Shown: positions 1-48,540 of the stretch, piece after piece
How positions within the stretch are numbered: position 1 is the stretch's first letter
How the letters are laid out: the number at the start of each line of letters is the position of its first letter
From: an uncultured Oscillospiraceae bacterium
Lineage (GTDB): Bacteria > Bacillota > Clostridia > Oscillospirales > Oscillospiraceae
Reading direction: 5' to 3'
Assembly: GCA_934597535.1 (NCBI GenBank)
Contig: CAKTRT010000006.1
Span: 1-48,540, forward strand
DNA: 48,540 nt
Program-made: the position numbers and the translations under genes
The notes under the pieces: model-generated
The model's database searches: none
Told to the model about the DNA's origin: nothing
The model's input: only the letters and a program-made list of their open reading frames with translations

Positions 1-65
1 ACAGGACTCGAACCTGTGACCCCATGCACGTCAAGCATGTGCTCTACCAGCTGAGCTAACCGCGC
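1..65 (-). tRNA. tRNA-Val (GAC anticodon), 3' end cut by window edge
   Basis: Read on the minus strand this gives an acceptor 5' strand GCGCGGT, TA, a D-arm closed by GCTC/GAGC, an anticodon stem CATGC/GCATG around the loop TTGACGT, and a T-arm ACAGG-TTCGAGT-CCTGT. The anticodon is GAC, which reads valine GUC. The 3' acceptor strand lies outside the window, so the gene is partial. It has its own promoter at 81-109. Confidence 0.93.
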
Positions 66-80
66 GAACCGAACAGTAGC

Positions 81-109
81 ATATTACTATACTTATCGTC
101 AGTTGTCAA
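81..109 (-). promoter_or_regulatory. Sigma-A promoter of the tRNA-Val gene
   Basis: On the minus strand TTGACA (104-109) and TAATAT (81-86) are separated by 17 bp, about 16 bp upstream of the tRNA 5' end. The -35 box is a perfect consensus, as expected for a stable-RNA promoter. Confidence 0.75.
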
Positions 110-248
110 GTCCTTTTTCAAAGAAACACAAATTTTGCGCCGCAAAAGATACTATTTATAGCATACGCCGCAGCCGTGCAAAAGTAAAGACGGGAAAATA
201 GCAGAAATTAGGTCTCCTTTTTCAGTCAATTTTCAGCGGCGGCTTTTC

Positions 249-277
249 TTGTCAAGCGCGCGCGAGTTCTATATAAT
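249..277 (+). promoter_or_regulatory. Sigma-A promoter of the DUF1846 gene
   Basis: TTGTCA (249-254), a 17-bp spacer and a perfect TATAAT (272-277), 45 bp before the ATG at 322. The promoter position also argues against the in-frame TTG at 289, which would fall close to the transcription start. Confidence 0.75.
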
Positions 278-321
278 GAGTTCATATTTTGTACGGAAGA
301 GAGAATGGGGTGCTTTTTACG

Positions 322-1806
322 ATGGGAACGATTGGCTTTGACAACGACAAATACCTTTCCTTGCAGTCCGCGCACATCCGCGAGCGGATCAGCCAGTTTG
401 GCGGCAAGCTGTACCTCGAGTTCGGCGGCAAGCTTTTTGATGATTACCATGCCTCGCGCGTGCTGCCCGGCTTCCAGCCCGACAGCAAGATCCGCATGCT
501 CCAGCAGCTGCGCGACGATGTGGAGATCGTCATTGCCGTCAATGCCGGCGACATCGAGAAGAACAAGGTGCGCGGCGATCTCGGCATCACCTACGACGAC
601 GACTGCCTGCGCCTGATCGACGCCTTTCGCTCTCTCGGCCTTTATGTTGGCGGCGTATGCATCACGCAGTACGCGGGGCAGAATGCAGCGGACGCCTTTA
701 TCAAGCGTCTCAACGCGCTCGGCGTGCGAAACTACCTGCACTATCCCATCGCCGGGTACCCCTCTGACGTGGCCCACATCGTCAGCGACGATGGCTTTGG
801 CCGCAACGAGTATATCGAAACGACGCACTCCCTCGTGGTCGTCACCGCGCCGGGTCCCGGCAGCGGCAAAATGGCGACCTGCCTCTCCCAGCTCTACCAC
901 GAGCATAAGCACGGCGTCAGTGCGGGCTACGCCAAGTTTGAGACCTTCCCCATCTGGAACCTGCCGCTCAAGCACCCCGTAAACCTCGCCTACGAGGCCG
1001 CGACCGCGGACCTCGACGATGTGAACATGATCGACCCGTTCCACCTCGAGGCCTACGGCGAAACGACTGTAAACTACAACCGCGACGTGGAGATCTTCCC
1101 CGTCCTGCGCGCCATCTTCGAGCGCATCTCCGGCAAGTGCCCCTACCAGTCCCCCACCGACATGGGCGTTAACATGGCGGGCAACTGCATCATCGATGAC
1201 GAGGTCTGCCGTCAGGCCTCGCGCATGGAGATCCTGCGCCGCTACTACGCCGCGCAGGTCGAAGTGGCCCGTGGCGTGGCGGACAGCTGCCAGCTGCGCA
1301 AGCTTGAGCTTGTCATGCAGCAGGCGGATGTGACGAGCGCACTCTGCCCCGCCGTAGCCGCCGCGCTGCAAAAGGCAGAGGAGACCGGTGCTCCCGCCGG
1401 CGCGATGATACTGCCGGACGGCCGCGTCATCACAGGCAAGACCTCTTCCCTGCTCGGTGCGTCGGCAGCGCTGCTCTTGAATGCGCTCAAAGCCATGGCC
1501 GGTATCCGCAAGGATCTTGATCTCATCTCCAATCAGGTCATCGAGCCGATCTCCGCGCTCAAGATCCAGTCCCTCGGCCACCACAACCCGCGCCTGCACT
1601 CTGATGAAGTGCTCATCGCGCTGGCGATCTCCGCACTGACCAATCCGCTGGCCGACATGGCGCGCGCCCAGCTCGGCACGCTGCGCGGCTGTGATGCGCA
1701 CTTCTCCGTCATCATCTCGGAGGAGGACATCAAGCTCTACAAGCGCCTTGGCATTTACGTCAGCTGCGAGCCGAAGTACGAATACAAACGCCTTTACCAC
1801 AAATAA
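322..1806 (+). CDS. DUF1846 (UPF0371) family protein
   Basis: A 494-residue protein that opens with GFDNDKYLSLQSAHIRERI and continues FGGKLYLEFGGKLFDDYHA, RVLPGFQPDSKI and a glycine-rich APGPGSGK stretch near residue 180, the pattern of the DUF1846 family at its usual length of about 495-500. The family is widespread in Firmicutes, cytoplasmic, and has no established reaction; the GPGSGK segment resembles a phosphate-binding loop but that is only a resemblance. ATG 322 is chosen over an upstream TTG at 289 because GGGGTG lies 9 bp before it and the promoter sits at 249-277. A 12-bp hairpin follows the stop, and a pseudouridine-kinase-like gene comes next in the same direction. Confidence 0.88.
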   Translation: MGTIGFDNDKYLSLQSAHIRERISQFGGKLYLEFGGKLFDDYHASRVLPGFQPDSKIRMLQQLRDDVEIVIAVNAGDIEKNKVRGDLGITYDDDCLRLIDAFRSLGLYVGGVCITQYAGQNAADAFIKRLNALGVRNYLHYPIAGYPSDVAHIVSDDGFGRNEYIETTHSLVVVTAPGPGSGKMATCLSQLYHEHKHGVSAGYAKFETFPIWNLPLKHPVNLAYEAATADLDDVNMIDPFHLEAYGETTVNYNRDVEIFPVLRAIFERISGKCPYQSPTDMGVNMAGNCIIDDEVCRQASRMEILRRYYAAQVEVARGVADSCQLRKLELVMQQADVTSALCPAVAAALQKAEETGAPAGAMILPDGRVITGKTSSLLGASAALLLNALKAMAGIRKDLDLISNQVIEPISALKIQSLGHHNPRLHSDEVLIALAISALTNPLADMARAQLGTLRGCDAHFSVIISEEDIKLYKRLGIYVSCEPKYEYKRLYHK

Positions 1807-1811
1807 AAACC

Positions 1812-1840
1812 ACAGTGCGCGGCGGTCTGCCGCGCACTGT
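1812..1840 (+). terminator. GC-rich hairpin between DUF1846 gene and psuK
   Basis: Perfect 12-bp stem ACAGTGCGCGGC / GCCGCGCACTGT with loop GGTCT, starting 5 bp after the DUF1846 stop and ending 24 bp before the psuK ATG. There is no T-run, so it is either a weak terminator or an mRNA-stabilising or processing hairpin between two co-transcribed genes. Confidence 0.5.
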
Positions 1841-1864
1841 TCCAATCAAACAGGAGAGATCATC

Positions 1865-2791
1865 ATGCATAGCAGCACCACCCCCTTTGTCGCCGTCTGC
1901 GGCGGCGTAAACATTGATATCGGCGCACATTCCTTCGCCCCCCTTCGCGCCAAAGACTCCAATCCCGGCAAAGTCGAGCTGAGTCTCGGCGGCGTGGGGC
2001 GCAATATCGCACACAACATGTGTCTTCTGGGCCTGAACGTTGAGCTGCTGACCGCACTCGGCAGCGACTCGCGCGCCGCTCAGGTCGAAGAGAGCTGCAA
2101 AACGCTCGGCATCGGCCTTTCCCATGCTCTCCGTGTGCCCGGCGGCCGCACCTCGACCTACGTATTTGTCGGCGACAGCGATGGTGATATGGCGGTCGCT
2201 GTGGCGGATATGGAGATCTGCGAGCAGCTCACGCCGGGCTACTTTGCCTCGCAGCTGCCGTTTCTCAACAGCGCGGCGGCGGTCGTGCTGGATACGAACC
2301 TTCCGCGCGCCTCGCTGGCTTACCTCACCGAGCGCTGCACCGCGCCGCTTTTTGTCGATCCCGTCTCCACCGCCAAAGCGGAAAAGCTCACAGGGCTGCT
2401 CAGCCGCATTCACACGCTCAAGCCCAACCGCATGGAAGCAGAGCTGCTCTCCGGCGTGAAGATCACAGACGATGCCAGCCTGTGCGCGGCGGCAGATGCA
2501 CTGCTCTCTCAGGGTGTGCAGCGAGTGTTCCTCTCGCTGGGAGCGGACGGTGTGCTTGCCGCGCAGCGCGGCGAAACACAGATCGTCCCCATCTGCCGGG
2601 CTGAGATGGTCAACGCCACAGGCGCGGGCGACGCGATGATGGCCTCGCTCGTGTGGTCGTTCCTCGCAGGCAGGACGCTGGCGGAGAGCGCCGCAGCCGG
2701 GGCGGCCGCTGCCGCCATCGCCGTCGAGAGCGAGGAGACCATCAACCCGAATATGAGCGCCGAGGCGGTCATCGGGCGCATGTCTCGGTAA
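1865..2791 (+). CDS. psuK: PfkB-family kinase, probable pseudouridine kinase
   Basis: A 308-residue ribokinase-like (PfkB) sugar kinase. It shows GGVNIDI near the N terminus, DSNPGKVELSLGGVGRNIAHNMCLLG (around residues 37-62), HTLKPNRMEAELLSG, and the catalytic NATGAGDAMMA near residue 250, where the Asp is the usual catalytic base. The first block closely resembles E. coli PsuK, which phosphorylates pseudouridine to the 5'-phosphate during RNA breakdown. The partner glycosidase gene psuG is not adjacent, so substrate is inferred and another nucleoside is possible. The start at 1865 has AGGAGAG about 6 bp upstream. Confidence 0.8.
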   Translation: MHSSTTPFVAVCGGVNIDIGAHSFAPLRAKDSNPGKVELSLGGVGRNIAHNMCLLGLNVELLTALGSDSRAAQVEESCKTLGIGLSHALRVPGGRTSTYVFVGDSDGDMAVAVADMEICEQLTPGYFASQLPFLNSAAAVVLDTNLPRASLAYLTERCTAPLFVDPVSTAKAEKLTGLLSRIHTLKPNRMEAELLSGVKITDDASLCAAADALLSQGVQRVFLSLGADGVLAAQRGETQIVPICRAEMVNATGAGDAMMASLVWSFLAGRTLAESAAAGAAAAAIAVESEETINPNMSAEAVIGRMSR

Positions 2792-2829
2792 AATGCAGCT
2801 TTCCCCCTGCGCCGCGCAGGGCGCGCGAA

Positions 2830-2861
2830 AAAGGGACCGCTTGTGCGGTCCCTTTCGCTTT
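2830..2861. terminator. Bidirectional terminator between psuK and the DUF4015-like gene
   Basis: Stem AAAGGGACCGC / GCGGTCCCTTT (11 bp, loop TTGT) with T-rich tail to the right and A-rich flank to the left. It serves both psuK (rightward) and the convergent gene ending at 2860. Confidence 0.85.
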
Positions 2862-3948
2862 ATTTTTCAATCAGATAGCTCCCGCTTTCTGTCGGCTCGC
2901 TCACGATTGGCACAAACTCCGTATCATAGGCGCTCATCGCCGCCGCTACGCTCTCCAGCTGCTCCGCCGTGACCGGCACATACACCCGGTCAAATTTCTC
3001 AGCAAGCTCGCTCATCACGATGCCAGTGCGCTCCTCGCTGCCGGCAAGCACAATGTCTGCATCCACACTGACCGAAAGCTTTCCCTTGTAGTCCGCCGCT
3101 TTGAGTGCTGCGCGGATATCATCGCACAGCAGTGCAAGCGCCTCCTGCTGTGTCATCGTGCGCTCATCCGTCTTGATACGGCTCATGCGCCCATCGCGCG
3201 GATAGTGGAAATCATCGAGCAGCAGCTCATCAAAGCCCAGCCCTGCGCATTCCGCCACAACGTCCGTCACGTACTGCCGCGCACCCTGCTTTTCCGGCGC
3301 GAGCCAGTGCGTGCTGTAGGTATCATACCAGACATAGCCTGTCAGCTGGCAGACGGCGGCATCCGTCATATGCGCGTAGGCATACAGGCTGTCATGCAGC
3401 GTGCTGATGCGCGCGATGGTGTAATAGTCCGAGCCGGTGATCCCTTCAATGGCGCTGTGCGCCACACTGCCGCCAGCCACCGCGCCACAGTCGATCGCCC
3501 CCTGCACCTTTGAGTCATACAGCAGCCGGCCGCTCGACTCCTTGAGTCGGACAGCCACAGCATTTGTATCCTCGTCCAGCGCTTCCAGCGCCGCTTCCCA
3601 GCCGTCGTTCAAAACGGTGGCGTCCAGCTCCACCGCGTGTGGATCTGTGACCTCAGGCTGCTCCACCACGATCTCTACATCCGGCGGTACAGTGTCCGCA
3701 TCCCCGCTCTGCTTCGGCACGTCATCTGTCTGCGCCGCCTTTTTCCACGGCAGTTCAAAGCGGAACGAGCCGTCCGCCTCATAGATGATATAACGCTGGG
3801 CAAACAGGAATCCGCAGGCCGCCAGCAGCACCAGCGCCAGCAGCACGGCCAGCCATCTTTTTTCATTCCTGCGCCCGTGATAGCTTGAGTAGCCGCGCGT
3901 TCCACGCACCTTGGCCATCCGCTTCGCCCGCCTTTCCATAGCGATCAT
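2860..3948 (-). CDS. Membrane-anchored glycoside-hydrolase-like protein (DUF4015-type TIM barrel)
   Basis: A 362-residue protein with a basic N terminus, one hydrophobic segment around residues 32-50, an acidic/proline linker (PPDVEIVVEQPEVTDP), and a C-terminal domain with VAVRLKESSGRLLYDSKV, the aromatic strand GYVWYDTYSTHWLAP, FDELLLDDFHYPRDG and LSVSVDAD. These strands are typical of the putative glycosyl hydrolase family DUF4015, where the FDxxRYPxDG-like motif closes a barrel strand. The product is probably extracytoplasmic. LAAC within the hydrophobic run resembles a lipobox, but the hydrophobic run continues past it. Three ATGs (3948, 3939, 3918) are possible; the last has the best ribosome site (GGAAAGGCGG). 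No reaction can be assigned. Confidence 0.6.
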   Translation of the reverse strand: MIAMERRAKRMAKVRGTRGYSSYHGRRNEKRWLAVLLALVLLAACGFLFAQRYIIYEADGSFRFELPWKKAAQTDDVPKQSGDADTVPPDVEIVVEQPEVTDPHAVELDATVLNDGWEAALEALDEDTNAVAVRLKESSGRLLYDSKVQGAIDCGAVAGGSVAHSAIEGITGSDYYTIARISTLHDSLYAYAHMTDAAVCQLTGYVWYDTYSTHWLAPEKQGARQYVTDVVAECAGLGFDELLLDDFHYPRDGRMSRIKTDERTMTQQEALALLCDDIRAALKAADYKGKLSVSVDADIVLAGSEERTGIVMSELAEKFDRVYVPVTAEQLESVAAAMSAYDTEFVPIVSEPTESGSYLIEK

Positions 3949-3971
3949 TTTTGCAACAGTTTACTCGTTTC

Positions 3972-4018
3972 GGGAGAAAAAATCAACAGAAACCTAAGGC
4001 TTCTGTTGATTTTCTCCC
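3972..4018 (-). terminator. Terminator downstream of rpiB (end of the heat-shock/rpiB unit)
   Basis: Long inverted repeat: an 18-bp arm at 4001-4018 (TTCTGTTGATTTTCTCCC on the plus strand) pairs with 3972-3991 with one or two bulged bases; the loop is about 9 nt. It lies 11 bp past the rpiB stop and ends the leftward unit that starts at hrcA. Confidence 0.7.
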
Positions 4019-4028
4019 TTTTGTCGAT

Positions 4029-4466
4029 TCATTCTTGGATCGCGTCCACCAACGCGACGCGGCGTGCGTGGCGGCCGCCCTCAAACCCGGTGGAGAGGAA
4101 CGTCTCGACCATGGCCGCAGCCAGCTTCGGGCCCGTAAAGCCCGCGCCGATGGCAAGCATATTGGCGTTGTTGTGCTGGCGGCAGAGCTGCGCTTCGAGC
4201 GTGTCGGCGCAGTGCGCGCAGCGGATGCCCTTGACCTTGTTCGCCGCGATGGAGATGCCGATGCCGGTGGTGCAGATCACGATGCCGTACGCACACTCCC
4301 CGCTCGCAACAGCGCGTGCCGCCGCCTCGCCGAACACGGGGTAATCGCAGCTGTCGGTCGAATAGGTGCCGCAGTCCTTGACCTCGTGCCCCATGCCGAT
4401 CAGCTGCTTTTTAATGTCTTCCTTCATGGCGTAGCCGCCGTGGTCGCAGCCCAGTGAGATCTTCAT
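4029..4466 (-). CDS. rpiB: Ribose-5-phosphate isomerase B
   Basis: A 145-residue protein of the RpiB/LacAB family, full length. It interconverts ribose 5-phosphate and ribulose 5-phosphate in the cytoplasm. Visible signatures are GCDHGGYAMKEDI at the N terminus, YPVFGEAAARAVASGE, the active-site Cys in VICTTGIGISIAANKVKGIRCA, and RQHNNANMLAIGA. Two small departures from the usual motifs are CTTG for CGTG and HNNAN for HNDAN. AAGGAG precedes the ATG. It is the last gene of a leftward run and lies 22 bp after the histidinol phosphatase gene; a terminator follows. Confidence 0.95.
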   Translation of the reverse strand: MKISLGCDHGGYAMKEDIKKQLIGMGHEVKDCGTYSTDSCDYPVFGEAAARAVASGECAYGIVICTTGIGISIAANKVKGIRCAHCADTLEAQLCRQHNNANMLAIGAGFTGPKLAAAMVETFLSTGFEGGRHARRVALVDAIQE

Positions 4467-4488
4467 AGTCCTTTTCTCCTTTTATCGC

Positions 4489-5295
4489 TCAGATTTTGTG
4501 AAAAATCGGTTTTTTCCGCTCAAATGTGCACACATAGGAAAAGCCGCACGCACGCAGCAGCTCCTGCGTCTCCCTCACATGTCCGCCGACAAATTCCGGC
4601 GTATGCGCATCGGTTCCGACAGTGACGATCTCGCCGCCGAGCGTGCGATAGAGCTTCAGCCATTTCCCGTCCGGCAGCGGCGCGCCGCCGCGGTTGACGT
4701 TGCATTCGATGCCGCGCCCGCCCTCGATCACGGTGCGCAGGATCTGCGCCACCTCGTCTTCAAAGCCGTCAAAGCTCATGTGCATGCCGTGGTTCTCATT
4801 CATGTAGCGCAGCGGCAGCGTCAGATGTCCCAGCACCGAAAATCTGCCGAGCCTGGCCGTCTCCAGCACAAGGCCAAGATAATCCGCGATCTGTGCGCGC
4901 GCCTCCGCCTCCGTGCCGCCGGGCATAAAGTAAAGGTCTGTGTTGCCGTATCTTTCTGACAGCTGGTGCTGCGAACCGATGACAAAATCCAGCTCCGGCA
5001 GCTGTGCAAGCAGCGCATCGGCATACTGCACGTCGCGCGCCGCCTCACCCAGCTCAATGCCCCGCCGGATCACGAGTCTTCCCTCCGCCGCGCGCTCCGC
5101 GCGCGCAAAAGTCTCCTCCCGTCCGGAAAAATCGTGCTCCCAGCGCTCTGTGCCGCCCGATGGGTAAAGATCCACATGATCGGTCAGGCACAGTTCCTGC
5201 AATCCCGCGGCGATCCCGGCACGCACCATGTCCTCCACCGGCGTTTTCGAGTCGAACGACAGCGAACAGTGGGTGTGATAATCGGATAAATACAT
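4489..5295 (-). CDS. hisK: PHP-domain histidinol-phosphatase (HisJ/HisK family)
   Basis: A 268-residue PHP-superfamily metal-dependent phosphatase. The N terminus SDYHTHCSLSFDSKTPVEDMVRAGIAAGLQELCLTDHVD gives the HxH and TDH metal ligands, and IGSQHQL, ECNVNRGG and VTVGTDAHTPEFVG give the later ligands. The family removes phosphate from histidinol phosphate in histidine synthesis. No other his gene is here, so the substrate rests on family resemblance; other PHP phosphoesterase roles remain possible. It starts 9 bp after dnaJ and precedes rpiB, so it probably shares their transcript. Confidence 0.82.
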   Translation of the reverse strand: MYLSDYHTHCSLSFDSKTPVEDMVRAGIAAGLQELCLTDHVDLYPSGGTERWEHDFSGREETFARAERAAEGRLVIRRGIELGEAARDVQYADALLAQLPELDFVIGSQHQLSERYGNTDLYFMPGGTEAEARAQIADYLGLVLETARLGRFSVLGHLTLPLRYMNENHGMHMSFDGFEDEVAQILRTVIEGGRGIECNVNRGGAPLPDGKWLKLYRTLGGEIVTVGTDAHTPEFVGGHVRETQELLRACGFSYVCTFERKKPIFHKI

Positions 5296-5304
5296 TTCTA
5301 CTCG

Positions 5305-6450
5305 TTACAGCTTGAACTTCCCGAAAAAGCTCTTGTTTTCCTCGTAATTTTTCTCGCCCAGCAGCTCGCTGAACTTCCGCAGCGCATCCTTCTGCTCACG
5401 GTTCAGGTTCCTCGGCGTTTCGATGTGCACCGTGACGTACTGGTCGCCGCGGCCGCGGCCATTCAGGCCGGGGATGCCCTTGCCCTTCAGGCGGAACGTC
5501 GTGCCGCTCTGCGTCCCCTCTGGGATGGTGTATTTCACCTTGCCGTCGATCGTCGGGATCTCCAGCTCCGCGCCGAGCGCCGCCTGCGTAAACGTGATGG
5601 GCGCTTCGCACAAAACGCTCGTGCCCTCGCGGCGGAAGATCTCATGCGGACGCACGGACACCACGATCAGCAGGTCGCCCGCAGGGCCGCCGTTTTTGCC
5701 TGCGTTGCCCTGCGCGCGCAGCGAAATGGTCTGCCCGTTGTCGATGCCTGCAGGGATGCTCACCTTGATGGTCTTGCGGTGGCGGATCATACCCTTGCCG
5801 CCGCAGGTGTGGCAGGGCTGATGAATGATCTTGCCCTTGCCGCCGCAGCGCTGGCAGGGCGCCGAAGTGGACATGTAGCCCAGCGGCGTCTGGCGGCGCT
5901 GCTGGATCACGCCGCTGCCGTGGCAGTCGGGGCAGATCTCGGCCGTCGTGCCCTTGGCGCAGCCCGAGCCGCGGCAGTCAGGGCACTGCTCGATGCGGTC
6001 GATGCTGACTTCCTTCTCGCAGCCAAAGGCCGCCTCTTCGAAGCTGATGTTCACGCTCGTGCGCAAACTCTCGCCGCGCTGCGGCGCGTTGGGATTGGCG
6101 CGCGTCCCTCCGCCGAAGCCTCCGCCGAAGAAGCTGCCGAAGATATCGCCGAGGTCGCCGAAGTCGAACCCGCCCGCGCCATAAGCGCCGCCTCCGGCTG
6201 CGCCTGCGCCGTAATTCGGGTCAACGCCCGCAAAGCCGAACTGGTCGTAGCGCGCCTTCTTGTCCGGGTCGCTCAGAACTTCGTTCGCCTCGTTGATCTC
6301 CTTGAACTTCTCCTCAGCTTCCTTGTCGCCGGGATTCATGTCGGGGTGATACTTGCGCGCGAGCTGTTTGTACGCCTTTTTGATCTCTTCTTCCGAAGCG
6401 CCCTTGGAAACGCCGAGCACCTCGTAATAGTCTCTTTTATTTTCAGCCAT
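5305..6450 (-). CDS. dnaJ: Chaperone protein DnaJ
   Basis: A 381-residue type I J-protein. Residues 1-70 form the J domain with the HPD tripeptide (KYHPDMNPG) that stimulates DnaK ATP hydrolysis. Then comes a Gly/Phe-rich linker (residues about 75-115). Next are four zinc-binding repeats ([32 protein letters not shown], residues about 155-225), followed by the C-terminal substrate domains. All eight zinc cysteines are present. It lies 69 bp downstream of dnaK with a small hairpin (6479-6500) in the gap, and is followed after 9 bp by hisK. Confidence 0.98.
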
Positions 6451-6478
6451 AGACTACGCTCCTAAAAACGCCGCAATC

Positions 6479-6500
6479 GGGGGCAGTATAAACTGTCCCC
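6479..6500 (-). other. Hairpin in the dnaK-dnaJ gap
   Basis: Stem GGGGGCAGT / ACTGTCCCC (9 bp including one G-T pair) with loop ATAA, between dnaK and dnaJ. There is no T-run on the transcribed strand, so it is more likely to affect mRNA processing or partial read-through than full termination. Confidence 0.45.
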
Positions 6501-6519
6501 GCTGCGTCGAATGGTTTTC

Positions 6520-8385
6520 TTACTTCTTGTTGTTGTCGTCGTCATCCACGACCTTGTAGTCAGCATCGTAATACTGCTGACCGTTCGGGCCGGTCTGCGC
6601 GCCGCCGTTTGCGCCGCCCATGTCGGGACCAGCCTGCGCGCCGCCCTGCGGATTGGCCTGCTGATAGAGCTTCTCGCTCATCTGGTAGAACATCTGGGTC
6701 AGCTCTTCGGTCGCGCTCTTGATGGCGTCGGTATCGTCGCCCTTGAGGACTTCCTTCAGCTTGTCGATCCCACTCTGGACCTTGGCCTTCTCGTCCGCGG
6801 GGATCTTGTCGCCCACTTCGCCGAGGGTCTTCTCGCTCTGGTAGACCATCTGGTCGGCCTGGTTGCGGACTTCGACCTTTTCCTTGATCTTGGCGTCCTC
6901 AGCGGCATACTGCTCAGCTTCCTTGACGGCCTTATCAATATCCTCCTTGCTCATGTTGGAGGAAGAGGTGATGGTGATGTGCTGCTCCTTGCCGGTGCCG
7001 AGATCCTTCGCGCTGACGTTCACGATGCCGTTGGCGTCGATATCGAACGTGACCTCGATCTGAGGCACGCCGCGGCGGGCCGGAGCGATGCCGTCGAGGT
7101 GGAAGCGGCCGAGGCTCTTGTTGGCGGCGGCCATCTCGCGCTCGCCCTGCAGCACGTTGACTTCAACGCTCGTCTGGTTATCGGCGGCGGTGGAGAAGAT
7201 CTGGCTCTTCTTCACGGGGATGGTGGTGTTGCGGTCGATGAGCTTGGTGCAAACGCCGCCCATGGTCTCAATGCCGAGGGACAGCGGGGTGACGTCGAGC
7301 AGCAGCAGGCCCTTGACATCGCCGGTCAGAACGCCCGCCTGAAGAGCAGCGCCCATGGCGACGCACTCATCGGGGTTGATGCCCTTGAAGCCTTCCTTGC
7401 CGGTGAGCTTCTTGACCATTTCCTGCACGGCGGGGATACGGCTGGAGCCGCCGACCATCAGGACCTTGTGGATGTCGTTGCCGGTGAGGCCCGCATCGCT
7501 GAGCGCCTGACGGACAGGGCCGGCAGTGGCTTCGACCAGGTGCGCGGTCAGCTCGTTGAACTTGGCGCGCGTGAGGGTCAGGTCGAGGTGCTTCGGGCCG
7601 GTGGCGTCGGCGGTGATATACGGGAGGTTGATGTTGGTGGAGGTCACGCCGGAAAGCTCGATCTTGGCCTTTTCGGCGGCTTCCTTCAGGCGCTGCATGG
7701 CGACCTTATCGCCGGAGAGATCCACGCCGTCGGTGCGCTTGAACTCGCTGACCATCCACTTCATGATGCACTCATCGAAGTCATCGCCGCCGAGGCGGTT
7801 GTTGCCCGCGGTGGCCAGAACCTCAATGACGCCGTCGTCGATATCGAGGATGGAGACATCGAACGTGCCGCCGCCGAGGTCGTAGACCATGACCTTCTGG
7901 CTCTGCTCCTTGTCGACGCCGTAGGCGAGGGCCGCGGCCGTCGGCTCGTTGATGATACGCTTGACCTCGAGGCCGGCGATCTTACCGGCGTCCTTGGTCG
8001 CCTGACGCTGCGCATCGGTGAAGTAAGCGGGAACGGTGATGACGGCTTCGCTCACGGGGCCGCCGAGGTAAGCCTCAGCGTCGCTCTTGAGCTTCTGCAG
8101 GATCATCGCGCTGATCTCCTGCGGGGTGTACTTCTTGCCGTCGACTTCGACTTTATAATCAGAGCCCATCTCGCGCTTGATCGAAGAGATCGTGCGGTCG
8201 GGGTTGGTGATGGCCTGACGCTTTGCGACCTGGCCGACCATACGCTCGCCGGTCTTACTGAACGCGACGACGGACGGGGTGGTGCGGTTGCCTTCGGCGT
8301 TGGGGATGACGACGGCTTCGCCGCCTTCCATCACGGCCACACAAGAGTTGGTAGTACCAAGGTCAATACCGATAACTTTAGACAT
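6520..8385 (-). CDS. dnaK: Chaperone protein DnaK (Hsp70)
   Basis: A 621-residue Hsp70 of Gram-positive length. The nucleotide-binding domain shows [64 protein letters not shown] and [12 protein letters not shown]. The substrate-binding domain follows ([14 protein letters not shown]), then the helical lid and a Gln/Gly/Ala-rich tail ending in a run of Asp, Asn and Lys. It folds and refolds proteins in the cytoplasm with DnaJ and GrpE. TAGGAGG stands before the ATG. It is separated from grpE by an unusually long 262-bp spacer that carries a structured repeat. Confidence 0.99.
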
Positions 8386-8441
8386 AATGTTGTCCTCCTA
8401 AGATCTATCTTAATTTTTTTGTTAACCACTTTATATGTTCA

Positions 8442-8463
8442 TTTCGCGTCCGCAGACGCGAAA
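8442..8463. other. Perfect hairpin upstream of dnaK
   Basis: Inverted repeat TTTCGCGTC / GACGCGAAA (9 bp, loop CGCA), about 57 bp before the dnaK start and inside the grpE-dnaK spacer. There is no T-run; it may mark the 5' edge of a processed dnaK message. Confidence 0.5.
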
Positions 8464-8524
8464 CAAATCCAAATCGTTTTTTCTGACGACAGAAGGTGAA
8501 TTGCCGCAAAGCGGCAAGAGAAGC

Positions 8525-8640
8525 CGCCCTGGGGCGTGCGCGTCAGAAAAAACACATCTCAGCCCTGAAACGTGCGAGCGCAGCGAGTGCGCTGCACAGG
8601 GCTGCAAGCCCTTTCAAAAATGTGTGCCAAACATTTTTGA
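8525..8640 (+). repeat. Structured repeat family 2, copy A (grpE-dnaK spacer)
   Basis: Shares with 10429-10547 the blocks GGGGCGTGCGCGTCAGAA, CTCAGCCC, AAACGTGCG and GTGCGCTGCA. It carries a stem CAGCCCTG/CAGGGCTG (8560-8567 with 8597-8604). An outer stem CACAT/ATGTG (8553-8557 with 8620-8624) competes with a hairpin AAAAATGT/ACATTTTT (8617-8638). It is also flanked by TTGCCGC-AAA-GCGGCAA and a long stem TTCTGACG/CGTCAGAA. Orientation is given by the T-run on the plus strand, opposite to the heat-shock genes around it. No gene is visible in this spacer. Confidence 0.7.
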
Positions 8641-8647
8641 GGAACTT

Positions 8648-9253
8648 TTAGTTGGCAACCTTGACGATTGCGAATCTCAAAACCTTATCGCCCAGCGTAA
8701 AGCCTTGCTGCAGCACCTCAGCCACGGTGTTTTCCCCGTAGCTTTCGTCTTCGATGTGCATCACGGCGTTATGCTTTTCGGGGTCAAAGGGCTTGCCCAC
8801 GGCGTCCATCGTTTCCACACCCAGCTTTTTCAGGCTCTCCTTGAACTGGTTGAACACCATCTCAAGGCCCTTGCGGTGGGGCGACTCCTCGTCGCCGTAC
8901 TGGGCAAGGCCGCGCTCGAGGTTATCGTAAACGCCCAGCAGCGCCTTGATCGTGTCGATCTTCGCGTCGGCATAAAGGTTTTCCTTTTCCTTCGCGGTGC
9001 GCTTGCGGTAGTTGTCATATTCGGCGGCAAGGCGCAGGTATTTGTCCTGCTCGGCGGCGAGCGCCGCTGCCAGCCCTTCCATTTTCTCCATCTGCTCGCG
9101 CGTGAGGGTAAAGACCTCCTGCTCCTCGGGAACGTCCGCAGTCTTTGCTGCTTCCGCCTTTGGCGCTTCCGCCGTCTCCGGCGTTTCGGGCGTCTTGTTC
9201 ACGTCCTTCTCCGGTGCGTTCTCCGCCGCGTTCTGCTTGTCTTTCTTACCCAT
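8648..9253 (-). CDS. grpE: Nucleotide exchange factor GrpE
   Basis: A 201-residue GrpE. An acidic, Pro/Glu/Ala-rich N-terminal stretch (about residues 1-55) precedes the long helical region with the family signature DKYLRLAAEYDNYRKRTAKEKENLYADA, and the beta domain ends in VAEVLQQGFTLGDKVLRFAIVKVAN. It releases ADP from DnaK as a dimer. It begins 3 bp after hrcA, so the two are translated from one message; the next gene, dnaK, follows only after a 262-bp structured spacer. Confidence 0.98.
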   Translation of the reverse strand: MGKKDKQNAAENAPEKDVNKTPETPETAEAPKAEAAKTADVPEEQEVFTLTREQMEKMEGLAAALAAEQDKYLRLAAEYDNYRKRTAKEKENLYADAKIDTIKALLGVYDNLERGLAQYGDEESPHRKGLEMVFNQFKESLKKLGVETMDAVGKPFDPEKHNAVMHIEDESYGENTVAEVLQQGFTLGDKVLRFAIVKVAN

Positions 9254-9256
9254 TGC

Positions 9257-10306
9257 TTACTCCTTATCTTCTTCCTTCGGCGGCAGCTCGTTCTTGCCGA
9301 ACATCCGCGTCAGGCTGTCTGCAAAATAACTCAGCCGCGCCGTTACGGTGGCGTAATCCATTCTGGTGGGGCCCACCACGCCGACGAGTCCGCGCATCCC
9401 GTCGCCGATATCGTAGCTGGCGACGACCACGCTCGTCTCCTTGAGCGCCTCGTTCACGTTTTCCGGCCCAATCAAAATCTTGAGCGGCGCGCCGTCATCC
9501 GGCACAGGAAGCTCCTCCTTGTTATCCACAAGGAATGTCACCAGCTCGTGCGCCTTGTCAACGTCGCGGTACTCGGGCATTTTCAAGATCTGGCTCGCGC
9601 CCGCAGTCTCTACATTGCGCTGCGCGCTCTGCTCAAGCACGCCGATCGCATATTCGACCGCTTTGGACGCCACTAAAAACAGCTCCGGCGAAAGCTGCTC
9701 GGAGAGGCTCATCAGCCTTGCGCTCATCTCATCGGCGCTCCGGCCGGTGAAGTGCGCGTTCAAAAGCTCCTTGATGTCCGCAAGCCGCTGGCTGTCGAAC
9801 GGGAGGTCCGAGCGCTGGAGCTGGCTCTTCACGCGGTTGTCCTCGCCCATCACCACGACGATGAAGCTCATTTCATCGACCGCAATGAGCTCAAAGCGCT
9901 TGACGCTTGCCTCGCGCCGTCCGCCCGTCACGCTGTACACAGGGTAATTGACGATGCTCGACACCATCTGCCCCGCCTTGGCGATCACGCTGTCCGTGCC
10001 GCCGAGCTTGCTTTTCAGCTGCTCGTTGATCTCCTCCGCTTCCGCCTCGGAAACTTCGCGGCGCTCCATCAGCTCGTTGACGTACAGCCGGTAGCCCTTC
10101 GGGGACGGCACACGTCCGGCGGATGTGTGCGGCTGCTCAAGGTAGCCCATCTCGACCAGATCCGCAAGCTCGTTGCGGATGGTCGCGGAGCTCACCGAAC
10201 CGCCCATCTCCTCGGCCAGCGCCTTGGAGCCGACCGGCTCAGCCGCGGCGATGTAATCCTCGACAACGCGCTTGAGAATCTGCTTTTTGCGCTCGGTCAA
10301 GTCCAT
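9257..10306 (-). CDS. hrcA: Heat-inducible transcription repressor HrcA
   Basis: A 349-residue repressor. The N-terminal winged helix reads LTERKKQILKRVVEDYIAAAEPVGSKAL, SSATIRNELADLVEMGYLEQPHTSAGRVPSPKGYR, followed by the dimerisation and GAF-like core and a C-terminal VVGPTRMDYATV. HrcA binds CIRCE operators and represses class I heat-shock genes with help from GroEL. ATG 10306 has AAAGGAG upstream. The longer frame to 10345 is rejected because its start would lie inside the CIRCE operator. It heads the unit hrcA-grpE-dnaK-dnaJ, probably continuing into hisK and rpiB. Confidence 0.98.
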   Translation of the reverse strand: MDLTERKKQILKRVVEDYIAAAEPVGSKALAEEMGGSVSSATIRNELADLVEMGYLEQPHTSAGRVPSPKGYRLYVNELMERREVSEAEAEEINEQLKSKLGGTDSVIAKAGQMVSSIVNYPVYSVTGGRREASVKRFELIAVDEMSFIVVVMGEDNRVKSQLQRSDLPFDSQRLADIKELLNAHFTGRSADEMSARLMSLSEQLSPELFLVASKAVEYAIGVLEQSAQRNVETAGASQILKMPEYRDVDKAHELVTFLVDNKEELPVPDDGAPLKILIGPENVNEALKETSVVVASYDIGDGMRGLVGVVGPTRMDYATVTARLSYFADSLTRMFGKNELPPKEEDKE

Positions 10307-10328
10307 ACGCCGCGCTCCTTTCGTAGCT

Positions 10329-10355
10329 TTAGCACTCCTTTCCATCGAGTGCTAA
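10329..10355 (-). promoter_or_regulatory. CIRCE operator (HrcA binding site)
   Basis: Perfect consensus TTAGCACTC-N9-GAGTGCTAA, placed between the -10 box and the hrcA start. HrcA bound here would block transcription of its own operon until heat shock. Confidence 0.97.
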
Positions 10356-10359
10356 ACGC

Positions 10360-10388
10360 AGTGTACCACCGAGTTCTCACATTGTCAA
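10360..10388 (-). promoter_or_regulatory. Sigma-A promoter of the hrcA-dnaK operon
   Basis: On the minus strand TTGACA (10383-10388) and TACACT (10360-10365) are 17 bp apart and sit just upstream of the CIRCE element, the standard class I heat-shock arrangement. Confidence 0.9.
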
Positions 10389-10428
10389 TAGGTGCCAGTG
10401 TAAACAGTTTGTGAACTACGCAAAAGGC

Positions 10429-10547
10429 ACGCACACGCCCCGGGGCGTGCGCGTCAGAACTCTCAGCCCGCAAACGTGCGTGCCTACGGCGCGTGCGCTG
10501 CAGCGGGCTGTAATCCTCTCTCGGAAGAGTGACACCGTCACTTTTTC
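10429..10547 (+). repeat. Structured repeat family 2, copy B (between rnfB and hrcA)
   Basis: Homologous to 8525-8640. It starts with a long hairpin (10429-10454, one mismatch). Then comes the stem CAGCCCG/CGGGCTG (10464-10470 with 10504-10510). An outer stem ACTCT/AGAGT (10459-10463 with 10526-10530) competes with the terminator-like hairpin AGTGAC-ACC-GTCACT plus T5 (10528-10546). Arm sequences differ from copy A while pairing is kept. It occupies the gap between the rnf terminator and the hrcA promoter. Confidence 0.7.
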
Positions 10548-10554
10548 GAAATTA

Positions 10555-10590
10555 TAAAAAAGAGGAACGCTTTCGCGTTCCTCTTTTTTA
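10555..10590. terminator. Terminator of the rnf operon
   Basis: Perfect 16-bp stem TAAAAAAGAGGAACGC / GCGTTCCTCTTTTTTA with loop TTTC, 8 bp past the rnfB stop. The A/T ends give a U-tract in both directions. Confidence 0.93.
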
Positions 10591-10597
10591 TGGGCCT

Positions 10598-11509
10598 TTA
10601 TTCAGCCTTGGGCGCCTCCGCAGCTTTCGCGGCTTCGGCGGCTGCCTTGGCGGCAGCGGCCTTGCGCTCGGCGGCAGCCTTCTGCGCGGCCTTGAACTTC
10701 TCCTTCTCCTCGGGGGTCGGGATGGGCTCGATGGCGTTGCGCGGGCAGGCCTTGGCGCACATGGTGCAGTTTTTGCACTTGGTGTAGTCGATGACGGCCA
10801 CGTTGTTGACGACGTGGATGGCGTCGAACTTACAGGTGCGCTCGCACATGCCGCAGGCGATGCAGGAGTTGGCGCACACCTTCGTGACGGCGGGGCCCTT
10901 CTCCTTGTTCGAGCAGTTGACGAAGACCTTCTGCTTGTAGGGCACCTCGACGATCAGCTTGCGCGGGCAGGCCTCGCGGCAGGCGCCGCAGTTGGTGCAC
11001 TTCTCCTTGTCGACCTCGGCGACGCCCTGCTCATTGATATGGATGGCGTCGAACTGGCAGGCGGCAACGCAGGTGCCAAAGCCCATGCAGCCAAAGGAGC
11101 ACGCGGTCGGGCCGCCGGCGACCTTCGTCGCGGCGACGCAGTCGTGAAGACCGACATACTCGAAATTCTTCACAGAGGCCTCGCCGCCGTTGCACAGCAC
11201 GTGCGCGACCTGCTTTTCGCCGCTGGGGGCTTCCATGCCCATGATCTCGGCGATCTTGGCAGCGCCCTCTGCGCCAGCGGGCGCGCAGGCGGTGACGGGA
11301 GCCTTACCGGCAAGAATTGCCTCGGCGCAGCCCGCGCAGCCGGGATAGCCGCAGCCGCCGCAGTTTGCGCCGGCGAGGCAGGCCTGGATCTTGGGCAGGC
11401 GCTCATCGACCTTGACCTCAAAGGCCTTGGCCGCAACGGACAGGATCAGGCCGAACACGACGGCGATCACGCCCAGCACGAGGACAGCGTAAATAACGTT
11501 TGTAATCAT
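10598..11509 (-). CDS. rnfB: Rnf complex subunit B, iron-sulfur protein
   Basis: A 303-residue RnfB with one N-terminal membrane helix (residues about 5-28) and a cytoplasmic part rich in [4Fe-4S] motifs. It has CLAGANCGGCGYPGC near residue 44, then CSFGCMGFGTCVAAC, CTNCGACREACP, CANSCIACGMCERTC and CTMCAKACP. RnfB is thought to accept electrons from reduced ferredoxin and pass them into the membrane complex that reduces NAD+ and pumps Na+ or H+. The last 45 residues are an Ala/Lys/Glu-rich helix-prone tail similar to that of RnfC. It is the last gene of the operon, and a strong terminator follows. Confidence 0.97.
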   Translation of the reverse strand: MITNVIYAVLVLGVIAVVFGLILSVAAKAFEVKVDERLPKIQACLAGANCGGCGYPGCAGCAEAILAGKAPVTACAPAGAEGAAKIAEIMGMEAPSGEKQVAHVLCNGGEASVKNFEYVGLHDCVAATKVAGGPTACSFGCMGFGTCVAACQFDAIHINEQGVAEVDKEKCTNCGACREACPRKLIVEVPYKQKVFVNCSNKEKGPAVTKVCANSCIACGMCERTCKFDAIHVVNNVAVIDYTKCKNCTMCAKACPRNAIEPIPTPEEKEKFKAAQKAAAERKAAAAKAAAEAAKAAEAPKAE

Positions 11510-11524
11510 AATTTCGTCCCCTCC

Positions 11525-12115
11525 TTACATGGGCCACACCTGCAGACCCGAGAAGCCCATGAATGCAAGGGCGATCAGGCCTGCGGTGATCAGCGCGATG
11601 GGGAAGCCTTCAAATGCCTTGGGATAGTCGGCAAACTCCAGGCGCTCGCGCACCGTGGAGAACAGGTAGATCGCCAGCAGGAAGCCAAGGCCGCCGGTGA
11701 TGCCGTAAACCACGGACTCGATGAAGTTGTAGTCGTTCTGCACGTTGAGCAGCACCACGCCGAGCACGGCGCAGTTGGTGGTGATCAGCGGCAGATACAC
11801 GCCGAGGGCGGTATAGAGCGTCGGCATGGACTTTTTGAGGAACATCTCGATGAACTGCACGAGGCCGGCGATGACCAGAATGAACGCAACGGTCTGCATA
11901 TAGCCAAGGCCAAACTTGACAAGGATGATGTTCACGCCGTAGCAGAACGCCGAGGCAAGACCCATAACGAACGTGACCGCAAGACCCATGCCGACGGCCG
12001 TGTCGCTCTTCTTGGAAACGCCGAGGAACGGGCAAATGCCGAGGAACTGCGAGAAAATAAAGTTGTTCGTCAGGATCGCGCCGAGGGAAATAGCAAGTAA
12101 CTTAGTCACACTCAT
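11525..12115 (-). CDS. rnfA: Rnf complex subunit A, membrane protein
   Basis: A 196-residue integral membrane protein of the RnfA/NqrE family with about six hydrophobic segments. Signatures are LGAILTNNFIFSQFLGICPFLGVSKK at the N terminus and LGVYLPLITTNCAVLGVVLLN in the middle; the conserved cysteines in these two segments are those proposed to hold an iron-sulfur centre with the homologous subunit. It forms part of the ion-translocating core of the ferredoxin:NAD+ oxidoreductase. It starts 2 bp after rnfE and is followed after 15 bp by rnfB. Confidence 0.97.
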   Translation of the reverse strand: MSVTKLLAISLGAILTNNFIFSQFLGICPFLGVSKKSDTAVGMGLAVTFVMGLASAFCYGVNIILVKFGLGYMQTVAFILVIAGLVQFIEMFLKKSMPTLYTALGVYLPLITTNCAVLGVVLLNVQNDYNFIESVVYGITGGLGFLLAIYLFSTVRERLEFADYPKAFEGFPIALITAGLIALAFMGFSGLQVWPM

Positions 12116-12117
12116 TT

Positions 12118-12747
12118 TTATTTACCCTCCTCTTCTTTCTTTTCCGCGTTCTTCTTCTCGCTCTTGGCGAGCGCCCACTGCATCACGGCGATCAGCGTGC
12201 CGAGGCACAGGAAACCGCCGACGGGCAGCGTGAGCATACCGGCCGGAACATAGGAAGAAGGCATGATCTGGAACCCCAGCAGCGTGCCTGCGCCGAGCAG
12301 CTCGCGGAACGCGCACATCACGATCAGCACCAGCGTGTAGCCGATGCCCTGGCAGATGCCGTCCACCGCGGAGGCGGCGACGGAATTCTTGCTGGCAAAG
12401 GCCTCAGCACGGCCGAGGATGATGCAGTTGACAACGATCAGCGGGATAAAGACGCCAAGGCTGTTGGCGATATCCGGCAGGAACGCCTGCAGGCACAGGT
12501 CAACGATCGTGACGAAGCCCGCGATCACGACGATGTAGCATGCGATACGCACTTCATTGGGGATGATCTTGCGCAGCGCCGCAATAAAAATGTTGGAAAG
12601 CGTCAGAATAATGAGAACGGAAATGCCCATGCCGACGCCGTTGGAGATGCTGGTGGTGATGGCCATGGTGGAGCACATACCCAGCAGCTGCACCAGAACG
12701 GGGTTTTGGGTGATCAGACCGTCTTTAAGCTGTTTCTTGAAATTCAT
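12118..12747 (-). CDS. rnfE: Rnf complex subunit E, membrane protein
   Basis: A 209-residue integral membrane protein homologous to RnfA and NqrD. It begins with FKKQLKDGLITQNPVLVQLLGMCSTMAITTS and has LGVFIPLIVVNCIILGRAEAFASKNSV, again with paired cysteines in two membrane segments. It belongs to the ion-translocating core. The C terminus is short and charged (KSEKKNAEKKEEEGK). It lies between rnfG (19-bp gap) and rnfA (2-bp gap), the usual clostridial order. Confidence 0.97.
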   Translation of the reverse strand: MNFKKQLKDGLITQNPVLVQLLGMCSTMAITTSISNGVGMGISVLIILTLSNIFIAALRKIIPNEVRIACYIVVIAGFVTIVDLCLQAFLPDIANSLGVFIPLIVVNCIILGRAEAFASKNSVAASAVDGICQGIGYTLVLIVMCAFRELLGAGTLLGFQIMPSSYVPAGMLTLPVGGFLCLGTLIAVMQWALAKSEKKNAEKKEEEGK

Positions 12748-12766
12748 TGATCTTTTTCCCCCTTTC

Positions 12767-13363
12767 TCAGTTCATGGCCTCGGCGGCGGCCAGAGCGGCG
12801 TTGACGCCCTTGGTCACGCCCTTGGTCGAGACCGTCGCGCCGGTCACGGCGTCGATGTTCTGCTTGACGACGAGCGTGCCCGCGCCGGACTTGCCGACAA
12901 ACTGGTCGAGCGCGCCGGTACCGGCGGAGGTCGCCTCGTTATCCATGACCTTGGAGCCGATGCCGGAGGTCTCGGCGTTGCTGACGATGGAAACGCCGGT
13001 CACGGCAAGGTCGGCGTCCACGCCGACGATCATCACGATGTTGCCCTGAGAGCCGCTGGCAGTGACCTTGAACGCATAGCCCGCGTTCTCGCCGCCGACG
13101 AGGATCTCATACATTTCCGTCAGCTTGCCACCCTGCTCGCTCGCCGCGTCGATGACCTCCTGCGGGATGTTCTCGACCGGCGGGAATTCGCAGTCGGCCG
13201 CGGAAACGACCTTGGCGAGCGCCGCCTCCGTCTTCTGGCGGGTGATCTCTTCGATCTTATCCTTGGTAAGCATATTGGTAAGCCCCAGCAGCAGCGCGAC
13301 GACCAGCGAGATCGCCGTCAGCGTACCGGCCACCTTGAAAATGAATTTGCCTTCGATCTTCAT
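12767..13363 (-). CDS. rnfG: Rnf complex subunit G, FMN-binding
   Basis: A 198-residue protein with one N-terminal membrane helix (residues about 8-28) and an extracytoplasmic FMN-binding domain. The covalent FMN attachment motif SGATVS-type sequence is seen as AVTGATVSTKGV near residue 172, where the second Thr carries the flavin. It overlaps the rnfD stop by 4 bp (ATGA), showing translational coupling. It is part of the Rnf ferredoxin:NAD+ oxidoreductase. Confidence 0.96.
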   Translation of the reverse strand: MKIEGKFIFKVAGTLTAISLVVALLLGLTNMLTKDKIEEITRQKTEAALAKVVSAADCEFPPVENIPQEVIDAASEQGGKLTEMYEILVGGENAGYAFKVTASGSQGNIVMIVGVDADLAVTGVSIVSNAETSGIGSKVMDNEATSAGTGALDQFVGKSGAGTLVVKQNIDAVTGATVSTKGVTKGVNAALAAAEAMN

Positions 13364-14379
13364 TTCTTTGCCGCCTCCTTCGCTGCTTTCTTATCAACGC
13401 CGAAACGGGTGGGCTTGGTGTACTTGTCGATCAGCCACGTGCAGCAGTTCATGATCAGGATGGAGTAGCACACGCCCTCGGGATAGGAGCCGAAGTAGCG
13501 GATGAACACCGTGATCAGACCGCAGCCGAGACCGAAAATGAGTTGTCCCTTCTTCGTCACGGGAGAGGTGACATAGTCGGTTGCCATAAAGAACGCTCCG
13601 AGGAACAGGCCGCCGCCGAGCACGTTGTAGAGCATCCACGTCAGCGCGTCGTTGCCGCGCGGGAAGAGGAACGTGAGCACGGTCACCGTGCCGATGTAGG
13701 CCACGGGGATCTGCCAGGAGATGACCTTGCGGAAGATCAGGTACAGCCCGCCGATCAGCAGCATCATCGCGCTGATCTCGCCCGCAGAGCCGCCGATATT
13801 GCCGATGAACATGTCGCGCAGATTGTACTGCGAGACGAGCGCGTCAAACTCGCCGCCCTTCATCATGGCCAGCGGGGTAGCGGAGGTGACCACGTCGGCA
13901 AGGCCGCCGAACAGCGGCGCCTTGGTGCTGGGATCGATCCAGCTGGTCATCTGACTCGTATAGCATGCGACAAGCGCAGCACGGCCGGCCAGCGCAGGGT
14001 TGAGGAAATTCTTGCCAAGGCCGCCGTAGAGCTGCTTGACCACAAAGATCGCAAAGAAGTTGCCGACGATCAGCATCCAGTAAGGAAGCGTCACGGGGCA
14101 GACGAACGCGAGCAGCATGCCCGTGACAACGGCGGACAGATCGCCGATCATCTGGGGCTTGTGCAGGAGCTTTCTGTACAGCCATTCAAAAAACACGGCG
14201 GACGCCACGGAAACGAGCACTGCAATCAGTGCGCGGAAGCCGAAGCGAATCACGCTCATCAGCAGCGCCGGGCACAGCGCGATGATCACGTCGAGCATAA
14301 TCGAGCGCGTATCCTCGTTGCTGCGGATATGGGGGTTGGAGGAAGCGATCAGCTTCAGACCCTTATAATCATTCAACAT
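13360..14379 (-). CDS. rnfD: Rnf complex subunit D, membrane flavoprotein
   Basis: A 339-residue integral membrane protein of the RnfD/NqrB family. It has the N-terminal SSNPHIRSNEDTRSIMLDVIIALCPAL signature, about eight to ten membrane segments, and a likely FMN attachment region around PLAMMKGGEFDA in which the target Thr is in SATPLA. It forms the main channel-like core with RnfA and RnfE. It starts 3 bp after rnfC and overlaps rnfG. Confidence 0.96.
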   Translation of the reverse strand: MLNDYKGLKLIASSNPHIRSNEDTRSIMLDVIIALCPALLMSVIRFGFRALIAVLVSVASAVFFEWLYRKLLHKPQMIGDLSAVVTGMLLAFVCPVTLPYWMLIVGNFFAIFVVKQLYGGLGKNFLNPALAGRAALVACYTSQMTSWIDPSTKAPLFGGLADVVTSATPLAMMKGGEFDALVSQYNLRDMFIGNIGGSAGEISAMMLLIGGLYLIFRKVISWQIPVAYIGTVTVLTFLFPRGNDALTWMLYNVLGGGLFLGAFFMATDYVTSPVTKKGQLIFGLGCGLITVFIRYFGSYPEGVCYSILIMNCCTWLIDKYTKPTRFGVDKKAAKEAAKK

Positions 14380-14382
14380 GCC

Positions 14383-15750
14383 TTATGCCTCCTTCTTTGC
14401 TTCTTCGGCCGCCTTGGCAGCCTCAGCCGCAGCCTTGGCCTTGGCGGCAGCGTCCTTGACCTTCTGCTTGCCGGCCTTGAACGCATGCGTCAGGTGAAGT
14501 CTGCCCGGGCAGATATAGGAGCACGCGCCGCACTCGATGCAGTCCATCACATGCGCAGCCTCCAGCTCTTCTACCATGTTCTTCTGCTCATACATATAGA
14601 GGTAGAGCGGTTCAAGGTGCATCGGGCATGCCTCGACGCAGCGGCCGCAGCGGATACAGGTCGGATTATCGGAGACCTTGTTCTCATCAGCGGCAAAGGC
14701 CAGCACCGCGCCCGTGCCCTTGGCCACGGGGAAGTCAGCGGAGGCCTGCGCCATACCCATCATCGGGCCGCCGGCGATAAGCTTGAAGGTCTCGTCCTTC
14801 AAACCGCCGCAGGCGTCGAACAGCAGGGTCACCGGCGTGCCGATCGGGCATTCGAGGTTTTTCGGCTCCACCACGCCGCTGCCGGACACGGTGACGACCT
14901 TGCGCACCACGGGCATGCCCTCTTTGATGGCATGATAGATGGCGATGGTGGTGTTGATGTTGAACACGGCGCAGCCGATGCTGGCGGGCAGGCCGCCGGG
15001 CGGCACCTGCTTGCCGGTGATGGCCTGGCAGAGCTGCTTTTCACCGCCCTGCGGGTAGCGGCAGCGCAGCGGCTCGACCACAACGGGCGCCTTCTGCTCG
15101 GCGATGACCTTATTCAGCATATCGATGCCGTTTTTCTTGTTATCCTCTACGCCGATGACGACCTTGTCCACACCGAACATCTTGGCAAGATAGCAGCATC
15201 CGCCGATGATCTCGTGGGGACGCTCGAGCATCGCGCGGTGGTCGCCGGTGATGTAGGGCTCGCACTCCGCGCCGTTGATAATGACCGTATCGACCTTGCC
15301 GATGCCGCTCGCGATCTTGGTGTGGGTCGGGAACGTTGCGCCGCCCATGCCGACGATACCGGCCTGCTTGACCATCTCGATCATCTCGTCAACGCTCAGC
15401 GCGTCGGGATCGGCGGGAGCCTTCACCTCTTCGCTCAGCTCGTCCTTGAAGTCGTTATCGATGACAACGGACATGACCTTGCCGCCCATGGAATAGGGAC
15501 GTGGCTCCACCGCAGCGACCGTACCGGAAACGCTTGCGTGAATGGGAGCGCCGAGTCCTTTGAATTCGCCGATCTTCTGGCCGAGCTTGACATAGTCGCC
15601 CTTGGAGACCGTCGGGGTGCAGGGTGCGCCGAAGTGCATCGACATGGGAATGACCACCTGAGCGGGTGCAGCAAGCTGCTCGATGGCCTTTTCATTGGTG
15701 GCAGCCTTCATATCATTGGGATGAACGCCGCCAAAGAAAGCCTGTGCCAT
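14383..15750 (-). CDS. rnfC: Rnf complex subunit C, NADH/ferredoxin-side electron transfer
   Basis: A 455-residue RnfC. An N-terminal barrel-sandwich region (GAPIHASVSGTVAAVEPR) is followed by the NADH/FMN-binding domain (GIVGMGGATFPTHTK, INGAECEPYITGDHRAMLE) and two [4Fe-4S] motifs, CIRCGRCVEACP and CIECGACSYICP, near residues 370 and 410. It is the peripheral subunit that meets NAD(H). The ATG at 15750 follows AGGTGAAG; the longer frame to 15819 runs back across the promoter and is rejected. An Ala/Lys/Glu tail of about 33 residues ends the protein. Confidence 0.97.
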   Translation of the reverse strand: MAQAFFGGVHPNDMKAATNEKAIEQLAAPAQVVIPMSMHFGAPCTPTVSKGDYVKLGQKIGEFKGLGAPIHASVSGTVAAVEPRPYSMGGKVMSVVIDNDFKDELSEEVKAPADPDALSVDEMIEMVKQAGIVGMGGATFPTHTKIASGIGKVDTVIINGAECEPYITGDHRAMLERPHEIIGGCCYLAKMFGVDKVVIGVEDNKKNGIDMLNKVIAEQKAPVVVEPLRCRYPQGGEKQLCQAITGKQVPPGGLPASIGCAVFNINTTIAIYHAIKEGMPVVRKVVTVSGSGVVEPKNLECPIGTPVTLLFDACGGLKDETFKLIAGGPMMGMAQASADFPVAKGTGAVLAFAADENKVSDNPTCIRCGRCVEACPMHLEPLYLYMYEQKNMVEELEAAHVMDCIECGACSYICPGRLHLTHAFKAGKQKVKDAAAKAKAAAEAAKAAEEAKKEA

Positions 15751-15810
15751 AGTCTTCACCTCATCTTTATACTGCCAGAGCAGCGTATGCACTGCTCCAT
15801 AATCGGATAG

Positions 15811-15839
15811 ATTATACAACCTTTCTGCGGCAATGTCCA
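15811..15839 (-). promoter_or_regulatory. Sigma-A promoter of the rnf operon
   Basis: On the minus strand TGGACA (15834-15839), 17 bp, TATAAT (15811-15816), 61 bp before the rnfC ATG. The divergent promoter of the DUF975 gene lies about 125 bp away. Confidence 0.8.
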
Positions 15840-15962
15840 GAAAATATTCTTTCCTGTGGATATTTTTCTGTCTGTTTTAGCATTTTCCACCATATTTTGT
15901 GCCAAAAGCGTCGAAGGGATGCATACTTTGCTGTTCTCCGTCCCCTTTGCGGCGCGGCAGCC

Positions 15963-15991
15963 TTGACGTGTCAACGGTCAGATGGTATACT
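15963..15991 (+). promoter_or_regulatory. Sigma-A promoter of the DUF975 gene
   Basis: TTGACG (15963-15968), 17-bp spacer, TATACT (15986-15991). A second TATAAT at 15997-16002 could serve as an alternative -10. The start codon is 60 bp downstream. Confidence 0.75.
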
Positions 15992-16051
15992 TATATTATA
16001 ATTTTTCTCTATATCGCCTTTTCCGCTTTCCGGAAAGAAAGGAGCATCTTC

Positions 16052-16861
16052 ATGCCCATTTACCAGCTTGACCGCAGGGAGATCAAGGCTGAGGCCCGCG
16101 AGCTGATCCGCACCGGCTCGGTCAGCCCCATCAAAATGACGCTGCTGCTGAGCGGCATCTCCATCATACTGAGTCTGATCGAATCCGCGGCGGACGCCGT
16201 CTCCGGCGGCGTGATCTCAGGCGGTTTTTCCGGCATTTCCGTCTTTTCCCTCGGCTCGGCGAGCTTCGTTCTGGCTTTCGTCAGCATTCTCGTCTCGCTT
16301 GTCCTGCAGGTGCTGAGCGCGGGCTACACCGGCTACTGTCTCGGCATCCACCGCCGCGAGTGCATGCCGTATGCAAGCCTGTTCGACGCATTTTCCTTTG
16401 CGGGCAAGGTGATCCTGCTGACCATCGTACAGTTCGTCTTTGTCTTCCTCTGGTCGCTGCTGTTCGTCATTCCCGGCATCATCGCCTCCTATCGCTACGC
16501 CTTTGCCATGATGAACCTGTGCCGGAACCCGGAGCTTGGCGTGATGGAGGCGCTGGAGCTCAGCAAGCGGCAGACCTTCGGCTACAAGTGGCAGCTGTTT
16601 GTACTCCAGCTCAGCTTCATCGGCTGGTCGCTGCTGGTGCTGGGCATTTTCCTCATCTACGAGCTGCTCGTCGCCGCCCTCCTGCCCGACAGCTTCCTCG
16701 GCATCATGTTTGGCTCGCTGCTGCTGAGCGTGCTCGTCCTTGCAGCGCAGCTCTACCTCACGCCGTATGTCGAGCTTTCTGTCTGCGGCTTTTATCTGCG
16801 CGCCACGGCGCAGCCCGAGGAGCCGCAGCTCCCGCAGAGCGACTGGAGCAGCGAAGGCTGA
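16052..16861 (+). CDS. DUF975 family membrane protein
   Basis: A 269-residue membrane protein with roughly six hydrophobic segments (around residues 27-45, 60-90, 115-150, 180-235). The conserved N-terminal REIKAEARELIRTG and the late SKRQTFGYKWQLFVLQLSFIGWSLL block match the DUF975 family, which has no known function. The ATG at 16052 has AAAGGAG 7 bp upstream. The gene stands alone between the divergent rnf operon and a convergent SLH gene, with its own promoter and a shared terminator. Confidence 0.85.
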   Translation: MPIYQLDRREIKAEARELIRTGSVSPIKMTLLLSGISIILSLIESAADAVSGGVISGGFSGISVFSLGSASFVLAFVSILVSLVLQVLSAGYTGYCLGIHRRECMPYASLFDAFSFAGKVILLTIVQFVFVFLWSLLFVIPGIIASYRYAFAMMNLCRNPELGVMEALELSKRQTFGYKWQLFVLQLSFIGWSLLVLGIFLIYELLVAALLPDSFLGIMFGSLLLSVLVLAAQLYLTPYVELSVCGFYLRATAQPEEPQLPQSDWSSEG

Positions 16862-16876
16862 GCCTTTGCAAAAATA

Positions 16877-16918
16877 AGAGGGATATCTCCCACGCGGGAG
16901 GTATCCCTCTGTGTTTTT
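16877..16918. terminator. Terminator shared by DUF975 and SLH genes
   Basis: 15-bp stem AGAGGGATATCTCCC / GGGAGGTATCCCTCT (one G-T pair, loop ACGC), followed by GTG and a run of seven T on the plus strand. The convergent SLH gene ends at 16919. Confidence 0.9.
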
Positions 16919-18085
16919 TTATCCGCCGATGGCAGGGCTTTCACGCAGAATATAGACTGTCTTTACGCCCAGCATCCTGCACAGCGCCGTCTTGAGCGCA
17001 AGGTCGCTCTCGCTCTCGTACCACACGCACAGCGTCGTGCCGCCGCCCCTGCGGTACAGGTAGGAGCTTTCATACTGCGCGGAACGGTGAAAGCTGGTGT
17101 TTTTCGTATCGGCCAGCATCTGCTCCAGCGCTTCCGCCGTCAGTGTCTCCGCCTCGGCAAGCGCCACGCCCTTTCCGTTCACCTTCTGCGCCAGCGGCTC
17201 CGCGCCCAGCAGCACGCTGCCGCCCTTGCCCGCAAGCACCGCCGCGGCATAGACCTCCTCGAGCGCGGCGCACGGGCTGACGGCCTGCTCCCCCTTGCGC
17301 GCAGCGTGCCCAATGGTGAAAACGCAGTCCGTCTCCGGCACATCGAGCGTGCTCGGTTCACCCTCGGCCGCAGTCCAGTGCGCCTCCTTGACGCTCACGC
17401 CCGCGTGCAGCCGATCGTAGGCGCGCAGCAGGACGGCTGCCGCCTGCTCGCGCGTGGCGGTCGCCTTCGGGTCAAAGTTGCGGCTGTTCACGCCCGTCAT
17501 GATGCCCATGCGGTAGGCAAGGGCGATGTAGCCGCGGTTGGTCGTGCAGTCGGCAAAGGGGCAGTTTTTCCCGATGTGCGCCGTCAGGCCGGCGAAGCCC
17601 AGCGTATCGCTCTGCACCGGCTGCGCGTCCGCATCGGCGATGATGCCGGCCAGAACTCCGTAGCCCAGCGCACGCACGGTCATAGCCGCCATCTCCTCGC
17701 GCGTGACCGCATCCTCCGGGCGGCAGAGCCTGCTATGCCCGGAAAACACACCGTGCGCGTTTGCGGTCTCGATCACGCCGTAGTACCACTTGGCCGTGTT
17801 CTGATTATCGTCGAAGCTGCCCTTCTCCGGCGTGACGGTCTGCCAGCCCATCAGCCGGCACAGCGCCGCGGCATAAGCCGCGCGCGTCATCTCCTGCTTC
17901 AGCCCGAACCTGCCGCTGCCCACGCCCTGCAAAAGGCCCAACTGTGTGCAGCGGCTCACGCTCTGCGCCGCCCAGTGCCCATCCGGCACATCGGAATAGC
18001 CCGAGATGTTCGCGGCGGCGGCAAGCGTCATCGTCATCAGCAGAGCCAGCAGCAGCGCCGTCAGTCGCATTGTCCATCGTTTCAT
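16919..18085 (-). CDS. Secreted protein with three SLH repeats and an unassigned C-terminal domain
   Basis: A 388-residue protein with a clear signal peptide (residues 1-24, KRWTMRLTALLLALLMTMTLAAAA). Three S-layer homology repeats follow: YSDVPDGHWAAQSVSRCTQLGLLQGVGSGRFG, FDDNQNTAKWYYGVIETANAHGVFSG, and FADCTTNRGYIALAYRMGIMTGVNSRNFDPKATATREQAAAVLLRAYD. SLH repeats bind pyruvylated cell-wall polymers, so the product is probably anchored to the wall. The last 155 residues, with several Cys and a terminal Leu/Val-rich strand, match no family I recognise. GAGGGAG precedes the ATG. Its promoter is at 18123-18152. Confidence 0.85.
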   Translation of the reverse strand: MKRWTMRLTALLLALLMTMTLAAAANISGYSDVPDGHWAAQSVSRCTQLGLLQGVGSGRFGLKQEMTRAAYAAALCRLMGWQTVTPEKGSFDDNQNTAKWYYGVIETANAHGVFSGHSRLCRPEDAVTREEMAAMTVRALGYGVLAGIIADADAQPVQSDTLGFAGLTAHIGKNCPFADCTTNRGYIALAYRMGIMTGVNSRNFDPKATATREQAAAVLLRAYDRLHAGVSVKEAHWTAAEGEPSTLDVPETDCVFTIGHAARKGEQAVSPCAALEEVYAAAVLAGKGGSVLLGAEPLAQKVNGKGVALAEAETLTAEALEQMLADTKNTSFHRSAQYESSYLYRRGGGTTLCVWYESESDLALKTALCRMLGVKTVYILRESPAIGG

Positions 18086-18122
18086 TCGTGTTTTCTCCCT
18101 CTTTCAGCGGTCTTTGAGCCGT

Positions 18123-18152
18123 ATTGTAGCACAAAGACCGCTGCCGCGTCAA
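18123..18152 (-). promoter_or_regulatory. Sigma-A promoter of the SLH gene
   Basis: On the minus strand TTGACG (18147-18152), 18 bp, TACAAT (18123-18128), 37 bp before the ATG. A weaker plus-strand candidate for recJ, TTGTTA at 18181-18186 with TAATAG at 18203-18208, lies alongside. Confidence 0.7.
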
Positions 18153-18249
18153 ATTTTCCTCTTTACCTTTCCTCGCATTTTTGTTAAAATAGTAGATTGA
18201 AATAATAGACTGCGGCAGTATTGCCAACAGGAAAGAAGGTGAGCGGTCC

Positions 18250-20322
18250 GTGAAATATGAGCGCTGGCAGATCCCTGCCGCACCGGAGCACACCGTGGAG
18301 GCGCTGATGGACGCGGGTTACCCTTATCTGGTCTCATCGGTGCTGGCCTCGCGCGGCGTTGAAACGAGCGAGCAGGCCGCCGAAGCGCTGGAGCGCGAGC
18401 ATACGCTTCACTATTCCCCGTTTCTGATGAAGGATATGGACAAGGCTGTCGAACGCATCAACACGGCCTTTGCACGCGGCGAAAAGCTCGCTGTCTTCGG
18501 CGATTACGATGTGGACGGCATCACCTCCACCTGCCTTCTCACCGACTATCTCCGCTCGCGCGGCGCAGATGTGACCATGCATATCCCCCGCCGCATCGAG
18601 GAGGGCTACGGCCTTGGCTGCGACGCCATCCGCGCCCTTGCGGAGTCCGGCGTAACGCTGATCGTCACAGTGGACTGCGGCATTACGGGCGTGGAGGAAA
18701 CGGCCTACGCAGCATCCCTCGGCGTAGACCTTGTCATTACCGATCACCACGAATGCAAGGAGCAGCTGCCCGATGCCTGCGCCGTCGTCGATCCGCACCG
18801 GCCGGACTGCCCGTATCCGTTCAAGCATTTAGCGGGCGTGGGTGTGGCGCTGGGACTTGTTTTGGCGCTCGGCGAGGGGCGTGAGGACGCGCTGTTCGCG
18901 CGCTACTGCACGCTCGCCGCCATTGGCACGATCGCCGACGTCATGCGCATGGAGGGCGAGAACCGCACCATCGTGCAGTGCGGCCTTGAGGGTATCGACC
19001 GCAGCGACTTCACCGGTCTGCACGCGCTGCTGCGCGAAGCGGGTCTTACCTCGCGCCCCATTTCCTCCATTCAGATCGGCTTTGTGCTTGCCCCGCGCAT
19101 CAATGCCGCAGGGCGCATGGGCCGCGCCGAGCTTGCCGCCGAGCTGCTGCTGACCGACGATCCCGCCCGCGCGGAGAACCTTGCGCGCGAGCTGTGCGAG
19201 CTGAACCGCGAGCGGCAGAGCGTGGAGCAGGACATCTTCCGCCGCGCCATCGAGCAGATGGAAGATCTGCCTGAGAGCGAGCGCAGCGCGCTCGTGCTTT
19301 CGAGCGAGGACTGGCACCAGGGCGTCGTCGGCATCGTGGCGTCCCGGCTTTCTGAAAAATTTTCCTGCCCGAGCTTTATGATCCACCTCTCCGGCGGGTC
19401 GGGCAAGGGTTCGTGCCGCAGCTACGGCGGCTTCAACCTCTTCAGCGCGCTCGAGGCGTGCTCCGATCTTCTCGTCAGCTTCGGCGGGCACGAGCTGGCC
19501 GCCGGCTTCACGATCGAAGAGCGCAACATCCCCGCCTTCCGCACGCGGATGAACCAGTATGTCCGCGCTCACACGGGCGAGAGCGCGCCGGTCTCGTCCC
19601 TCGAGATCGACGTGGATCTGACGCGCCCCGCGCTCGTCTCGCTTGAGGAGGTCGAGTCGCTCTCGCTGCTCGAGCCTTACGGCGCGGGCAATAACCGCCC
19701 CGTTTTCTGTCTGCGCGGCGCGACGCTCGAGAGTATGCAGAGCGTGGGGCAGAACCGGCATCTGAAGCTCAAGCTGCAAAAGAGCCGCGTGAGCTTCGAC
19801 GGCATCTTTTTTTCCACCACGAGCGAAGAATGCGGCGTTTGCGCGGGCATGCGCGTGGACGCGGCGTTCTATCTGCAGGTGAACGAGTTTCGCTCCCAGC
19901 GCTCCATCCAGCTCCAGCTCATCGACCTGCGCCCCTCGCTTGACCCCAGCGGGCGCGAGAACGAGGCGCTCTCGCTTTGCCGCGAGCTGATCGGCGGCGG
20001 CACGCTTTCGCCGCGCGACGCGGCGCGGGCGCTTCCCTCGCGCGACCAGTTCGTGCGCGCATGGCGTATTTTAGAGCGCGAAGTGGGAAACGATGGCGTC
20101 AGCGAACCCATGCTGCCGCTGCTGCGGCGGCTGAGCGCCGAAATGGTCGGTGCGGAGACTTTCCTGCGCATGGCGATGTGCCTGCAGGTCTTCGCCGAGC
20201 GCGGGCTGCTCACCATCGAGCAGGACGAAGCCTCTCTCACGCTCCGCCTGACGGCGGACGGAAAAAAGGTCGAGCTGGATGCAAGCCCCTATCTTTCCGC
20301 GCTGCACGGCTTTCTTTCGTGA
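18250..20322 (+). CDS. recJ: Single-stranded-DNA-specific exonuclease RecJ
   Basis: A 690-residue DHH-superfamily nuclease. Motifs are FGDYDVDGITST (near residue 82), VTVDCGITG, VITDHHECKEQLPDA with the DHH triad near residue 165, AARINAAGRMG-type RINAAGRMG, and the DHHA1 motif FGGHELAAGFTI near residue 415, followed by an OB-fold region. It degrades single-stranded DNA 5' to 3' in recombination and mismatch repair. Translation starts at GTG 18250 behind GAAGGTGAG. The next gene, rel, starts 30 bp later, the usual recJ-rel pairing of Firmicutes but without apt between them. Confidence 0.97.
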   Translation: MKYERWQIPAAPEHTVEALMDAGYPYLVSSVLASRGVETSEQAAEALEREHTLHYSPFLMKDMDKAVERINTAFARGEKLAVFGDYDVDGITSTCLLTDYLRSRGADVTMHIPRRIEEGYGLGCDAIRALAESGVTLIVTVDCGITGVEETAYAASLGVDLVITDHHECKEQLPDACAVVDPHRPDCPYPFKHLAGVGVALGLVLALGEGREDALFARYCTLAAIGTIADVMRMEGENRTIVQCGLEGIDRSDFTGLHALLREAGLTSRPISSIQIGFVLAPRINAAGRMGRAELAAELLLTDDPARAENLARELCELNRERQSVEQDIFRRAIEQMEDLPESERSALVLSSEDWHQGVVGIVASRLSEKFSCPSFMIHLSGGSGKGSCRSYGGFNLFSALEACSDLLVSFGGHELAAGFTIEERNIPAFRTRMNQYVRAHTGESAPVSSLEIDVDLTRPALVSLEEVESLSLLEPYGAGNNRPVFCLRGATLESMQSVGQNRHLKLKLQKSRVSFDGIFFSTTSEECGVCAGMRVDAAFYLQVNEFRSQRSIQLQLIDLRPSLDPSGRENEALSLCRELIGGGTLSPRDAARALPSRDQFVRAWRILEREVGNDGVSEPMLPLLRRLSAEMVGAETFLRMAMCLQVFAERGLLTIEQDEASLTLRLTADGKKVELDASPYLSALHGFLS

Positions 20323-20352
20323 TTATTCGTGATTAAAGGAGACGATTCGGAT

Positions 20353-22653
20353 ATGACAGCACAGGATAAAACGTTAAAAGAGAATACCGCTTCGGCTCCT
20401 CTCCAAATCGTCGCGCCCGGCGCCTGCGTGGAGACCGGCGAGCATGCAAAGCTCGTGCTCGGCATGTACGACCACCTTGTCGAGACGATCCGTCAGTACA
20501 ACCCCAGCGCGGACTTTGCCCAGATCGACAAGGCCTTCCGCTATGCCGACACGCACCACAACGGCCAGCTCCGCAAAGACGGCTCGCCGTTTATCACGCA
20601 CCCGCTCGCCGTCGCGCAGATCATCGCAGAGGAGCTGCGGCTCGACAGCGAGTCCATCGAGGCCGCCCTCATGCACGACTGCATCGAGGATACCTCTGCC
20701 ACGTATGCCGAGATCGCCAAGGAATTCTCCCCTGCGGTCGCGGATCTGGTCGAGGGCGTCTCCAAGCTCACGCGCGTAAAGTATGCGAGCAAGGAAGAAG
20801 AGCAGATGGAAAACCTGCGCAAGATGCTCATGGCCATGGCCAAGGACATCCGCGTCATTCTCATCAAGCTGGCCGACCGCACGCACAACATGCGCACCAT
20901 GGAATACCAGACGGCGGAAAAGCAGCGGCAGAAGTCGCTTGAGACGATGGAGATCTACGCGCCCATCGCTCACCGTCTCGGTATGCAGAAGATCAAGTGG
21001 GAGCTGGAGGATCTTTCGCTCAAATACCTCGATCCCGTGGGCTACGAGGAGATCACCCGCTCGCTCGAGGCCAAGCACGAGGAATATGAATCCTTTATGG
21101 AGCGCGTGCAGGGACAGATCGAATCGCGGTTACAGGAACTGCACGTGCCCTACCGCAAGGTTTACGGGCGCATGAAGCACCCCTACAGCATCTACCGCAA
21201 GATGTACGCCCAGAGCAAGACGATGGACGAGGTGCTGGATCTTTTCGCCTTTCGTGTCATCGTCGATACCGTGGCCGACTGCTACAACGTGCTCGGCATC
21301 ATCCACGATCTCTATCGCCCCGTGCTCGGCCGGTTCAAGGACTATATCGGCACGCCCAAGCCGAACATGTACCAGTCGCTCCACACCACCGTCATCGGCG
21401 CCGACGGCATCCCCTTCGAGGTGCAGATCCGCACGCAGGAGATGCACGAGATCGCAGAATACGGCGTGGCGGCGCACTGGAAGTACAAGCAGGGCATCTC
21501 CGGCAGCGCCAACGAGCACAACTACGAATGGGTGCGCCGCCTTCTCGAAAACCAGGAGAACACCGACGCGGAGGAATTTGTCCACACGCTCAAGGTCGAT
21601 ATGTTTGCCGACGAGGTGTTCGTCTTTTCCCCGCGCGGCGACGTGACAAACCTTCCCGCCGGCGCGACGCCCATCGACTTTGCCTACTCCATCCACTCCG
21701 CCATCGGCAACCGTATGACGGGCGCAAAGGTCAACGGGCGCATCGCCCCGCTCGACTATCAGCTCAAAAACGGCGACGTGGTGGAGATCCTGACCTCCAA
21801 GAGCGCGCACGGCCCCAGCCGCGACTGGCTAAAGATCGCCCAGTCGAGCGAGGCGCGCAGCAAGATCCGCCAGTGGTTCAAGAAGGAGCGCCGCGAGGAG
21901 AATATCATCAACGGCCGCATGTCCTTTGAAGCCGAACTCAAGCACCTCGGCATCCCGATGAACGAGGTGCTTGGCACCGACATCGAGGCCGCGCTGCTCA
22001 AGAAGACCTCGTTCGGCTCGATGGATGAGATGTACGCCGCCATCGGCTACGGCGGTTTTTCCGCGCAGAAGGCCGTCAACCGCATCCACGACGAGATCGT
22101 CAAGCTGGAAAAGCAGCGCAAGGAGGAGCGCGCCGCCACCGTGCCGGTCGATAATTCCGGCGCGACGCGCCCGGCCATCCCCAAGCGCACGAAGAGCGAG
22201 CAGGGCATCGTGGTCGAGGGACTTTCGAACTGCCTTGTCAAATTCTCCAAGTGCTGCACACCCGTTCCCGGCGATGAGATCGTCGGCTTCATCACGCGCG
22301 GCTACGGCGTGTCCGTCCACCGCTGCGACTGCCCCAACGCCGCGCCCGAGCGCCGCAAGCCCGAGGAGCGCGGCCGCTGGATCAAGGTGAGCTGGGGCAC
22401 GGACGTGAAGGAATCCTACCAGACCACGCTCGACATCTACGCCAAGGACCGCCTCGACCTCGTGCTCGATGTCTCCGCCGCGCTCTCGTCCTCGCAGACG
22501 CGCGTGGCGTCCATCAACGCGACGACGACCGCCGACGGCTTTGCCGTCATCCACCTCAACATCTATGTTTCCGATGCCGAGCACCTTGGCGCAGTCATGC
22601 GCAGGCTGCACCAGATCAGCGGAGTGATGAAGGTGGATCGCCCTGCGGGCTAA
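20353..22653 (+). CDS. rel: Bifunctional (p)ppGpp synthetase/hydrolase
   Basis: A 766-residue long RelA/SpoT homologue. The HD hydrolase domain has ITHPLAVAQII and HDCIEDT near residue 108. The synthetase domain has YGRMKHPYSIYRKM and RFKDYIGTPKPNMYQSLHT near residue 327; the RxKD form is the one found in bifunctional enzymes, not the ExDD of E. coli RelA. A TGS domain (VFVFSPRGDVTNLP, near residue 420), a zinc-type CCTPVPGDEIVGF region and a C-terminal ACT domain complete the regulatory half. ATG 20353 has AAAGGAG upstream; an in-frame GTG at 20329 is less likely. A long repeat follows the stop immediately. Confidence 0.97.
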   Translation: MTAQDKTLKENTASAPLQIVAPGACVETGEHAKLVLGMYDHLVETIRQYNPSADFAQIDKAFRYADTHHNGQLRKDGSPFITHPLAVAQIIAEELRLDSESIEAALMHDCIEDTSATYAEIAKEFSPAVADLVEGVSKLTRVKYASKEEEQMENLRKMLMAMAKDIRVILIKLADRTHNMRTMEYQTAEKQRQKSLETMEIYAPIAHRLGMQKIKWELEDLSLKYLDPVGYEEITRSLEAKHEEYESFMERVQGQIESRLQELHVPYRKVYGRMKHPYSIYRKMYAQSKTMDEVLDLFAFRVIVDTVADCYNVLGIIHDLYRPVLGRFKDYIGTPKPNMYQSLHTTVIGADGIPFEVQIRTQEMHEIAEYGVAAHWKYKQGISGSANEHNYEWVRRLLENQENTDAEEFVHTLKVDMFADEVFVFSPRGDVTNLPAGATPIDFAYSIHSAIGNRMTGAKVNGRIAPLDYQLKNGDVVEILTSKSAHGPSRDWLKIAQSSEARSKIRQWFKKERREENIINGRMSFEAELKHLGIPMNEVLGTDIEAALLKKTSFGSMDEMYAAIGYGGFSAQKAVNRIHDEIVKLEKQRKEERAATVPVDNSGATRPAIPKRTKSEQGIVVEGLSNCLVKFSKCCTPVPGDEIVGFITRGYGVSVHRCDCPNAAPERRKPEERGRWIKVSWGTDVKESYQTTLDIYAKDRLDLVLDVSAALSSSQTRVASINATTTADGFAVIHLNIYVSDAEHLGAVMRRLHQISGVMKVDRPAG

Positions 22654-22655
22654 AT

Positions 22656-23330
22656 TCCGCGCATCGCGCGGAGAGAAATGCCGCCTGCGGGCGGCAGGAC
22701 CACACCCCCCATTTTCTTTCCCGAGAAAGAAAACGGGCGGTGTGACCGTCCAAAAGAAAGGCGTTTGATTGGCAGCCCCAAGCTCGAACAACCTTTATGC
22801 CTCCGGAATGCAACTGCCTGCGTGCGGCGGAGCCGCGTCAGCTTTGCAAGACGATTTGCCTCTGCTTCTACTACCCGCTGTTGCGCAGCCGTTGGCAGCT
22901 CTGCTGCCTTACGGATGCGGCACACCCCTTGCGGGTGCCGCTCTGCTGATCTTGCGCAAGTGCAGCCTAATCGCCGTCTACCGATAATACGATATCGCGG
23001 CGAGCGTCAGCAATGCCGCCTTGGCAGGCAAACACAAGATTGCACCAATCCGAAGTAGACGGAGATTGCTAAAGGGTAACGAATCGCAGGCAAAGCGGCA
23101 GCGAAGATAGAAGCACACCAAGTCGTTTAGATTCATCACTTGGCAGGCACCCGATTCCGCAGGCTGAGCACTTCTTCAAGCTACAAACTCACAATGTCGG
23201 GGGTCGAGGGGAACTCCCCTCGTCCTTCTCTGGGGGATACAAAGGGGGTATTCTCTTCGAGAAGAGAATACCCCCTTTGACCCGCGCTCCCCACGGCAGT
23301 GGGGACCAAAACGCCGCCCCTTTGGGGCAT
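22656..23330 (+). repeat. Structured intergenic repeat family 1, copy 1 (rel-dtd)
   Basis: This fills nearly all of a 692-bp gap between rel and dtd. It matches 41574-42230 in inverted orientation over its length. Hairpins in order: 22656-22672; 22679-22696; 22708-22737 (CCCATTTTCTTTC arm with a conserved A-C mismatch); 22824-22836; GGCAGC-TCT-GCTGCC at 22894-22908; GCGGCAC/GTGCCGC at 22917-22941; CGAGGGG-AACT-CCCCTCG at 23205-23222; a 17-bp stem with CGAG loop at 23241-23278; 23288-23305; 23316-23328. The last hairpin runs into the dtd ribosome site. No convincing gene lies inside. Confidence 0.85.
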
Positions 23331-23345
23331 AGAAAGGAATCTATC

Positions 23346-23810
23346 ATGCGAGCAGTATTGACTAAGGTTAAACACGCCTCCGTTACGATCGACGGAGAGC
23401 TCAAGGGCAAGATCGGCAGGGGCTTTTTGATCCTGCTGGGCGTTGCGCCTGACGACACGGAAGAAAAATGCCGCAAAATGGCAGACAAGCTCTGCTCGCT
23501 GCGCATTTTTGACGATGAAAATGACAAGATCAACCTCTCGCTCGACGACGTCGGCGGGGAATTGCTCATCATCTCGCAGTTCACGCTCTACGGCAACTGC
23601 CGCAAGGGCCGCCGCCCCGAATTTTTAAGCGCCGCGCGGCCGGAGATCGCTATCCCGATGTACGAAAAATTTGTGGACATCTGCCGCGAGAAGGGCTACC
23701 ATGTAGAGACCGGTGAGTTCGGCGCCTACATGGAGGTCGAATCGCTCAACGACGGGCCGTTTACGCTGATCGTCGATTCCGCCGATCTGGACGCGCCCAA
23801 AAAACAGTGA
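23346..23810 (+). CDS. dtd: D-aminoacyl-tRNA deacylase
   Basis: A 154-residue DTD of normal length. It removes D-amino acids (and glycine) wrongly attached to tRNA. The two active-site motifs are [22 protein letters not shown] (SQFTL with catalytic Thr region) and the C-terminal [11 protein letters not shown], which carries the cross-subunit Gly-cisPro. ATG 23346 has AAAGGAA upstream; the frame extends further back only through the repeat and is not used. It is classically the neighbour of rel, here pushed away by the 675-bp repeat. Confidence 0.96.
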
Positions 23811-23829
23811 CCGGAAAGGAGCCTCTGCC

Positions 23830-24444
23830 GTGAAAATCATCACCACCGTCGTCGGCGCATTGCAGACGAACTGCTATCTGCTCATTGACGAAAAGACGAA
23901 GCTTGCCGCGCTCATCGACCCGGGCGACGAGGCGGAAAAGCTGCTCGCGCTCGTGAAAAGCGAGGGCGTGACGCTCAAATACATCCTTTTGACCCATGGT
24001 CATCGCGACCACACGCTCGCCGTGCCCGCGCTCAAAAAGGCCCTGCCGGACGCTGCCGTTTACATTGGACGCGGCGACGAGCACTCCACCGGCATCTACC
24101 ACTACCCGATGGCCGACCTTGTTCCCGACCTCAAATTCTACGGTGAGGGCGATACGCTGCCGCTCGGCTCGCTCACGATCCATGTTCTTGCCACGCCGGG
24201 ACACACGCTTGGCGGCGTGACGCTGCTTGTGGGCGACGCGATGTTTTCCGGCGACACGCTGTTCGCCGGCTCCATGGGCCGCACCGATCTCCCCGGCGGC
24301 AGCGACGCGCAGATGCTTTCCTCGCTGCGCAAGCTCGCCCTGCTGAACGGCGACTATACTGTTTACCCCGGCCACATGGATCAGACGACGCTCGCGCGCG
24401 AGAAGGAATGCAATTTCTATCTTTGCGCCGCACTGCGGAAATAA
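23830..24444 (+). CDS. MBL-fold metallo-hydrolase (glyoxalase II-like)
   Basis: A 204-residue metallo-beta-lactamase-fold hydrolase. The metal ligands are in THGHRDH (near residue 57), TPGHTLGG, FSGDTLF and YPGHM. The sequence fits the small glyoxalase II-like group that is common in Firmicutes next to dtd and hemZ; substrate unknown. Translation starts at GTG 23830 with AAAGGAG upstream, 19 bp after dtd, so it is likely co-transcribed with dtd and hemZ. Confidence 0.85.
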   Translation: MKIITTVVGALQTNCYLLIDEKTKLAALIDPGDEAEKLLALVKSEGVTLKYILLTHGHRDHTLAVPALKKALPDAAVYIGRGDEHSTGIYHYPMADLVPDLKFYGEGDTLPLGSLTIHVLATPGHTLGGVTLLVGDAMFSGDTLFAGSMGRTDLPGGSDAQMLSSLRKLALLNGDYTVYPGHMDQTTLAREKECNFYLCAALRK

Positions 24445-24457
24445 GGGACAGCGCCAC

Positions 24458-25927
24458 ATGAAAGTCGAACTCATTGGGCATGATGAAAAATACGCCGTGG
24501 AACAAAGCCTTTTGACGCTTTTCCCCACAGAAAAGCCGGTCTACGGCGCGGTCGATCCCACTGCCGACCCCTGCTGGGCGCGCATCACGCTCACCGAGGA
24601 GCAGGAGCGCGTGCAGGTAACGACAGAGTTGGGGCAGGACGGCAAGTCCGCCGCCCACAGCTACGACTACCCCCTCTCCGGCACGGAGTATGAAAAAGAG
24701 GGGCAGCGCCGCCACGCCGTCGGCATCAGCTTTTTCGGCGCGGCAAAGGACTTGCTCGGCATCTCCCCCGCGTGGGGGAGCCTGACCGGCGTGCGGCCTG
24801 CGAAAGTCGCGCTCTCGCTCATCCGCGAGGGCGGCAAAAGTCGCGCGGAAAAGGAATTGCAGGAGCTCTACTGCGTGCAGCCCGCGCGCGCCCGCCTCGC
24901 CATCGAGGCGGCGGACGCCGGTATCCGCGCCGCGGCGGAGCTGGAGCCGAACGATATCTCGCTCTATGTCGGCATCCCGTTCTGCCCGACGAGGTGCGCG
25001 TATTGCAGCTTCGTGGCGCAGAGCGTCGAAAAGTCGTTCTCGCTCGTCGAGCCGTATCTGGAGGCGCTTTTCGACGAGATCACCGCGGCGGGGCAGCTCG
25101 TGCGCGAGTTGGGGCTGAACGTCAAGTCGTTCTACATGGGCGGCGGCACGCCGACCACGCTGACCGCCGATCAGATGGACCGCCTGCTCACGAAATTGGA
25201 GCAGAATTTTGACTTTGACGGTCTCGCCGAGCTGACGATCGAGGCGGGCCGCCCTGACACGATCGACGAAGAAAAGCTGCGCGTGCTGCGCGCGCACAAC
25301 ACCACGCGCGTTTCCATCAACCCCCAGACGATGGAAGATAACGTGCTTGCGGCCATCGGCCGCCGCCACACGGCGGACGATATTCGCCGCGCGATGGAAC
25401 AGGTCAGGCGCGCGGGCTTCCCGCACGTCAACATGGATCTCATCGCAGGCCTTCCCGAGGATACGCCCGCAGGCTTTGCAAGGAGCCTTGACGAGGTTAT
25501 CTCCATGGGCGCGGACAACATCACGGTGCACACCTTGTCCCTCAAAAAGGGCAGCCGCATCACGCTTGAGGGAAGCCGCATTCCCGGCGCGGAGGAAGTT
25601 GCCGAAATGCTGGACTATGCCGACCCCACGCTGCGTAAGAATGGTTTTGCCCCCTATTACCTCTACCGCCAGAAGTACATGTCCGGCAGCTTTGAAAACG
25701 TCGGCTGGACAAAGCCCGGCGGCACGGGGCTTTACAACATCTACATCATGGAAGAGCTGCACTCCATCCTCTCGCTCGGCGCGGGCGGCTCGACCAAAAT
25801 GGTCGGCGGCGGGCAGATCCGCCGCGCGTTCAATGCCAAATACCCGCGCGAATACATCGATCGGCCGGAAAAGCGCCGCGCGAACCTGATGGACTTCGCC
25901 CGCTTCTACGCCGAACAAGGAGAATGA
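24458..25927 (+). CDS. hemZ: Coproporphyrinogen dehydrogenase HemZ-like radical SAM protein
   Basis: A 489-residue radical SAM protein. An N-terminal region of about 165 residues precedes the core, which has CPTRCAYCSF near residue 175 (CX3CX2C for the SAM [4Fe-4S] cluster), YMGGGTPTTLT, EAGRPDTID and RVSINPQTM. It matches the HemZ branch of the HemN-like family. HemZ is associated with anaerobic oxidative decarboxylation of coproporphyrinogen III, but many clostridia carry it without a full haem pathway, so the reaction is inferred. Its stop overlaps an ATG of the next gene. Confidence 0.88.
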   Translation: MKVELIGHDEKYAVEQSLLTLFPTEKPVYGAVDPTADPCWARITLTEEQERVQVTTELGQDGKSAAHSYDYPLSGTEYEKEGQRRHAVGISFFGAAKDLLGISPAWGSLTGVRPAKVALSLIREGGKSRAEKELQELYCVQPARARLAIEAADAGIRAAAELEPNDISLYVGIPFCPTRCAYCSFVAQSVEKSFSLVEPYLEALFDEITAAGQLVRELGLNVKSFYMGGGTPTTLTADQMDRLLTKLEQNFDFDGLAELTIEAGRPDTIDEEKLRVLRAHNTTRVSINPQTMEDNVLAAIGRRHTADDIRRAMEQVRRAGFPHVNMDLIAGLPEDTPAGFARSLDEVISMGADNITVHTLSLKKGSRITLEGSRIPGAEEVAEMLDYADPTLRKNGFAPYYLYRQKYMSGSFENVGWTKPGGTGLYNIYIMEELHSILSLGAGGSTKMVGGGQIRRAFNAKYPREYIDRPEKRRANLMDFARFYAEQGE

Positions 25928-25929
25928 CT

Positions 25930-26790
25930 ATGATGACAACCAACTATTCCGCCGATACGGTCAGGCCGCACTTTACGTTTGCAGACTATCAGGAGAGCGC
26001 GGACTATCTGCGTACACGGCTCGCAGGCTTTGCCCCCGAGGTGCTGCTGGTGCTCGGCAGCGGGCTGGGCTTTCTCGGCGAGCAGGTCGAGCGGCCCGTG
26101 TACGTGCGCTACGCTGATATCCCGCACTTCCACGCCTCCACCGCGCCGGGCCACGAGGGACGCTTTGTCTTTGGCGAGCTTTGCGGCAGGCGCGTGGCCG
26201 TCATGCAGGGCCGCATGCACTGCTATGAGGGCTACACCATGGAAGACGCCGCCTACGCCGTTCGCGTCATCCGGCTGCTCGGCGCAAAAACGATGATCGT
26301 GACGAACGCCGCGGGCGCGGTGAACACCGATTATCAGGCCGGCGACCTGATGCTCATTTCCGACCACATCAAGCTCTTCGACTTTGGCCCGCTCTGGGGG
26401 CCGAATATTCCGGAGTTCGGCACGCGCTTCCCCGATATGTCCACTGTCTACTCCCCCCGCCTGCGCGAACTGGCGAAGGAGGTCGCGCGTGAGCAGGCGC
26501 TCACGCTGCGCGAGGGTGTTTACATGTACTTCCCCGGCCCGCAGTTTGAAACGCCTGCCGAGGTGAGCGCCGCGCGCATTCTGGGTGCGGACGCGGTCGG
26601 CATGTCCACCGTGCCGGAGGCCATCGCCGCCGCGCACTGCGGCTACGAGATCCTCGGCGTGACGCTCTGCGCCAACATGGCCGCCGGCGTGCTGGCACAG
26701 CCGCTGTGCGGCGAGGAGGTCAACGAGATGGCCGCGCAGTCCGCTCCGCGCTTCTCGGCACTGATCCTCGGCTGTCTTTCGCAGCTGTAA
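25930..26790 (+). CDS. Purine nucleoside phosphorylase (class I, trimeric type)
   Basis: A 286-residue PNP. Signatures are VLLVLGSGLGFLGE (phosphate site), HFHASTAPGHEGRFVFGEL, VMQGRMHCYEGYTM, VTNAAGAVNTDYQAGDLMLISDHI, and YFPGPQFETPAEVSAARILGADAVGMSTVPEAIAAAH. It splits guanosine and inosine into base and ribose 1-phosphate. ATGs at 25924, 25930 and 25933 are possible; 25930 is chosen because GGAG (25919-25922) is 7 bp away, while 25924 is almost touching it. Coupled to hemZ. Confidence 0.93.
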   Translation: MMTTNYSADTVRPHFTFADYQESADYLRTRLAGFAPEVLLVLGSGLGFLGEQVERPVYVRYADIPHFHASTAPGHEGRFVFGELCGRRVAVMQGRMHCYEGYTMEDAAYAVRVIRLLGAKTMIVTNAAGAVNTDYQAGDLMLISDHIKLFDFGPLWGPNIPEFGTRFPDMSTVYSPRLRELAKEVAREQALTLREGVYMYFPGPQFETPAEVSAARILGADAVGMSTVPEAIAAAHCGYEILGVTLCANMAAGVLAQPLCGEEVNEMAAQSAPRFSALILGCLSQL

Positions 26791-26831
26791 CGTCCGGCGC
26801 TCCAATATCTGACAAAAAGGTCGTATTTCCT

Positions 26832-28436
26832 ATGGCTACGGAAAAAAAGCAATCCTTTCTCGGCGGCGCGGCGGTGCTGGCGTTCGGCATCGTGGCGGTC
26901 AAGATCATCGGCGCGGTATTTAAGATCCCGCTGCGCAACATCCTCGGCGAGGGAGGCAGCGCGGACTTTTCCAACGCCTACAACATCTACGCGACCATGC
27001 TGACCATCTCCACGGCCGGTCTGCCCGTGGCGCTTTCAAAGCTTGTGAGCGAGGCCTATGCGCGCGGACGCACGCGGCAGGCGCAGCGCACGTTCCACAT
27101 TTCGCTGATCGTCTTTCTCGTACTGGGGCTCATTTCGTTTGCGCTGATGTGGTGGGGCAATGATTTTCTCGCCGGACTTCTCAACAACCCCCGCGCCGCC
27201 TACGGCATCCGCACGCTTGCGCCGGCCGTGGTGTGCGTGGGCTGCCTTTCCGCCTTCCGCGGCTATGCCCAGGGGCGGCAATATATGACGCCCACCGCCG
27301 TCTCGCAAATTTTAGAGGCGCTGTGCAAGCTCATCTTCGGCCTTGCGCTTTCGCTGTGGCTCCTCAGGCTCGGCCAGCCGGATTATATCGCCGCAGCGGG
27401 CGCCATCGGCGGCGTGACCATCGGCACGATCCTCTCTCTCGTGTATATGGCGCTCAACTACCTGCATCACCGCCCCGCCGTGCAGAGCGGCGAGCGCCGC
27501 GCGCCGGGGCGCGCCATCCTGCGCCGTCTGCTGGCGCTGGCCATTCCCATCACCATTGCGTCCTCCATGGTCTCGGTCATCACGCTGATCGACACCTCGC
27601 TCGTGCAGGGGCGGCTGCAGGGCGCGCTCCAGTTCACGCTGGATGAGACCCGCGCGCTCTACGGCAACTACTCTGCCTGCATGGATCTCTACAACCTGCC
27701 CTCCTCGCTGATGGTCGCGCTCACAGCTTCGGTCATTCCCGCCGTTTCCGCCGCCATCACGCAGCGCAACGACCGGCAGACCGCGCGCATCGTGCGCTCG
27801 TCCTTCCGCGTGACGGCGCTGCTCGCCTTTCCGATGGGACTTGGCCTGTGGGCGCTCAGCAGCCCGATCTTTTGCCTGTTCTACCCGCGCTATGACGGCG
27901 CGCTCGGCGGGCAGCTCCTCTCCGTGCTCGGCATTGCGAGCATCTTCGTCTGTCTGATGCTCGTCACCAATTCGATCCTACAGTCCTATGGGCGCGTCAG
28001 CACCCCCATCGTCACCATGCTCATCGGCGGCGTAGTCAAGATCGTGCTGAACTATAACCTTGTCGCCGTGCCGTCGATCAACATCCATGGCGCGCCTATC
28101 GGTACGCTTGTATGCTTCGCGCTCACAGCCATTCTGAATCTGATCGCCGTCGCGCGCGTCACGAGCTTCCGGCTCAACTACCCCGGCTACTTCCTGCGCC
28201 CGCTGCTTGCCGCGCTTGCGATGGCGTTTACTGCGCGGGGCGTCTATGCCCTTGCCGCGCGCTTTATCGTGCTCGGCAGCGAGCGCATGACGCTGCTTTT
28301 ATGCGTAGGGCTGGCCATTCTTGCCGCCGTGCTCGTCTACGGCGTGCTCGTGCTGGTGCTGCAGTGCATCCGGCGCGAGGATCTCGCGCTGCTGCCCAAG
28401 GGCGATAAGCTCGCGCAGCTGCTCCACATCCGCTAA
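26832..28436 (+). CDS. SpoVB/MurJ-type polysaccharide or lipid II flippase
   Basis: A 534-residue multidrug/oligosaccharidyl-lipid/polysaccharide (MOP) exporter with about 14 hydrophobic segments. The start FLGGAAVLAFGIVAVKIIGAVFKIPLRNILGEGGSADFSNAYNIYATMLTIS and the AFRGYAQGRQYMTPTAVSQILEALCKL block are typical of the SpoVB/YtgP/YabM group. It likely moves lipid-linked wall precursors across the membrane, either for cortex (SpoVB) or growth. It stands directly before mazG, as yabM does before yabN in Bacillus subtilis. ATG 26832 is preceded by AAAGG. Confidence 0.87.
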   Translation: MATEKKQSFLGGAAVLAFGIVAVKIIGAVFKIPLRNILGEGGSADFSNAYNIYATMLTISTAGLPVALSKLVSEAYARGRTRQAQRTFHISLIVFLVLGLISFALMWWGNDFLAGLLNNPRAAYGIRTLAPAVVCVGCLSAFRGYAQGRQYMTPTAVSQILEALCKLIFGLALSLWLLRLGQPDYIAAAGAIGGVTIGTILSLVYMALNYLHHRPAVQSGERRAPGRAILRRLLALAIPITIASSMVSVITLIDTSLVQGRLQGALQFTLDETRALYGNYSACMDLYNLPSSLMVALTASVIPAVSAAITQRNDRQTARIVRSSFRVTALLAFPMGLGLWALSSPIFCLFYPRYDGALGGQLLSVLGIASIFVCLMLVTNSILQSYGRVSTPIVTMLIGGVVKIVLNYNLVAVPSINIHGAPIGTLVCFALTAILNLIAVARVTSFRLNYPGYFLRPLLAALAMAFTARGVYALAARFIVLGSERMTLLLCVGLAILAAVLVYGVLVLVLQCIRREDLALLPKGDKLAQLLHIR

Positions 28437-28492
28437 AAACCCTTGAGAAATCAGGAAAAATCACAGAAACTCCTTGCATTGAAAGGCAAACT

Positions 28493-29284
28493 ATGGTAAA
28501 TTATCCTGAGAAAGAGGTCTACACCTACGAAGACCTTGTTCAGATCCTGCGCATCCTGCGCGCGCCGGACGGCTGCCCGTGGGACCGCGTGCAGACGCAT
28601 CTCAGCAACCGCCGCAACTTCCTTGAGGAAGCTTACGAAGCCGCCGAGGCCTTTGACCTCGACGATCCGGAGCTGATGAAGGAGGAGCTGGGCGACATGC
28701 TCATGCAGGTTCTCTTCAACATCCACATCGAAGAGGACGCCGGCCGTTTTACGACCGATGACGTCACCGACCACGTCGTGCGCAAGCTCATTTTCCGCCA
28801 CCCGCACATTTTTGGCGGCGGCACAGCGGACACGAGCGAGGAAGTCCTCGTGAACTGGGACAAGCTCAAGCGCGCAGAGAAGGGCCAGCGCAGCACTGCC
28901 GAGGCGATGGATTCTGTCGCCCGCTCGCTTCCCGCCCTCTGGCGGGCGGACAAGCTGCAAAGCAAGGCCGCAAAAGCAGGCTTTGAATTTGCCGGCGCCG
29001 CCGATGCGCTGGATAAGCTGGAAGAGGAAACGCACGAGCTGCGTACCGCCGTGGAAAACGGCACAAACTATGAAGAAGAGCTGGGTGATGTGCTGTTTGC
29101 CGCCGTCAAGGTCGGCCGCTTCTGCGGCGTTGATCCTGAGGCGGCGCTCACAGGGACCTGTGAGAAATTCATCGCGCGCTTCCGCAGGGTGGAAGAAGCG
29201 GTGAATGCGCGCGGCAGGGAGATGTCTGAAGTCCCGCTCGAAGAACTGACGGCGCTGTGGAACGCCGCCAAGCACCACGAATGA
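28493..29284 (+). CDS. mazG: Nucleoside triphosphate pyrophosphohydrolase MazG
   Basis: A 263-residue protein with two MazG domains. The first has LRAPDGCPWDRVQTHLSNRRNFLEEAYEAAEA and EELGDMLMQVLFNIHI, supplying the EExxE...ExxD magnesium ligands; the second has DALDKLEEETHELRTAV and YEEELGDVLFAAVKVGRF. It hydrolyses NTPs and dNTPs to monophosphates and pyrophosphate, a house-cleaning role. AAAGG precedes ATG. It corresponds to yabN, without the extra methylase domain that B. subtilis YabN has at its N terminus. Confidence 0.96.
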   Translation: MVNYPEKEVYTYEDLVQILRILRAPDGCPWDRVQTHLSNRRNFLEEAYEAAEAFDLDDPELMKEELGDMLMQVLFNIHIEEDAGRFTTDDVTDHVVRKLIFRHPHIFGGGTADTSEEVLVNWDKLKRAEKGQRSTAEAMDSVARSLPALWRADKLQSKAAKAGFEFAGAADALDKLEEETHELRTAVENGTNYEEELGDVLFAAVKVGRFCGVDPEAALTGTCEKFIARFRRVEEAVNARGREMSEVPLEELTALWNAAKHHE

Positions 29285-29358
29285 TCAAGGGCGCACGGCG
29301 CCTTGCTCAGATATCCCGGGGCCGCCGGCTCCGGAAAAATTATCAGGAGGAACGATCC

Positions 29359-29634
29359 ATGAATAAGACTGAACTCATTGCCGCCGTCGCGGAGAAGGCA
29401 AGCATTTCCAAGAAGGAGTCCGAGGCCGTCATCAACGCCGCTCTCGAAACCATCATCGACTCCCTGAAGAACGACGAAAAGGTCCAGCTCGTCGGCTTCG
29501 GTTCTTTCGAGACCAAACACCGCGCCGAGCGCACCGGCCGCAACCCCAAGACCAAGGAGAGCATCACCATCGCCGCTTCCAAGGTCCCGACCTTCAAGGC
29601 CGGCAAGGCGTTCAAGGACGCTGTTGCGCAGTAA
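29359..29634 (+). CDS. hup: HU family DNA-binding protein
   Basis: A 91-residue HU. It has NKTELIAAVAEKASISKKESEAVINAALETIIDSL and the beta-arm signature GFGSFETKHRAERTGRNPKTKESITIAASKVPTFKAGKAFKDAV, the full family pattern. It binds and bends DNA as a dimer and compacts the nucleoid. AGGAGG is 7 bp before the ATG. It is inserted in the mazG-rqcP interval of the Bacillus-like gene order and has its own terminator at 29660-29695. Confidence 0.98.
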   Translation: MNKTELIAAVAEKASISKKESEAVINAALETIIDSLKNDEKVQLVGFGSFETKHRAERTGRNPKTKESITIAASKVPTFKAGKAFKDAVAQ

Positions 29635-29659
29635 TTCCGAGGCAGACAGATTCTGATAC

Positions 29660-29695
29660 AAAAGCGGCGGCGCAATGATATGCGCCGCCGCTTTT
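29660..29695. terminator. Terminator after hup
   Basis: Perfect 15-bp stem AAAAGCGGCGGCGCA / TGCGCCGCCGCTTTT with loop ATGATA, 26 bp past the hup stop and 18 bp before the rqcP ATG. Some read-through must feed rqcP unless that gene has its own promoter, which I do not see. Confidence 0.85.
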
Positions 29696-29712
29696 CCCAA
29701 AGGAGAACGACC

Positions 29713-29967
29713 ATGCGACTGGATAAATATCTCAAGGTCTCGCGCCTGATCAAGCGCCGCACTGTGGCAAACGAGGCCTGCGACGGCGGCCGCGTCACGG
29801 TCAACGGCAAGGTCGCCCGCGCATCGTACGATGTGAAGGCGGGCGATGTGATCGCGCTGCACTTCGGCGAGCGGGTGCTCGCGGTCGAGGTGCTGGATGT
29901 TTCCGAGACCGCCGGCAAGAGCGAGGCTTCGCTGCTCTACCGCGAGGTGAATGCGCCGCAGGCGTGA
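29713..29967 (+). CDS. rqcP: S4-domain ribosome quality control protein RqcP (YabO)
   Basis: An 84-residue protein made of one S4 RNA-binding domain: MRLDKYLKVSRLIKRRTVANEACDGGRVTVNGKVARASYDVKAGDVIALHFG. This is the RqcP/Hsp15-like family (YabO in B. subtilis), which binds stalled 50S subunits and supports the alanine tailing done by RqcH. AAAGGAG is 7 bp before the ATG. Position between mazG/hup and yabP matches the Bacillus order. Confidence 0.93.
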   Translation: MRLDKYLKVSRLIKRRTVANEACDGGRVTVNGKVARASYDVKAGDVIALHFGERVLAVEVLDVSETAGKSEASLLYREVNAPQA

Positions 29968-29974
29968 GCATGCT

Positions 29975-30004
29975 GTGATATTCCGGACGCGCCCTTCATA
30001 CATT
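29975..30004 (+). promoter_or_regulatory. Probable sigma-E promoter of yabP-yabQ
   Basis: GTGATATT (29975-29982), 14-bp spacer, CATACATT (29997-30004). The -10 is an exact match to the sigma-E consensus CATACANT and the -35 differs from GTCATATT at one base; spacing is in the normal 13-15 range. It lies 55 bp before the yabP ATG. Sigma-E drives yabP in B. subtilis. Confidence 0.72.
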
Positions 30005-30020
30005 GTGGTATGGAGGGCGC
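29989..30020. terminator. Hairpin between rqcP and yabP
   Basis: 13-bp stem GCGCCCTTCATAC / GTATGGAGGGCGC (one G-T pair, loop ATTGTG) followed by GCTTTTCG. It is probably a weak terminator of the vegetative message; its left arm contains the -10 box of the sigma-E promoter. Confidence 0.6.
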
Positions 30021-30058
30021 GCTTTTCGCGCGCCGCAAGCGAAAGGATGGTTCCGGCT

Positions 30059-30340
30059 ATGACATATGACGCTTCCCCCGCCTCCGCCCACCGCATCGAG
30101 CTTTCCGGACGCGAAAGCCTGACGGTCTCGGGCGTGGAGGACGTAGACCGCTTTGACGAAACGGAGATCGTAATGAATACAGCCGAGGGCGTGCTCGTTG
30201 TCACGGGAGAAAACCTGCACATCGGCAAGCTCAGCCTTGACGGCGGCGAGCTGCATGTGGACGGGCGCATCGACGCGCTCTCCTACGAGGACGCGCCCGC
30301 CGGCCGCGGCGGCCTGCTCTCGCGGCTGTTCGGAGGCTGA
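30059..30340 (+). CDS. yabP: Sporulation protein YabP
   Basis: A 93-residue protein of the YabP/YqfC family: HRIELSGRESLTVSGVEDVDRFDETEIVMNTAEGVLVVTGENLHIGKLSLDGGELHVDGRIDALSY, with the family's closing short beta strands and a Gly-rich C terminus. YabP is a mother-cell sporulation protein of the sigma-E regulon. ATG 30059 has AAAGGATGG upstream; the frame continues further back across the sigma-E promoter and is not used. yabQ follows after 3 bp. Confidence 0.92.
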   Translation: MTYDASPASAHRIELSGRESLTVSGVEDVDRFDETEIVMNTAEGVLVVTGENLHIGKLSLDGGELHVDGRIDALSYEDAPAGRGGLLSRLFGG

Positions 30341-30343
30341 GGC

Positions 30344-31051
30344 ATGGGCGTTTCGCTGGACGCGCAGGCGCAGGGCTTCCTCGCCTCGCTCCTGCTGGGC
30401 GCAGCGCTGGCGCTGCTCTACGATCTGCTGCGCGCGATCCGCCTGCGGCGGAAAGCATCGGGCGCGCTCACCGGCGCGCTCGACGCGCTCTACTGCCTGC
30501 TGCTGGCGCTGCTGTCGTTCTTCTTTGCGCTGCGCATCGGCGGAGGTGAGCTGCGGCTTTTCATGCTGCTCTCGGCGCTGCTGGGCGCGGTGCTGTACTT
30601 TGCGCTGCCGGCGCGCTGCCTGCGTCCGCTGTGGGCCTTTTGGGCAGACGTTTTGTTTGCGCTGCTGGCACTTGCGGCAGCGCCGTTCCGGCTGCTCAAG
30701 AATTTTTATGGTAAACTTGCCAAACTTTGCAAAAGGTACTTTCTTTTTTCCCGCAACCGGCTTATAATGAAAGCGTATAAGCGCGGCGCGCGCCGAAATG
30801 CGCGCAGGGCCGCGGCAAAAGGAGAGGCGCGGCATGGCAGAGCAGGCAAAAAAAGAGAAGAAGCGCACCAGCTTTCTCACGATGCTGGTGATCTTTATGC
30901 TGCTGGCGCTGCTGGGCGTGGAGCTGATGCATCTCCGCGCGCAGATCGCCAAGGCCGAAGAGGAGCAGCAGGCGCTGCAGACGAAGCTGGACGCGGCCAG
31001 GCAGGAAAACGACGCGCTCTCTTCGGCGCTGGAAAAGGCCGACGATCCTGA
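30344..31051 (+). CDS. yabQ: Spore cortex protein YabQ, frame running over divIC
   Basis: A 235-residue frame. The first 145 residues fit YabQ: LDAQAQGFLASLLLGAALALLYDLLRAIRLRR, then three or four more hydrophobic segments and a basic stretch LLKNFYGKLAKLCKRYF. YabQ is a mother-cell membrane protein needed for cortex formation in B. subtilis. GGAGG precedes the ATG, 3 bp after yabP. After about residue 163 the frame crosses the divIC ribosome site and continues 218 bp inside divIC in another frame, giving an Ala/Arg/Gly-rich tail with no family resemblance. That tail may be real, may follow a sequence error, or may simply reflect few stops in GC-rich DNA. Confidence 0.75.
   Translation: MGVSLDAQAQGFLASLLLGAALALLYDLLRAIRLRRKASGALTGALDALYCLLLALLSFFFALRIGGGELRLFMLLSALLGAVLYFALPARCLRPLWAFWADVLFALLALAAAPFRLLKNFYGKLAKLCKRYFLFSRNRLIMKAYKRGARRNARRAAAKGEARHGRAGKKREEAHQLSHDAGDLYAAGAAGRGADASPRADRQGRRGAAGAADEAGRGQAGKRRALFGAGKGRRS
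30763..30768 (+). promoter_or_regulatory. Possible -10 box for divIC inside yabQ
   Basis: A perfect TATAAT in a short AT-rich patch within otherwise GC-rich yabQ, 66 bp before the divIC ATG. The -35 region (TTCTTT-like) is poor, so this is tentative; it would let divIC be expressed in growing cells independently of sporulation. Confidence 0.35.
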
Positions 31052-31130
31052 GTTTCTGCAGGAGCTGGCGCGCGATCAGCTCGGTTATGTGACCCCCGGA
31101 GAGAAGACCTTTTACGACGTGAGCAACTGA
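30834..31130 (+). CDS. divIC: Septum formation initiator DivIC/FtsB family
   Basis: A 98-residue bitopic protein: basic N terminus, one membrane helix (SFLTMLVIFMLLALLGVELM, residues about 12-31), then a coiled coil (LRAQIAKAEEEQQALQTKLDAARQENDALSSALEKADD) and the closing EFLQELARDQLGYVTPGEKTFYDVSN typical of DivIC/FtsB. It acts with FtsL and DivIB in the divisome. AAAGGAG is 8 bp before ATG 30834. It follows yabQ as in Bacillus. A terminator lies just past the stop. Confidence 0.93.
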   Translation: MAEQAKKEKKRTSFLTMLVIFMLLALLGVELMHLRAQIAKAEEEQQALQTKLDAARQENDALSSALEKADDPEFLQELARDQLGYVTPGEKTFYDVSN

Positions 31131-31147
31131 ATCTTCTGCCCCTTTTC

Positions 31148-31171
31148 AAGCGCCCGTCCGGGCGCTTTTTT
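31148..31171 (+). terminator. Terminator after divIC
   Basis: Stem AAGCGCCC / GGGCGCTT, loop GTCC, then T6, starting 18 bp after the divIC stop. It ends the yabP-yabQ-divIC message. Confidence 0.92.
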
Positions 31172-31192
31172 GCTGCGCGGGACAAAGAAAGG

Positions 31193-31219
31193 GGCCGTTG
31201 GCGCAGCGCGCCAACGGCT
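31193..31219 (+). other. Strong hairpin of unknown role upstream of hpf
   Basis: Stem GCCGTTGGCGC / GCGCCAACGGC (11 bp plus one G-T pair) with loop AGC, then CAAACGGG and, 34 nt on, a second hairpin AAGCTT-CCG-AAGCTT. There is no T-run. The 350-bp divIC-hpf gap otherwise holds the divIC terminator, the Spo0A-box array and the hpf promoter. This part could be a structured RNA, but I cannot name a class. Confidence 0.45.
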
Positions 31220-31293
31220 CAAACGGGTGGGATATTGGAAAGCTTCCGAAGCTTATGATACAAGACCTGTCCGCCGGCGTCAATGGGAGCTTT

Positions 31294-31330
31294 TGTCGTA
31301 TTCTGTCGAAGCATGTCGAACTGTGTCAAA
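31294..31330 (+). promoter_or_regulatory. Tandem array of four Spo0A boxes upstream of hpf
   Basis: TGTCGTA (31294), TGTCGAA (31304), TGTCGAA (31314) and TGTCAAA (31324) lie on one strand at exactly 10-bp steps. Two are perfect TGTCGAA boxes, one fits TGTCRAA, one has a single mismatch. The one-helical-turn tandem arrangement is that used by Spo0A dimers on known targets. The array is about 53-90 bp upstream of the hpf -35 box. Confidence 0.8.
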
Positions 31331-31382
31331 TCGGACATATTTGTCATTTTGCACAAACACGCATTCTTAACATTAAGTTCAT

Positions 31383-31411
31383 TTGATATTTTTTGATAGA
31401 CGTGCTATCAT
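31383..31411 (+). promoter_or_regulatory. Sigma-A promoter of hpf
   Basis: TTGATA (31383-31388), 17 bp, TATCAT (31406-31411), 70 bp before the hpf ATG, in an AT-rich stretch downstream of the Spo0A boxes. Confidence 0.72.
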
Positions 31412-31480
31412 AAGTAAAAGTGAAGAGGGAGCAGAACCGGCTTCCTTTTCACTTCCTCACCAACGAAAGGAGCCATCATT

Positions 31481-32029
31481 ATGAAATTCACCTACACCTG
31501 CAAGAAGATCTCCCTGAACGATTCTGTCAAGGCCTATGCGGAAAAGAAGATCAGCAAGCTGGAAAAGTTCTTCAAGGAAGAACCGGAAGCCTCCGTGACC
31601 TTCTCCGTAGAGAAGAAGAACCGCTGCATCGTTGAGATCATGCTCCGCGGTGCCAACGGAACGCTGTTCCGTGCCGTGTGTGAGGACGCTGACGGCGATA
31701 TGCGCGGCGCGATCGACGAAGCCGCCGCCCAGATCGAGCGCAAGATCCGCAAGAACAAGACGCGCCTGGCCAAGAATCTGCGCGCCGAGTCCGTCGCCCC
31801 TGAACTGCCCGAGGAATTTGAGGTGCATGAGGAGGGCGAGTTCGATATCGTGCGCACCAAGCGCTTCACCGTCAAGCCCATGAGCGCCGAAGAAGCCATC
31901 CTACAGATGAACCTGCTGGGTCACAGCTTCTTCGTCTTCCGCAACACGGACGACGGCGACGGCATCTCAGTCGTCTACCGCCGCAACAACGGCGGCTACG
32001 GCATCATCGAGACTGAGAACGCTGACTGA
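31481..32029 (+). CDS. hpf: Long-form ribosome hibernation promoting factor
   Basis: A 182-residue long HPF. Residues 1-100 form the RaiA-type ribosome-binding domain (MKFTYTCKKISLNDSVKAYAEKKISKLEKFF, then VCEDADGDMRGAIDEAAAQIERKIRKNKTR). A linker leads to the C-terminal dimerisation domain (VRTKRFTVKPMSAEEAILQMNLLGHSFFVFRNTDDGDGISVVYRRNNGGYGIIE). It pairs 70S ribosomes into inactive 100S dimers in stationary phase. AAAGGAG precedes the ATG. It has its own promoter, an upstream Spo0A-box array and its own terminator, so it is a single-gene unit. Confidence 0.97.
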   Translation: MKFTYTCKKISLNDSVKAYAEKKISKLEKFFKEEPEASVTFSVEKKNRCIVEIMLRGANGTLFRAVCEDADGDMRGAIDEAAAQIERKIRKNKTRLAKNLRAESVAPELPEEFEVHEEGEFDIVRTKRFTVKPMSAEEAILQMNLLGHSFFVFRNTDDGDGISVVYRRNNGGYGIIETENAD

Positions 32030-32040
32030 TCCCCGATCAC

Positions 32041-32073
32041 AAAAGGGCGAAACTGCGGTTTCGCCCTTTTTTT
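32041..32073 (+). terminator. Terminator after hpf
   Basis: Stem GGGCGAAAC / GTTTCGCCC with loop TGCG and T7, extended by AAAA/TTTT, 11 bp after the stop. Confidence 0.95.
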
Positions 32074-32125
32074 GCTGCCCATTTTGTGTTATACTGGGCG
32101 CAGATCCTGAAAAGAGGTGGCCGTC

Positions 32126-33331
32126 ATGCTTTTCTACCCGCTGTTCTGCCGCGCGTTCCAATGCTGCTTCGCGCTGGGAGCACGCGTGCTTCCGTGGCGA
32201 AGACCGGAGGTCCTTTCCGGTGCGAACAGTCTCCTGCGCGTGCCCGAGGTGCTCAGGGCCAACGGCGTGCGGCGCCCCTTCGTCGTTGCCAGCCGCCGCC
32301 AATGCGCGGATGAACACTTCAGGGCATTGCAGGAGGCGCTCGACGCGCAGGACATTATGCTGTCCATCTTTTCGACCGTCGAGCCGAACCCCTCCGTTGC
32401 GACTGTGGAGCGGATCGCCGCCCAGTACCGCTTCGACCGCTGCGACTGCTTTCTTGTCATCGGCGGCGGTTCGCCGATGGACGCGGCCAAGGCCGCGGCA
32501 GCGCGCATCGTACGGCCGGAGAAGAGCGCGGTGCAGCTCGGCGGGCTTCTGAAGGTCCGCCGCCGCATCCCGCTGTTCATCGCGGTCCCCACGACGGCGG
32601 GCACCGGCTCAGAGACGACCATCGCCGCCGTAGTGACGGACGCAGCGCACCACAAGTACGCCATCTCCGATCTCTGCCTGATCCCGCGCTATGCCGTGCT
32701 TGATCCCACGCTGACTGTCGGCCTGCCGCCTCACATCACAGCGGAAACGGGCATGGACGCCCTGACGCACGCAGTGGAGGCATACTTGAGCCGCTTTTAC
32801 AATACAAAAGAAACAAGGGTCTGCGCCGAGCGCGCGGTGGCGGCGATCTTCGCGCATCTGGAGCGCGCGTACCGCGACGGCACATCGCTGCCCGACCGCA
32901 TGGCGATGCTGCAGGCGTCGTTCGACGCCGGCGCCGCCTTTACGCGCGCAAGCGTCGGCAACGTGCACGCCATCGCCCATGCGCTTGGCGGACTGTACGG
33001 CACGGCGCACGGCCTTGCCAACGCCGTGCTGCTGCCCATCGTGCTGGAGGATTATGGTACGGCGGTCTATCCCCGCCTTGCCCGTCTTGCGGAGCTTGCC
33101 AGTCTTGCGGGCGGAACGGAGGAGGCGCGCGCCAAGGCATTTATCGCCGAGATCCGCGCGATGAATGCCCGCATGGGTATTCCCGGCCGGCTGGATGGCA
33201 TCCGCACAGAGGATATCCCCCGCATGGCGCAGTGGGCCGCAGCGGAGGCGAATCCCGTCTACCCCGTGCCGGTCATCTACGGCAAAGATCGCTTTGCGCG
33301 CGTCATCGAGCGGGCGCGGACGGGCGCATAA
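32126..33331 (+). CDS. Iron-containing alcohol dehydrogenase
   Basis: A 401-residue group III alcohol dehydrogenase. NAD(P) site VIGGGSPMDAAKAAA near residue 120; PTTAGTGSETT; metal ligands in AETGMDALTHAVEAYLS (Asp and His), NVHAIAHALGG and YGTAHGLANAVLLP (two His). These enzymes interconvert aldehydes and alcohols with Fe2+; the substrate cannot be told. ATG 32126 with AAGAGGTGG 7 bp upstream is preferred to GTG 32117. It sits alone between hpf and the phospholipid gene, without a clear promoter or terminator. Confidence 0.9.
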   Translation: MLFYPLFCRAFQCCFALGARVLPWRRPEVLSGANSLLRVPEVLRANGVRRPFVVASRRQCADEHFRALQEALDAQDIMLSIFSTVEPNPSVATVERIAAQYRFDRCDCFLVIGGGSPMDAAKAAAARIVRPEKSAVQLGGLLKVRRRIPLFIAVPTTAGTGSETTIAAVVTDAAHHKYAISDLCLIPRYAVLDPTLTVGLPPHITAETGMDALTHAVEAYLSRFYNTKETRVCAERAVAAIFAHLERAYRDGTSLPDRMAMLQASFDAGAAFTRASVGNVHAIAHALGGLYGTAHGLANAVLLPIVLEDYGTAVYPRLARLAELASLAGGTEEARAKAFIAEIRAMNARMGIPGRLDGIRTEDIPRMAQWAAAEANPVYPVPVIYGKDRFARVIERARTGA

Positions 33332-33359
33332 AGCTTGGCAGGACCTTAATCCCGCCTTC

Positions 33360-33388
33360 TTGCAATGCGCCGTATGATTTGCTATAAT
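33360..33388 (+). promoter_or_regulatory. Sigma-A promoter of the CDP-alcohol phosphatidyltransferase gene
   Basis: TTGCAA (33360-33365), 17 bp, TATAAT (33383-33388), 34 bp before ATG 33422. Confidence 0.78.
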
Positions 33389-33421
33389 ATTTTGCATCAA
33401 ACTGACGAATGGATGTTTTTT

Positions 33422-34042
33422 ATGATCGGAGTTTACGACTACACCGTCATCGCGACCTACCTTTCGCTGCTGCTGGGGCTTGGCGGCATCTATGCCGCCG
33501 CGCAGGCAAAGCCGCTGTCCGCCATGCTGTGCCTGATGCTCTCCGGCCTGCTCGATGCCTTTGACGGGCGCATCGCCCGCACGAAGAAGAACCGCACGGA
33601 AACAGAAAAGCGCTTCGGCATCCAGATCGATTCGCTCAACGACCTTGTCTGCTTTGGCGTGCTGCCTGCCGCCATCGGCTGGTCCACCGGCTGCGGCGGG
33701 CTCTGGTTTCTTGCCACAATGTCGTTTTTTGTGCTTTGCGCGCTGATCCGTCTCGCCTACTTCAACGTGATGGAGGAGGAACGGCAGGAGCAAACCGATG
33801 CGCTGCGCCACTGTTATCTTGGCGTACCGGTGACGGCCAGCGCTTTTGTGATGCCGCTTTTCTATCTGCTGGCGCTGTATCTGGAGCTTGACCATGCCGT
33901 CTTCTACGCTGCGGGCACATTTTTGCTGGGCGTGCTGTACATCACGCCCCTGCACGTGAGAAAGCCGAAGCTCGGCGGCATTCTCGCCATGGCCGTGCTC
34001 GGTCTTGCCGAGCTGCTGGCTCTCATTCGCATCATGCTGTAA
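33422..34042 (+). CDS. CDP-alcohol phosphatidyltransferase (PssA-like)
   Basis: A 206-residue membrane protein with five or six hydrophobic segments. The catalytic motif is LLDAFDGRIARTKKNRTETEKRFGIQIDSLNDLV (residues about 42-75), with all acidic ligands of the DG-AR-G-D-D signature, but 12 residues instead of 8 between AR and G. It joins a CDP-diacylglycerol with an alcohol such as serine in phospholipid synthesis; phosphatidylserine synthase is the best guess. An ATG at 33413 is also possible; ribosome sites are weak for both. It ends at a bidirectional terminator. Confidence 0.82.
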   Translation: MIGVYDYTVIATYLSLLLGLGGIYAAAQAKPLSAMLCLMLSGLLDAFDGRIARTKKNRTETEKRFGIQIDSLNDLVCFGVLPAAIGWSTGCGGLWFLATMSFFVLCALIRLAYFNVMEEERQEQTDALRHCYLGVPVTASAFVMPLFYLLALYLELDHAVFYAAGTFLLGVLYITPLHVRKPKLGGILAMAVLGLAELLALIRIML

Positions 34043-34049
34043 AAAAGCT

Positions 34050-34076
34050 AAAAAGGCGGCCTAAGGCCGCCTTTTT
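34050..34076. terminator. Bidirectional terminator between pssA-like and spoIIQ-like genes
   Basis: Stem AAAAAGGCGGCC / GGCCGCCTTTTT (12 bp) with loop TAA, serving both convergent genes. Confidence 0.93.
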
Positions 34077-34822
34077 CAGTTCAGAAACTCCGCCGGATCG
34101 CAGGGAACGCCATCCTTTGTGACAGAAAAGTGCAGGTGCGGAGCGCTGGCAAATTCGGCGAGCGAGGTCGCACCCACCGCGCCGATGACTTCACCGGCAG
34201 AGACGTACTGCCCCTCCCCCACGGTCGGCACGCTCTGCAGATTTGCATACGTTGTCTCGTAGCCGCCATCGTGCGCGATGGTGACGCACGTGCCCATCAG
34301 ATCATCGGCGACGACCTGCGTGACCGTGCCGCTGCACGCGGCGATCACCTGCGTGCCGACCTCGGCGGCGATGTCTACGCCGTCGTGCGTGCGCCAGTCG
34401 CCCAGCGTTTCATTGTACCTCAGCTCGTCCATCGAAAAGGCGGCGAGCGTCTCCCCCACGAGCGGTGAGACGACCAGCCGCGGCGCGACCGGCAGCGCGT
34501 CCTCCTCCGCGGCGGGAACGGTGTCCTCCACACCGGTGGCCTCGTCCATTACGGTGATCTCCTCCGCCGGCTCAGGCGCGACCCAATCATCCTCGCTCGG
34601 ATCCGGCGTGATCGCAATGACCTCCGGCATCTGCGGCGTCTCGTCCTCCACCGGCAGCTCAAGCTGTGAGGAGACGTTCTCCGCATCCTTGTCCGTCGTA
34701 TCTTTCGGCAGCAGCGTCCAATAGCCCGCGACGGCCAGCGCCGTCACACCGAGGAACAGGGCTATGTATAAGCCCGTCCCGCCGAAGAAGTGCCGCTTTG
34801 CGCGGCCGTTCGATCCTGCCAT
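34076..34822 (-). CDS. spoIIQ: SpoIIQ-like M23 (LytM) peptidase
   Basis: A 248-residue bitopic protein. A membrane helix spans residues about 16-36, then an acidic linker (residues 40-110), then an M23 domain. The zinc ligands look complete: HDGVD (His146, Asp150) and HLHF (about residues 228-231). The block WRTHDGVDIAAEVGTQVIAACSGTVTQV with GTCVTIAHDGGYETTYANL resembles SpoIIQ, the forespore protein that binds SpoIIIAH across the engulfing membranes. Clostridial SpoIIQ usually keeps the metal site that B. subtilis lost. A plain wall endopeptidase is the alternative. The sigma-F-like promoter upstream favours SpoIIQ. GAAAGGATG precedes the ATG. Confidence 0.75.
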   Translation of the reverse strand: MAGSNGRAKRHFFGGTGLYIALFLGVTALAVAGYWTLLPKDTTDKDAENVSSQLELPVEDETPQMPEVIAITPDPSEDDWVAPEPAEEITVMDEATGVEDTVPAAEEDALPVAPRLVVSPLVGETLAAFSMDELRYNETLGDWRTHDGVDIAAEVGTQVIAACSGTVTQVVADDLMGTCVTIAHDGGYETTYANLQSVPTVGEGQYVSAGEVIGAVGATSLAEFASAPHLHFSVTKDGVPCDPAEFLN

Positions 34823-34869
34823 GTTTCATCCTTTCCGCCGCTTCGCGGCTCGTGCGAAAATTGCGAGCA

Positions 34870-34908
34870 AAAAAGCTCTGACGGTAGTGTGTACCGTCAG
34901 AGCTTTTT
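34870..34908 (-). terminator. Terminator after gpmI
   Basis: Stem of 17 bp, AAAAAGCTCTGACGGTA / TACCGTCAGAGCTTTTT, with a 5-nt loop (GTGTG), 24 bp past the gpmI stop. It ends the leftward glycolytic unit, and also contains most of the sigma-F-like promoter. Confidence 0.92.
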
Positions 34909-34914
34909 CTAAAC
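34885..34914 (-). promoter_or_regulatory. Possible sigma-F (or sigma-G) promoter of spoIIQ-like gene
   Basis: On the minus strand GTTTA (34910-34914), 15 bp, GTACACACTA (34885-34894). The -35 fits GYWTA and the -10 fits GGNNANAHTR except at the second base. It lies about 63 bp before the ATG and overlaps the gpmI terminator hairpin. Confidence 0.5.
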
Positions 34915-34931
34915 ATGGCAGATTCGATTTT

Positions 34932-36446
34932 TTAGCGGACGATCAGCGTCTTGCCGTCCATTTCCGCGGGCTGCTCAAGGCCCATCACGTCGAGGATCGT
35001 CGGCGCGATGTCGGCGAGGCGGCCCTCGCGCAGCTCGGTGCCCGCGCCGCAGAGGATGAAGGGCACCACATTCGTCGTGTGCGCGGTCATCGGGCTCTTG
35101 CCGTCGCTTTGCAGCATCTGCTCGGCGTTGCCGTGGTCGGCGGTGATCATCGCGATGCCGCCCATCTTGAGCGTCGCCTCCACGACCTGACCGACGCACT
35201 CGTCGACCGTTTCGACGGCCTTGACAGCCGCGTCGAAGACGCCCGTGTGGCCGACCATGTCGCAGTTGGCAAAGTTCAGAATGATGACGTCGTACTTGCC
35301 GGACTCGATGCGCTCGACGCACTTGCTCGCGACCTCGTAGGCGCTCATCTCGGGCTGGAGGTCGTAGGTCGCGACCTTCGGGGAGGCGACGAGCACGCGA
35401 TCCTCGCCGGGATACGGCTCTTCCACGCCGCCGTTGAAGAAGAACGTGACATGGGCGTACTTTTCGGTCTCGGCGATGCGCAGCTGCGTCATGCCCATCT
35501 TGCTGAGGTACTCGCCAAGGCCGTTTTTCACGCTGATGCGCGGGAAGGCGACGAGCACGTTCGGCATCGTGGCGTCGTACTCGGTGTTGCACACATAGGT
35601 CAGCGGGAAATACTCGCGCTTGAAGCCGTCGAACGCGGGGTCGACAAAAGCGCGCGTGATCTCGCGGGCGCGGTCGGGGCGGTAGTTGAAGAAGATGACC
35701 GAGTCGTTGTCGGAGATCATGCCGTCCTTGTCGCAGACGACCGGCTCGACGAATTCGTCCGTCACGCCGTTTTTGTAGCTCTCCTCAATGGCGTGGATCG
35801 GGTCGGGATCCTGCACGCCCTCGCCGTAAACGAGCGCGTCGTAAGCGTTCTCCAGGCGATCCCAGCGCTTGTCGCGATCCATCGCGTAATAGCGGCCCAT
35901 GACGGTCGCGATCTTGCCGACGCCGAGCTCACGGCACTTTTCCATGGTCTTTGCGACAAAGTCGCGGCCGGAGGTCGGGGGCGTGTCGCGCCCGTCGAGG
36001 AAGGCGTGGATATACACGCGCTTTAAGCCCTTGATGTGCGCCATCTTCAAAAGCGCATAGAGGTGGTCGAGCGTGGAGTGCACGCCGCCGTCGGAATGCA
36101 GACCGTAAAGATGCAGCGCCGAGCCTTTTGCAAGGCAGTCGTCCATCGCCTTGTTGTAGGCGGGGTTTTCGAAAAATGTGCCGTCCTCGATGGAACGGGT
36201 GATGCGCGGCAGATCCTGGAACACGACGCGGCCGCCGCCGATGTTGGTGTGACCGACCTCGCTGTTGCCCATCTGCCCGTCGGGCAGACCCACGTCAAGG
36301 CCGGAGGCCTTGAGCGTCGTGTGGGCATACTCGGAAAAAAGACCGTCGAGCACGGGGGTGTTGGCAGCGCGCACCGCGTTGCCGACGGTATCGTTGGACA
36401 GGCCGAAGCCGTCCATAATGATCAATGTGGTCGGAGCTTTATTCAT
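34932..36446 (-). CDS. gpmI: Phosphoglycerate mutase, cofactor-independent
   Basis: A 504-residue alkaline-phosphatase-superfamily enzyme that interconverts 3- and 2-phosphoglycerate with Mn2+. Motifs are [31 protein letters not shown] (the catalytic phosphoserine is in GNSEVGH, near residue 62), [34 protein letters not shown] and [10 protein letters not shown]. All metal-binding Asp and His motifs are present. It is the last gene of the pgk-tpiA-gpmI run, 22 bp after tpiA, with a strong terminator. Confidence 0.98.
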
Positions 36447-36468
36447 AAGCTGCTCTCTCCTTTTCCTG

Positions 36469-37242
36469 TCAATCCTGGTTAGCGGCGTGAACGATCTCCA
36501 TCAGCGAATTGGGTTCGAGCGACGCGCCGCCGATCAATCCGCCGTCGATATCCTCGTGGGAGAGGAGCTCGCGCGCGTTTTCACTCTTCATCGAGCCGCC
36601 GTACTGAACGGTCACGCTGCGGGCGACGCGCGCGCCGTACTGTGCGCGGATCAGCGCGCGGATATAGGTGCAGACCTCGGCAGCCTGCTCGCCTGTAGCG
36701 GTTTTGCCCGTGCCGATCGCCCAGATGGGCTCATAGGCAATGACGCAGCGGCGCATCTGCTCGGCGCTCACACCGGCAAGGGCGCTCTTCACCTGAAGGG
36801 CGATGAGCTCCATCGTCACGCCCATCTCACGCTGATTCAGGCTCTCGCCCACACAAATGATGGGATTCAGGCCGGCGCTCAGCGCGGCATGTACTTTCTT
36901 GTTGACGATCTCATCGGTCTCGCCGAAGAGGGCGCGGCGCTCGCTGTGACCGACGATAACATAGCGCACGCCGAGATCGGCGAGCATATCGGCAGAAATT
37001 TCACCGGTGTAGGCGCCGCTCTTTTCAAAGTAAACGTTCTGCGCGCCCACGGCAATGCGGCTGTCCTTGAAAGCGCGCACGGCGGCACTCAGGTCGGCGG
37101 CGGGCACGCACACGACGATGTCGCACCACTTGGTCTTGGGAAGAATGGCCTTGAACTGTTCGGCAAAGGCCTTGGTCTCGCTGGGGGTCTTGTTCATTTT
37201 CCAGTTGCCTGCAATGATGGTTTTACGGTATCTGCGATTCAT
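36469..37242 (-). CDS. tpiA: Triosephosphate isomerase
   Basis: A 257-residue TIM of normal length. It has AGNWKMNKT (catalytic Lys near residue 13), [32 protein letters not shown] (catalytic His), [16 protein letters not shown] (catalytic Glu in YEP, phosphate loop) and [11 protein letters not shown]. It interconverts dihydroxyacetone phosphate and glyceraldehyde 3-phosphate. It sits between pgk (73-bp gap) and gpmI in one direction. Confidence 0.99.
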
Positions 37243-37315
37243 GGTGGGTCTTTTCTCCTGTTACTGTCTAAGTCTAAGATCTATGCGAATATTTGAAAAT
37301 CAATGATGATTTTTC

Positions 37316-38584
37316 TCACTTGTCTAGAAGGCAGGCAACGCCCGGAAGCTCCTTGCCTTCCAGGAACTCGAGCGACGCGCCGCCGCCGGTGGAGATGTGC
37401 GTGATCTTGTCGGCAAAGCCGAGCTGCTCGGCAGCCGCCGCGCTGTCGCCGCCGCCGATGATGGTGACCGCGCCGCTCTCGGCGAGCGCCTTGGCCATGG
37501 CCTTGGTGCCGGTTGCAAAGGCGGGGAACTCAAAAACGCCCATGGGGCCGTTCCAGACGATCGTGCCCGCGCCCTGCGTCGCTTTGCAGAAAAGTTCGAT
37601 GGTCTCAGGGCCGATGTCCATGCCCATCATATCGGCGGGAATGTGCATCGCGTCGACGACGTGGGGCTCTGCGTCGGCGGCAAACTCCGTCGCCGCGACG
37701 GTATCGACCGGCAGCAGGAGCTTGACGCCCTTCTGCTTTGCCTTTTCGATCATTTCGAGCGCGTAGGCGCACTTGTCTTCCTCGAGCAGGGACTTGCCGA
37801 TCTCGCCGCCCTGCGCCTTGGCGAACGTGTAGGCCATGCCGCCGCCGATGATGACGGTGTCGGCCTTGTCTAAAAGGTTGTTGATGACGGCGATCTTGTC
37901 GCTGACCTTTGCGCCGCCGAGCACGGCGACGAACGGGCGCTTGGGATCGTCGAGCGCCTTGCCCATGACCTCAAGCTCCTTGGCAACAAGAAAACCGGAT
38001 ACGGCGGGAAGATACGCCGCTACGCCCGCGGTGGAGGCGTGGGCGCGGTGCACCGTGCCGAACGCGTCGGACACATACAGCTCCGCCATGGAGGCGAGGG
38101 CCTTGGCAAGCGCGGGATCATTCTTCGTTTCGCCCGGCTCGAAGCGGGTATTTTCAAGCAGCATGATCTCGCCGCCCTTGAGCGCCGCAGCCTTGGCTCT
38201 CGCGTCCTCACCGACGACGTCGTGGGCGAAGATGACGGGCTTGCCCAAGAGCTTTGAAAGATGCTCCGCCACAGGGGCGAGCGTCAGCTTTTCAAGGGAC
38301 TTTTTCCACTTTTCCTCCGTGAGCGTTGCGGGATCCTTGCCCTTTTCCGTCTGCTTTTTGACCCACTTGTCGAACTTTGCTTCGGGCTTTCCGAGGTGAG
38401 AGCAGGCGATCACGGCCGCGCCGTGGTCGAGCAGGTACCGGATGGTCGGCAGCGCCGCCACGATACGCTTATCCGAAGTGATCGCGCCGGTCTCCTTGTC
38501 CTGGGGAACGTTGAAATCGCAGCGCAGCAGCACCTTCTTACCGCTCACGTTGACATCGCAAACCGTTTTCTTATTATAATTCAT
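37316..38584 (-). CDS. pgk: Phosphoglycerate kinase
   Basis: A 422-residue PGK, longer than the usual 390-400. It has [26 protein letters not shown], the [18 protein letters not shown] segment, [41 protein letters not shown] and [14 protein letters not shown]. It makes ATP from 1,3-bisphosphoglycerate. Between SHLGKP and LAPVAEHL there is an insertion of about 25 mostly charged residues ([15 protein letters not shown] onwards). GGAGG precedes the ATG. It heads the glycolytic run; I see no good sigma-A promoter, only a dyad at 38631-38646. Confidence 0.98.
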
Positions 38585-38648
38585 ATTGTTTCCTCCTCAT
38601 AATGTACACATACGATTTGGTTACTCATTTTGAAACGAAACCGTTTCC

Positions 38649-39143
38649 CTACGGAGTTTCCAGCATCTCTCCCTCATGCTTGAGTCCGGGAAAGTCCGTC
38701 TGCCGCAGCGCCTCATACGTCAGGATCGCCACAGAGTTGGAAAGGTTCAGGCTGCGCGCCTCCGCGCGCATCGGCAGGCGGATGCAGCGCTCATAGTGCG
38801 CCTTGCGGAAATCCTCCGGCAGGCCCGCGGTCTCCTTTCCGAAGAAGAGCCAGCAGCCGTCCTTGAATTCCGCCTGGCAGTAGTCCTGCGGGGCCTTGGT
38901 CGTGGCGAGCCAACAGTCGTTTTCCGCTTCGGGGTGTTTTGCAAAAAGGTCCGCCAGATTTTCATATACACTGATATCCACCAGATACCAGTAATCCAGT
39001 CCCGCGCGCTTGACGGCGCGGTCGGAAATGTCGAACCCGAGGGGCTTGATGAGATGCAGATGCGCCCCCGTCGCCGCGCAGGTGCGCGCGATATTGCCGC
39101 AGTTTTGCGGGATCTCCGGCTCGACGAGCACGATATTCAGCAT
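38649..39143 (-). CDS. trmL: tRNA (cytidine/uridine-34-2'-O)-methyltransferase TrmL
   Basis: A 164-residue SPOUT-family methyltransferase consisting only of the knotted domain. It has LVEPEIPQNCGNIARTCAATGAHLHLIKPLGF at the N terminus, LFFGKETAGLPEDF, and the knot motif IRLPMRAEARSLNLSNSVAILTYEALRQ. It methylates the 2'-hydroxyl of the wobble base in certain leucine tRNAs. ATG 39143 with GGAGGTG upstream is used; the frame extends to 39203 through its own promoter. pgk follows after 65 bp. Confidence 0.95.
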   Translation of the reverse strand: MLNIVLVEPEIPQNCGNIARTCAATGAHLHLIKPLGFDISDRAVKRAGLDYWYLVDISVYENLADLFAKHPEAENDCWLATTKAPQDYCQAEFKDGCWLFFGKETAGLPEDFRKAHYERCIRLPMRAEARSLNLSNSVAILTYEALRQTDFPGLKHEGEMLETP

Positions 39144-39174
39144 GACAGCACCTCCTCCACGCGAAAGTTTTATC

Positions 39175-39203
39175 ATTGTACCGCAAAAATATTGCGAATT
39201 CAA
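39175..39203 (-). promoter_or_regulatory. Sigma-A promoter of trmL
   Basis: On the minus strand TTGAAT (39198-39203), 17 bp, TACAAT (39175-39180), 32 bp before the ATG. It could also drive pgk-tpiA-gpmI, since no terminator separates trmL from pgk. Confidence 0.75.
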
Positions 39204-39312
39204 CCAAAAAAGCAGCCTTTTGAAACGAAATTTCTAAAATGTGAAAGTGAAGGCCGCGAATCAAAAAATTTTTGTTTTTTTTGTGAGAAAAGGTGGATTT
39301 TTCGGGCAGCTT

Positions 39313-39321
39313 TGCTATAAT
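39313..39321 (+). promoter_or_regulatory. Extended -10 promoter of glmU-prs
   Basis: TGCTATAAT, a perfect extended -10, 47 bp before the glmU ATG; the -35 area (GTGGAT) is weak, as is common with extended -10 promoters. Confidence 0.65.
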
Positions 39322-39367
39322 GACGTTAATACACTGCAAGTGAAGTGGAGAAGGGAGATGAACCCCA

Positions 39368-40507
39368 ATGGATCAGAAGCTGGCCGTTCTCTTTATGCCG
39401 GACGATATGACCCTGACAAAAGAAAAAACGCCGCTGATGCTCAGACCCATTTTGTTCTGCCCCATTCTCACGTGGATGGTCGAAGAACTGATGGGGCAAG
39501 GTGTCGAGCGGTTTTTCATTGTCTCTGACGTGCGCGCGCACGACATCATGCGCCCTTATATCCCCGAGCAGGCCGACGTCACCTATGTTGACGGGGCAAA
39601 GCATGGGGAGGAACTGCTGAAGCTCCTCAAGGGCGAAAAGGGCAGCGTGCTCATCGTCAACGGCGCGGTGCTGCCCGTGGGCGTGTTTTCCGGCGGCGCG
39701 GTCTACTCTGCGAAGGCCGCGGAGTGCTGCAAGGTACTCAAAGAGCACGGCGCATTTGCCGCCTTCCCCAAGGGGGCGGAGATCACGAAAGGCTTTCTTC
39801 CCGTGGGCGACGATGAGGAGATCCGGAGCGCCCAGGATATGTGCCGCCGCAAGATCGCCGACAAGCATTTTGCCGCGGGCGTTTCCATCATGGACCCCAA
39901 CAATACCTACATTGACCCCCGCGTCAAGATCGGCAGCGGCACGGTCATCCTGCCGGGCACGATCCTGCGCGGCAGGACGGTCATCGGGAAAAACTGCACC
40001 ATCGGCCCGAACACCATGATCCGCGACTGCGTGATCGGCGACGAGACAGAGGTCAACGCCTCGCAGCTCAATGAAAGCCGCGTCGGCAGCCACACGAACG
40101 TGGGGCCGTTTGCCTATGTGCGCCCGAATTCGACGATCGGCGACCATGTCAAGGTCGGCGACTTTGTCGAGATCAAAAACAGCGTCATCGGCAACGGCAC
40201 GAAGATCTCGCACCTGACCTACATCGGCGACAGCGACTGCGGCGAGCGCATCAACTTCGGCTGCGGCACGGTGACGACGAATTACGACGGCTTTAAAAAG
40301 TTCCGCTGCACGATCGGCGACGACGCCTTCATCGGCTGCAACACGAACCTTGTCGCGCCTGTGACTGTCGGCAGCGGCAGCTACATCGCCGCCGGCTCCA
40401 CCATCACTGACGAGGTGCCCGCCGATTCCCTCGCCATCGCGCGCGAGCGTCAGGTCAACAAGCCCGGCTGGGCCGAACAGTGGCGCGCCGCGCACGAGAA
40501 AAAGTAA
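39368..40507 (+). CDS. glmU: GlmU-like acetyltransferase with a degenerate N-terminal uridylyltransferase domain
   Basis: A 379-residue protein, about 75 shorter than normal GlmU (about 455). The C-terminal left-handed beta helix (from about residue 175) is complete: NVGPFAYVRPNSTIGDHVKVGDFVEIKNS, ISHLTYIGDSDCGERINFGCGTVTTNYDG with the catalytic His of the acetyltransferase, and IAAGSTITDEVPADSLAIAR. The N-terminal domain lacks the UTP-binding LAAGxGTRM...PK loop; its first residues read LAVLFMPDDMTLTKEKTPLMLRPILFCP. So it probably acetylates glucosamine 1-phosphate but cannot make UDP-GlcNAc. Position before prs is the classical glmU position. Confidence 0.85.
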   Translation: MDQKLAVLFMPDDMTLTKEKTPLMLRPILFCPILTWMVEELMGQGVERFFIVSDVRAHDIMRPYIPEQADVTYVDGAKHGEELLKLLKGEKGSVLIVNGAVLPVGVFSGGAVYSAKAAECCKVLKEHGAFAAFPKGAEITKGFLPVGDDEEIRSAQDMCRRKIADKHFAAGVSIMDPNNTYIDPRVKIGSGTVILPGTILRGRTVIGKNCTIGPNTMIRDCVIGDETEVNASQLNESRVGSHTNVGPFAYVRPNSTIGDHVKVGDFVEIKNSVIGNGTKISHLTYIGDSDCGERINFGCGTVTTNYDGFKKFRCTIGDDAFIGCNTNLVAPVTVGSGSYIAAGSTITDEVPADSLAIARERQVNKPGWAEQWRAAHEKK

Positions 40508-40545
40508 CTTCAGAAAATTTATAATAAACAGAGGAGTACATCAAC

Positions 40546-41514
40546 ATGATCTCTCACGGCAAGGACATCAAGATTTTCACCGGCAACGCAAACCCCAAAC
40601 TGGCAGCGGACATCTGCAAGATCATCGGCACCAAGCTCGGCGAGAGCGAGGTCAAGAGCTTCGCAGACGGCGAGGCCTCCGTCTCCCTGTACGAGACCGT
40701 GCGCGGCAGCGACGTGTTCCTCGTTCAGTCCACCTGCAAGCCCGTCAACGACAGTCTGATGGAGCTTCTGATCATGGTCGATGCCTGCCGCCGCGCTTCC
40801 GCCGGCCGCATCACCGCCGTCATGCCCTACTTCGGCTACGCCCGTCAGGACCGCAAGGCCAAGAGCCGCGACCCCATCTCCGCCAAGCTCGTGGCCAACA
40901 TGCTCGTCGCCGCAGGCGTTGACCGCGTGCTGACGATGGACCTGCACGCCAACCAGATCCAGGGCTTCTTTGATATTCCCGTGGACAACCTCTTTGGCAA
41001 CCCCATCTTTGTCGATTACTATGCCAAGAAGTTCGGCTCTGCTTGCGAGGATATGGTCGTCGTCTCCCCCGACGTCGGCTCCGTCGCCCGCGCCCGCACC
41101 TTCGCTCAGAAGCTGCACATGAATCTCGCCATCGTCGATAAGCGCCGCCAGAAGGCCAACCAGTGCGAGGTCATGAACGTCATCGGCGACGTTGAGGGCA
41201 AGGAGTGCATCCTCTTCGACGACATGGTCGACACCGCCGGTTCCCTCTGCAACGCGGCCAAGGCCATCGTTGAGGTCGGCGGCGCGAAGAAGGTCTACGC
41301 CTGCGCGTCCCACGGCGTTCTCTCCGGCCCCGCGCTCGAGCGCCTGGCCAACAGCAACATCGAGGAGCTCGCTCTGCTCGATACCATCCCCGCGCCTACC
41401 AATGAAGAGGAGCTCAAAAAGTCCCGCATCAAGTATCTGACCGTTGCGCCGATGTTCGCCGAGGCGATCGAGCGCACGTATCAGGAGATTTCGATTGCAA
41501 AGCTGTTTAACTAA
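40546..41514 (+). CDS. prs: Ribose-phosphate pyrophosphokinase
   Basis: A 322-residue class I PRPP synthetase. It has IFTGNANPKLAADICKIIG, FADGEASVSLYETVRGSDVFLVQSTCKPVND, MPYFGYARQDRKAKSRDPISAKLVANML, the metal motif LTMDLHANQIQGFFDIPVDNLF, and the PRPP loop CILFDDMVDTAGSLCNAA. It makes PRPP for nucleotide, histidine and NAD synthesis. It follows glmU by 38 bp with GAGGAG before the ATG. In Bacillus the next genes are ctc and spoVC (pth); here ctc is missing and a long repeat stands before pth. Confidence 0.98.
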   Translation: MISHGKDIKIFTGNANPKLAADICKIIGTKLGESEVKSFADGEASVSLYETVRGSDVFLVQSTCKPVNDSLMELLIMVDACRRASAGRITAVMPYFGYARQDRKAKSRDPISAKLVANMLVAAGVDRVLTMDLHANQIQGFFDIPVDNLFGNPIFVDYYAKKFGSACEDMVVVSPDVGSVARARTFAQKLHMNLAIVDKRRQKANQCEVMNVIGDVEGKECILFDDMVDTAGSLCNAAKAIVEVGGAKKVYACASHGVLSGPALERLANSNIEELALLDTIPAPTNEEELKKSRIKYLTVAPMFAEAIERTYQEISIAKLFN

Positions 41515-41573
41515 AACCCGTTTAGGAATTAGTTAAATAACTTTGCTGTTATGACCCGCTGCGCAGGAGTAAT

Positions 41574-42230
41574 ATGCCGCGCGTTGCGCGGCGGGAAAAC
41601 TCCCGCACCGTGCGGAAGTGCGCCAAAAGGGGGTATTCTCTTCTCGAAGAGAATACCCCCTTTGGAACCCCAAAAGAAATGCAAGGGGTCTTCCCCCTCG
41701 ACCCCGCACATTGGCAGTTTAGGGCTTGAAGGACTGCACGCGCTGCGCAATGTAAGTGCGGTGTACATGGCTTCGCCATGAATCCCTGCGAATCGTTACC
41801 GATCGCAACCGCGCCTTACTATCGCGAGGCGCGAGCGACGTTGCCTCGGCGGCAGACTGCGTGCGAAATAGCGGCATTGCTGCGCTTGCCGCATTGCTGG
41901 GTACTCTGGTAGACAGAAATTAGTCTGCACTTCTACAAGATCAGCAGAGCGGCACCCGCAAGGGGTGTACCGCATCCGTAAGGCGGCAAAGCCGCCAACG
42001 GCTGCGCAACAGCGGATAGTAGAAGCAAATCAAATCGTGTAGCAGGAATCAACGCGGCTCCGCCGCGCGCAGGCATTTCCATTCCGGAGGCAAAAGTCTT
42101 ATTCAAACCTGAAGCTGCCAAGCTAACGCCTTTCTTTTGGACGGTCACCGCCCGTTTTCTTTCCACGGAAAGAAAATGGGGGTCGCATCACGCGGCACAT
42201 GTGCCGCATCTCCCTTCGCACCTGTGCGAA
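41574..42230 (-). repeat. Structured intergenic repeat family 1, copy 2 (prs-pth), inverted
   Basis: Second copy of the 22656-23330 element, reading on the minus strand, in a 761-bp gap. Counterpart hairpins: GCCGCGC-GTT-GCGCGGC at 41576-41592; 41603-41615; the 17-bp stem at 41626-41663; 41682-41700; GCGGTAC/GTGCCGC type around 41950-41975; GGCGGC-AAA-GCCGCC at 41982-41996; GCGGCTCCGCCGC near 42053; the TTTTCTTTCC stem at 42151-42180; GCGGCAC-AT-GTGCCGC at 42192-42207; TTCGCAC-CT-GTGCGAA at 42215-42230. 41515-41573 shows nothing I can name. A further hairpin, GCGCCC-TCAC-GGGCGC (42240-42255), precedes the pth ribosome site. Confidence 0.85.
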
Positions 42231-42275
42231 AAAGCATCCGCGCCCTCACGGGCGCAAGAAGTGAGGAACATTTTC

Positions 42276-42854
42276 ATGATTTTCAAAAAATCCGGCTCGC
42301 CGGAATGGCTGCTCGTCTGCCTCGGCAATTACGGCAAACAGTATGAAAACACCCGCCACAACATCGGCTTCATGGCCGCGGAGCGGTTGATCGACAAGCG
42401 CGATCTGCGCTGCAACCGGCTGCGCTTCCACGCGCTGACGGAGGTCATCGACTTTGGCGGGGCGAACGTGCTTCTGATGATGCCGCAGACCTACATGAAC
42501 CTCTCCGGGGAAGCTGTGGGCGAGGCGGCGCGGTTCTACAAAATTCCGCCCGAGCACGTGATCGTCATCTCCGACGACGTATCACTGCCGCTGGGCAAGA
42601 TCCGCGTGCGCGGCAGCGGCAGCGCGGGCGGGCACAACGGGCTGAAGAACATCATCGCCCATCTCGGCACAGACGCCTTCCCGCGCGTCAAGGTCGGCGT
42701 GGGGGCGCCGGAGCACGATCTTGTCGATTGGGTCATCGGGCCGTTCACGGCGCAGGAGCGCAAGGTGGTGGACGAGGCGCTCGACCGTGCGCTCGGCGCG
42801 GCGGAGTGCATTATCACAAGCGGCGTGAACGCTGCGCAGAACAAATTCAACTGA
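42276..42854 (+). CDS. pth: Peptidyl-tRNA hydrolase
   Basis: A 192-residue Pth. It has LLVCLGNYGKQYENTRHNIGFMAAERL (catalytic His in TRHNIGF, near residue 31), LLMMPQTYMNLSGEAVG, DDVSLPLGKIRVRGSGSAGGHNGLKNI and FPRVKVGVGAP. It frees tRNA from dropped peptidyl-tRNA. ATG 42276 has GTGAGG about 9 bp upstream; the longer frame to 42201 runs into the repeat and is not used. A terminator follows, so it is separated from mfd. Confidence 0.96.
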   Translation: MIFKKSGSPEWLLVCLGNYGKQYENTRHNIGFMAAERLIDKRDLRCNRLRFHALTEVIDFGGANVLLMMPQTYMNLSGEAVGEAARFYKIPPEHVIVISDDVSLPLGKIRVRGSGSAGGHNGLKNIIAHLGTDAFPRVKVGVGAPEHDLVDWVIGPFTAQERKVVDEALDRALGAAECIITSGVNAAQNKFN

Positions 42855-42891
42855 GCGCGGCGGCATAATTCACAATTCATACATTTACTTT

Positions 42892-42924
42892 TTTCCTCCG
42901 GCGTAGTATACTTGCCGGAGGAAA
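42892..42924. terminator. Terminator after pth
   Basis: Stem TTTCCTCCGGC / GCCGGAGGAAA (11 bp) with an 11-nt loop, preceded by T6 and followed by TTTATT, 37 bp past the pth stop. Confidence 0.75.
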
Positions 42925-43008
42925 TTTATTCGTTGTGTGTGGGTACAGATCCCCCATAGGGGTTGGTCTGCGCCCTTTTATGCGTTGCGGAGGGAGGGCT
43001 GAGCGGTC

Positions 43009-46000
43009 ATGACACAGGGAATGATGGAGCTGAACCGCGCGCTCGCCGCGCTGCCAGAGGTATGCGAGCTGCTGATGGATATCGAAGCAGGCCGCTGCCC
43101 CGCCGCAGTGTCCGGCCTTTCGGGCGTGCACCGCGCGCAGCTCGCCGCCGCCGTGCGGCAGCAGACGCAGCGGCCGCTGCTCGTCATCTGCGCCGACGAG
43201 AACGAGGCAAGGCGCATGGCCGGCGACCTCTCGGTGCTGCTGGGCGAGGAAGTGAACCTGCTCTTTGCGCGCGAATGGCAGCTGCGCGACCGCGTGGCAG
43301 CCTCGCACGGCTGGGAGCAGCAGCGCATTGGCACGCTCTGCCGCCTTGCCGCAGGCAGAACGGGAGTGCTGACCGCAACTGTGGACGCGCTGATGCAGCG
43401 CACACTGCCGCCTTCCGCGCTGGAGGGTGCCGTGACAGAGATCGCTCCCGGAGAGCGCTTTGATCTTGCCGCACTGACGAAAAAGCTGACGGAAACCGGC
43501 TATGTCCGCACGGAAACAGTGGAGGGTGTGGGGCAATTTGCCCTGCGCGGCGGGATATTGGACATCTGGTCGCCGCTGAGCGCCCCCGTGCGCGTTGAGT
43601 TCTTCGACGATGAAGTGGACGCGATGGGCGAATTCGATGTGACGACCCAGCGCCGCACGCAGAATATCAAATCCCTGACCGTCCTGCCCGCGGCGGAGGT
43701 GCTGCCTGCGCTGTCTGAGGGCGGAAAAGGCGCGATGCTCGCGCGCATGGAGCACGCGGCGAAGCGCCTTGCGAAAAAGGCTGGGGACAGCCCCATCGTC
43801 CAAACGCTGCGCGGCGACATCGAGCGGCTCATGAACGGTCTGCCGCTCGGCGGCATGGACCGGTATCTGTCGGCATGCTACCCCACCGAGGTCAGCGCGC
43901 TCGACTATCTGCCGGCCGATACGCTTGCGGTAGTGAGCGATGGAATGCGCGTGCTTGAACGCGGAAAAAACTACCACTGGGAGCTTTCCGAGGATATAAA
44001 GCCCCTGATCGAGGAGGGCGTGCTCTGCGGCGATTTTGCCGCGCTCGCCCTGAGCGAGGAGGCGCTGGGCGCGCGCCTGCGCGAGTTTGCCGTGCTGCTG
44101 CTCGACGCGCTGCCGACCTCACGCAATCTGCTCCCGCCGAAAACGCTGCTGAGCATGAATGCGCGCTCGCTGCCATCCTACGGCGGCAGTCTCGAGACCG
44201 CCGCGGGCGACATGGAGCGCTATCTGGACGCCGGCTGCGGCGTGCTCGTCCTCTGCGGCAACGAAACGCGCGCCAAAAATCTCCAGCGCCTGCTGGAAGA
44301 TCGCGGTATCCGCGCGCGGCTCGACCTGTCGGCCGGACAGCTGCCTGCCCCACATGAGGTCATCATCGGCCTTGGCGCGCTGAGCGCGGGCAGCGAATAT
44401 CCGCAGCTCAAGCTGGTCATCCTGACCGAGGGCCAGCTGACCGCCCCCCTCTCCGGCAAGCGTACAAAGGCGCGGCCAAAGAAGGAGACGTCCGCGCGCG
44501 CCGCGCTGCGATCCTATGAAGATCTCTCCCCCGGCGACCTCGTCGTGCATGCGCACCATGGCATTGGCCGCTTTGCCGGCATCGAACGCATGCGCGTGGA
44601 CGGCGTGGACAAGGACTACATCAAGATCTGCTACGCGGGCAACGACAGCCTGTACGTCCCCGCGACGCAGCTTGATCTGGTATCGAAATACATCGGCGGC
44701 CACGGCGAGGATGAGGACGGCCAAGCGCGCACGAAGCTCAGTAAGCTCGGCGGCACGGACTGGTCGCGCGCAAAGACAAAGGCGCGCGCCGCGGCGAAGG
44801 ATCTTGCCAAGGGGCTGATCGCGCTCTACGCCGAGCGGCAGCGCCGCCCGGGCTTCGCTTTTTCACCCGACTCCCCGTGGCAGAAGGAGTTTGAAGACGC
44901 CTTCGATTACGAGGAGACCGACGACCAGCTCCGCGCCATCGCGGAAATAAAGGCGGATATGGAGCGGCGCACGCCGATGGACCGCCTGCTCTGCGGCGAC
45001 GTGGGCTACGGCAAGACTGAGGTCGCGCTGCGCGCCGTGATGAAATGCGTGCTGGACGGCAAGCAGGCGGCGATCTTAGTACCGACCACCGTGCTCGCTC
45101 AGCAGCACTACGCGACGGCCATCAACCGCTTCCGCTCGTTCCCCGTGCGCATCGAGGTGCTCTCGCGCTTCAAAACGCCGGCGCAGAAAAAGCAGATCTT
45201 GCAGGACGCGGCGCAGGGGAAGATCGATTTGCTTATCGGCACGCACTCGCTGCTGCAAAAGAACCTGCATTTTAAGGACCTGGGACTTCTCGTTATCGAC
45301 GAGGAGCAGCGCTTCGGCGTGACGCACAAGGAAAAGCTCAAGGAGCTTTCCCGCCAGGTGGACACGCTGACGCTCTCGGCAACGCCGATCCCCAGAACGC
45401 TCAACATGGCGCTGTCCGGCATCCGCGACATGTCCACCATCGAGGTCCCGCCTGTTGACCGCCAGCCGGTGCAGACCTATGTGCTCGAACACAACTGGGG
45501 CGTCATCGCCGACGCGATCCGCCGCGAACTCGCGCGCGGCGGGCAGGTCTACTACCTGCACAACCGCGTGGAGACCATCGACCGCTGCGCCGCGAAGCTC
45601 AAGGCGCTGCTCGGCGACGACATCACGGTCGGCGTGGCTCACGGCAAGATGGACGAAAAGGGCTTATCCTCCGTGATGCAGCAGGTATCGGACGGAGAGC
45701 TTCAGGTGCTCGTCTGCACGACCATCATCGAAACGGGCATCGACATTCCAAACGTCAACACCCTCATCATTGAGGACGCCGACCGTCTCGGCCTCGCCCA
45801 GCTGCACCAGATCCGCGGGCGCATCGGCCGCAGCGCAAGAAGGGCCTACGCCTACATGACTTACCGCGCAGGCAAGATCTTGACCGAGGTCGCCGCCAAG
45901 CGTCTGACGGCCATCCGCGAGTACGCGGAGTTCGGCTCAGGCTTTCGCATCGCGATGCGTGATCTTGAGATCCGCGGCGCGGGCAACCTGCTCGGCCCCG

Positions 46001-46572
46001 AGCAGTCGGGCTACATGATGAGCGTCGGCTACGACATGTACCTGCAATTGCTCGAGGAGGCGGTGCTCGAGCAGCGCGGCGAAAAAGCCGTGCCGCGCAC
46101 CGAGTGCTCGGCAGACCTCACGGTATCGGCCAACCTGCCGGAGACGTACATCCCCTCCGGCGAGCAGCGGATGGACATTTACCGCCGCATCGCGGCGCTG
46201 CACACGGCGGAGCAGTCGCAGGAGCTGCTCGACGAACTCATCGACCGCTACGGCGAGCCGCCGCAGCCGGTGCTGCGGCTGATGGACGTGGCGCTGCTGC
46301 GGGCAGAGGCCGTGCGCATCGGCGTGCGCGACATTGCCCAGCGCGGCAGTGAGATCACCTTCACCTTTGCCGGTACGGACGCCGTACCGGTGCAGGCGGT
46401 GATGCTTCTCTGCTCGCTGCCGAAAAACAGGCGCCGCCTGACGCTCTCCGCCACCGGCGCGGAGCCGAAGCTCACGCTGCGTCTCGCGCCGGGCGAGGAC
46501 GCGCTCGATACAGCCTTAACGCTGGTCAACGACCTGCGTGTGAATAAGGAAGAAAGTGAAAAAAAGGAGTAA
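43009..46572 (+). CDS. mfd: Transcription-repair coupling factor Mfd
   Basis: An 1187-residue Mfd, full length. The UvrB-like N-terminal third is followed by the RNA-polymerase-interacting module (DLVVHAHHGIGRFAGIERM, LYVPATQLDLVSKYIGG, around residues 510-565). The RecG-like translocase motor comes next: LLCGDVGYGKTEVALRA (Walker A near residue 665), VIDEEQRFG (near 763), TLSATPIPRTLNMAL, TIIETGIDIPNVNTLIIEDADRLGLAQLHQIRGRIGRS. A TRCF C-terminal domain ends it. It removes stalled RNA polymerase and recruits UvrA. The start at 43009 is supported by GGAGGG about 13 bp upstream. It follows pth as in Bacillus (yabK is absent). Confidence 0.99.
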   Translation: MTQGMMELNRALAALPEVCELLMDIEAGRCPAAVSGLSGVHRAQLAAAVRQQTQRPLLVICADENEARRMAGDLSVLLGEEVNLLFAREWQLRDRVAASHGWEQQRIGTLCRLAAGRTGVLTATVDALMQRTLPPSALEGAVTEIAPGERFDLAALTKKLTETGYVRTETVEGVGQFALRGGILDIWSPLSAPVRVEFFDDEVDAMGEFDVTTQRRTQNIKSLTVLPAAEVLPALSEGGKGAMLARMEHAAKRLAKKAGDSPIVQTLRGDIERLMNGLPLGGMDRYLSACYPTEVSALDYLPADTLAVVSDGMRVLERGKNYHWELSEDIKPLIEEGVLCGDFAALALSEEALGARLREFAVLLLDALPTSRNLLPPKTLLSMNARSLPSYGGSLETAAGDMERYLDAGCGVLVLCGNETRAKNLQRLLEDRGIRARLDLSAGQLPAPHEVIIGLGALSAGSEYPQLKLVILTEGQLTAPLSGKRTKARPKKETSARAALRSYEDLSPGDLVVHAHHGIGRFAGIERMRVDGVDKDYIKICYAGNDSLYVPATQLDLVSKYIGGHGEDEDGQARTKLSKLGGTDWSRAKTKARAAAKDLAKGLIALYAERQRRPGFAFSPDSPWQKEFEDAFDYEETDDQLRAIAEIKADMERRTPMDRLLCGDVGYGKTEVALRAVMKCVLDGKQAAILVPTTVLAQQHYATAINRFRSFPVRIEVLSRFKTPAQKKQILQDAAQGKIDLLIGTHSLLQKNLHFKDLGLLVIDEEQRFGVTHKEKLKELSRQVDTLTLSATPIPRTLNMALSGIRDMSTIEVPPVDRQPVQTYVLEHNWGVIADAIRRELARGGQVYYLHNRVETIDRCAAKLKALLGDDITVGVAHGKMDEKGLSSVMQQVSDGELQVLVCTTIIETGIDIPNVNTLIIEDADRLGLAQLHQIRGRIGRSARRAYAYMTYRAGKILTEVAAKRLTAIREYAEFGSGFRIAMRDLEIRGAGNLLGPEQSGYMMSVGYDMYLQLLEEAVLEQRGEKAVPRTECSADLTVSANLPETYIPSGEQRMDIYRRIAALHTAEQSQELLDELIDRYGEPPQPVLRLMDVALLRAEAVRIGVRDIAQRGSEITFTFAGTDAVPVQAVMLLCSLPKNRRRLTLSATGAEPKLTLRLAPGEDALDTALTLVNDLRVNKEESEKKE

Positions 46573-46576
46573 TACC

Positions 46577-47698
46577 ATGCTGAAAAAAAGGATCCTGTCG
46601 TTCCTCGGCGCAGCGGCCATTACCGCGGCGCTCACATTCGCGGTGGTCTCGCTTTCACCCGCAGGCGGCTTTTCCTCCGGCGGCGTGCAGGAGGGGATCT
46701 GCTATGAGGTGTGCGGCGTTTCGCCGGACGCCGTCGTCGCCATGAGCGGCGGCAACGGCGCGAGCGCGGACCTCGTGGCCTACTGGATCGGCTACGACGC
46801 CTCCTATCTCAACAACTTTATGCAGTACTACATGGGCTCATCGCTGGATTGGGACTATGTCCTTTCCGACGGCATGAGCGTGAGCGATTATATGAAGCAG
46901 GACGTGCTCGCGTCCGTCAAGCAGCAGCTGGTGCTGGAAAACATGGCGGAGCAGTACGGCGCGCAGCTCACAGACGAGCAGGAAGCCGCGATGGCGCAGA
47001 GCGATGCGGATTACATCGAGCAGTACGGCAGCGAGGAGGCCTTTGAGTCTGAGATCGCCAAGCTCGGCCTGCGCCGCGAGACTTATGACCGCGTTACGCG
47101 CACGAACTACCTCTACCAGAATCTCTATCAGCTCTACATGACCGAGGGCAGCCCCCTCTATGTCTCGCAGACCGATCTTGCGCTCTACGCCGCGCAGCAG
47201 GGCTATATTTCTGCCGACCATATCCTGCTGGCGACGAAGGATCTGACCACGGGCGAAGCGCTGAGCGACGAGGAGAAAGCCGCGAAAAAGGCGCTGGCCG
47301 AAGAGATCGTCGCAAAACTCAACGCCTACACCGGCGATGATATCGTCTCCTACTTTGCCTCCCTCGCCGACGAGTACAGCGAGGACACAGGCCGCGCGGC
47401 CTACCCCTCGGGCTACACCTTTACCACCGGCTCGATGGTGCAGGAGTTCGAGGATGCAGCCTACGCTCTGAGCGAAGGCGAGATCAGCGGGATCGTGGAG
47501 AGCGAGTTCGGCTACCACATTCTGCTGCGCCTGCCGCTGGAGACATCCGCAGCGGCGGAAGCCGTGCGCGAGGACTACTTCAACGGCGTCATTACAGACG
47601 CGATCGACGCTGCGGAGATCACCACCAGCAGCGAATATGACAAGCTTGATCCGCGCGCGATCTATGAAGCGATCGTTGCCGCGCAGGCGCAGGGCTGA
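46577..47698 (+). CDS. Extracytoplasmic parvulin-type peptidylprolyl isomerase
   Basis: A 373-residue exported protein. Residues 1-35 form a signal or anchor (KKRILSFLGAAAITAALTFAVVSLSPAGG) with no lipobox Cys. A SurA/PrsA-like helical region follows. The parvulin domain spans about residues 210-325: ISADHILLATKDLTTGE, FASLADEYSEDTGRAAYPSGYTFTTGSMVQEFEDAAYALSEGEISGIVESEFGYHILLRLP. It probably helps fold secreted proteins. ATG 46577, 4 bp after mfd with AAAAAGGAG upstream, shows it is coupled to mfd. Confidence 0.9.
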   Translation: MLKKRILSFLGAAAITAALTFAVVSLSPAGGFSSGGVQEGICYEVCGVSPDAVVAMSGGNGASADLVAYWIGYDASYLNNFMQYYMGSSLDWDYVLSDGMSVSDYMKQDVLASVKQQLVLENMAEQYGAQLTDEQEAAMAQSDADYIEQYGSEEAFESEIAKLGLRRETYDRVTRTNYLYQNLYQLYMTEGSPLYVSQTDLALYAAQQGYISADHILLATKDLTTGEALSDEEKAAKKALAEEIVAKLNAYTGDDIVSYFASLADEYSEDTGRAAYPSGYTFTTGSMVQEFEDAAYALSEGEISGIVESEFGYHILLRLPLETSAAAEAVREDYFNGVITDAIDAAEITTSSEYDKLDPRAIYEAIVAAQAQG

Positions 47699-47700
47699 CC

Positions 47701-47756
47701 GCAGCGCCCGCAAAAGGGGCCTTCCTCCTACGGGGAGGATGACCCTTTGCCGCTGC
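47701..47756 (+). terminator. Imperfect long hairpin after the isomerase gene
   Basis: Nested stems GCAGCG/CGCTGC, GCAAAAGGG/CCCTTTGC (one bulged A) and TCCTCC/GGAGGA around a TACGG loop. It has no T-run, but a small hairpin ATGCAG/CTGCAT with T4 follows at 47790-47810 and may complete termination. Confidence 0.55.
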
Positions 47757-47875
47757 GCCATGCACATCGCAGGACATCCGGCCGGCATGATGCAGTTTGT
47801 GCTGCATTTTCGTTAATTCATTAACAAAATGAAAGAAAAAAATCAAATTTTCGCCCAATTCGCGTTACTTTGCAG

Positions 47876-47904
47876 TTGATTTTTCATTTTGCCTTGTGTA
47901 TAAT
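47876..47904 (+). promoter_or_regulatory. Sigma-A promoter of the thiolase gene
   Basis: TTGATT (47876-47881), 17 bp, TATAAT (47899-47904), 61 bp before the ATG, in a sharply AT-rich patch. Confidence 0.85.
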
Positions 47905-47965
47905 CGAAACTGAAGAATGACGGTCGTCCCCCCGGCCGGAACTGAAATTTTTAAGGAGAACTACT

Positions 47966-48540
47966 ATGAAAGAATTATACGTCGTCAATTGCTGCCGTAC
48001 TGCTGTCGGTTCCTTCGGCGGTTCCCTGAAGAACACCCCCGCTGCTGAGCTCGGCTCCATCGTTGTGAAGGAAGCGCTCAAGCGCGCGAACGTCGCTCCC
48101 GAGAACGTTGATGAAGTGATGTTCGGCTGCATCCTGACCGCCGGTCTCGGCCAGAACGTTGCCCGCCAGGTCTGCGTGGGCGCAGGTCTTCCCTACTCCG
48201 TTCCCGCCTACACCGTCGGCATGGTCTGCGGCTCGGGCATGAAGTCCGTGATCGAGGCCGGCCGCGCCATCCTCGCCGGCGACGCTGACATCATCGTCTG
48301 CGGCGGCACCGAGAACATGAGCGCCGCTCCCTTCGCTTCCTTCGATGAGCGCTGGGGCGCCCGCATGGGCGACAAGAAGCTCGTCGACACCATGATCAAG
48401 GACGGCCTGTGGGATGCCTTCAACAACTACCACATGGGCACCACTGCCGAGAACATCTGCGATGTTTGGGGCATCACCCGCGAAGAGCTCGACGCCTTCG
48501 GCGCCGCCTCCCAGCAGAAGACCGAGGCCGCGCAGAAGGC
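47966..48540 (+). CDS. thlA: Acetyl-CoA C-acetyltransferase (thiolase), cut by window edge
   Basis: The first 191 residues of a thiolase, open at the right edge. It starts MKELYVVNCCRTAVGSFGGSLKNTPAAELGSIVVKEAL and contains VMFGCILTAGLGQNVARQVCVGAGLP, then the active-site Cys in GMVCGSGMKSVIEAGRAILAGDADIIVCGGTENMSAAPF. It condenses two acetyl-CoA to acetoacetyl-CoA, the entry to butyrate or butanol formation. AAGGAG stands 7 bp before the ATG and a strong promoter precedes it. Downstream crotonase or hydroxybutyryl-CoA dehydrogenase genes would lie outside the window. Confidence 0.95.
   Translation, partial: MKELYVVNCCRTAVGSFGGSLKNTPAAELGSIVVKEALKRANVAPENVDEVMFGCILTAGLGQNVARQVCVGAGLPYSVPAYTVGMVCGSGMKSVIEAGRAILAGDADIIVCGGTENMSAAPFASFDERWGARMGDKKLVDTMIKDGLWDAFNNYHMGTTAENICDVWGITREELDAFGAASQQKTEAAQK

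What the first reader, a model, noticed from the sequence alone, without database searches (positions are those of the whole stretch)
22656..23330. A long structured repeat family whose hairpin arms covary between two copies
Seen: 22656-23330 and the inverse of 41574-42230 align over about 660 bp. The core is highly conserved, but several hairpins keep pairing while arm sequences change: TCCGCGC/GCGCGGA versus TTCGCAC/GTGCGAA; TGCCGCC/GGCGGCA versus GCGGCAC/GTGCCGC; GGCAGC/GCTGCC versus GGCGGC/GCCGCC; CCCCAC/GTGGGG versus CCGCA/TGCGG; GCCCC/GGGGC versus GCCGCGC/GCGCGGC. CGAGGGG/CCCCTCG becomes a wobble pair form. A 17-bp stem with a 4-nt loop is invariant. Inference: selection acts on folded RNA or single-stranded DNA, not on protein. 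This may be an undescribed large noncoding RNA or a non-autonomous mobile element.
Basis: partly seen in the sequence, partly recalled or inferred. Interest (0 to 1): 0.85.

Follow-up and report, generated by a model that had tools for sequence, protein, structure and literature searches.

The report
Hairpin-ended mosaic mobile repeat family
The two look-alike stretches belong to a family of dozens of mosaic, hairpin-ended repeats that sit just behind genes in one group of gut bacteria, look more like a small mobile DNA element than a large RNA, and in their longer forms carry a pair of tiny genes.

Summary
In detail: 22656-23330 (+) and 41574-42230 (-) are two copies of one noncoding element (73% identity over ~600 columns), and several short hairpins stay paired while their letters differ. 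The closest genome found is Oscillibacter sp. ER4 (~90% DNA identity), whose draft holds dozens of copies. A copy is two arms of different type in inverted orientation, each ending in a ~40-bp palindrome with small hairpins outside. Covariation is strong but local: 72 and 81 of 82 ends are Watson-Crick at the two variable palindrome positions (shuffle means 26 and 38). One large folded RNA is not supported: arms of one copy match each other hardly better than arms of different copies, no long-range pair covaries, and G-U and A-C mismatches are equal (7 v 9). Mobility is supported by a gene-bearing copy where a relative has 86 bp, one slot with three forms in three genomes, and restriction to a few genomes. 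Nine gene-bearing loci read all hold two divergent tiny genes: a DNA-binding protein and a small protein (a ~65-aa family without Pfam entry in seven). A transposase gene lies inside one copy, but as an insertion found elsewhere on its own. Best reading: a MITE/BOX-like mosaic element moved by an unknown enzyme.

The parts
22656..23330 (+). copy 1, whole element including outer hairpins, between rel (20329-22653) and dtd (from 23346)
   Evidence: same locus in ER4
22656..22672 (+). outer hairpin TCCGCGC/GCGCGGA
22679..22696 (+). outer hairpin TGCCGCC/GGCGGCA
22701..22744 (+). left terminal palindrome, type A (TTTTCTTTC..GAAAGAAAA)
22745..23030 (+). alpha arm (inner limit approximate)
22879..22937 (+). 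57-bp two-hairpin insert (placement ambiguous by 2 bp), absent from the ER4 copy at this locus
23031..23199 (-). second arm, labelled gamma by motif, inverted relative to the first (inner limit approximate)
23202..23225 (+). hairpin CGAGGGG/CCCCTCG with its flanks
23240..23279 (.). right terminal palindrome, type B (GGGGNNATTCTCT..AGAGAATNNCCCC)
23288..23305 (+). outer hairpin TCCCCAC/GTGGGGA
23316..23328 (+). outer hairpin GCCCC/GGGGC
   Evidence: read from the sequence
41574..42230 (-). copy 2, whole element, between prs (40546-41514) and pth (family match within 42276-42854)
41626..41664 (.). terminal palindrome, type B, of copy 2
41953..42009 (-). 57-bp insert in copy 2
42146..42182 (-). 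terminal palindrome, type A, of copy 2
42192..42230 (-). outer hairpins GCGGCAC/GTGCCGC and TTCGCAC/GTGCGAA of copy 2
   Evidence: read from the sequence
41576..41615 (-). outer hairpins CCGCA/TGCGG and GCCGCGC/GCGCGGC of copy 2
   Evidence: read from the sequence

Best explanation
These are two copies of a lineage-specific, non-autonomous mobile repeat of the MITE/BOX kind. The unit is two homologous arms, as a rule of different type (alpha, beta, gamma), in inverted orientation, each closed by a ~40-bp palindrome that looks like a bidirectional terminator, usually with one or more small hairpins beyond it. Copies sit about 50-60 nt behind stop codons, where a terminator-like end does least harm. 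Longer copies hold two tiny divergent genes in the middle, a small XRE or ribbon-helix-helix DNA-binding protein and a small (mostly ~65-aa, two-helix) protein, each reading outward, so that each arm would be a 3' untranslated region closed by the palindrome. Inferred: short copies are deletion forms; solo palindromes arise by recombination between the two palindromic ends, as solo LTRs do; arms, inserts and hairpins are exchanged between copies by recombination; palindromes stay perfect through that exchange, template switching and/or a need to terminate on both strands; an enzyme encoded elsewhere moves the element. Shown here: architecture, copy number, location, differences between relatives, cargo layout, locality of covariation. 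Not shown: the mobilising enzyme, target duplication, transcription, termination.
For: 77 exact type-B palindromes in ER4 (G001), 11 in G011, 1 in G012, 0 in G017, 0 for the reversed-pattern control. 51 pieces of 400 bp or more among the ER4 stretches fetched. The repeat profile, built from hits on both strands, matches both strands of the same copies with near-equal score. G011 has a 0.94-kb gene-bearing copy where G012 has 86 bp between the same flanks; the next G011 copy corresponds to a solo palindrome in G012 and to a two-arm copy without genes in ER4, there cut by the contig end. In ER4, 37 copies of 400 bp or more with both flanking genes called: 16 convergent, 19 co-directional, 2 divergent, against 20/69/19 of 108 element-free gaps; convergent p 0.004, divergent p 0.10; median 58 nt from stop codon to palindrome, 44 of 51 within 25-100 nt. 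Nine distinct gene-bearing loci read, nine with a divergent pair. Restriction: 4 of 18 genomes of the genus, 3 of 300 of the family, no plasmid record. Locality of covariation.
Against: No transposase belonging to the element was found, and no parent transposon with matching ends. One copy (L307 2267-4770) does contain a DDE transposase in two frames (PF05598 and PF01609) between the two cargo genes; pieces of it occur in G012 and G011 without element palindromes nearby, so I read it as an independent insertion sequence. But it is found in all 3 genomes with the type-B palindrome (G001, G011, G012) and in 0 of 3 others searched (G010, G017, G018), and one G012 piece (L317) lies beside an arm-like match, so a role in trans is not excluded. 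No target-site duplication could be read; the one empty counterpart lies in a diverged intergenic region. The 8 strain pairs show a copy in both strains, but the loci were fetched because they hold a copy, so empty sites could not show. Copy 1 is ~99% identical in two species while the genes around are ~91%; read here as a recombination tract since near-identity runs into both genes (22612-23476, 6 substitutions). As terminator the end is weak on sequence alone: about three T after the stem.
Confidence: 0.7

Rival explanations
1. Each copy encodes a large structured noncoding or cis-regulatory RNA and selection acts on its overall fold.
For: Strong predicted folding; z -3.0 remains for the interior of copy 1 without the ends; conserved blocks in the arms; in the 57-bp insert 6 copies have G-T and 1 has A-C at one pair on one strand.
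Against: Arm identity within a copy 0.704 (n=23) v 0.691 between copies (n=166). 0 of 15 and 0 of 8 long-range pairs covary in 19 full-length copies, against 7 of 82 and 10 of 102 local pairs. Terminal palindrome: G-U 7, A-C 9, p 0.80. No Rfam match at threshold in the element; sub-threshold hits are mostly microRNA-type hairpin models. The G-T cells of the insert are in related copies.
Confidence: 0.08
2. A host-functional, non-mobile set of 3'-end modules (bidirectional terminators, mRNA 3'-end protectors or protein-binding sites) spread by duplication and gene conversion.
For: Location a median 58 nt behind stop codons and convergent excess; slots kept between species; equal G-U and A-C counts, as expected if both strands must pair.
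Against: Found in few genomes, while relatives have the same gene neighbours without it; copies carry passenger genes; convergent enrichment of pneumococcal repeats was taken as a sign of parasitic elements (PMC3049150, passages).
Confidence: 0.14
3. The covariation is purely mutational: template switching and copying between repeats create and restore palindromes, without selection on pairing.
For: Inner sequence CTCTCACGTGAGAG, a palindrome without loop, is the commonest (23 of 82 ends); no wobble preference; element content including hairpins differs as a whole between some strains; the mechanism is described in PMC8794818 (abstract and opening text seen).
Against: Not traced here on dated alleles; explains hairpin upkeep, not copy number or cargo, so it complements the mobile-element reading.
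Confidence: 0.08

Closest known systems
BOX, RUP and SPRITE repeats of Streptococcus pneumoniae (PMC3049150; abstract and passages seen)
   Same: Lineage-restricted, strongly folded, enriched between convergent genes, slow to move, some large BOX forms with open reading frames, SPRITE terminator-like (the last also in passages of PMC10969869). BOX modularity is recalled.
   Different: No sequence relation was tested. Here two arms face each other, each end is a covarying palindrome, and long copies carry a recurrent tiny gene pair.
MITEs in general (PMC10969869, passages seen)
   Same: Multicopy, inverted ends, no transposase of their own, intergenic.
   Different: Very long imperfect inverted arms and palindromic ends; no parent transposon or target duplication found; gene-bearing versions.
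REP/BIME/REPIN with RAYT (Y1) transposases (PMC2817692, PMC3733652, PMC3116915: search listings only)
   Same: Palindromic units in mosaics.
   Different: No Y1 transposase (PF01797) in 5 genomes searched; units larger; GTAG/CGTC tags not looked for.
Correia elements and ERIC (named in a passage of PMC3049150, otherwise recalled)
   Same: Intergenic repeats, Correia with inverted ends.
   Different: Size, mosaic of arms, cargo; sequence relation not tested.

Membership tests
MITE (non-autonomous DNA transposon) | multicopy with inverted ends and no transposase of its own | tested here: met
   the transposase inside L307 is read as an independent insertion
MITE (non-autonomous DNA transposon) | insertion differences between relatives | tested here: met
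   one case, G011 v G012; strain pairs were blind to empty sites
MITE (non-autonomous DNA transposon) | target-site duplication | tested here: inconclusive
   no clean empty site of a close strain at hand
MITE (non-autonomous DNA transposon) | a full transposon with matching ends supplies the transposase | tested here: inconclusive
   Y1 absent; one DDE transposase nested in a copy without proof of matching ends; other families not searched
REP/REPIN with RAYT | RAYT (Y1) transposase in the genome | tested here: not met
   0 of 5 genomes, control rings in 5 of 14; ER4 is a draft assembly, completeness of the others not told
large structured ncRNA | covariation supporting a fold across the molecule | tested here: not met
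large structured ncRNA | discrete transcript | not testable with these tools
   no RNA data
known Rfam family | score above gathering threshold | tested here: not met
   sub-threshold Clostridiales-2 hit in copy 1 (24.4 of 58.6 bits), not listed for copy 2 or the L201 end

The most novel reading that the evidence does not exclude
A new class of recombinase-less selfish cassette: a small DNA-binding protein and a small two-helix protein, divergently transcribed between mirror-image arms that serve as 3' UTR, terminator and recombination end, held at fixed slots behind genes where whole cassettes, gene-less arms or solo palindromes replace one another between strains and species.
Probability: 0.18. 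Interest if true: 0.75.

Novelty: new variant of a known kind. Interest (0 to 1): 0.5.

Why it matters
It is a clear case where strong covariation does not point to a large functional RNA, a caution for RNA discovery in genomes rich in palindromic repeats. The family also offers an orderly system (two-arm, gene-bearing and solo forms at one slot in three genomes) to ask how small elements without their own transposase spread and recombine. The ~65-aa cargo protein has over a thousand relatives in public data and no Pfam family.

Tried and rejected
Large folded RNA: tested by arm-to-arm identity, full-length consensus folding and a wobble count, and rejected. Known RNA family: rejected. RAYT-driven REP: rejected for five genomes. 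Phage or plasmid element: no plasmid match; an exact 20-mer is absent from viral contigs and the five viral-contig stretches with a 17-mer do not hold the element by blastn; 16 'Bacteriophage sp.' records match, seven were fetched, and six of these match ER4 at 94-99% over 1-6 kb (L002 only over 388 bp at 94%), so I read them as bacterial DNA. Selection as cause of the ~99% identity of copy 1 between species: rejected, the block runs into both genes. Whole inversion of the element between strains: tested at two loci; 60 v 59% identity in one, 54 v 78% reversed in the other, so not a simple flip. The nested transposase as the element's own: not favoured, see evidence against. The predicted structure of the ~65-aa protein is two helices, mean pLDDT 81; no fold search was run, since a two-helix hairpin matches too much.

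Weak points: ER4 is a draft and L001-L007 are faecal metagenome scaffolds; short-read assembly can take a wrong path through repeats, so the strongest strain differences (L007/L189 second locus, L003/L202) need long reads. Gene contexts rest on a simple codon-usage gene caller of my own. The strain pairs and ER4 stretches were chosen because they hold a copy. One search scored two candidates per genome and may miss diverged copies. The list of gene-bearing loci is not exhaustive. In the covariation count the other stem positions were fixed by the search pattern and say nothing.

Full report
Observation. The two stretches exist as described and align at 73.4% over 597 columns. They lie between rel and dtd and between prs and pth. 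Chance is excluded: a shared 18-mer and the terminal palindrome have 0.03 and 0.00 expected matches in shuffles of the window.

Host and copies. No whole genome is held for the window. ER4 (handle G001, reached through locus L074) is ~90% identical to the window along rel-dtd and prs. In ER4, copy 1 as query gives 98 matching pieces, a query holding copy 2 and its neighbouring genes 84, and the type-B palindrome occurs 77 times, with none for the reversed control. Of the genus 4 of 18 genomes match, of the family 3 of 300 (two candidates scored per genome); the type-A end pattern occurs in 2 of 400. Plasmids: none. Phage records: 16; of seven fetched, six match ER4 at 94-99% over 1-6 kb and the seventh over 388 bp, so they look bacterial.

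Anatomy. A profile started from one ER4 copy and rebuilt from 74 long hits on both strands matches both strands of the same copies about equally: the element has long inverted arms. Of 89 distinct arms, 40 were sorted by motif as beta, 21 alpha, 20 gamma and 8 other. Of 23 copies with both arms, 12 are alpha-beta, 6 beta-gamma, 2 alpha-gamma (copy 1 and its ER4 counterpart) and 3 include an unsorted arm; none joins two arms of one named type. Outside the palindrome a perfect stem of six or more lies within 60 nt in 94 of 98 ends (14 type A, 84 type B), against 5.6% of shuffles. A 57-bp two-hairpin insert sits at one exact site in 15 of 17 distinct copies found by pattern and at another site in 2; at rel-dtd it is present in the window and L001 and absent from ER4, and it differs between strains at two more loci.

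Covariation. Over 82 unique type-B ends the two variable stem positions are Watson-Crick in 72 and 81, against shuffle means of 26.1 and 38.2 and maxima of 40 and 53; the next outer position gives 77 against 41.0 (maximum 57). The other stem positions were fixed by the search pattern. Mismatches are G-U 7 and A-C 9 on the strand read from the flanking gene (p 0.80). These shuffles do not account for descent. Consensus folding of 40 beta and of 41 alpha plus gamma arms finds little beyond the terminal palindrome and, in beta, one more hairpin. In 19 full-length copies 0 of 15 and, on the other strand, 0 of 8 long-range pairs show two Watson-Crick types, against 7 of 82 and 10 of 102 local pairs. 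Arms within a copy are 70.4% identical (n=23), arms of different copies with the same type pair 69.1% (n=166); the palindrome's variable letters agree between the two ends of a copy in 5 of 18, 31% between copies. Leaning towards RNA: the interior of copy 1 folds at z -3.0, and the insert hairpin has 6 G-T and 1 A-C, in related copies.

Place in the genome. Of 51 ER4 pieces of at least 400 bp, 37 have both flanking genes called: 16 convergent, 19 co-directional, 2 divergent; of 108 element-free gaps 20, 69 and 19 (convergent p 0.004, divergent p 0.10). The palindrome is a median 58 nt behind the stop codon, 44 of 51 within 25-100 nt.

Change between relatives. For eight same-locus pairs inside the ER4 species, element v flank identity is 98.5/98.9, 85.6/96.1, 96.1/97.1, 82.6/94.2, 99.8/97.6, 58.1/96.5, 93.1/99.4 and 52.2/94.8: five differ clearly more than their flanks, two about as much, one less. 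The slot stays, the content often changes; assembly error through repeats is a real alternative for the extreme cases, and empty sites could not show because the loci were chosen for holding a copy. Copy 1 of the window is ~99% identical to the ER4-species copies while the genes are ~91%, but the near-identical block runs from 22612 to 23476 with 6 substitutions to L001, into both genes, so I read it as a recombination tract. G011 v G012: one gene-bearing copy has 86 bp in its place; another corresponds to a solo palindrome in G012 and to a two-arm copy in ER4.

Cargo. Nine distinct gene-bearing loci were read (ten sequences; L004 and L181 are one locus in two strains): L004/L181, L007, L003, L247, L276, L288, L307 (also held as L285) and two in L244. 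All nine hold a divergent pair. The DNA-binding partner passes a Pfam cut-off in seven (HTH_26, HTH_3 or Arc), is a weak CopG-type match in L003 (below cut-off) and an Arc-like repressor only in PHROGs for L276 (E 5e-4; no Pfam). The other partner belongs to the ~65-aa family in seven (distantly in L247 and L003, 24 and 18% identity); in the two L244 copies it is a different small frame. The ~65-aa family has no Pfam match and nothing in NCBIfam or PHROGs better than E 0.05, 1047 relatives at E 1e-3 or better with a five-sequence profile, and is predicted as two helices. In L307 a DDE transposase in two frames (PF05598, PF01609) lies between the pair; its pieces recur in G012 and once in G011 without palindromes nearby, and homology ends near 2810 and 4373 of L307, inside the element, so I read it as a nested insertion sequence. 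It occurs in G001, G011 and G012 and not in G010, G017 or G018, and L317 has an arm-like match beside it, so a part in moving the element remains possible.

Known kinds. Nearest are BOX, RUP and SPRITE of pneumococcus (PMC3049150, abstract and passages). MITE is the best general label (PMC10969869, passages), but the parent transposon and target duplication are missing. REP with RAYT is not met. Searches for a report of this family showed none in the titles listed; open-licence papers only, and capped lists.

Verdict. Real, partly as first read: a mosaic, hairpin-ended mobile repeat family with a recurrent tiny gene pair; a large RNA is not supported.

Noticed in passing
22612-23476: Near-identical block (6 substitutions in 865 bp) between the window and L001 although the genes around are ~91% identical; it includes the ends of rel and dtd: a likely recombination tract between species.
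   Followed up: yes
L307 2810-4373: DDE transposase in two frames nested between the XRE gene and the ~65-aa gene of one element; relatives in G011 (1 match) and G012 (8 pieces), none in G010, G017, G018.
   Followed up: partly
L001-L007: GenBank 'Bacteriophage sp.' scaffolds from human faeces; six of the seven match Oscillibacter sp. ER4 at 94-99% over 1-6 kb, so probably bacterial DNA in a virus-labelled set.
   Followed up: partly
L252 and L253, between rel and dtd: G012 and G011 have another gene between rel and dtd (looks like glucose-6-phosphate isomerase; name recalled, not searched), where ER4 and the window have the element.
   Followed up: no
L163 about 1500-1800, L285 1818-1889, L288 1278-1341, L237 4792-4855: A further arm type with GGGGCGTTTCGATYTCGCCCC and CGACCAAAAGRGAGGGG-like blocks in ER4, with a similar layout in G017.
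   Followed up: partly
2805-2855: Hairpin CCCTGCGCCGCGCAGGG beside an AAAGGGACCGC..GCGGTCCCTTT stem behind a gene: layout of an element end, other sequence.
   Followed up: no
L286 (G018) about 1500-1640, - strand: A 36% identical relative of the ~65-aa protein behind a gene, next to a GC-rich hairpin, without element arms.
   Followed up: partly
1-65: tRNA gene cut by the window's edge.
   Followed up: no
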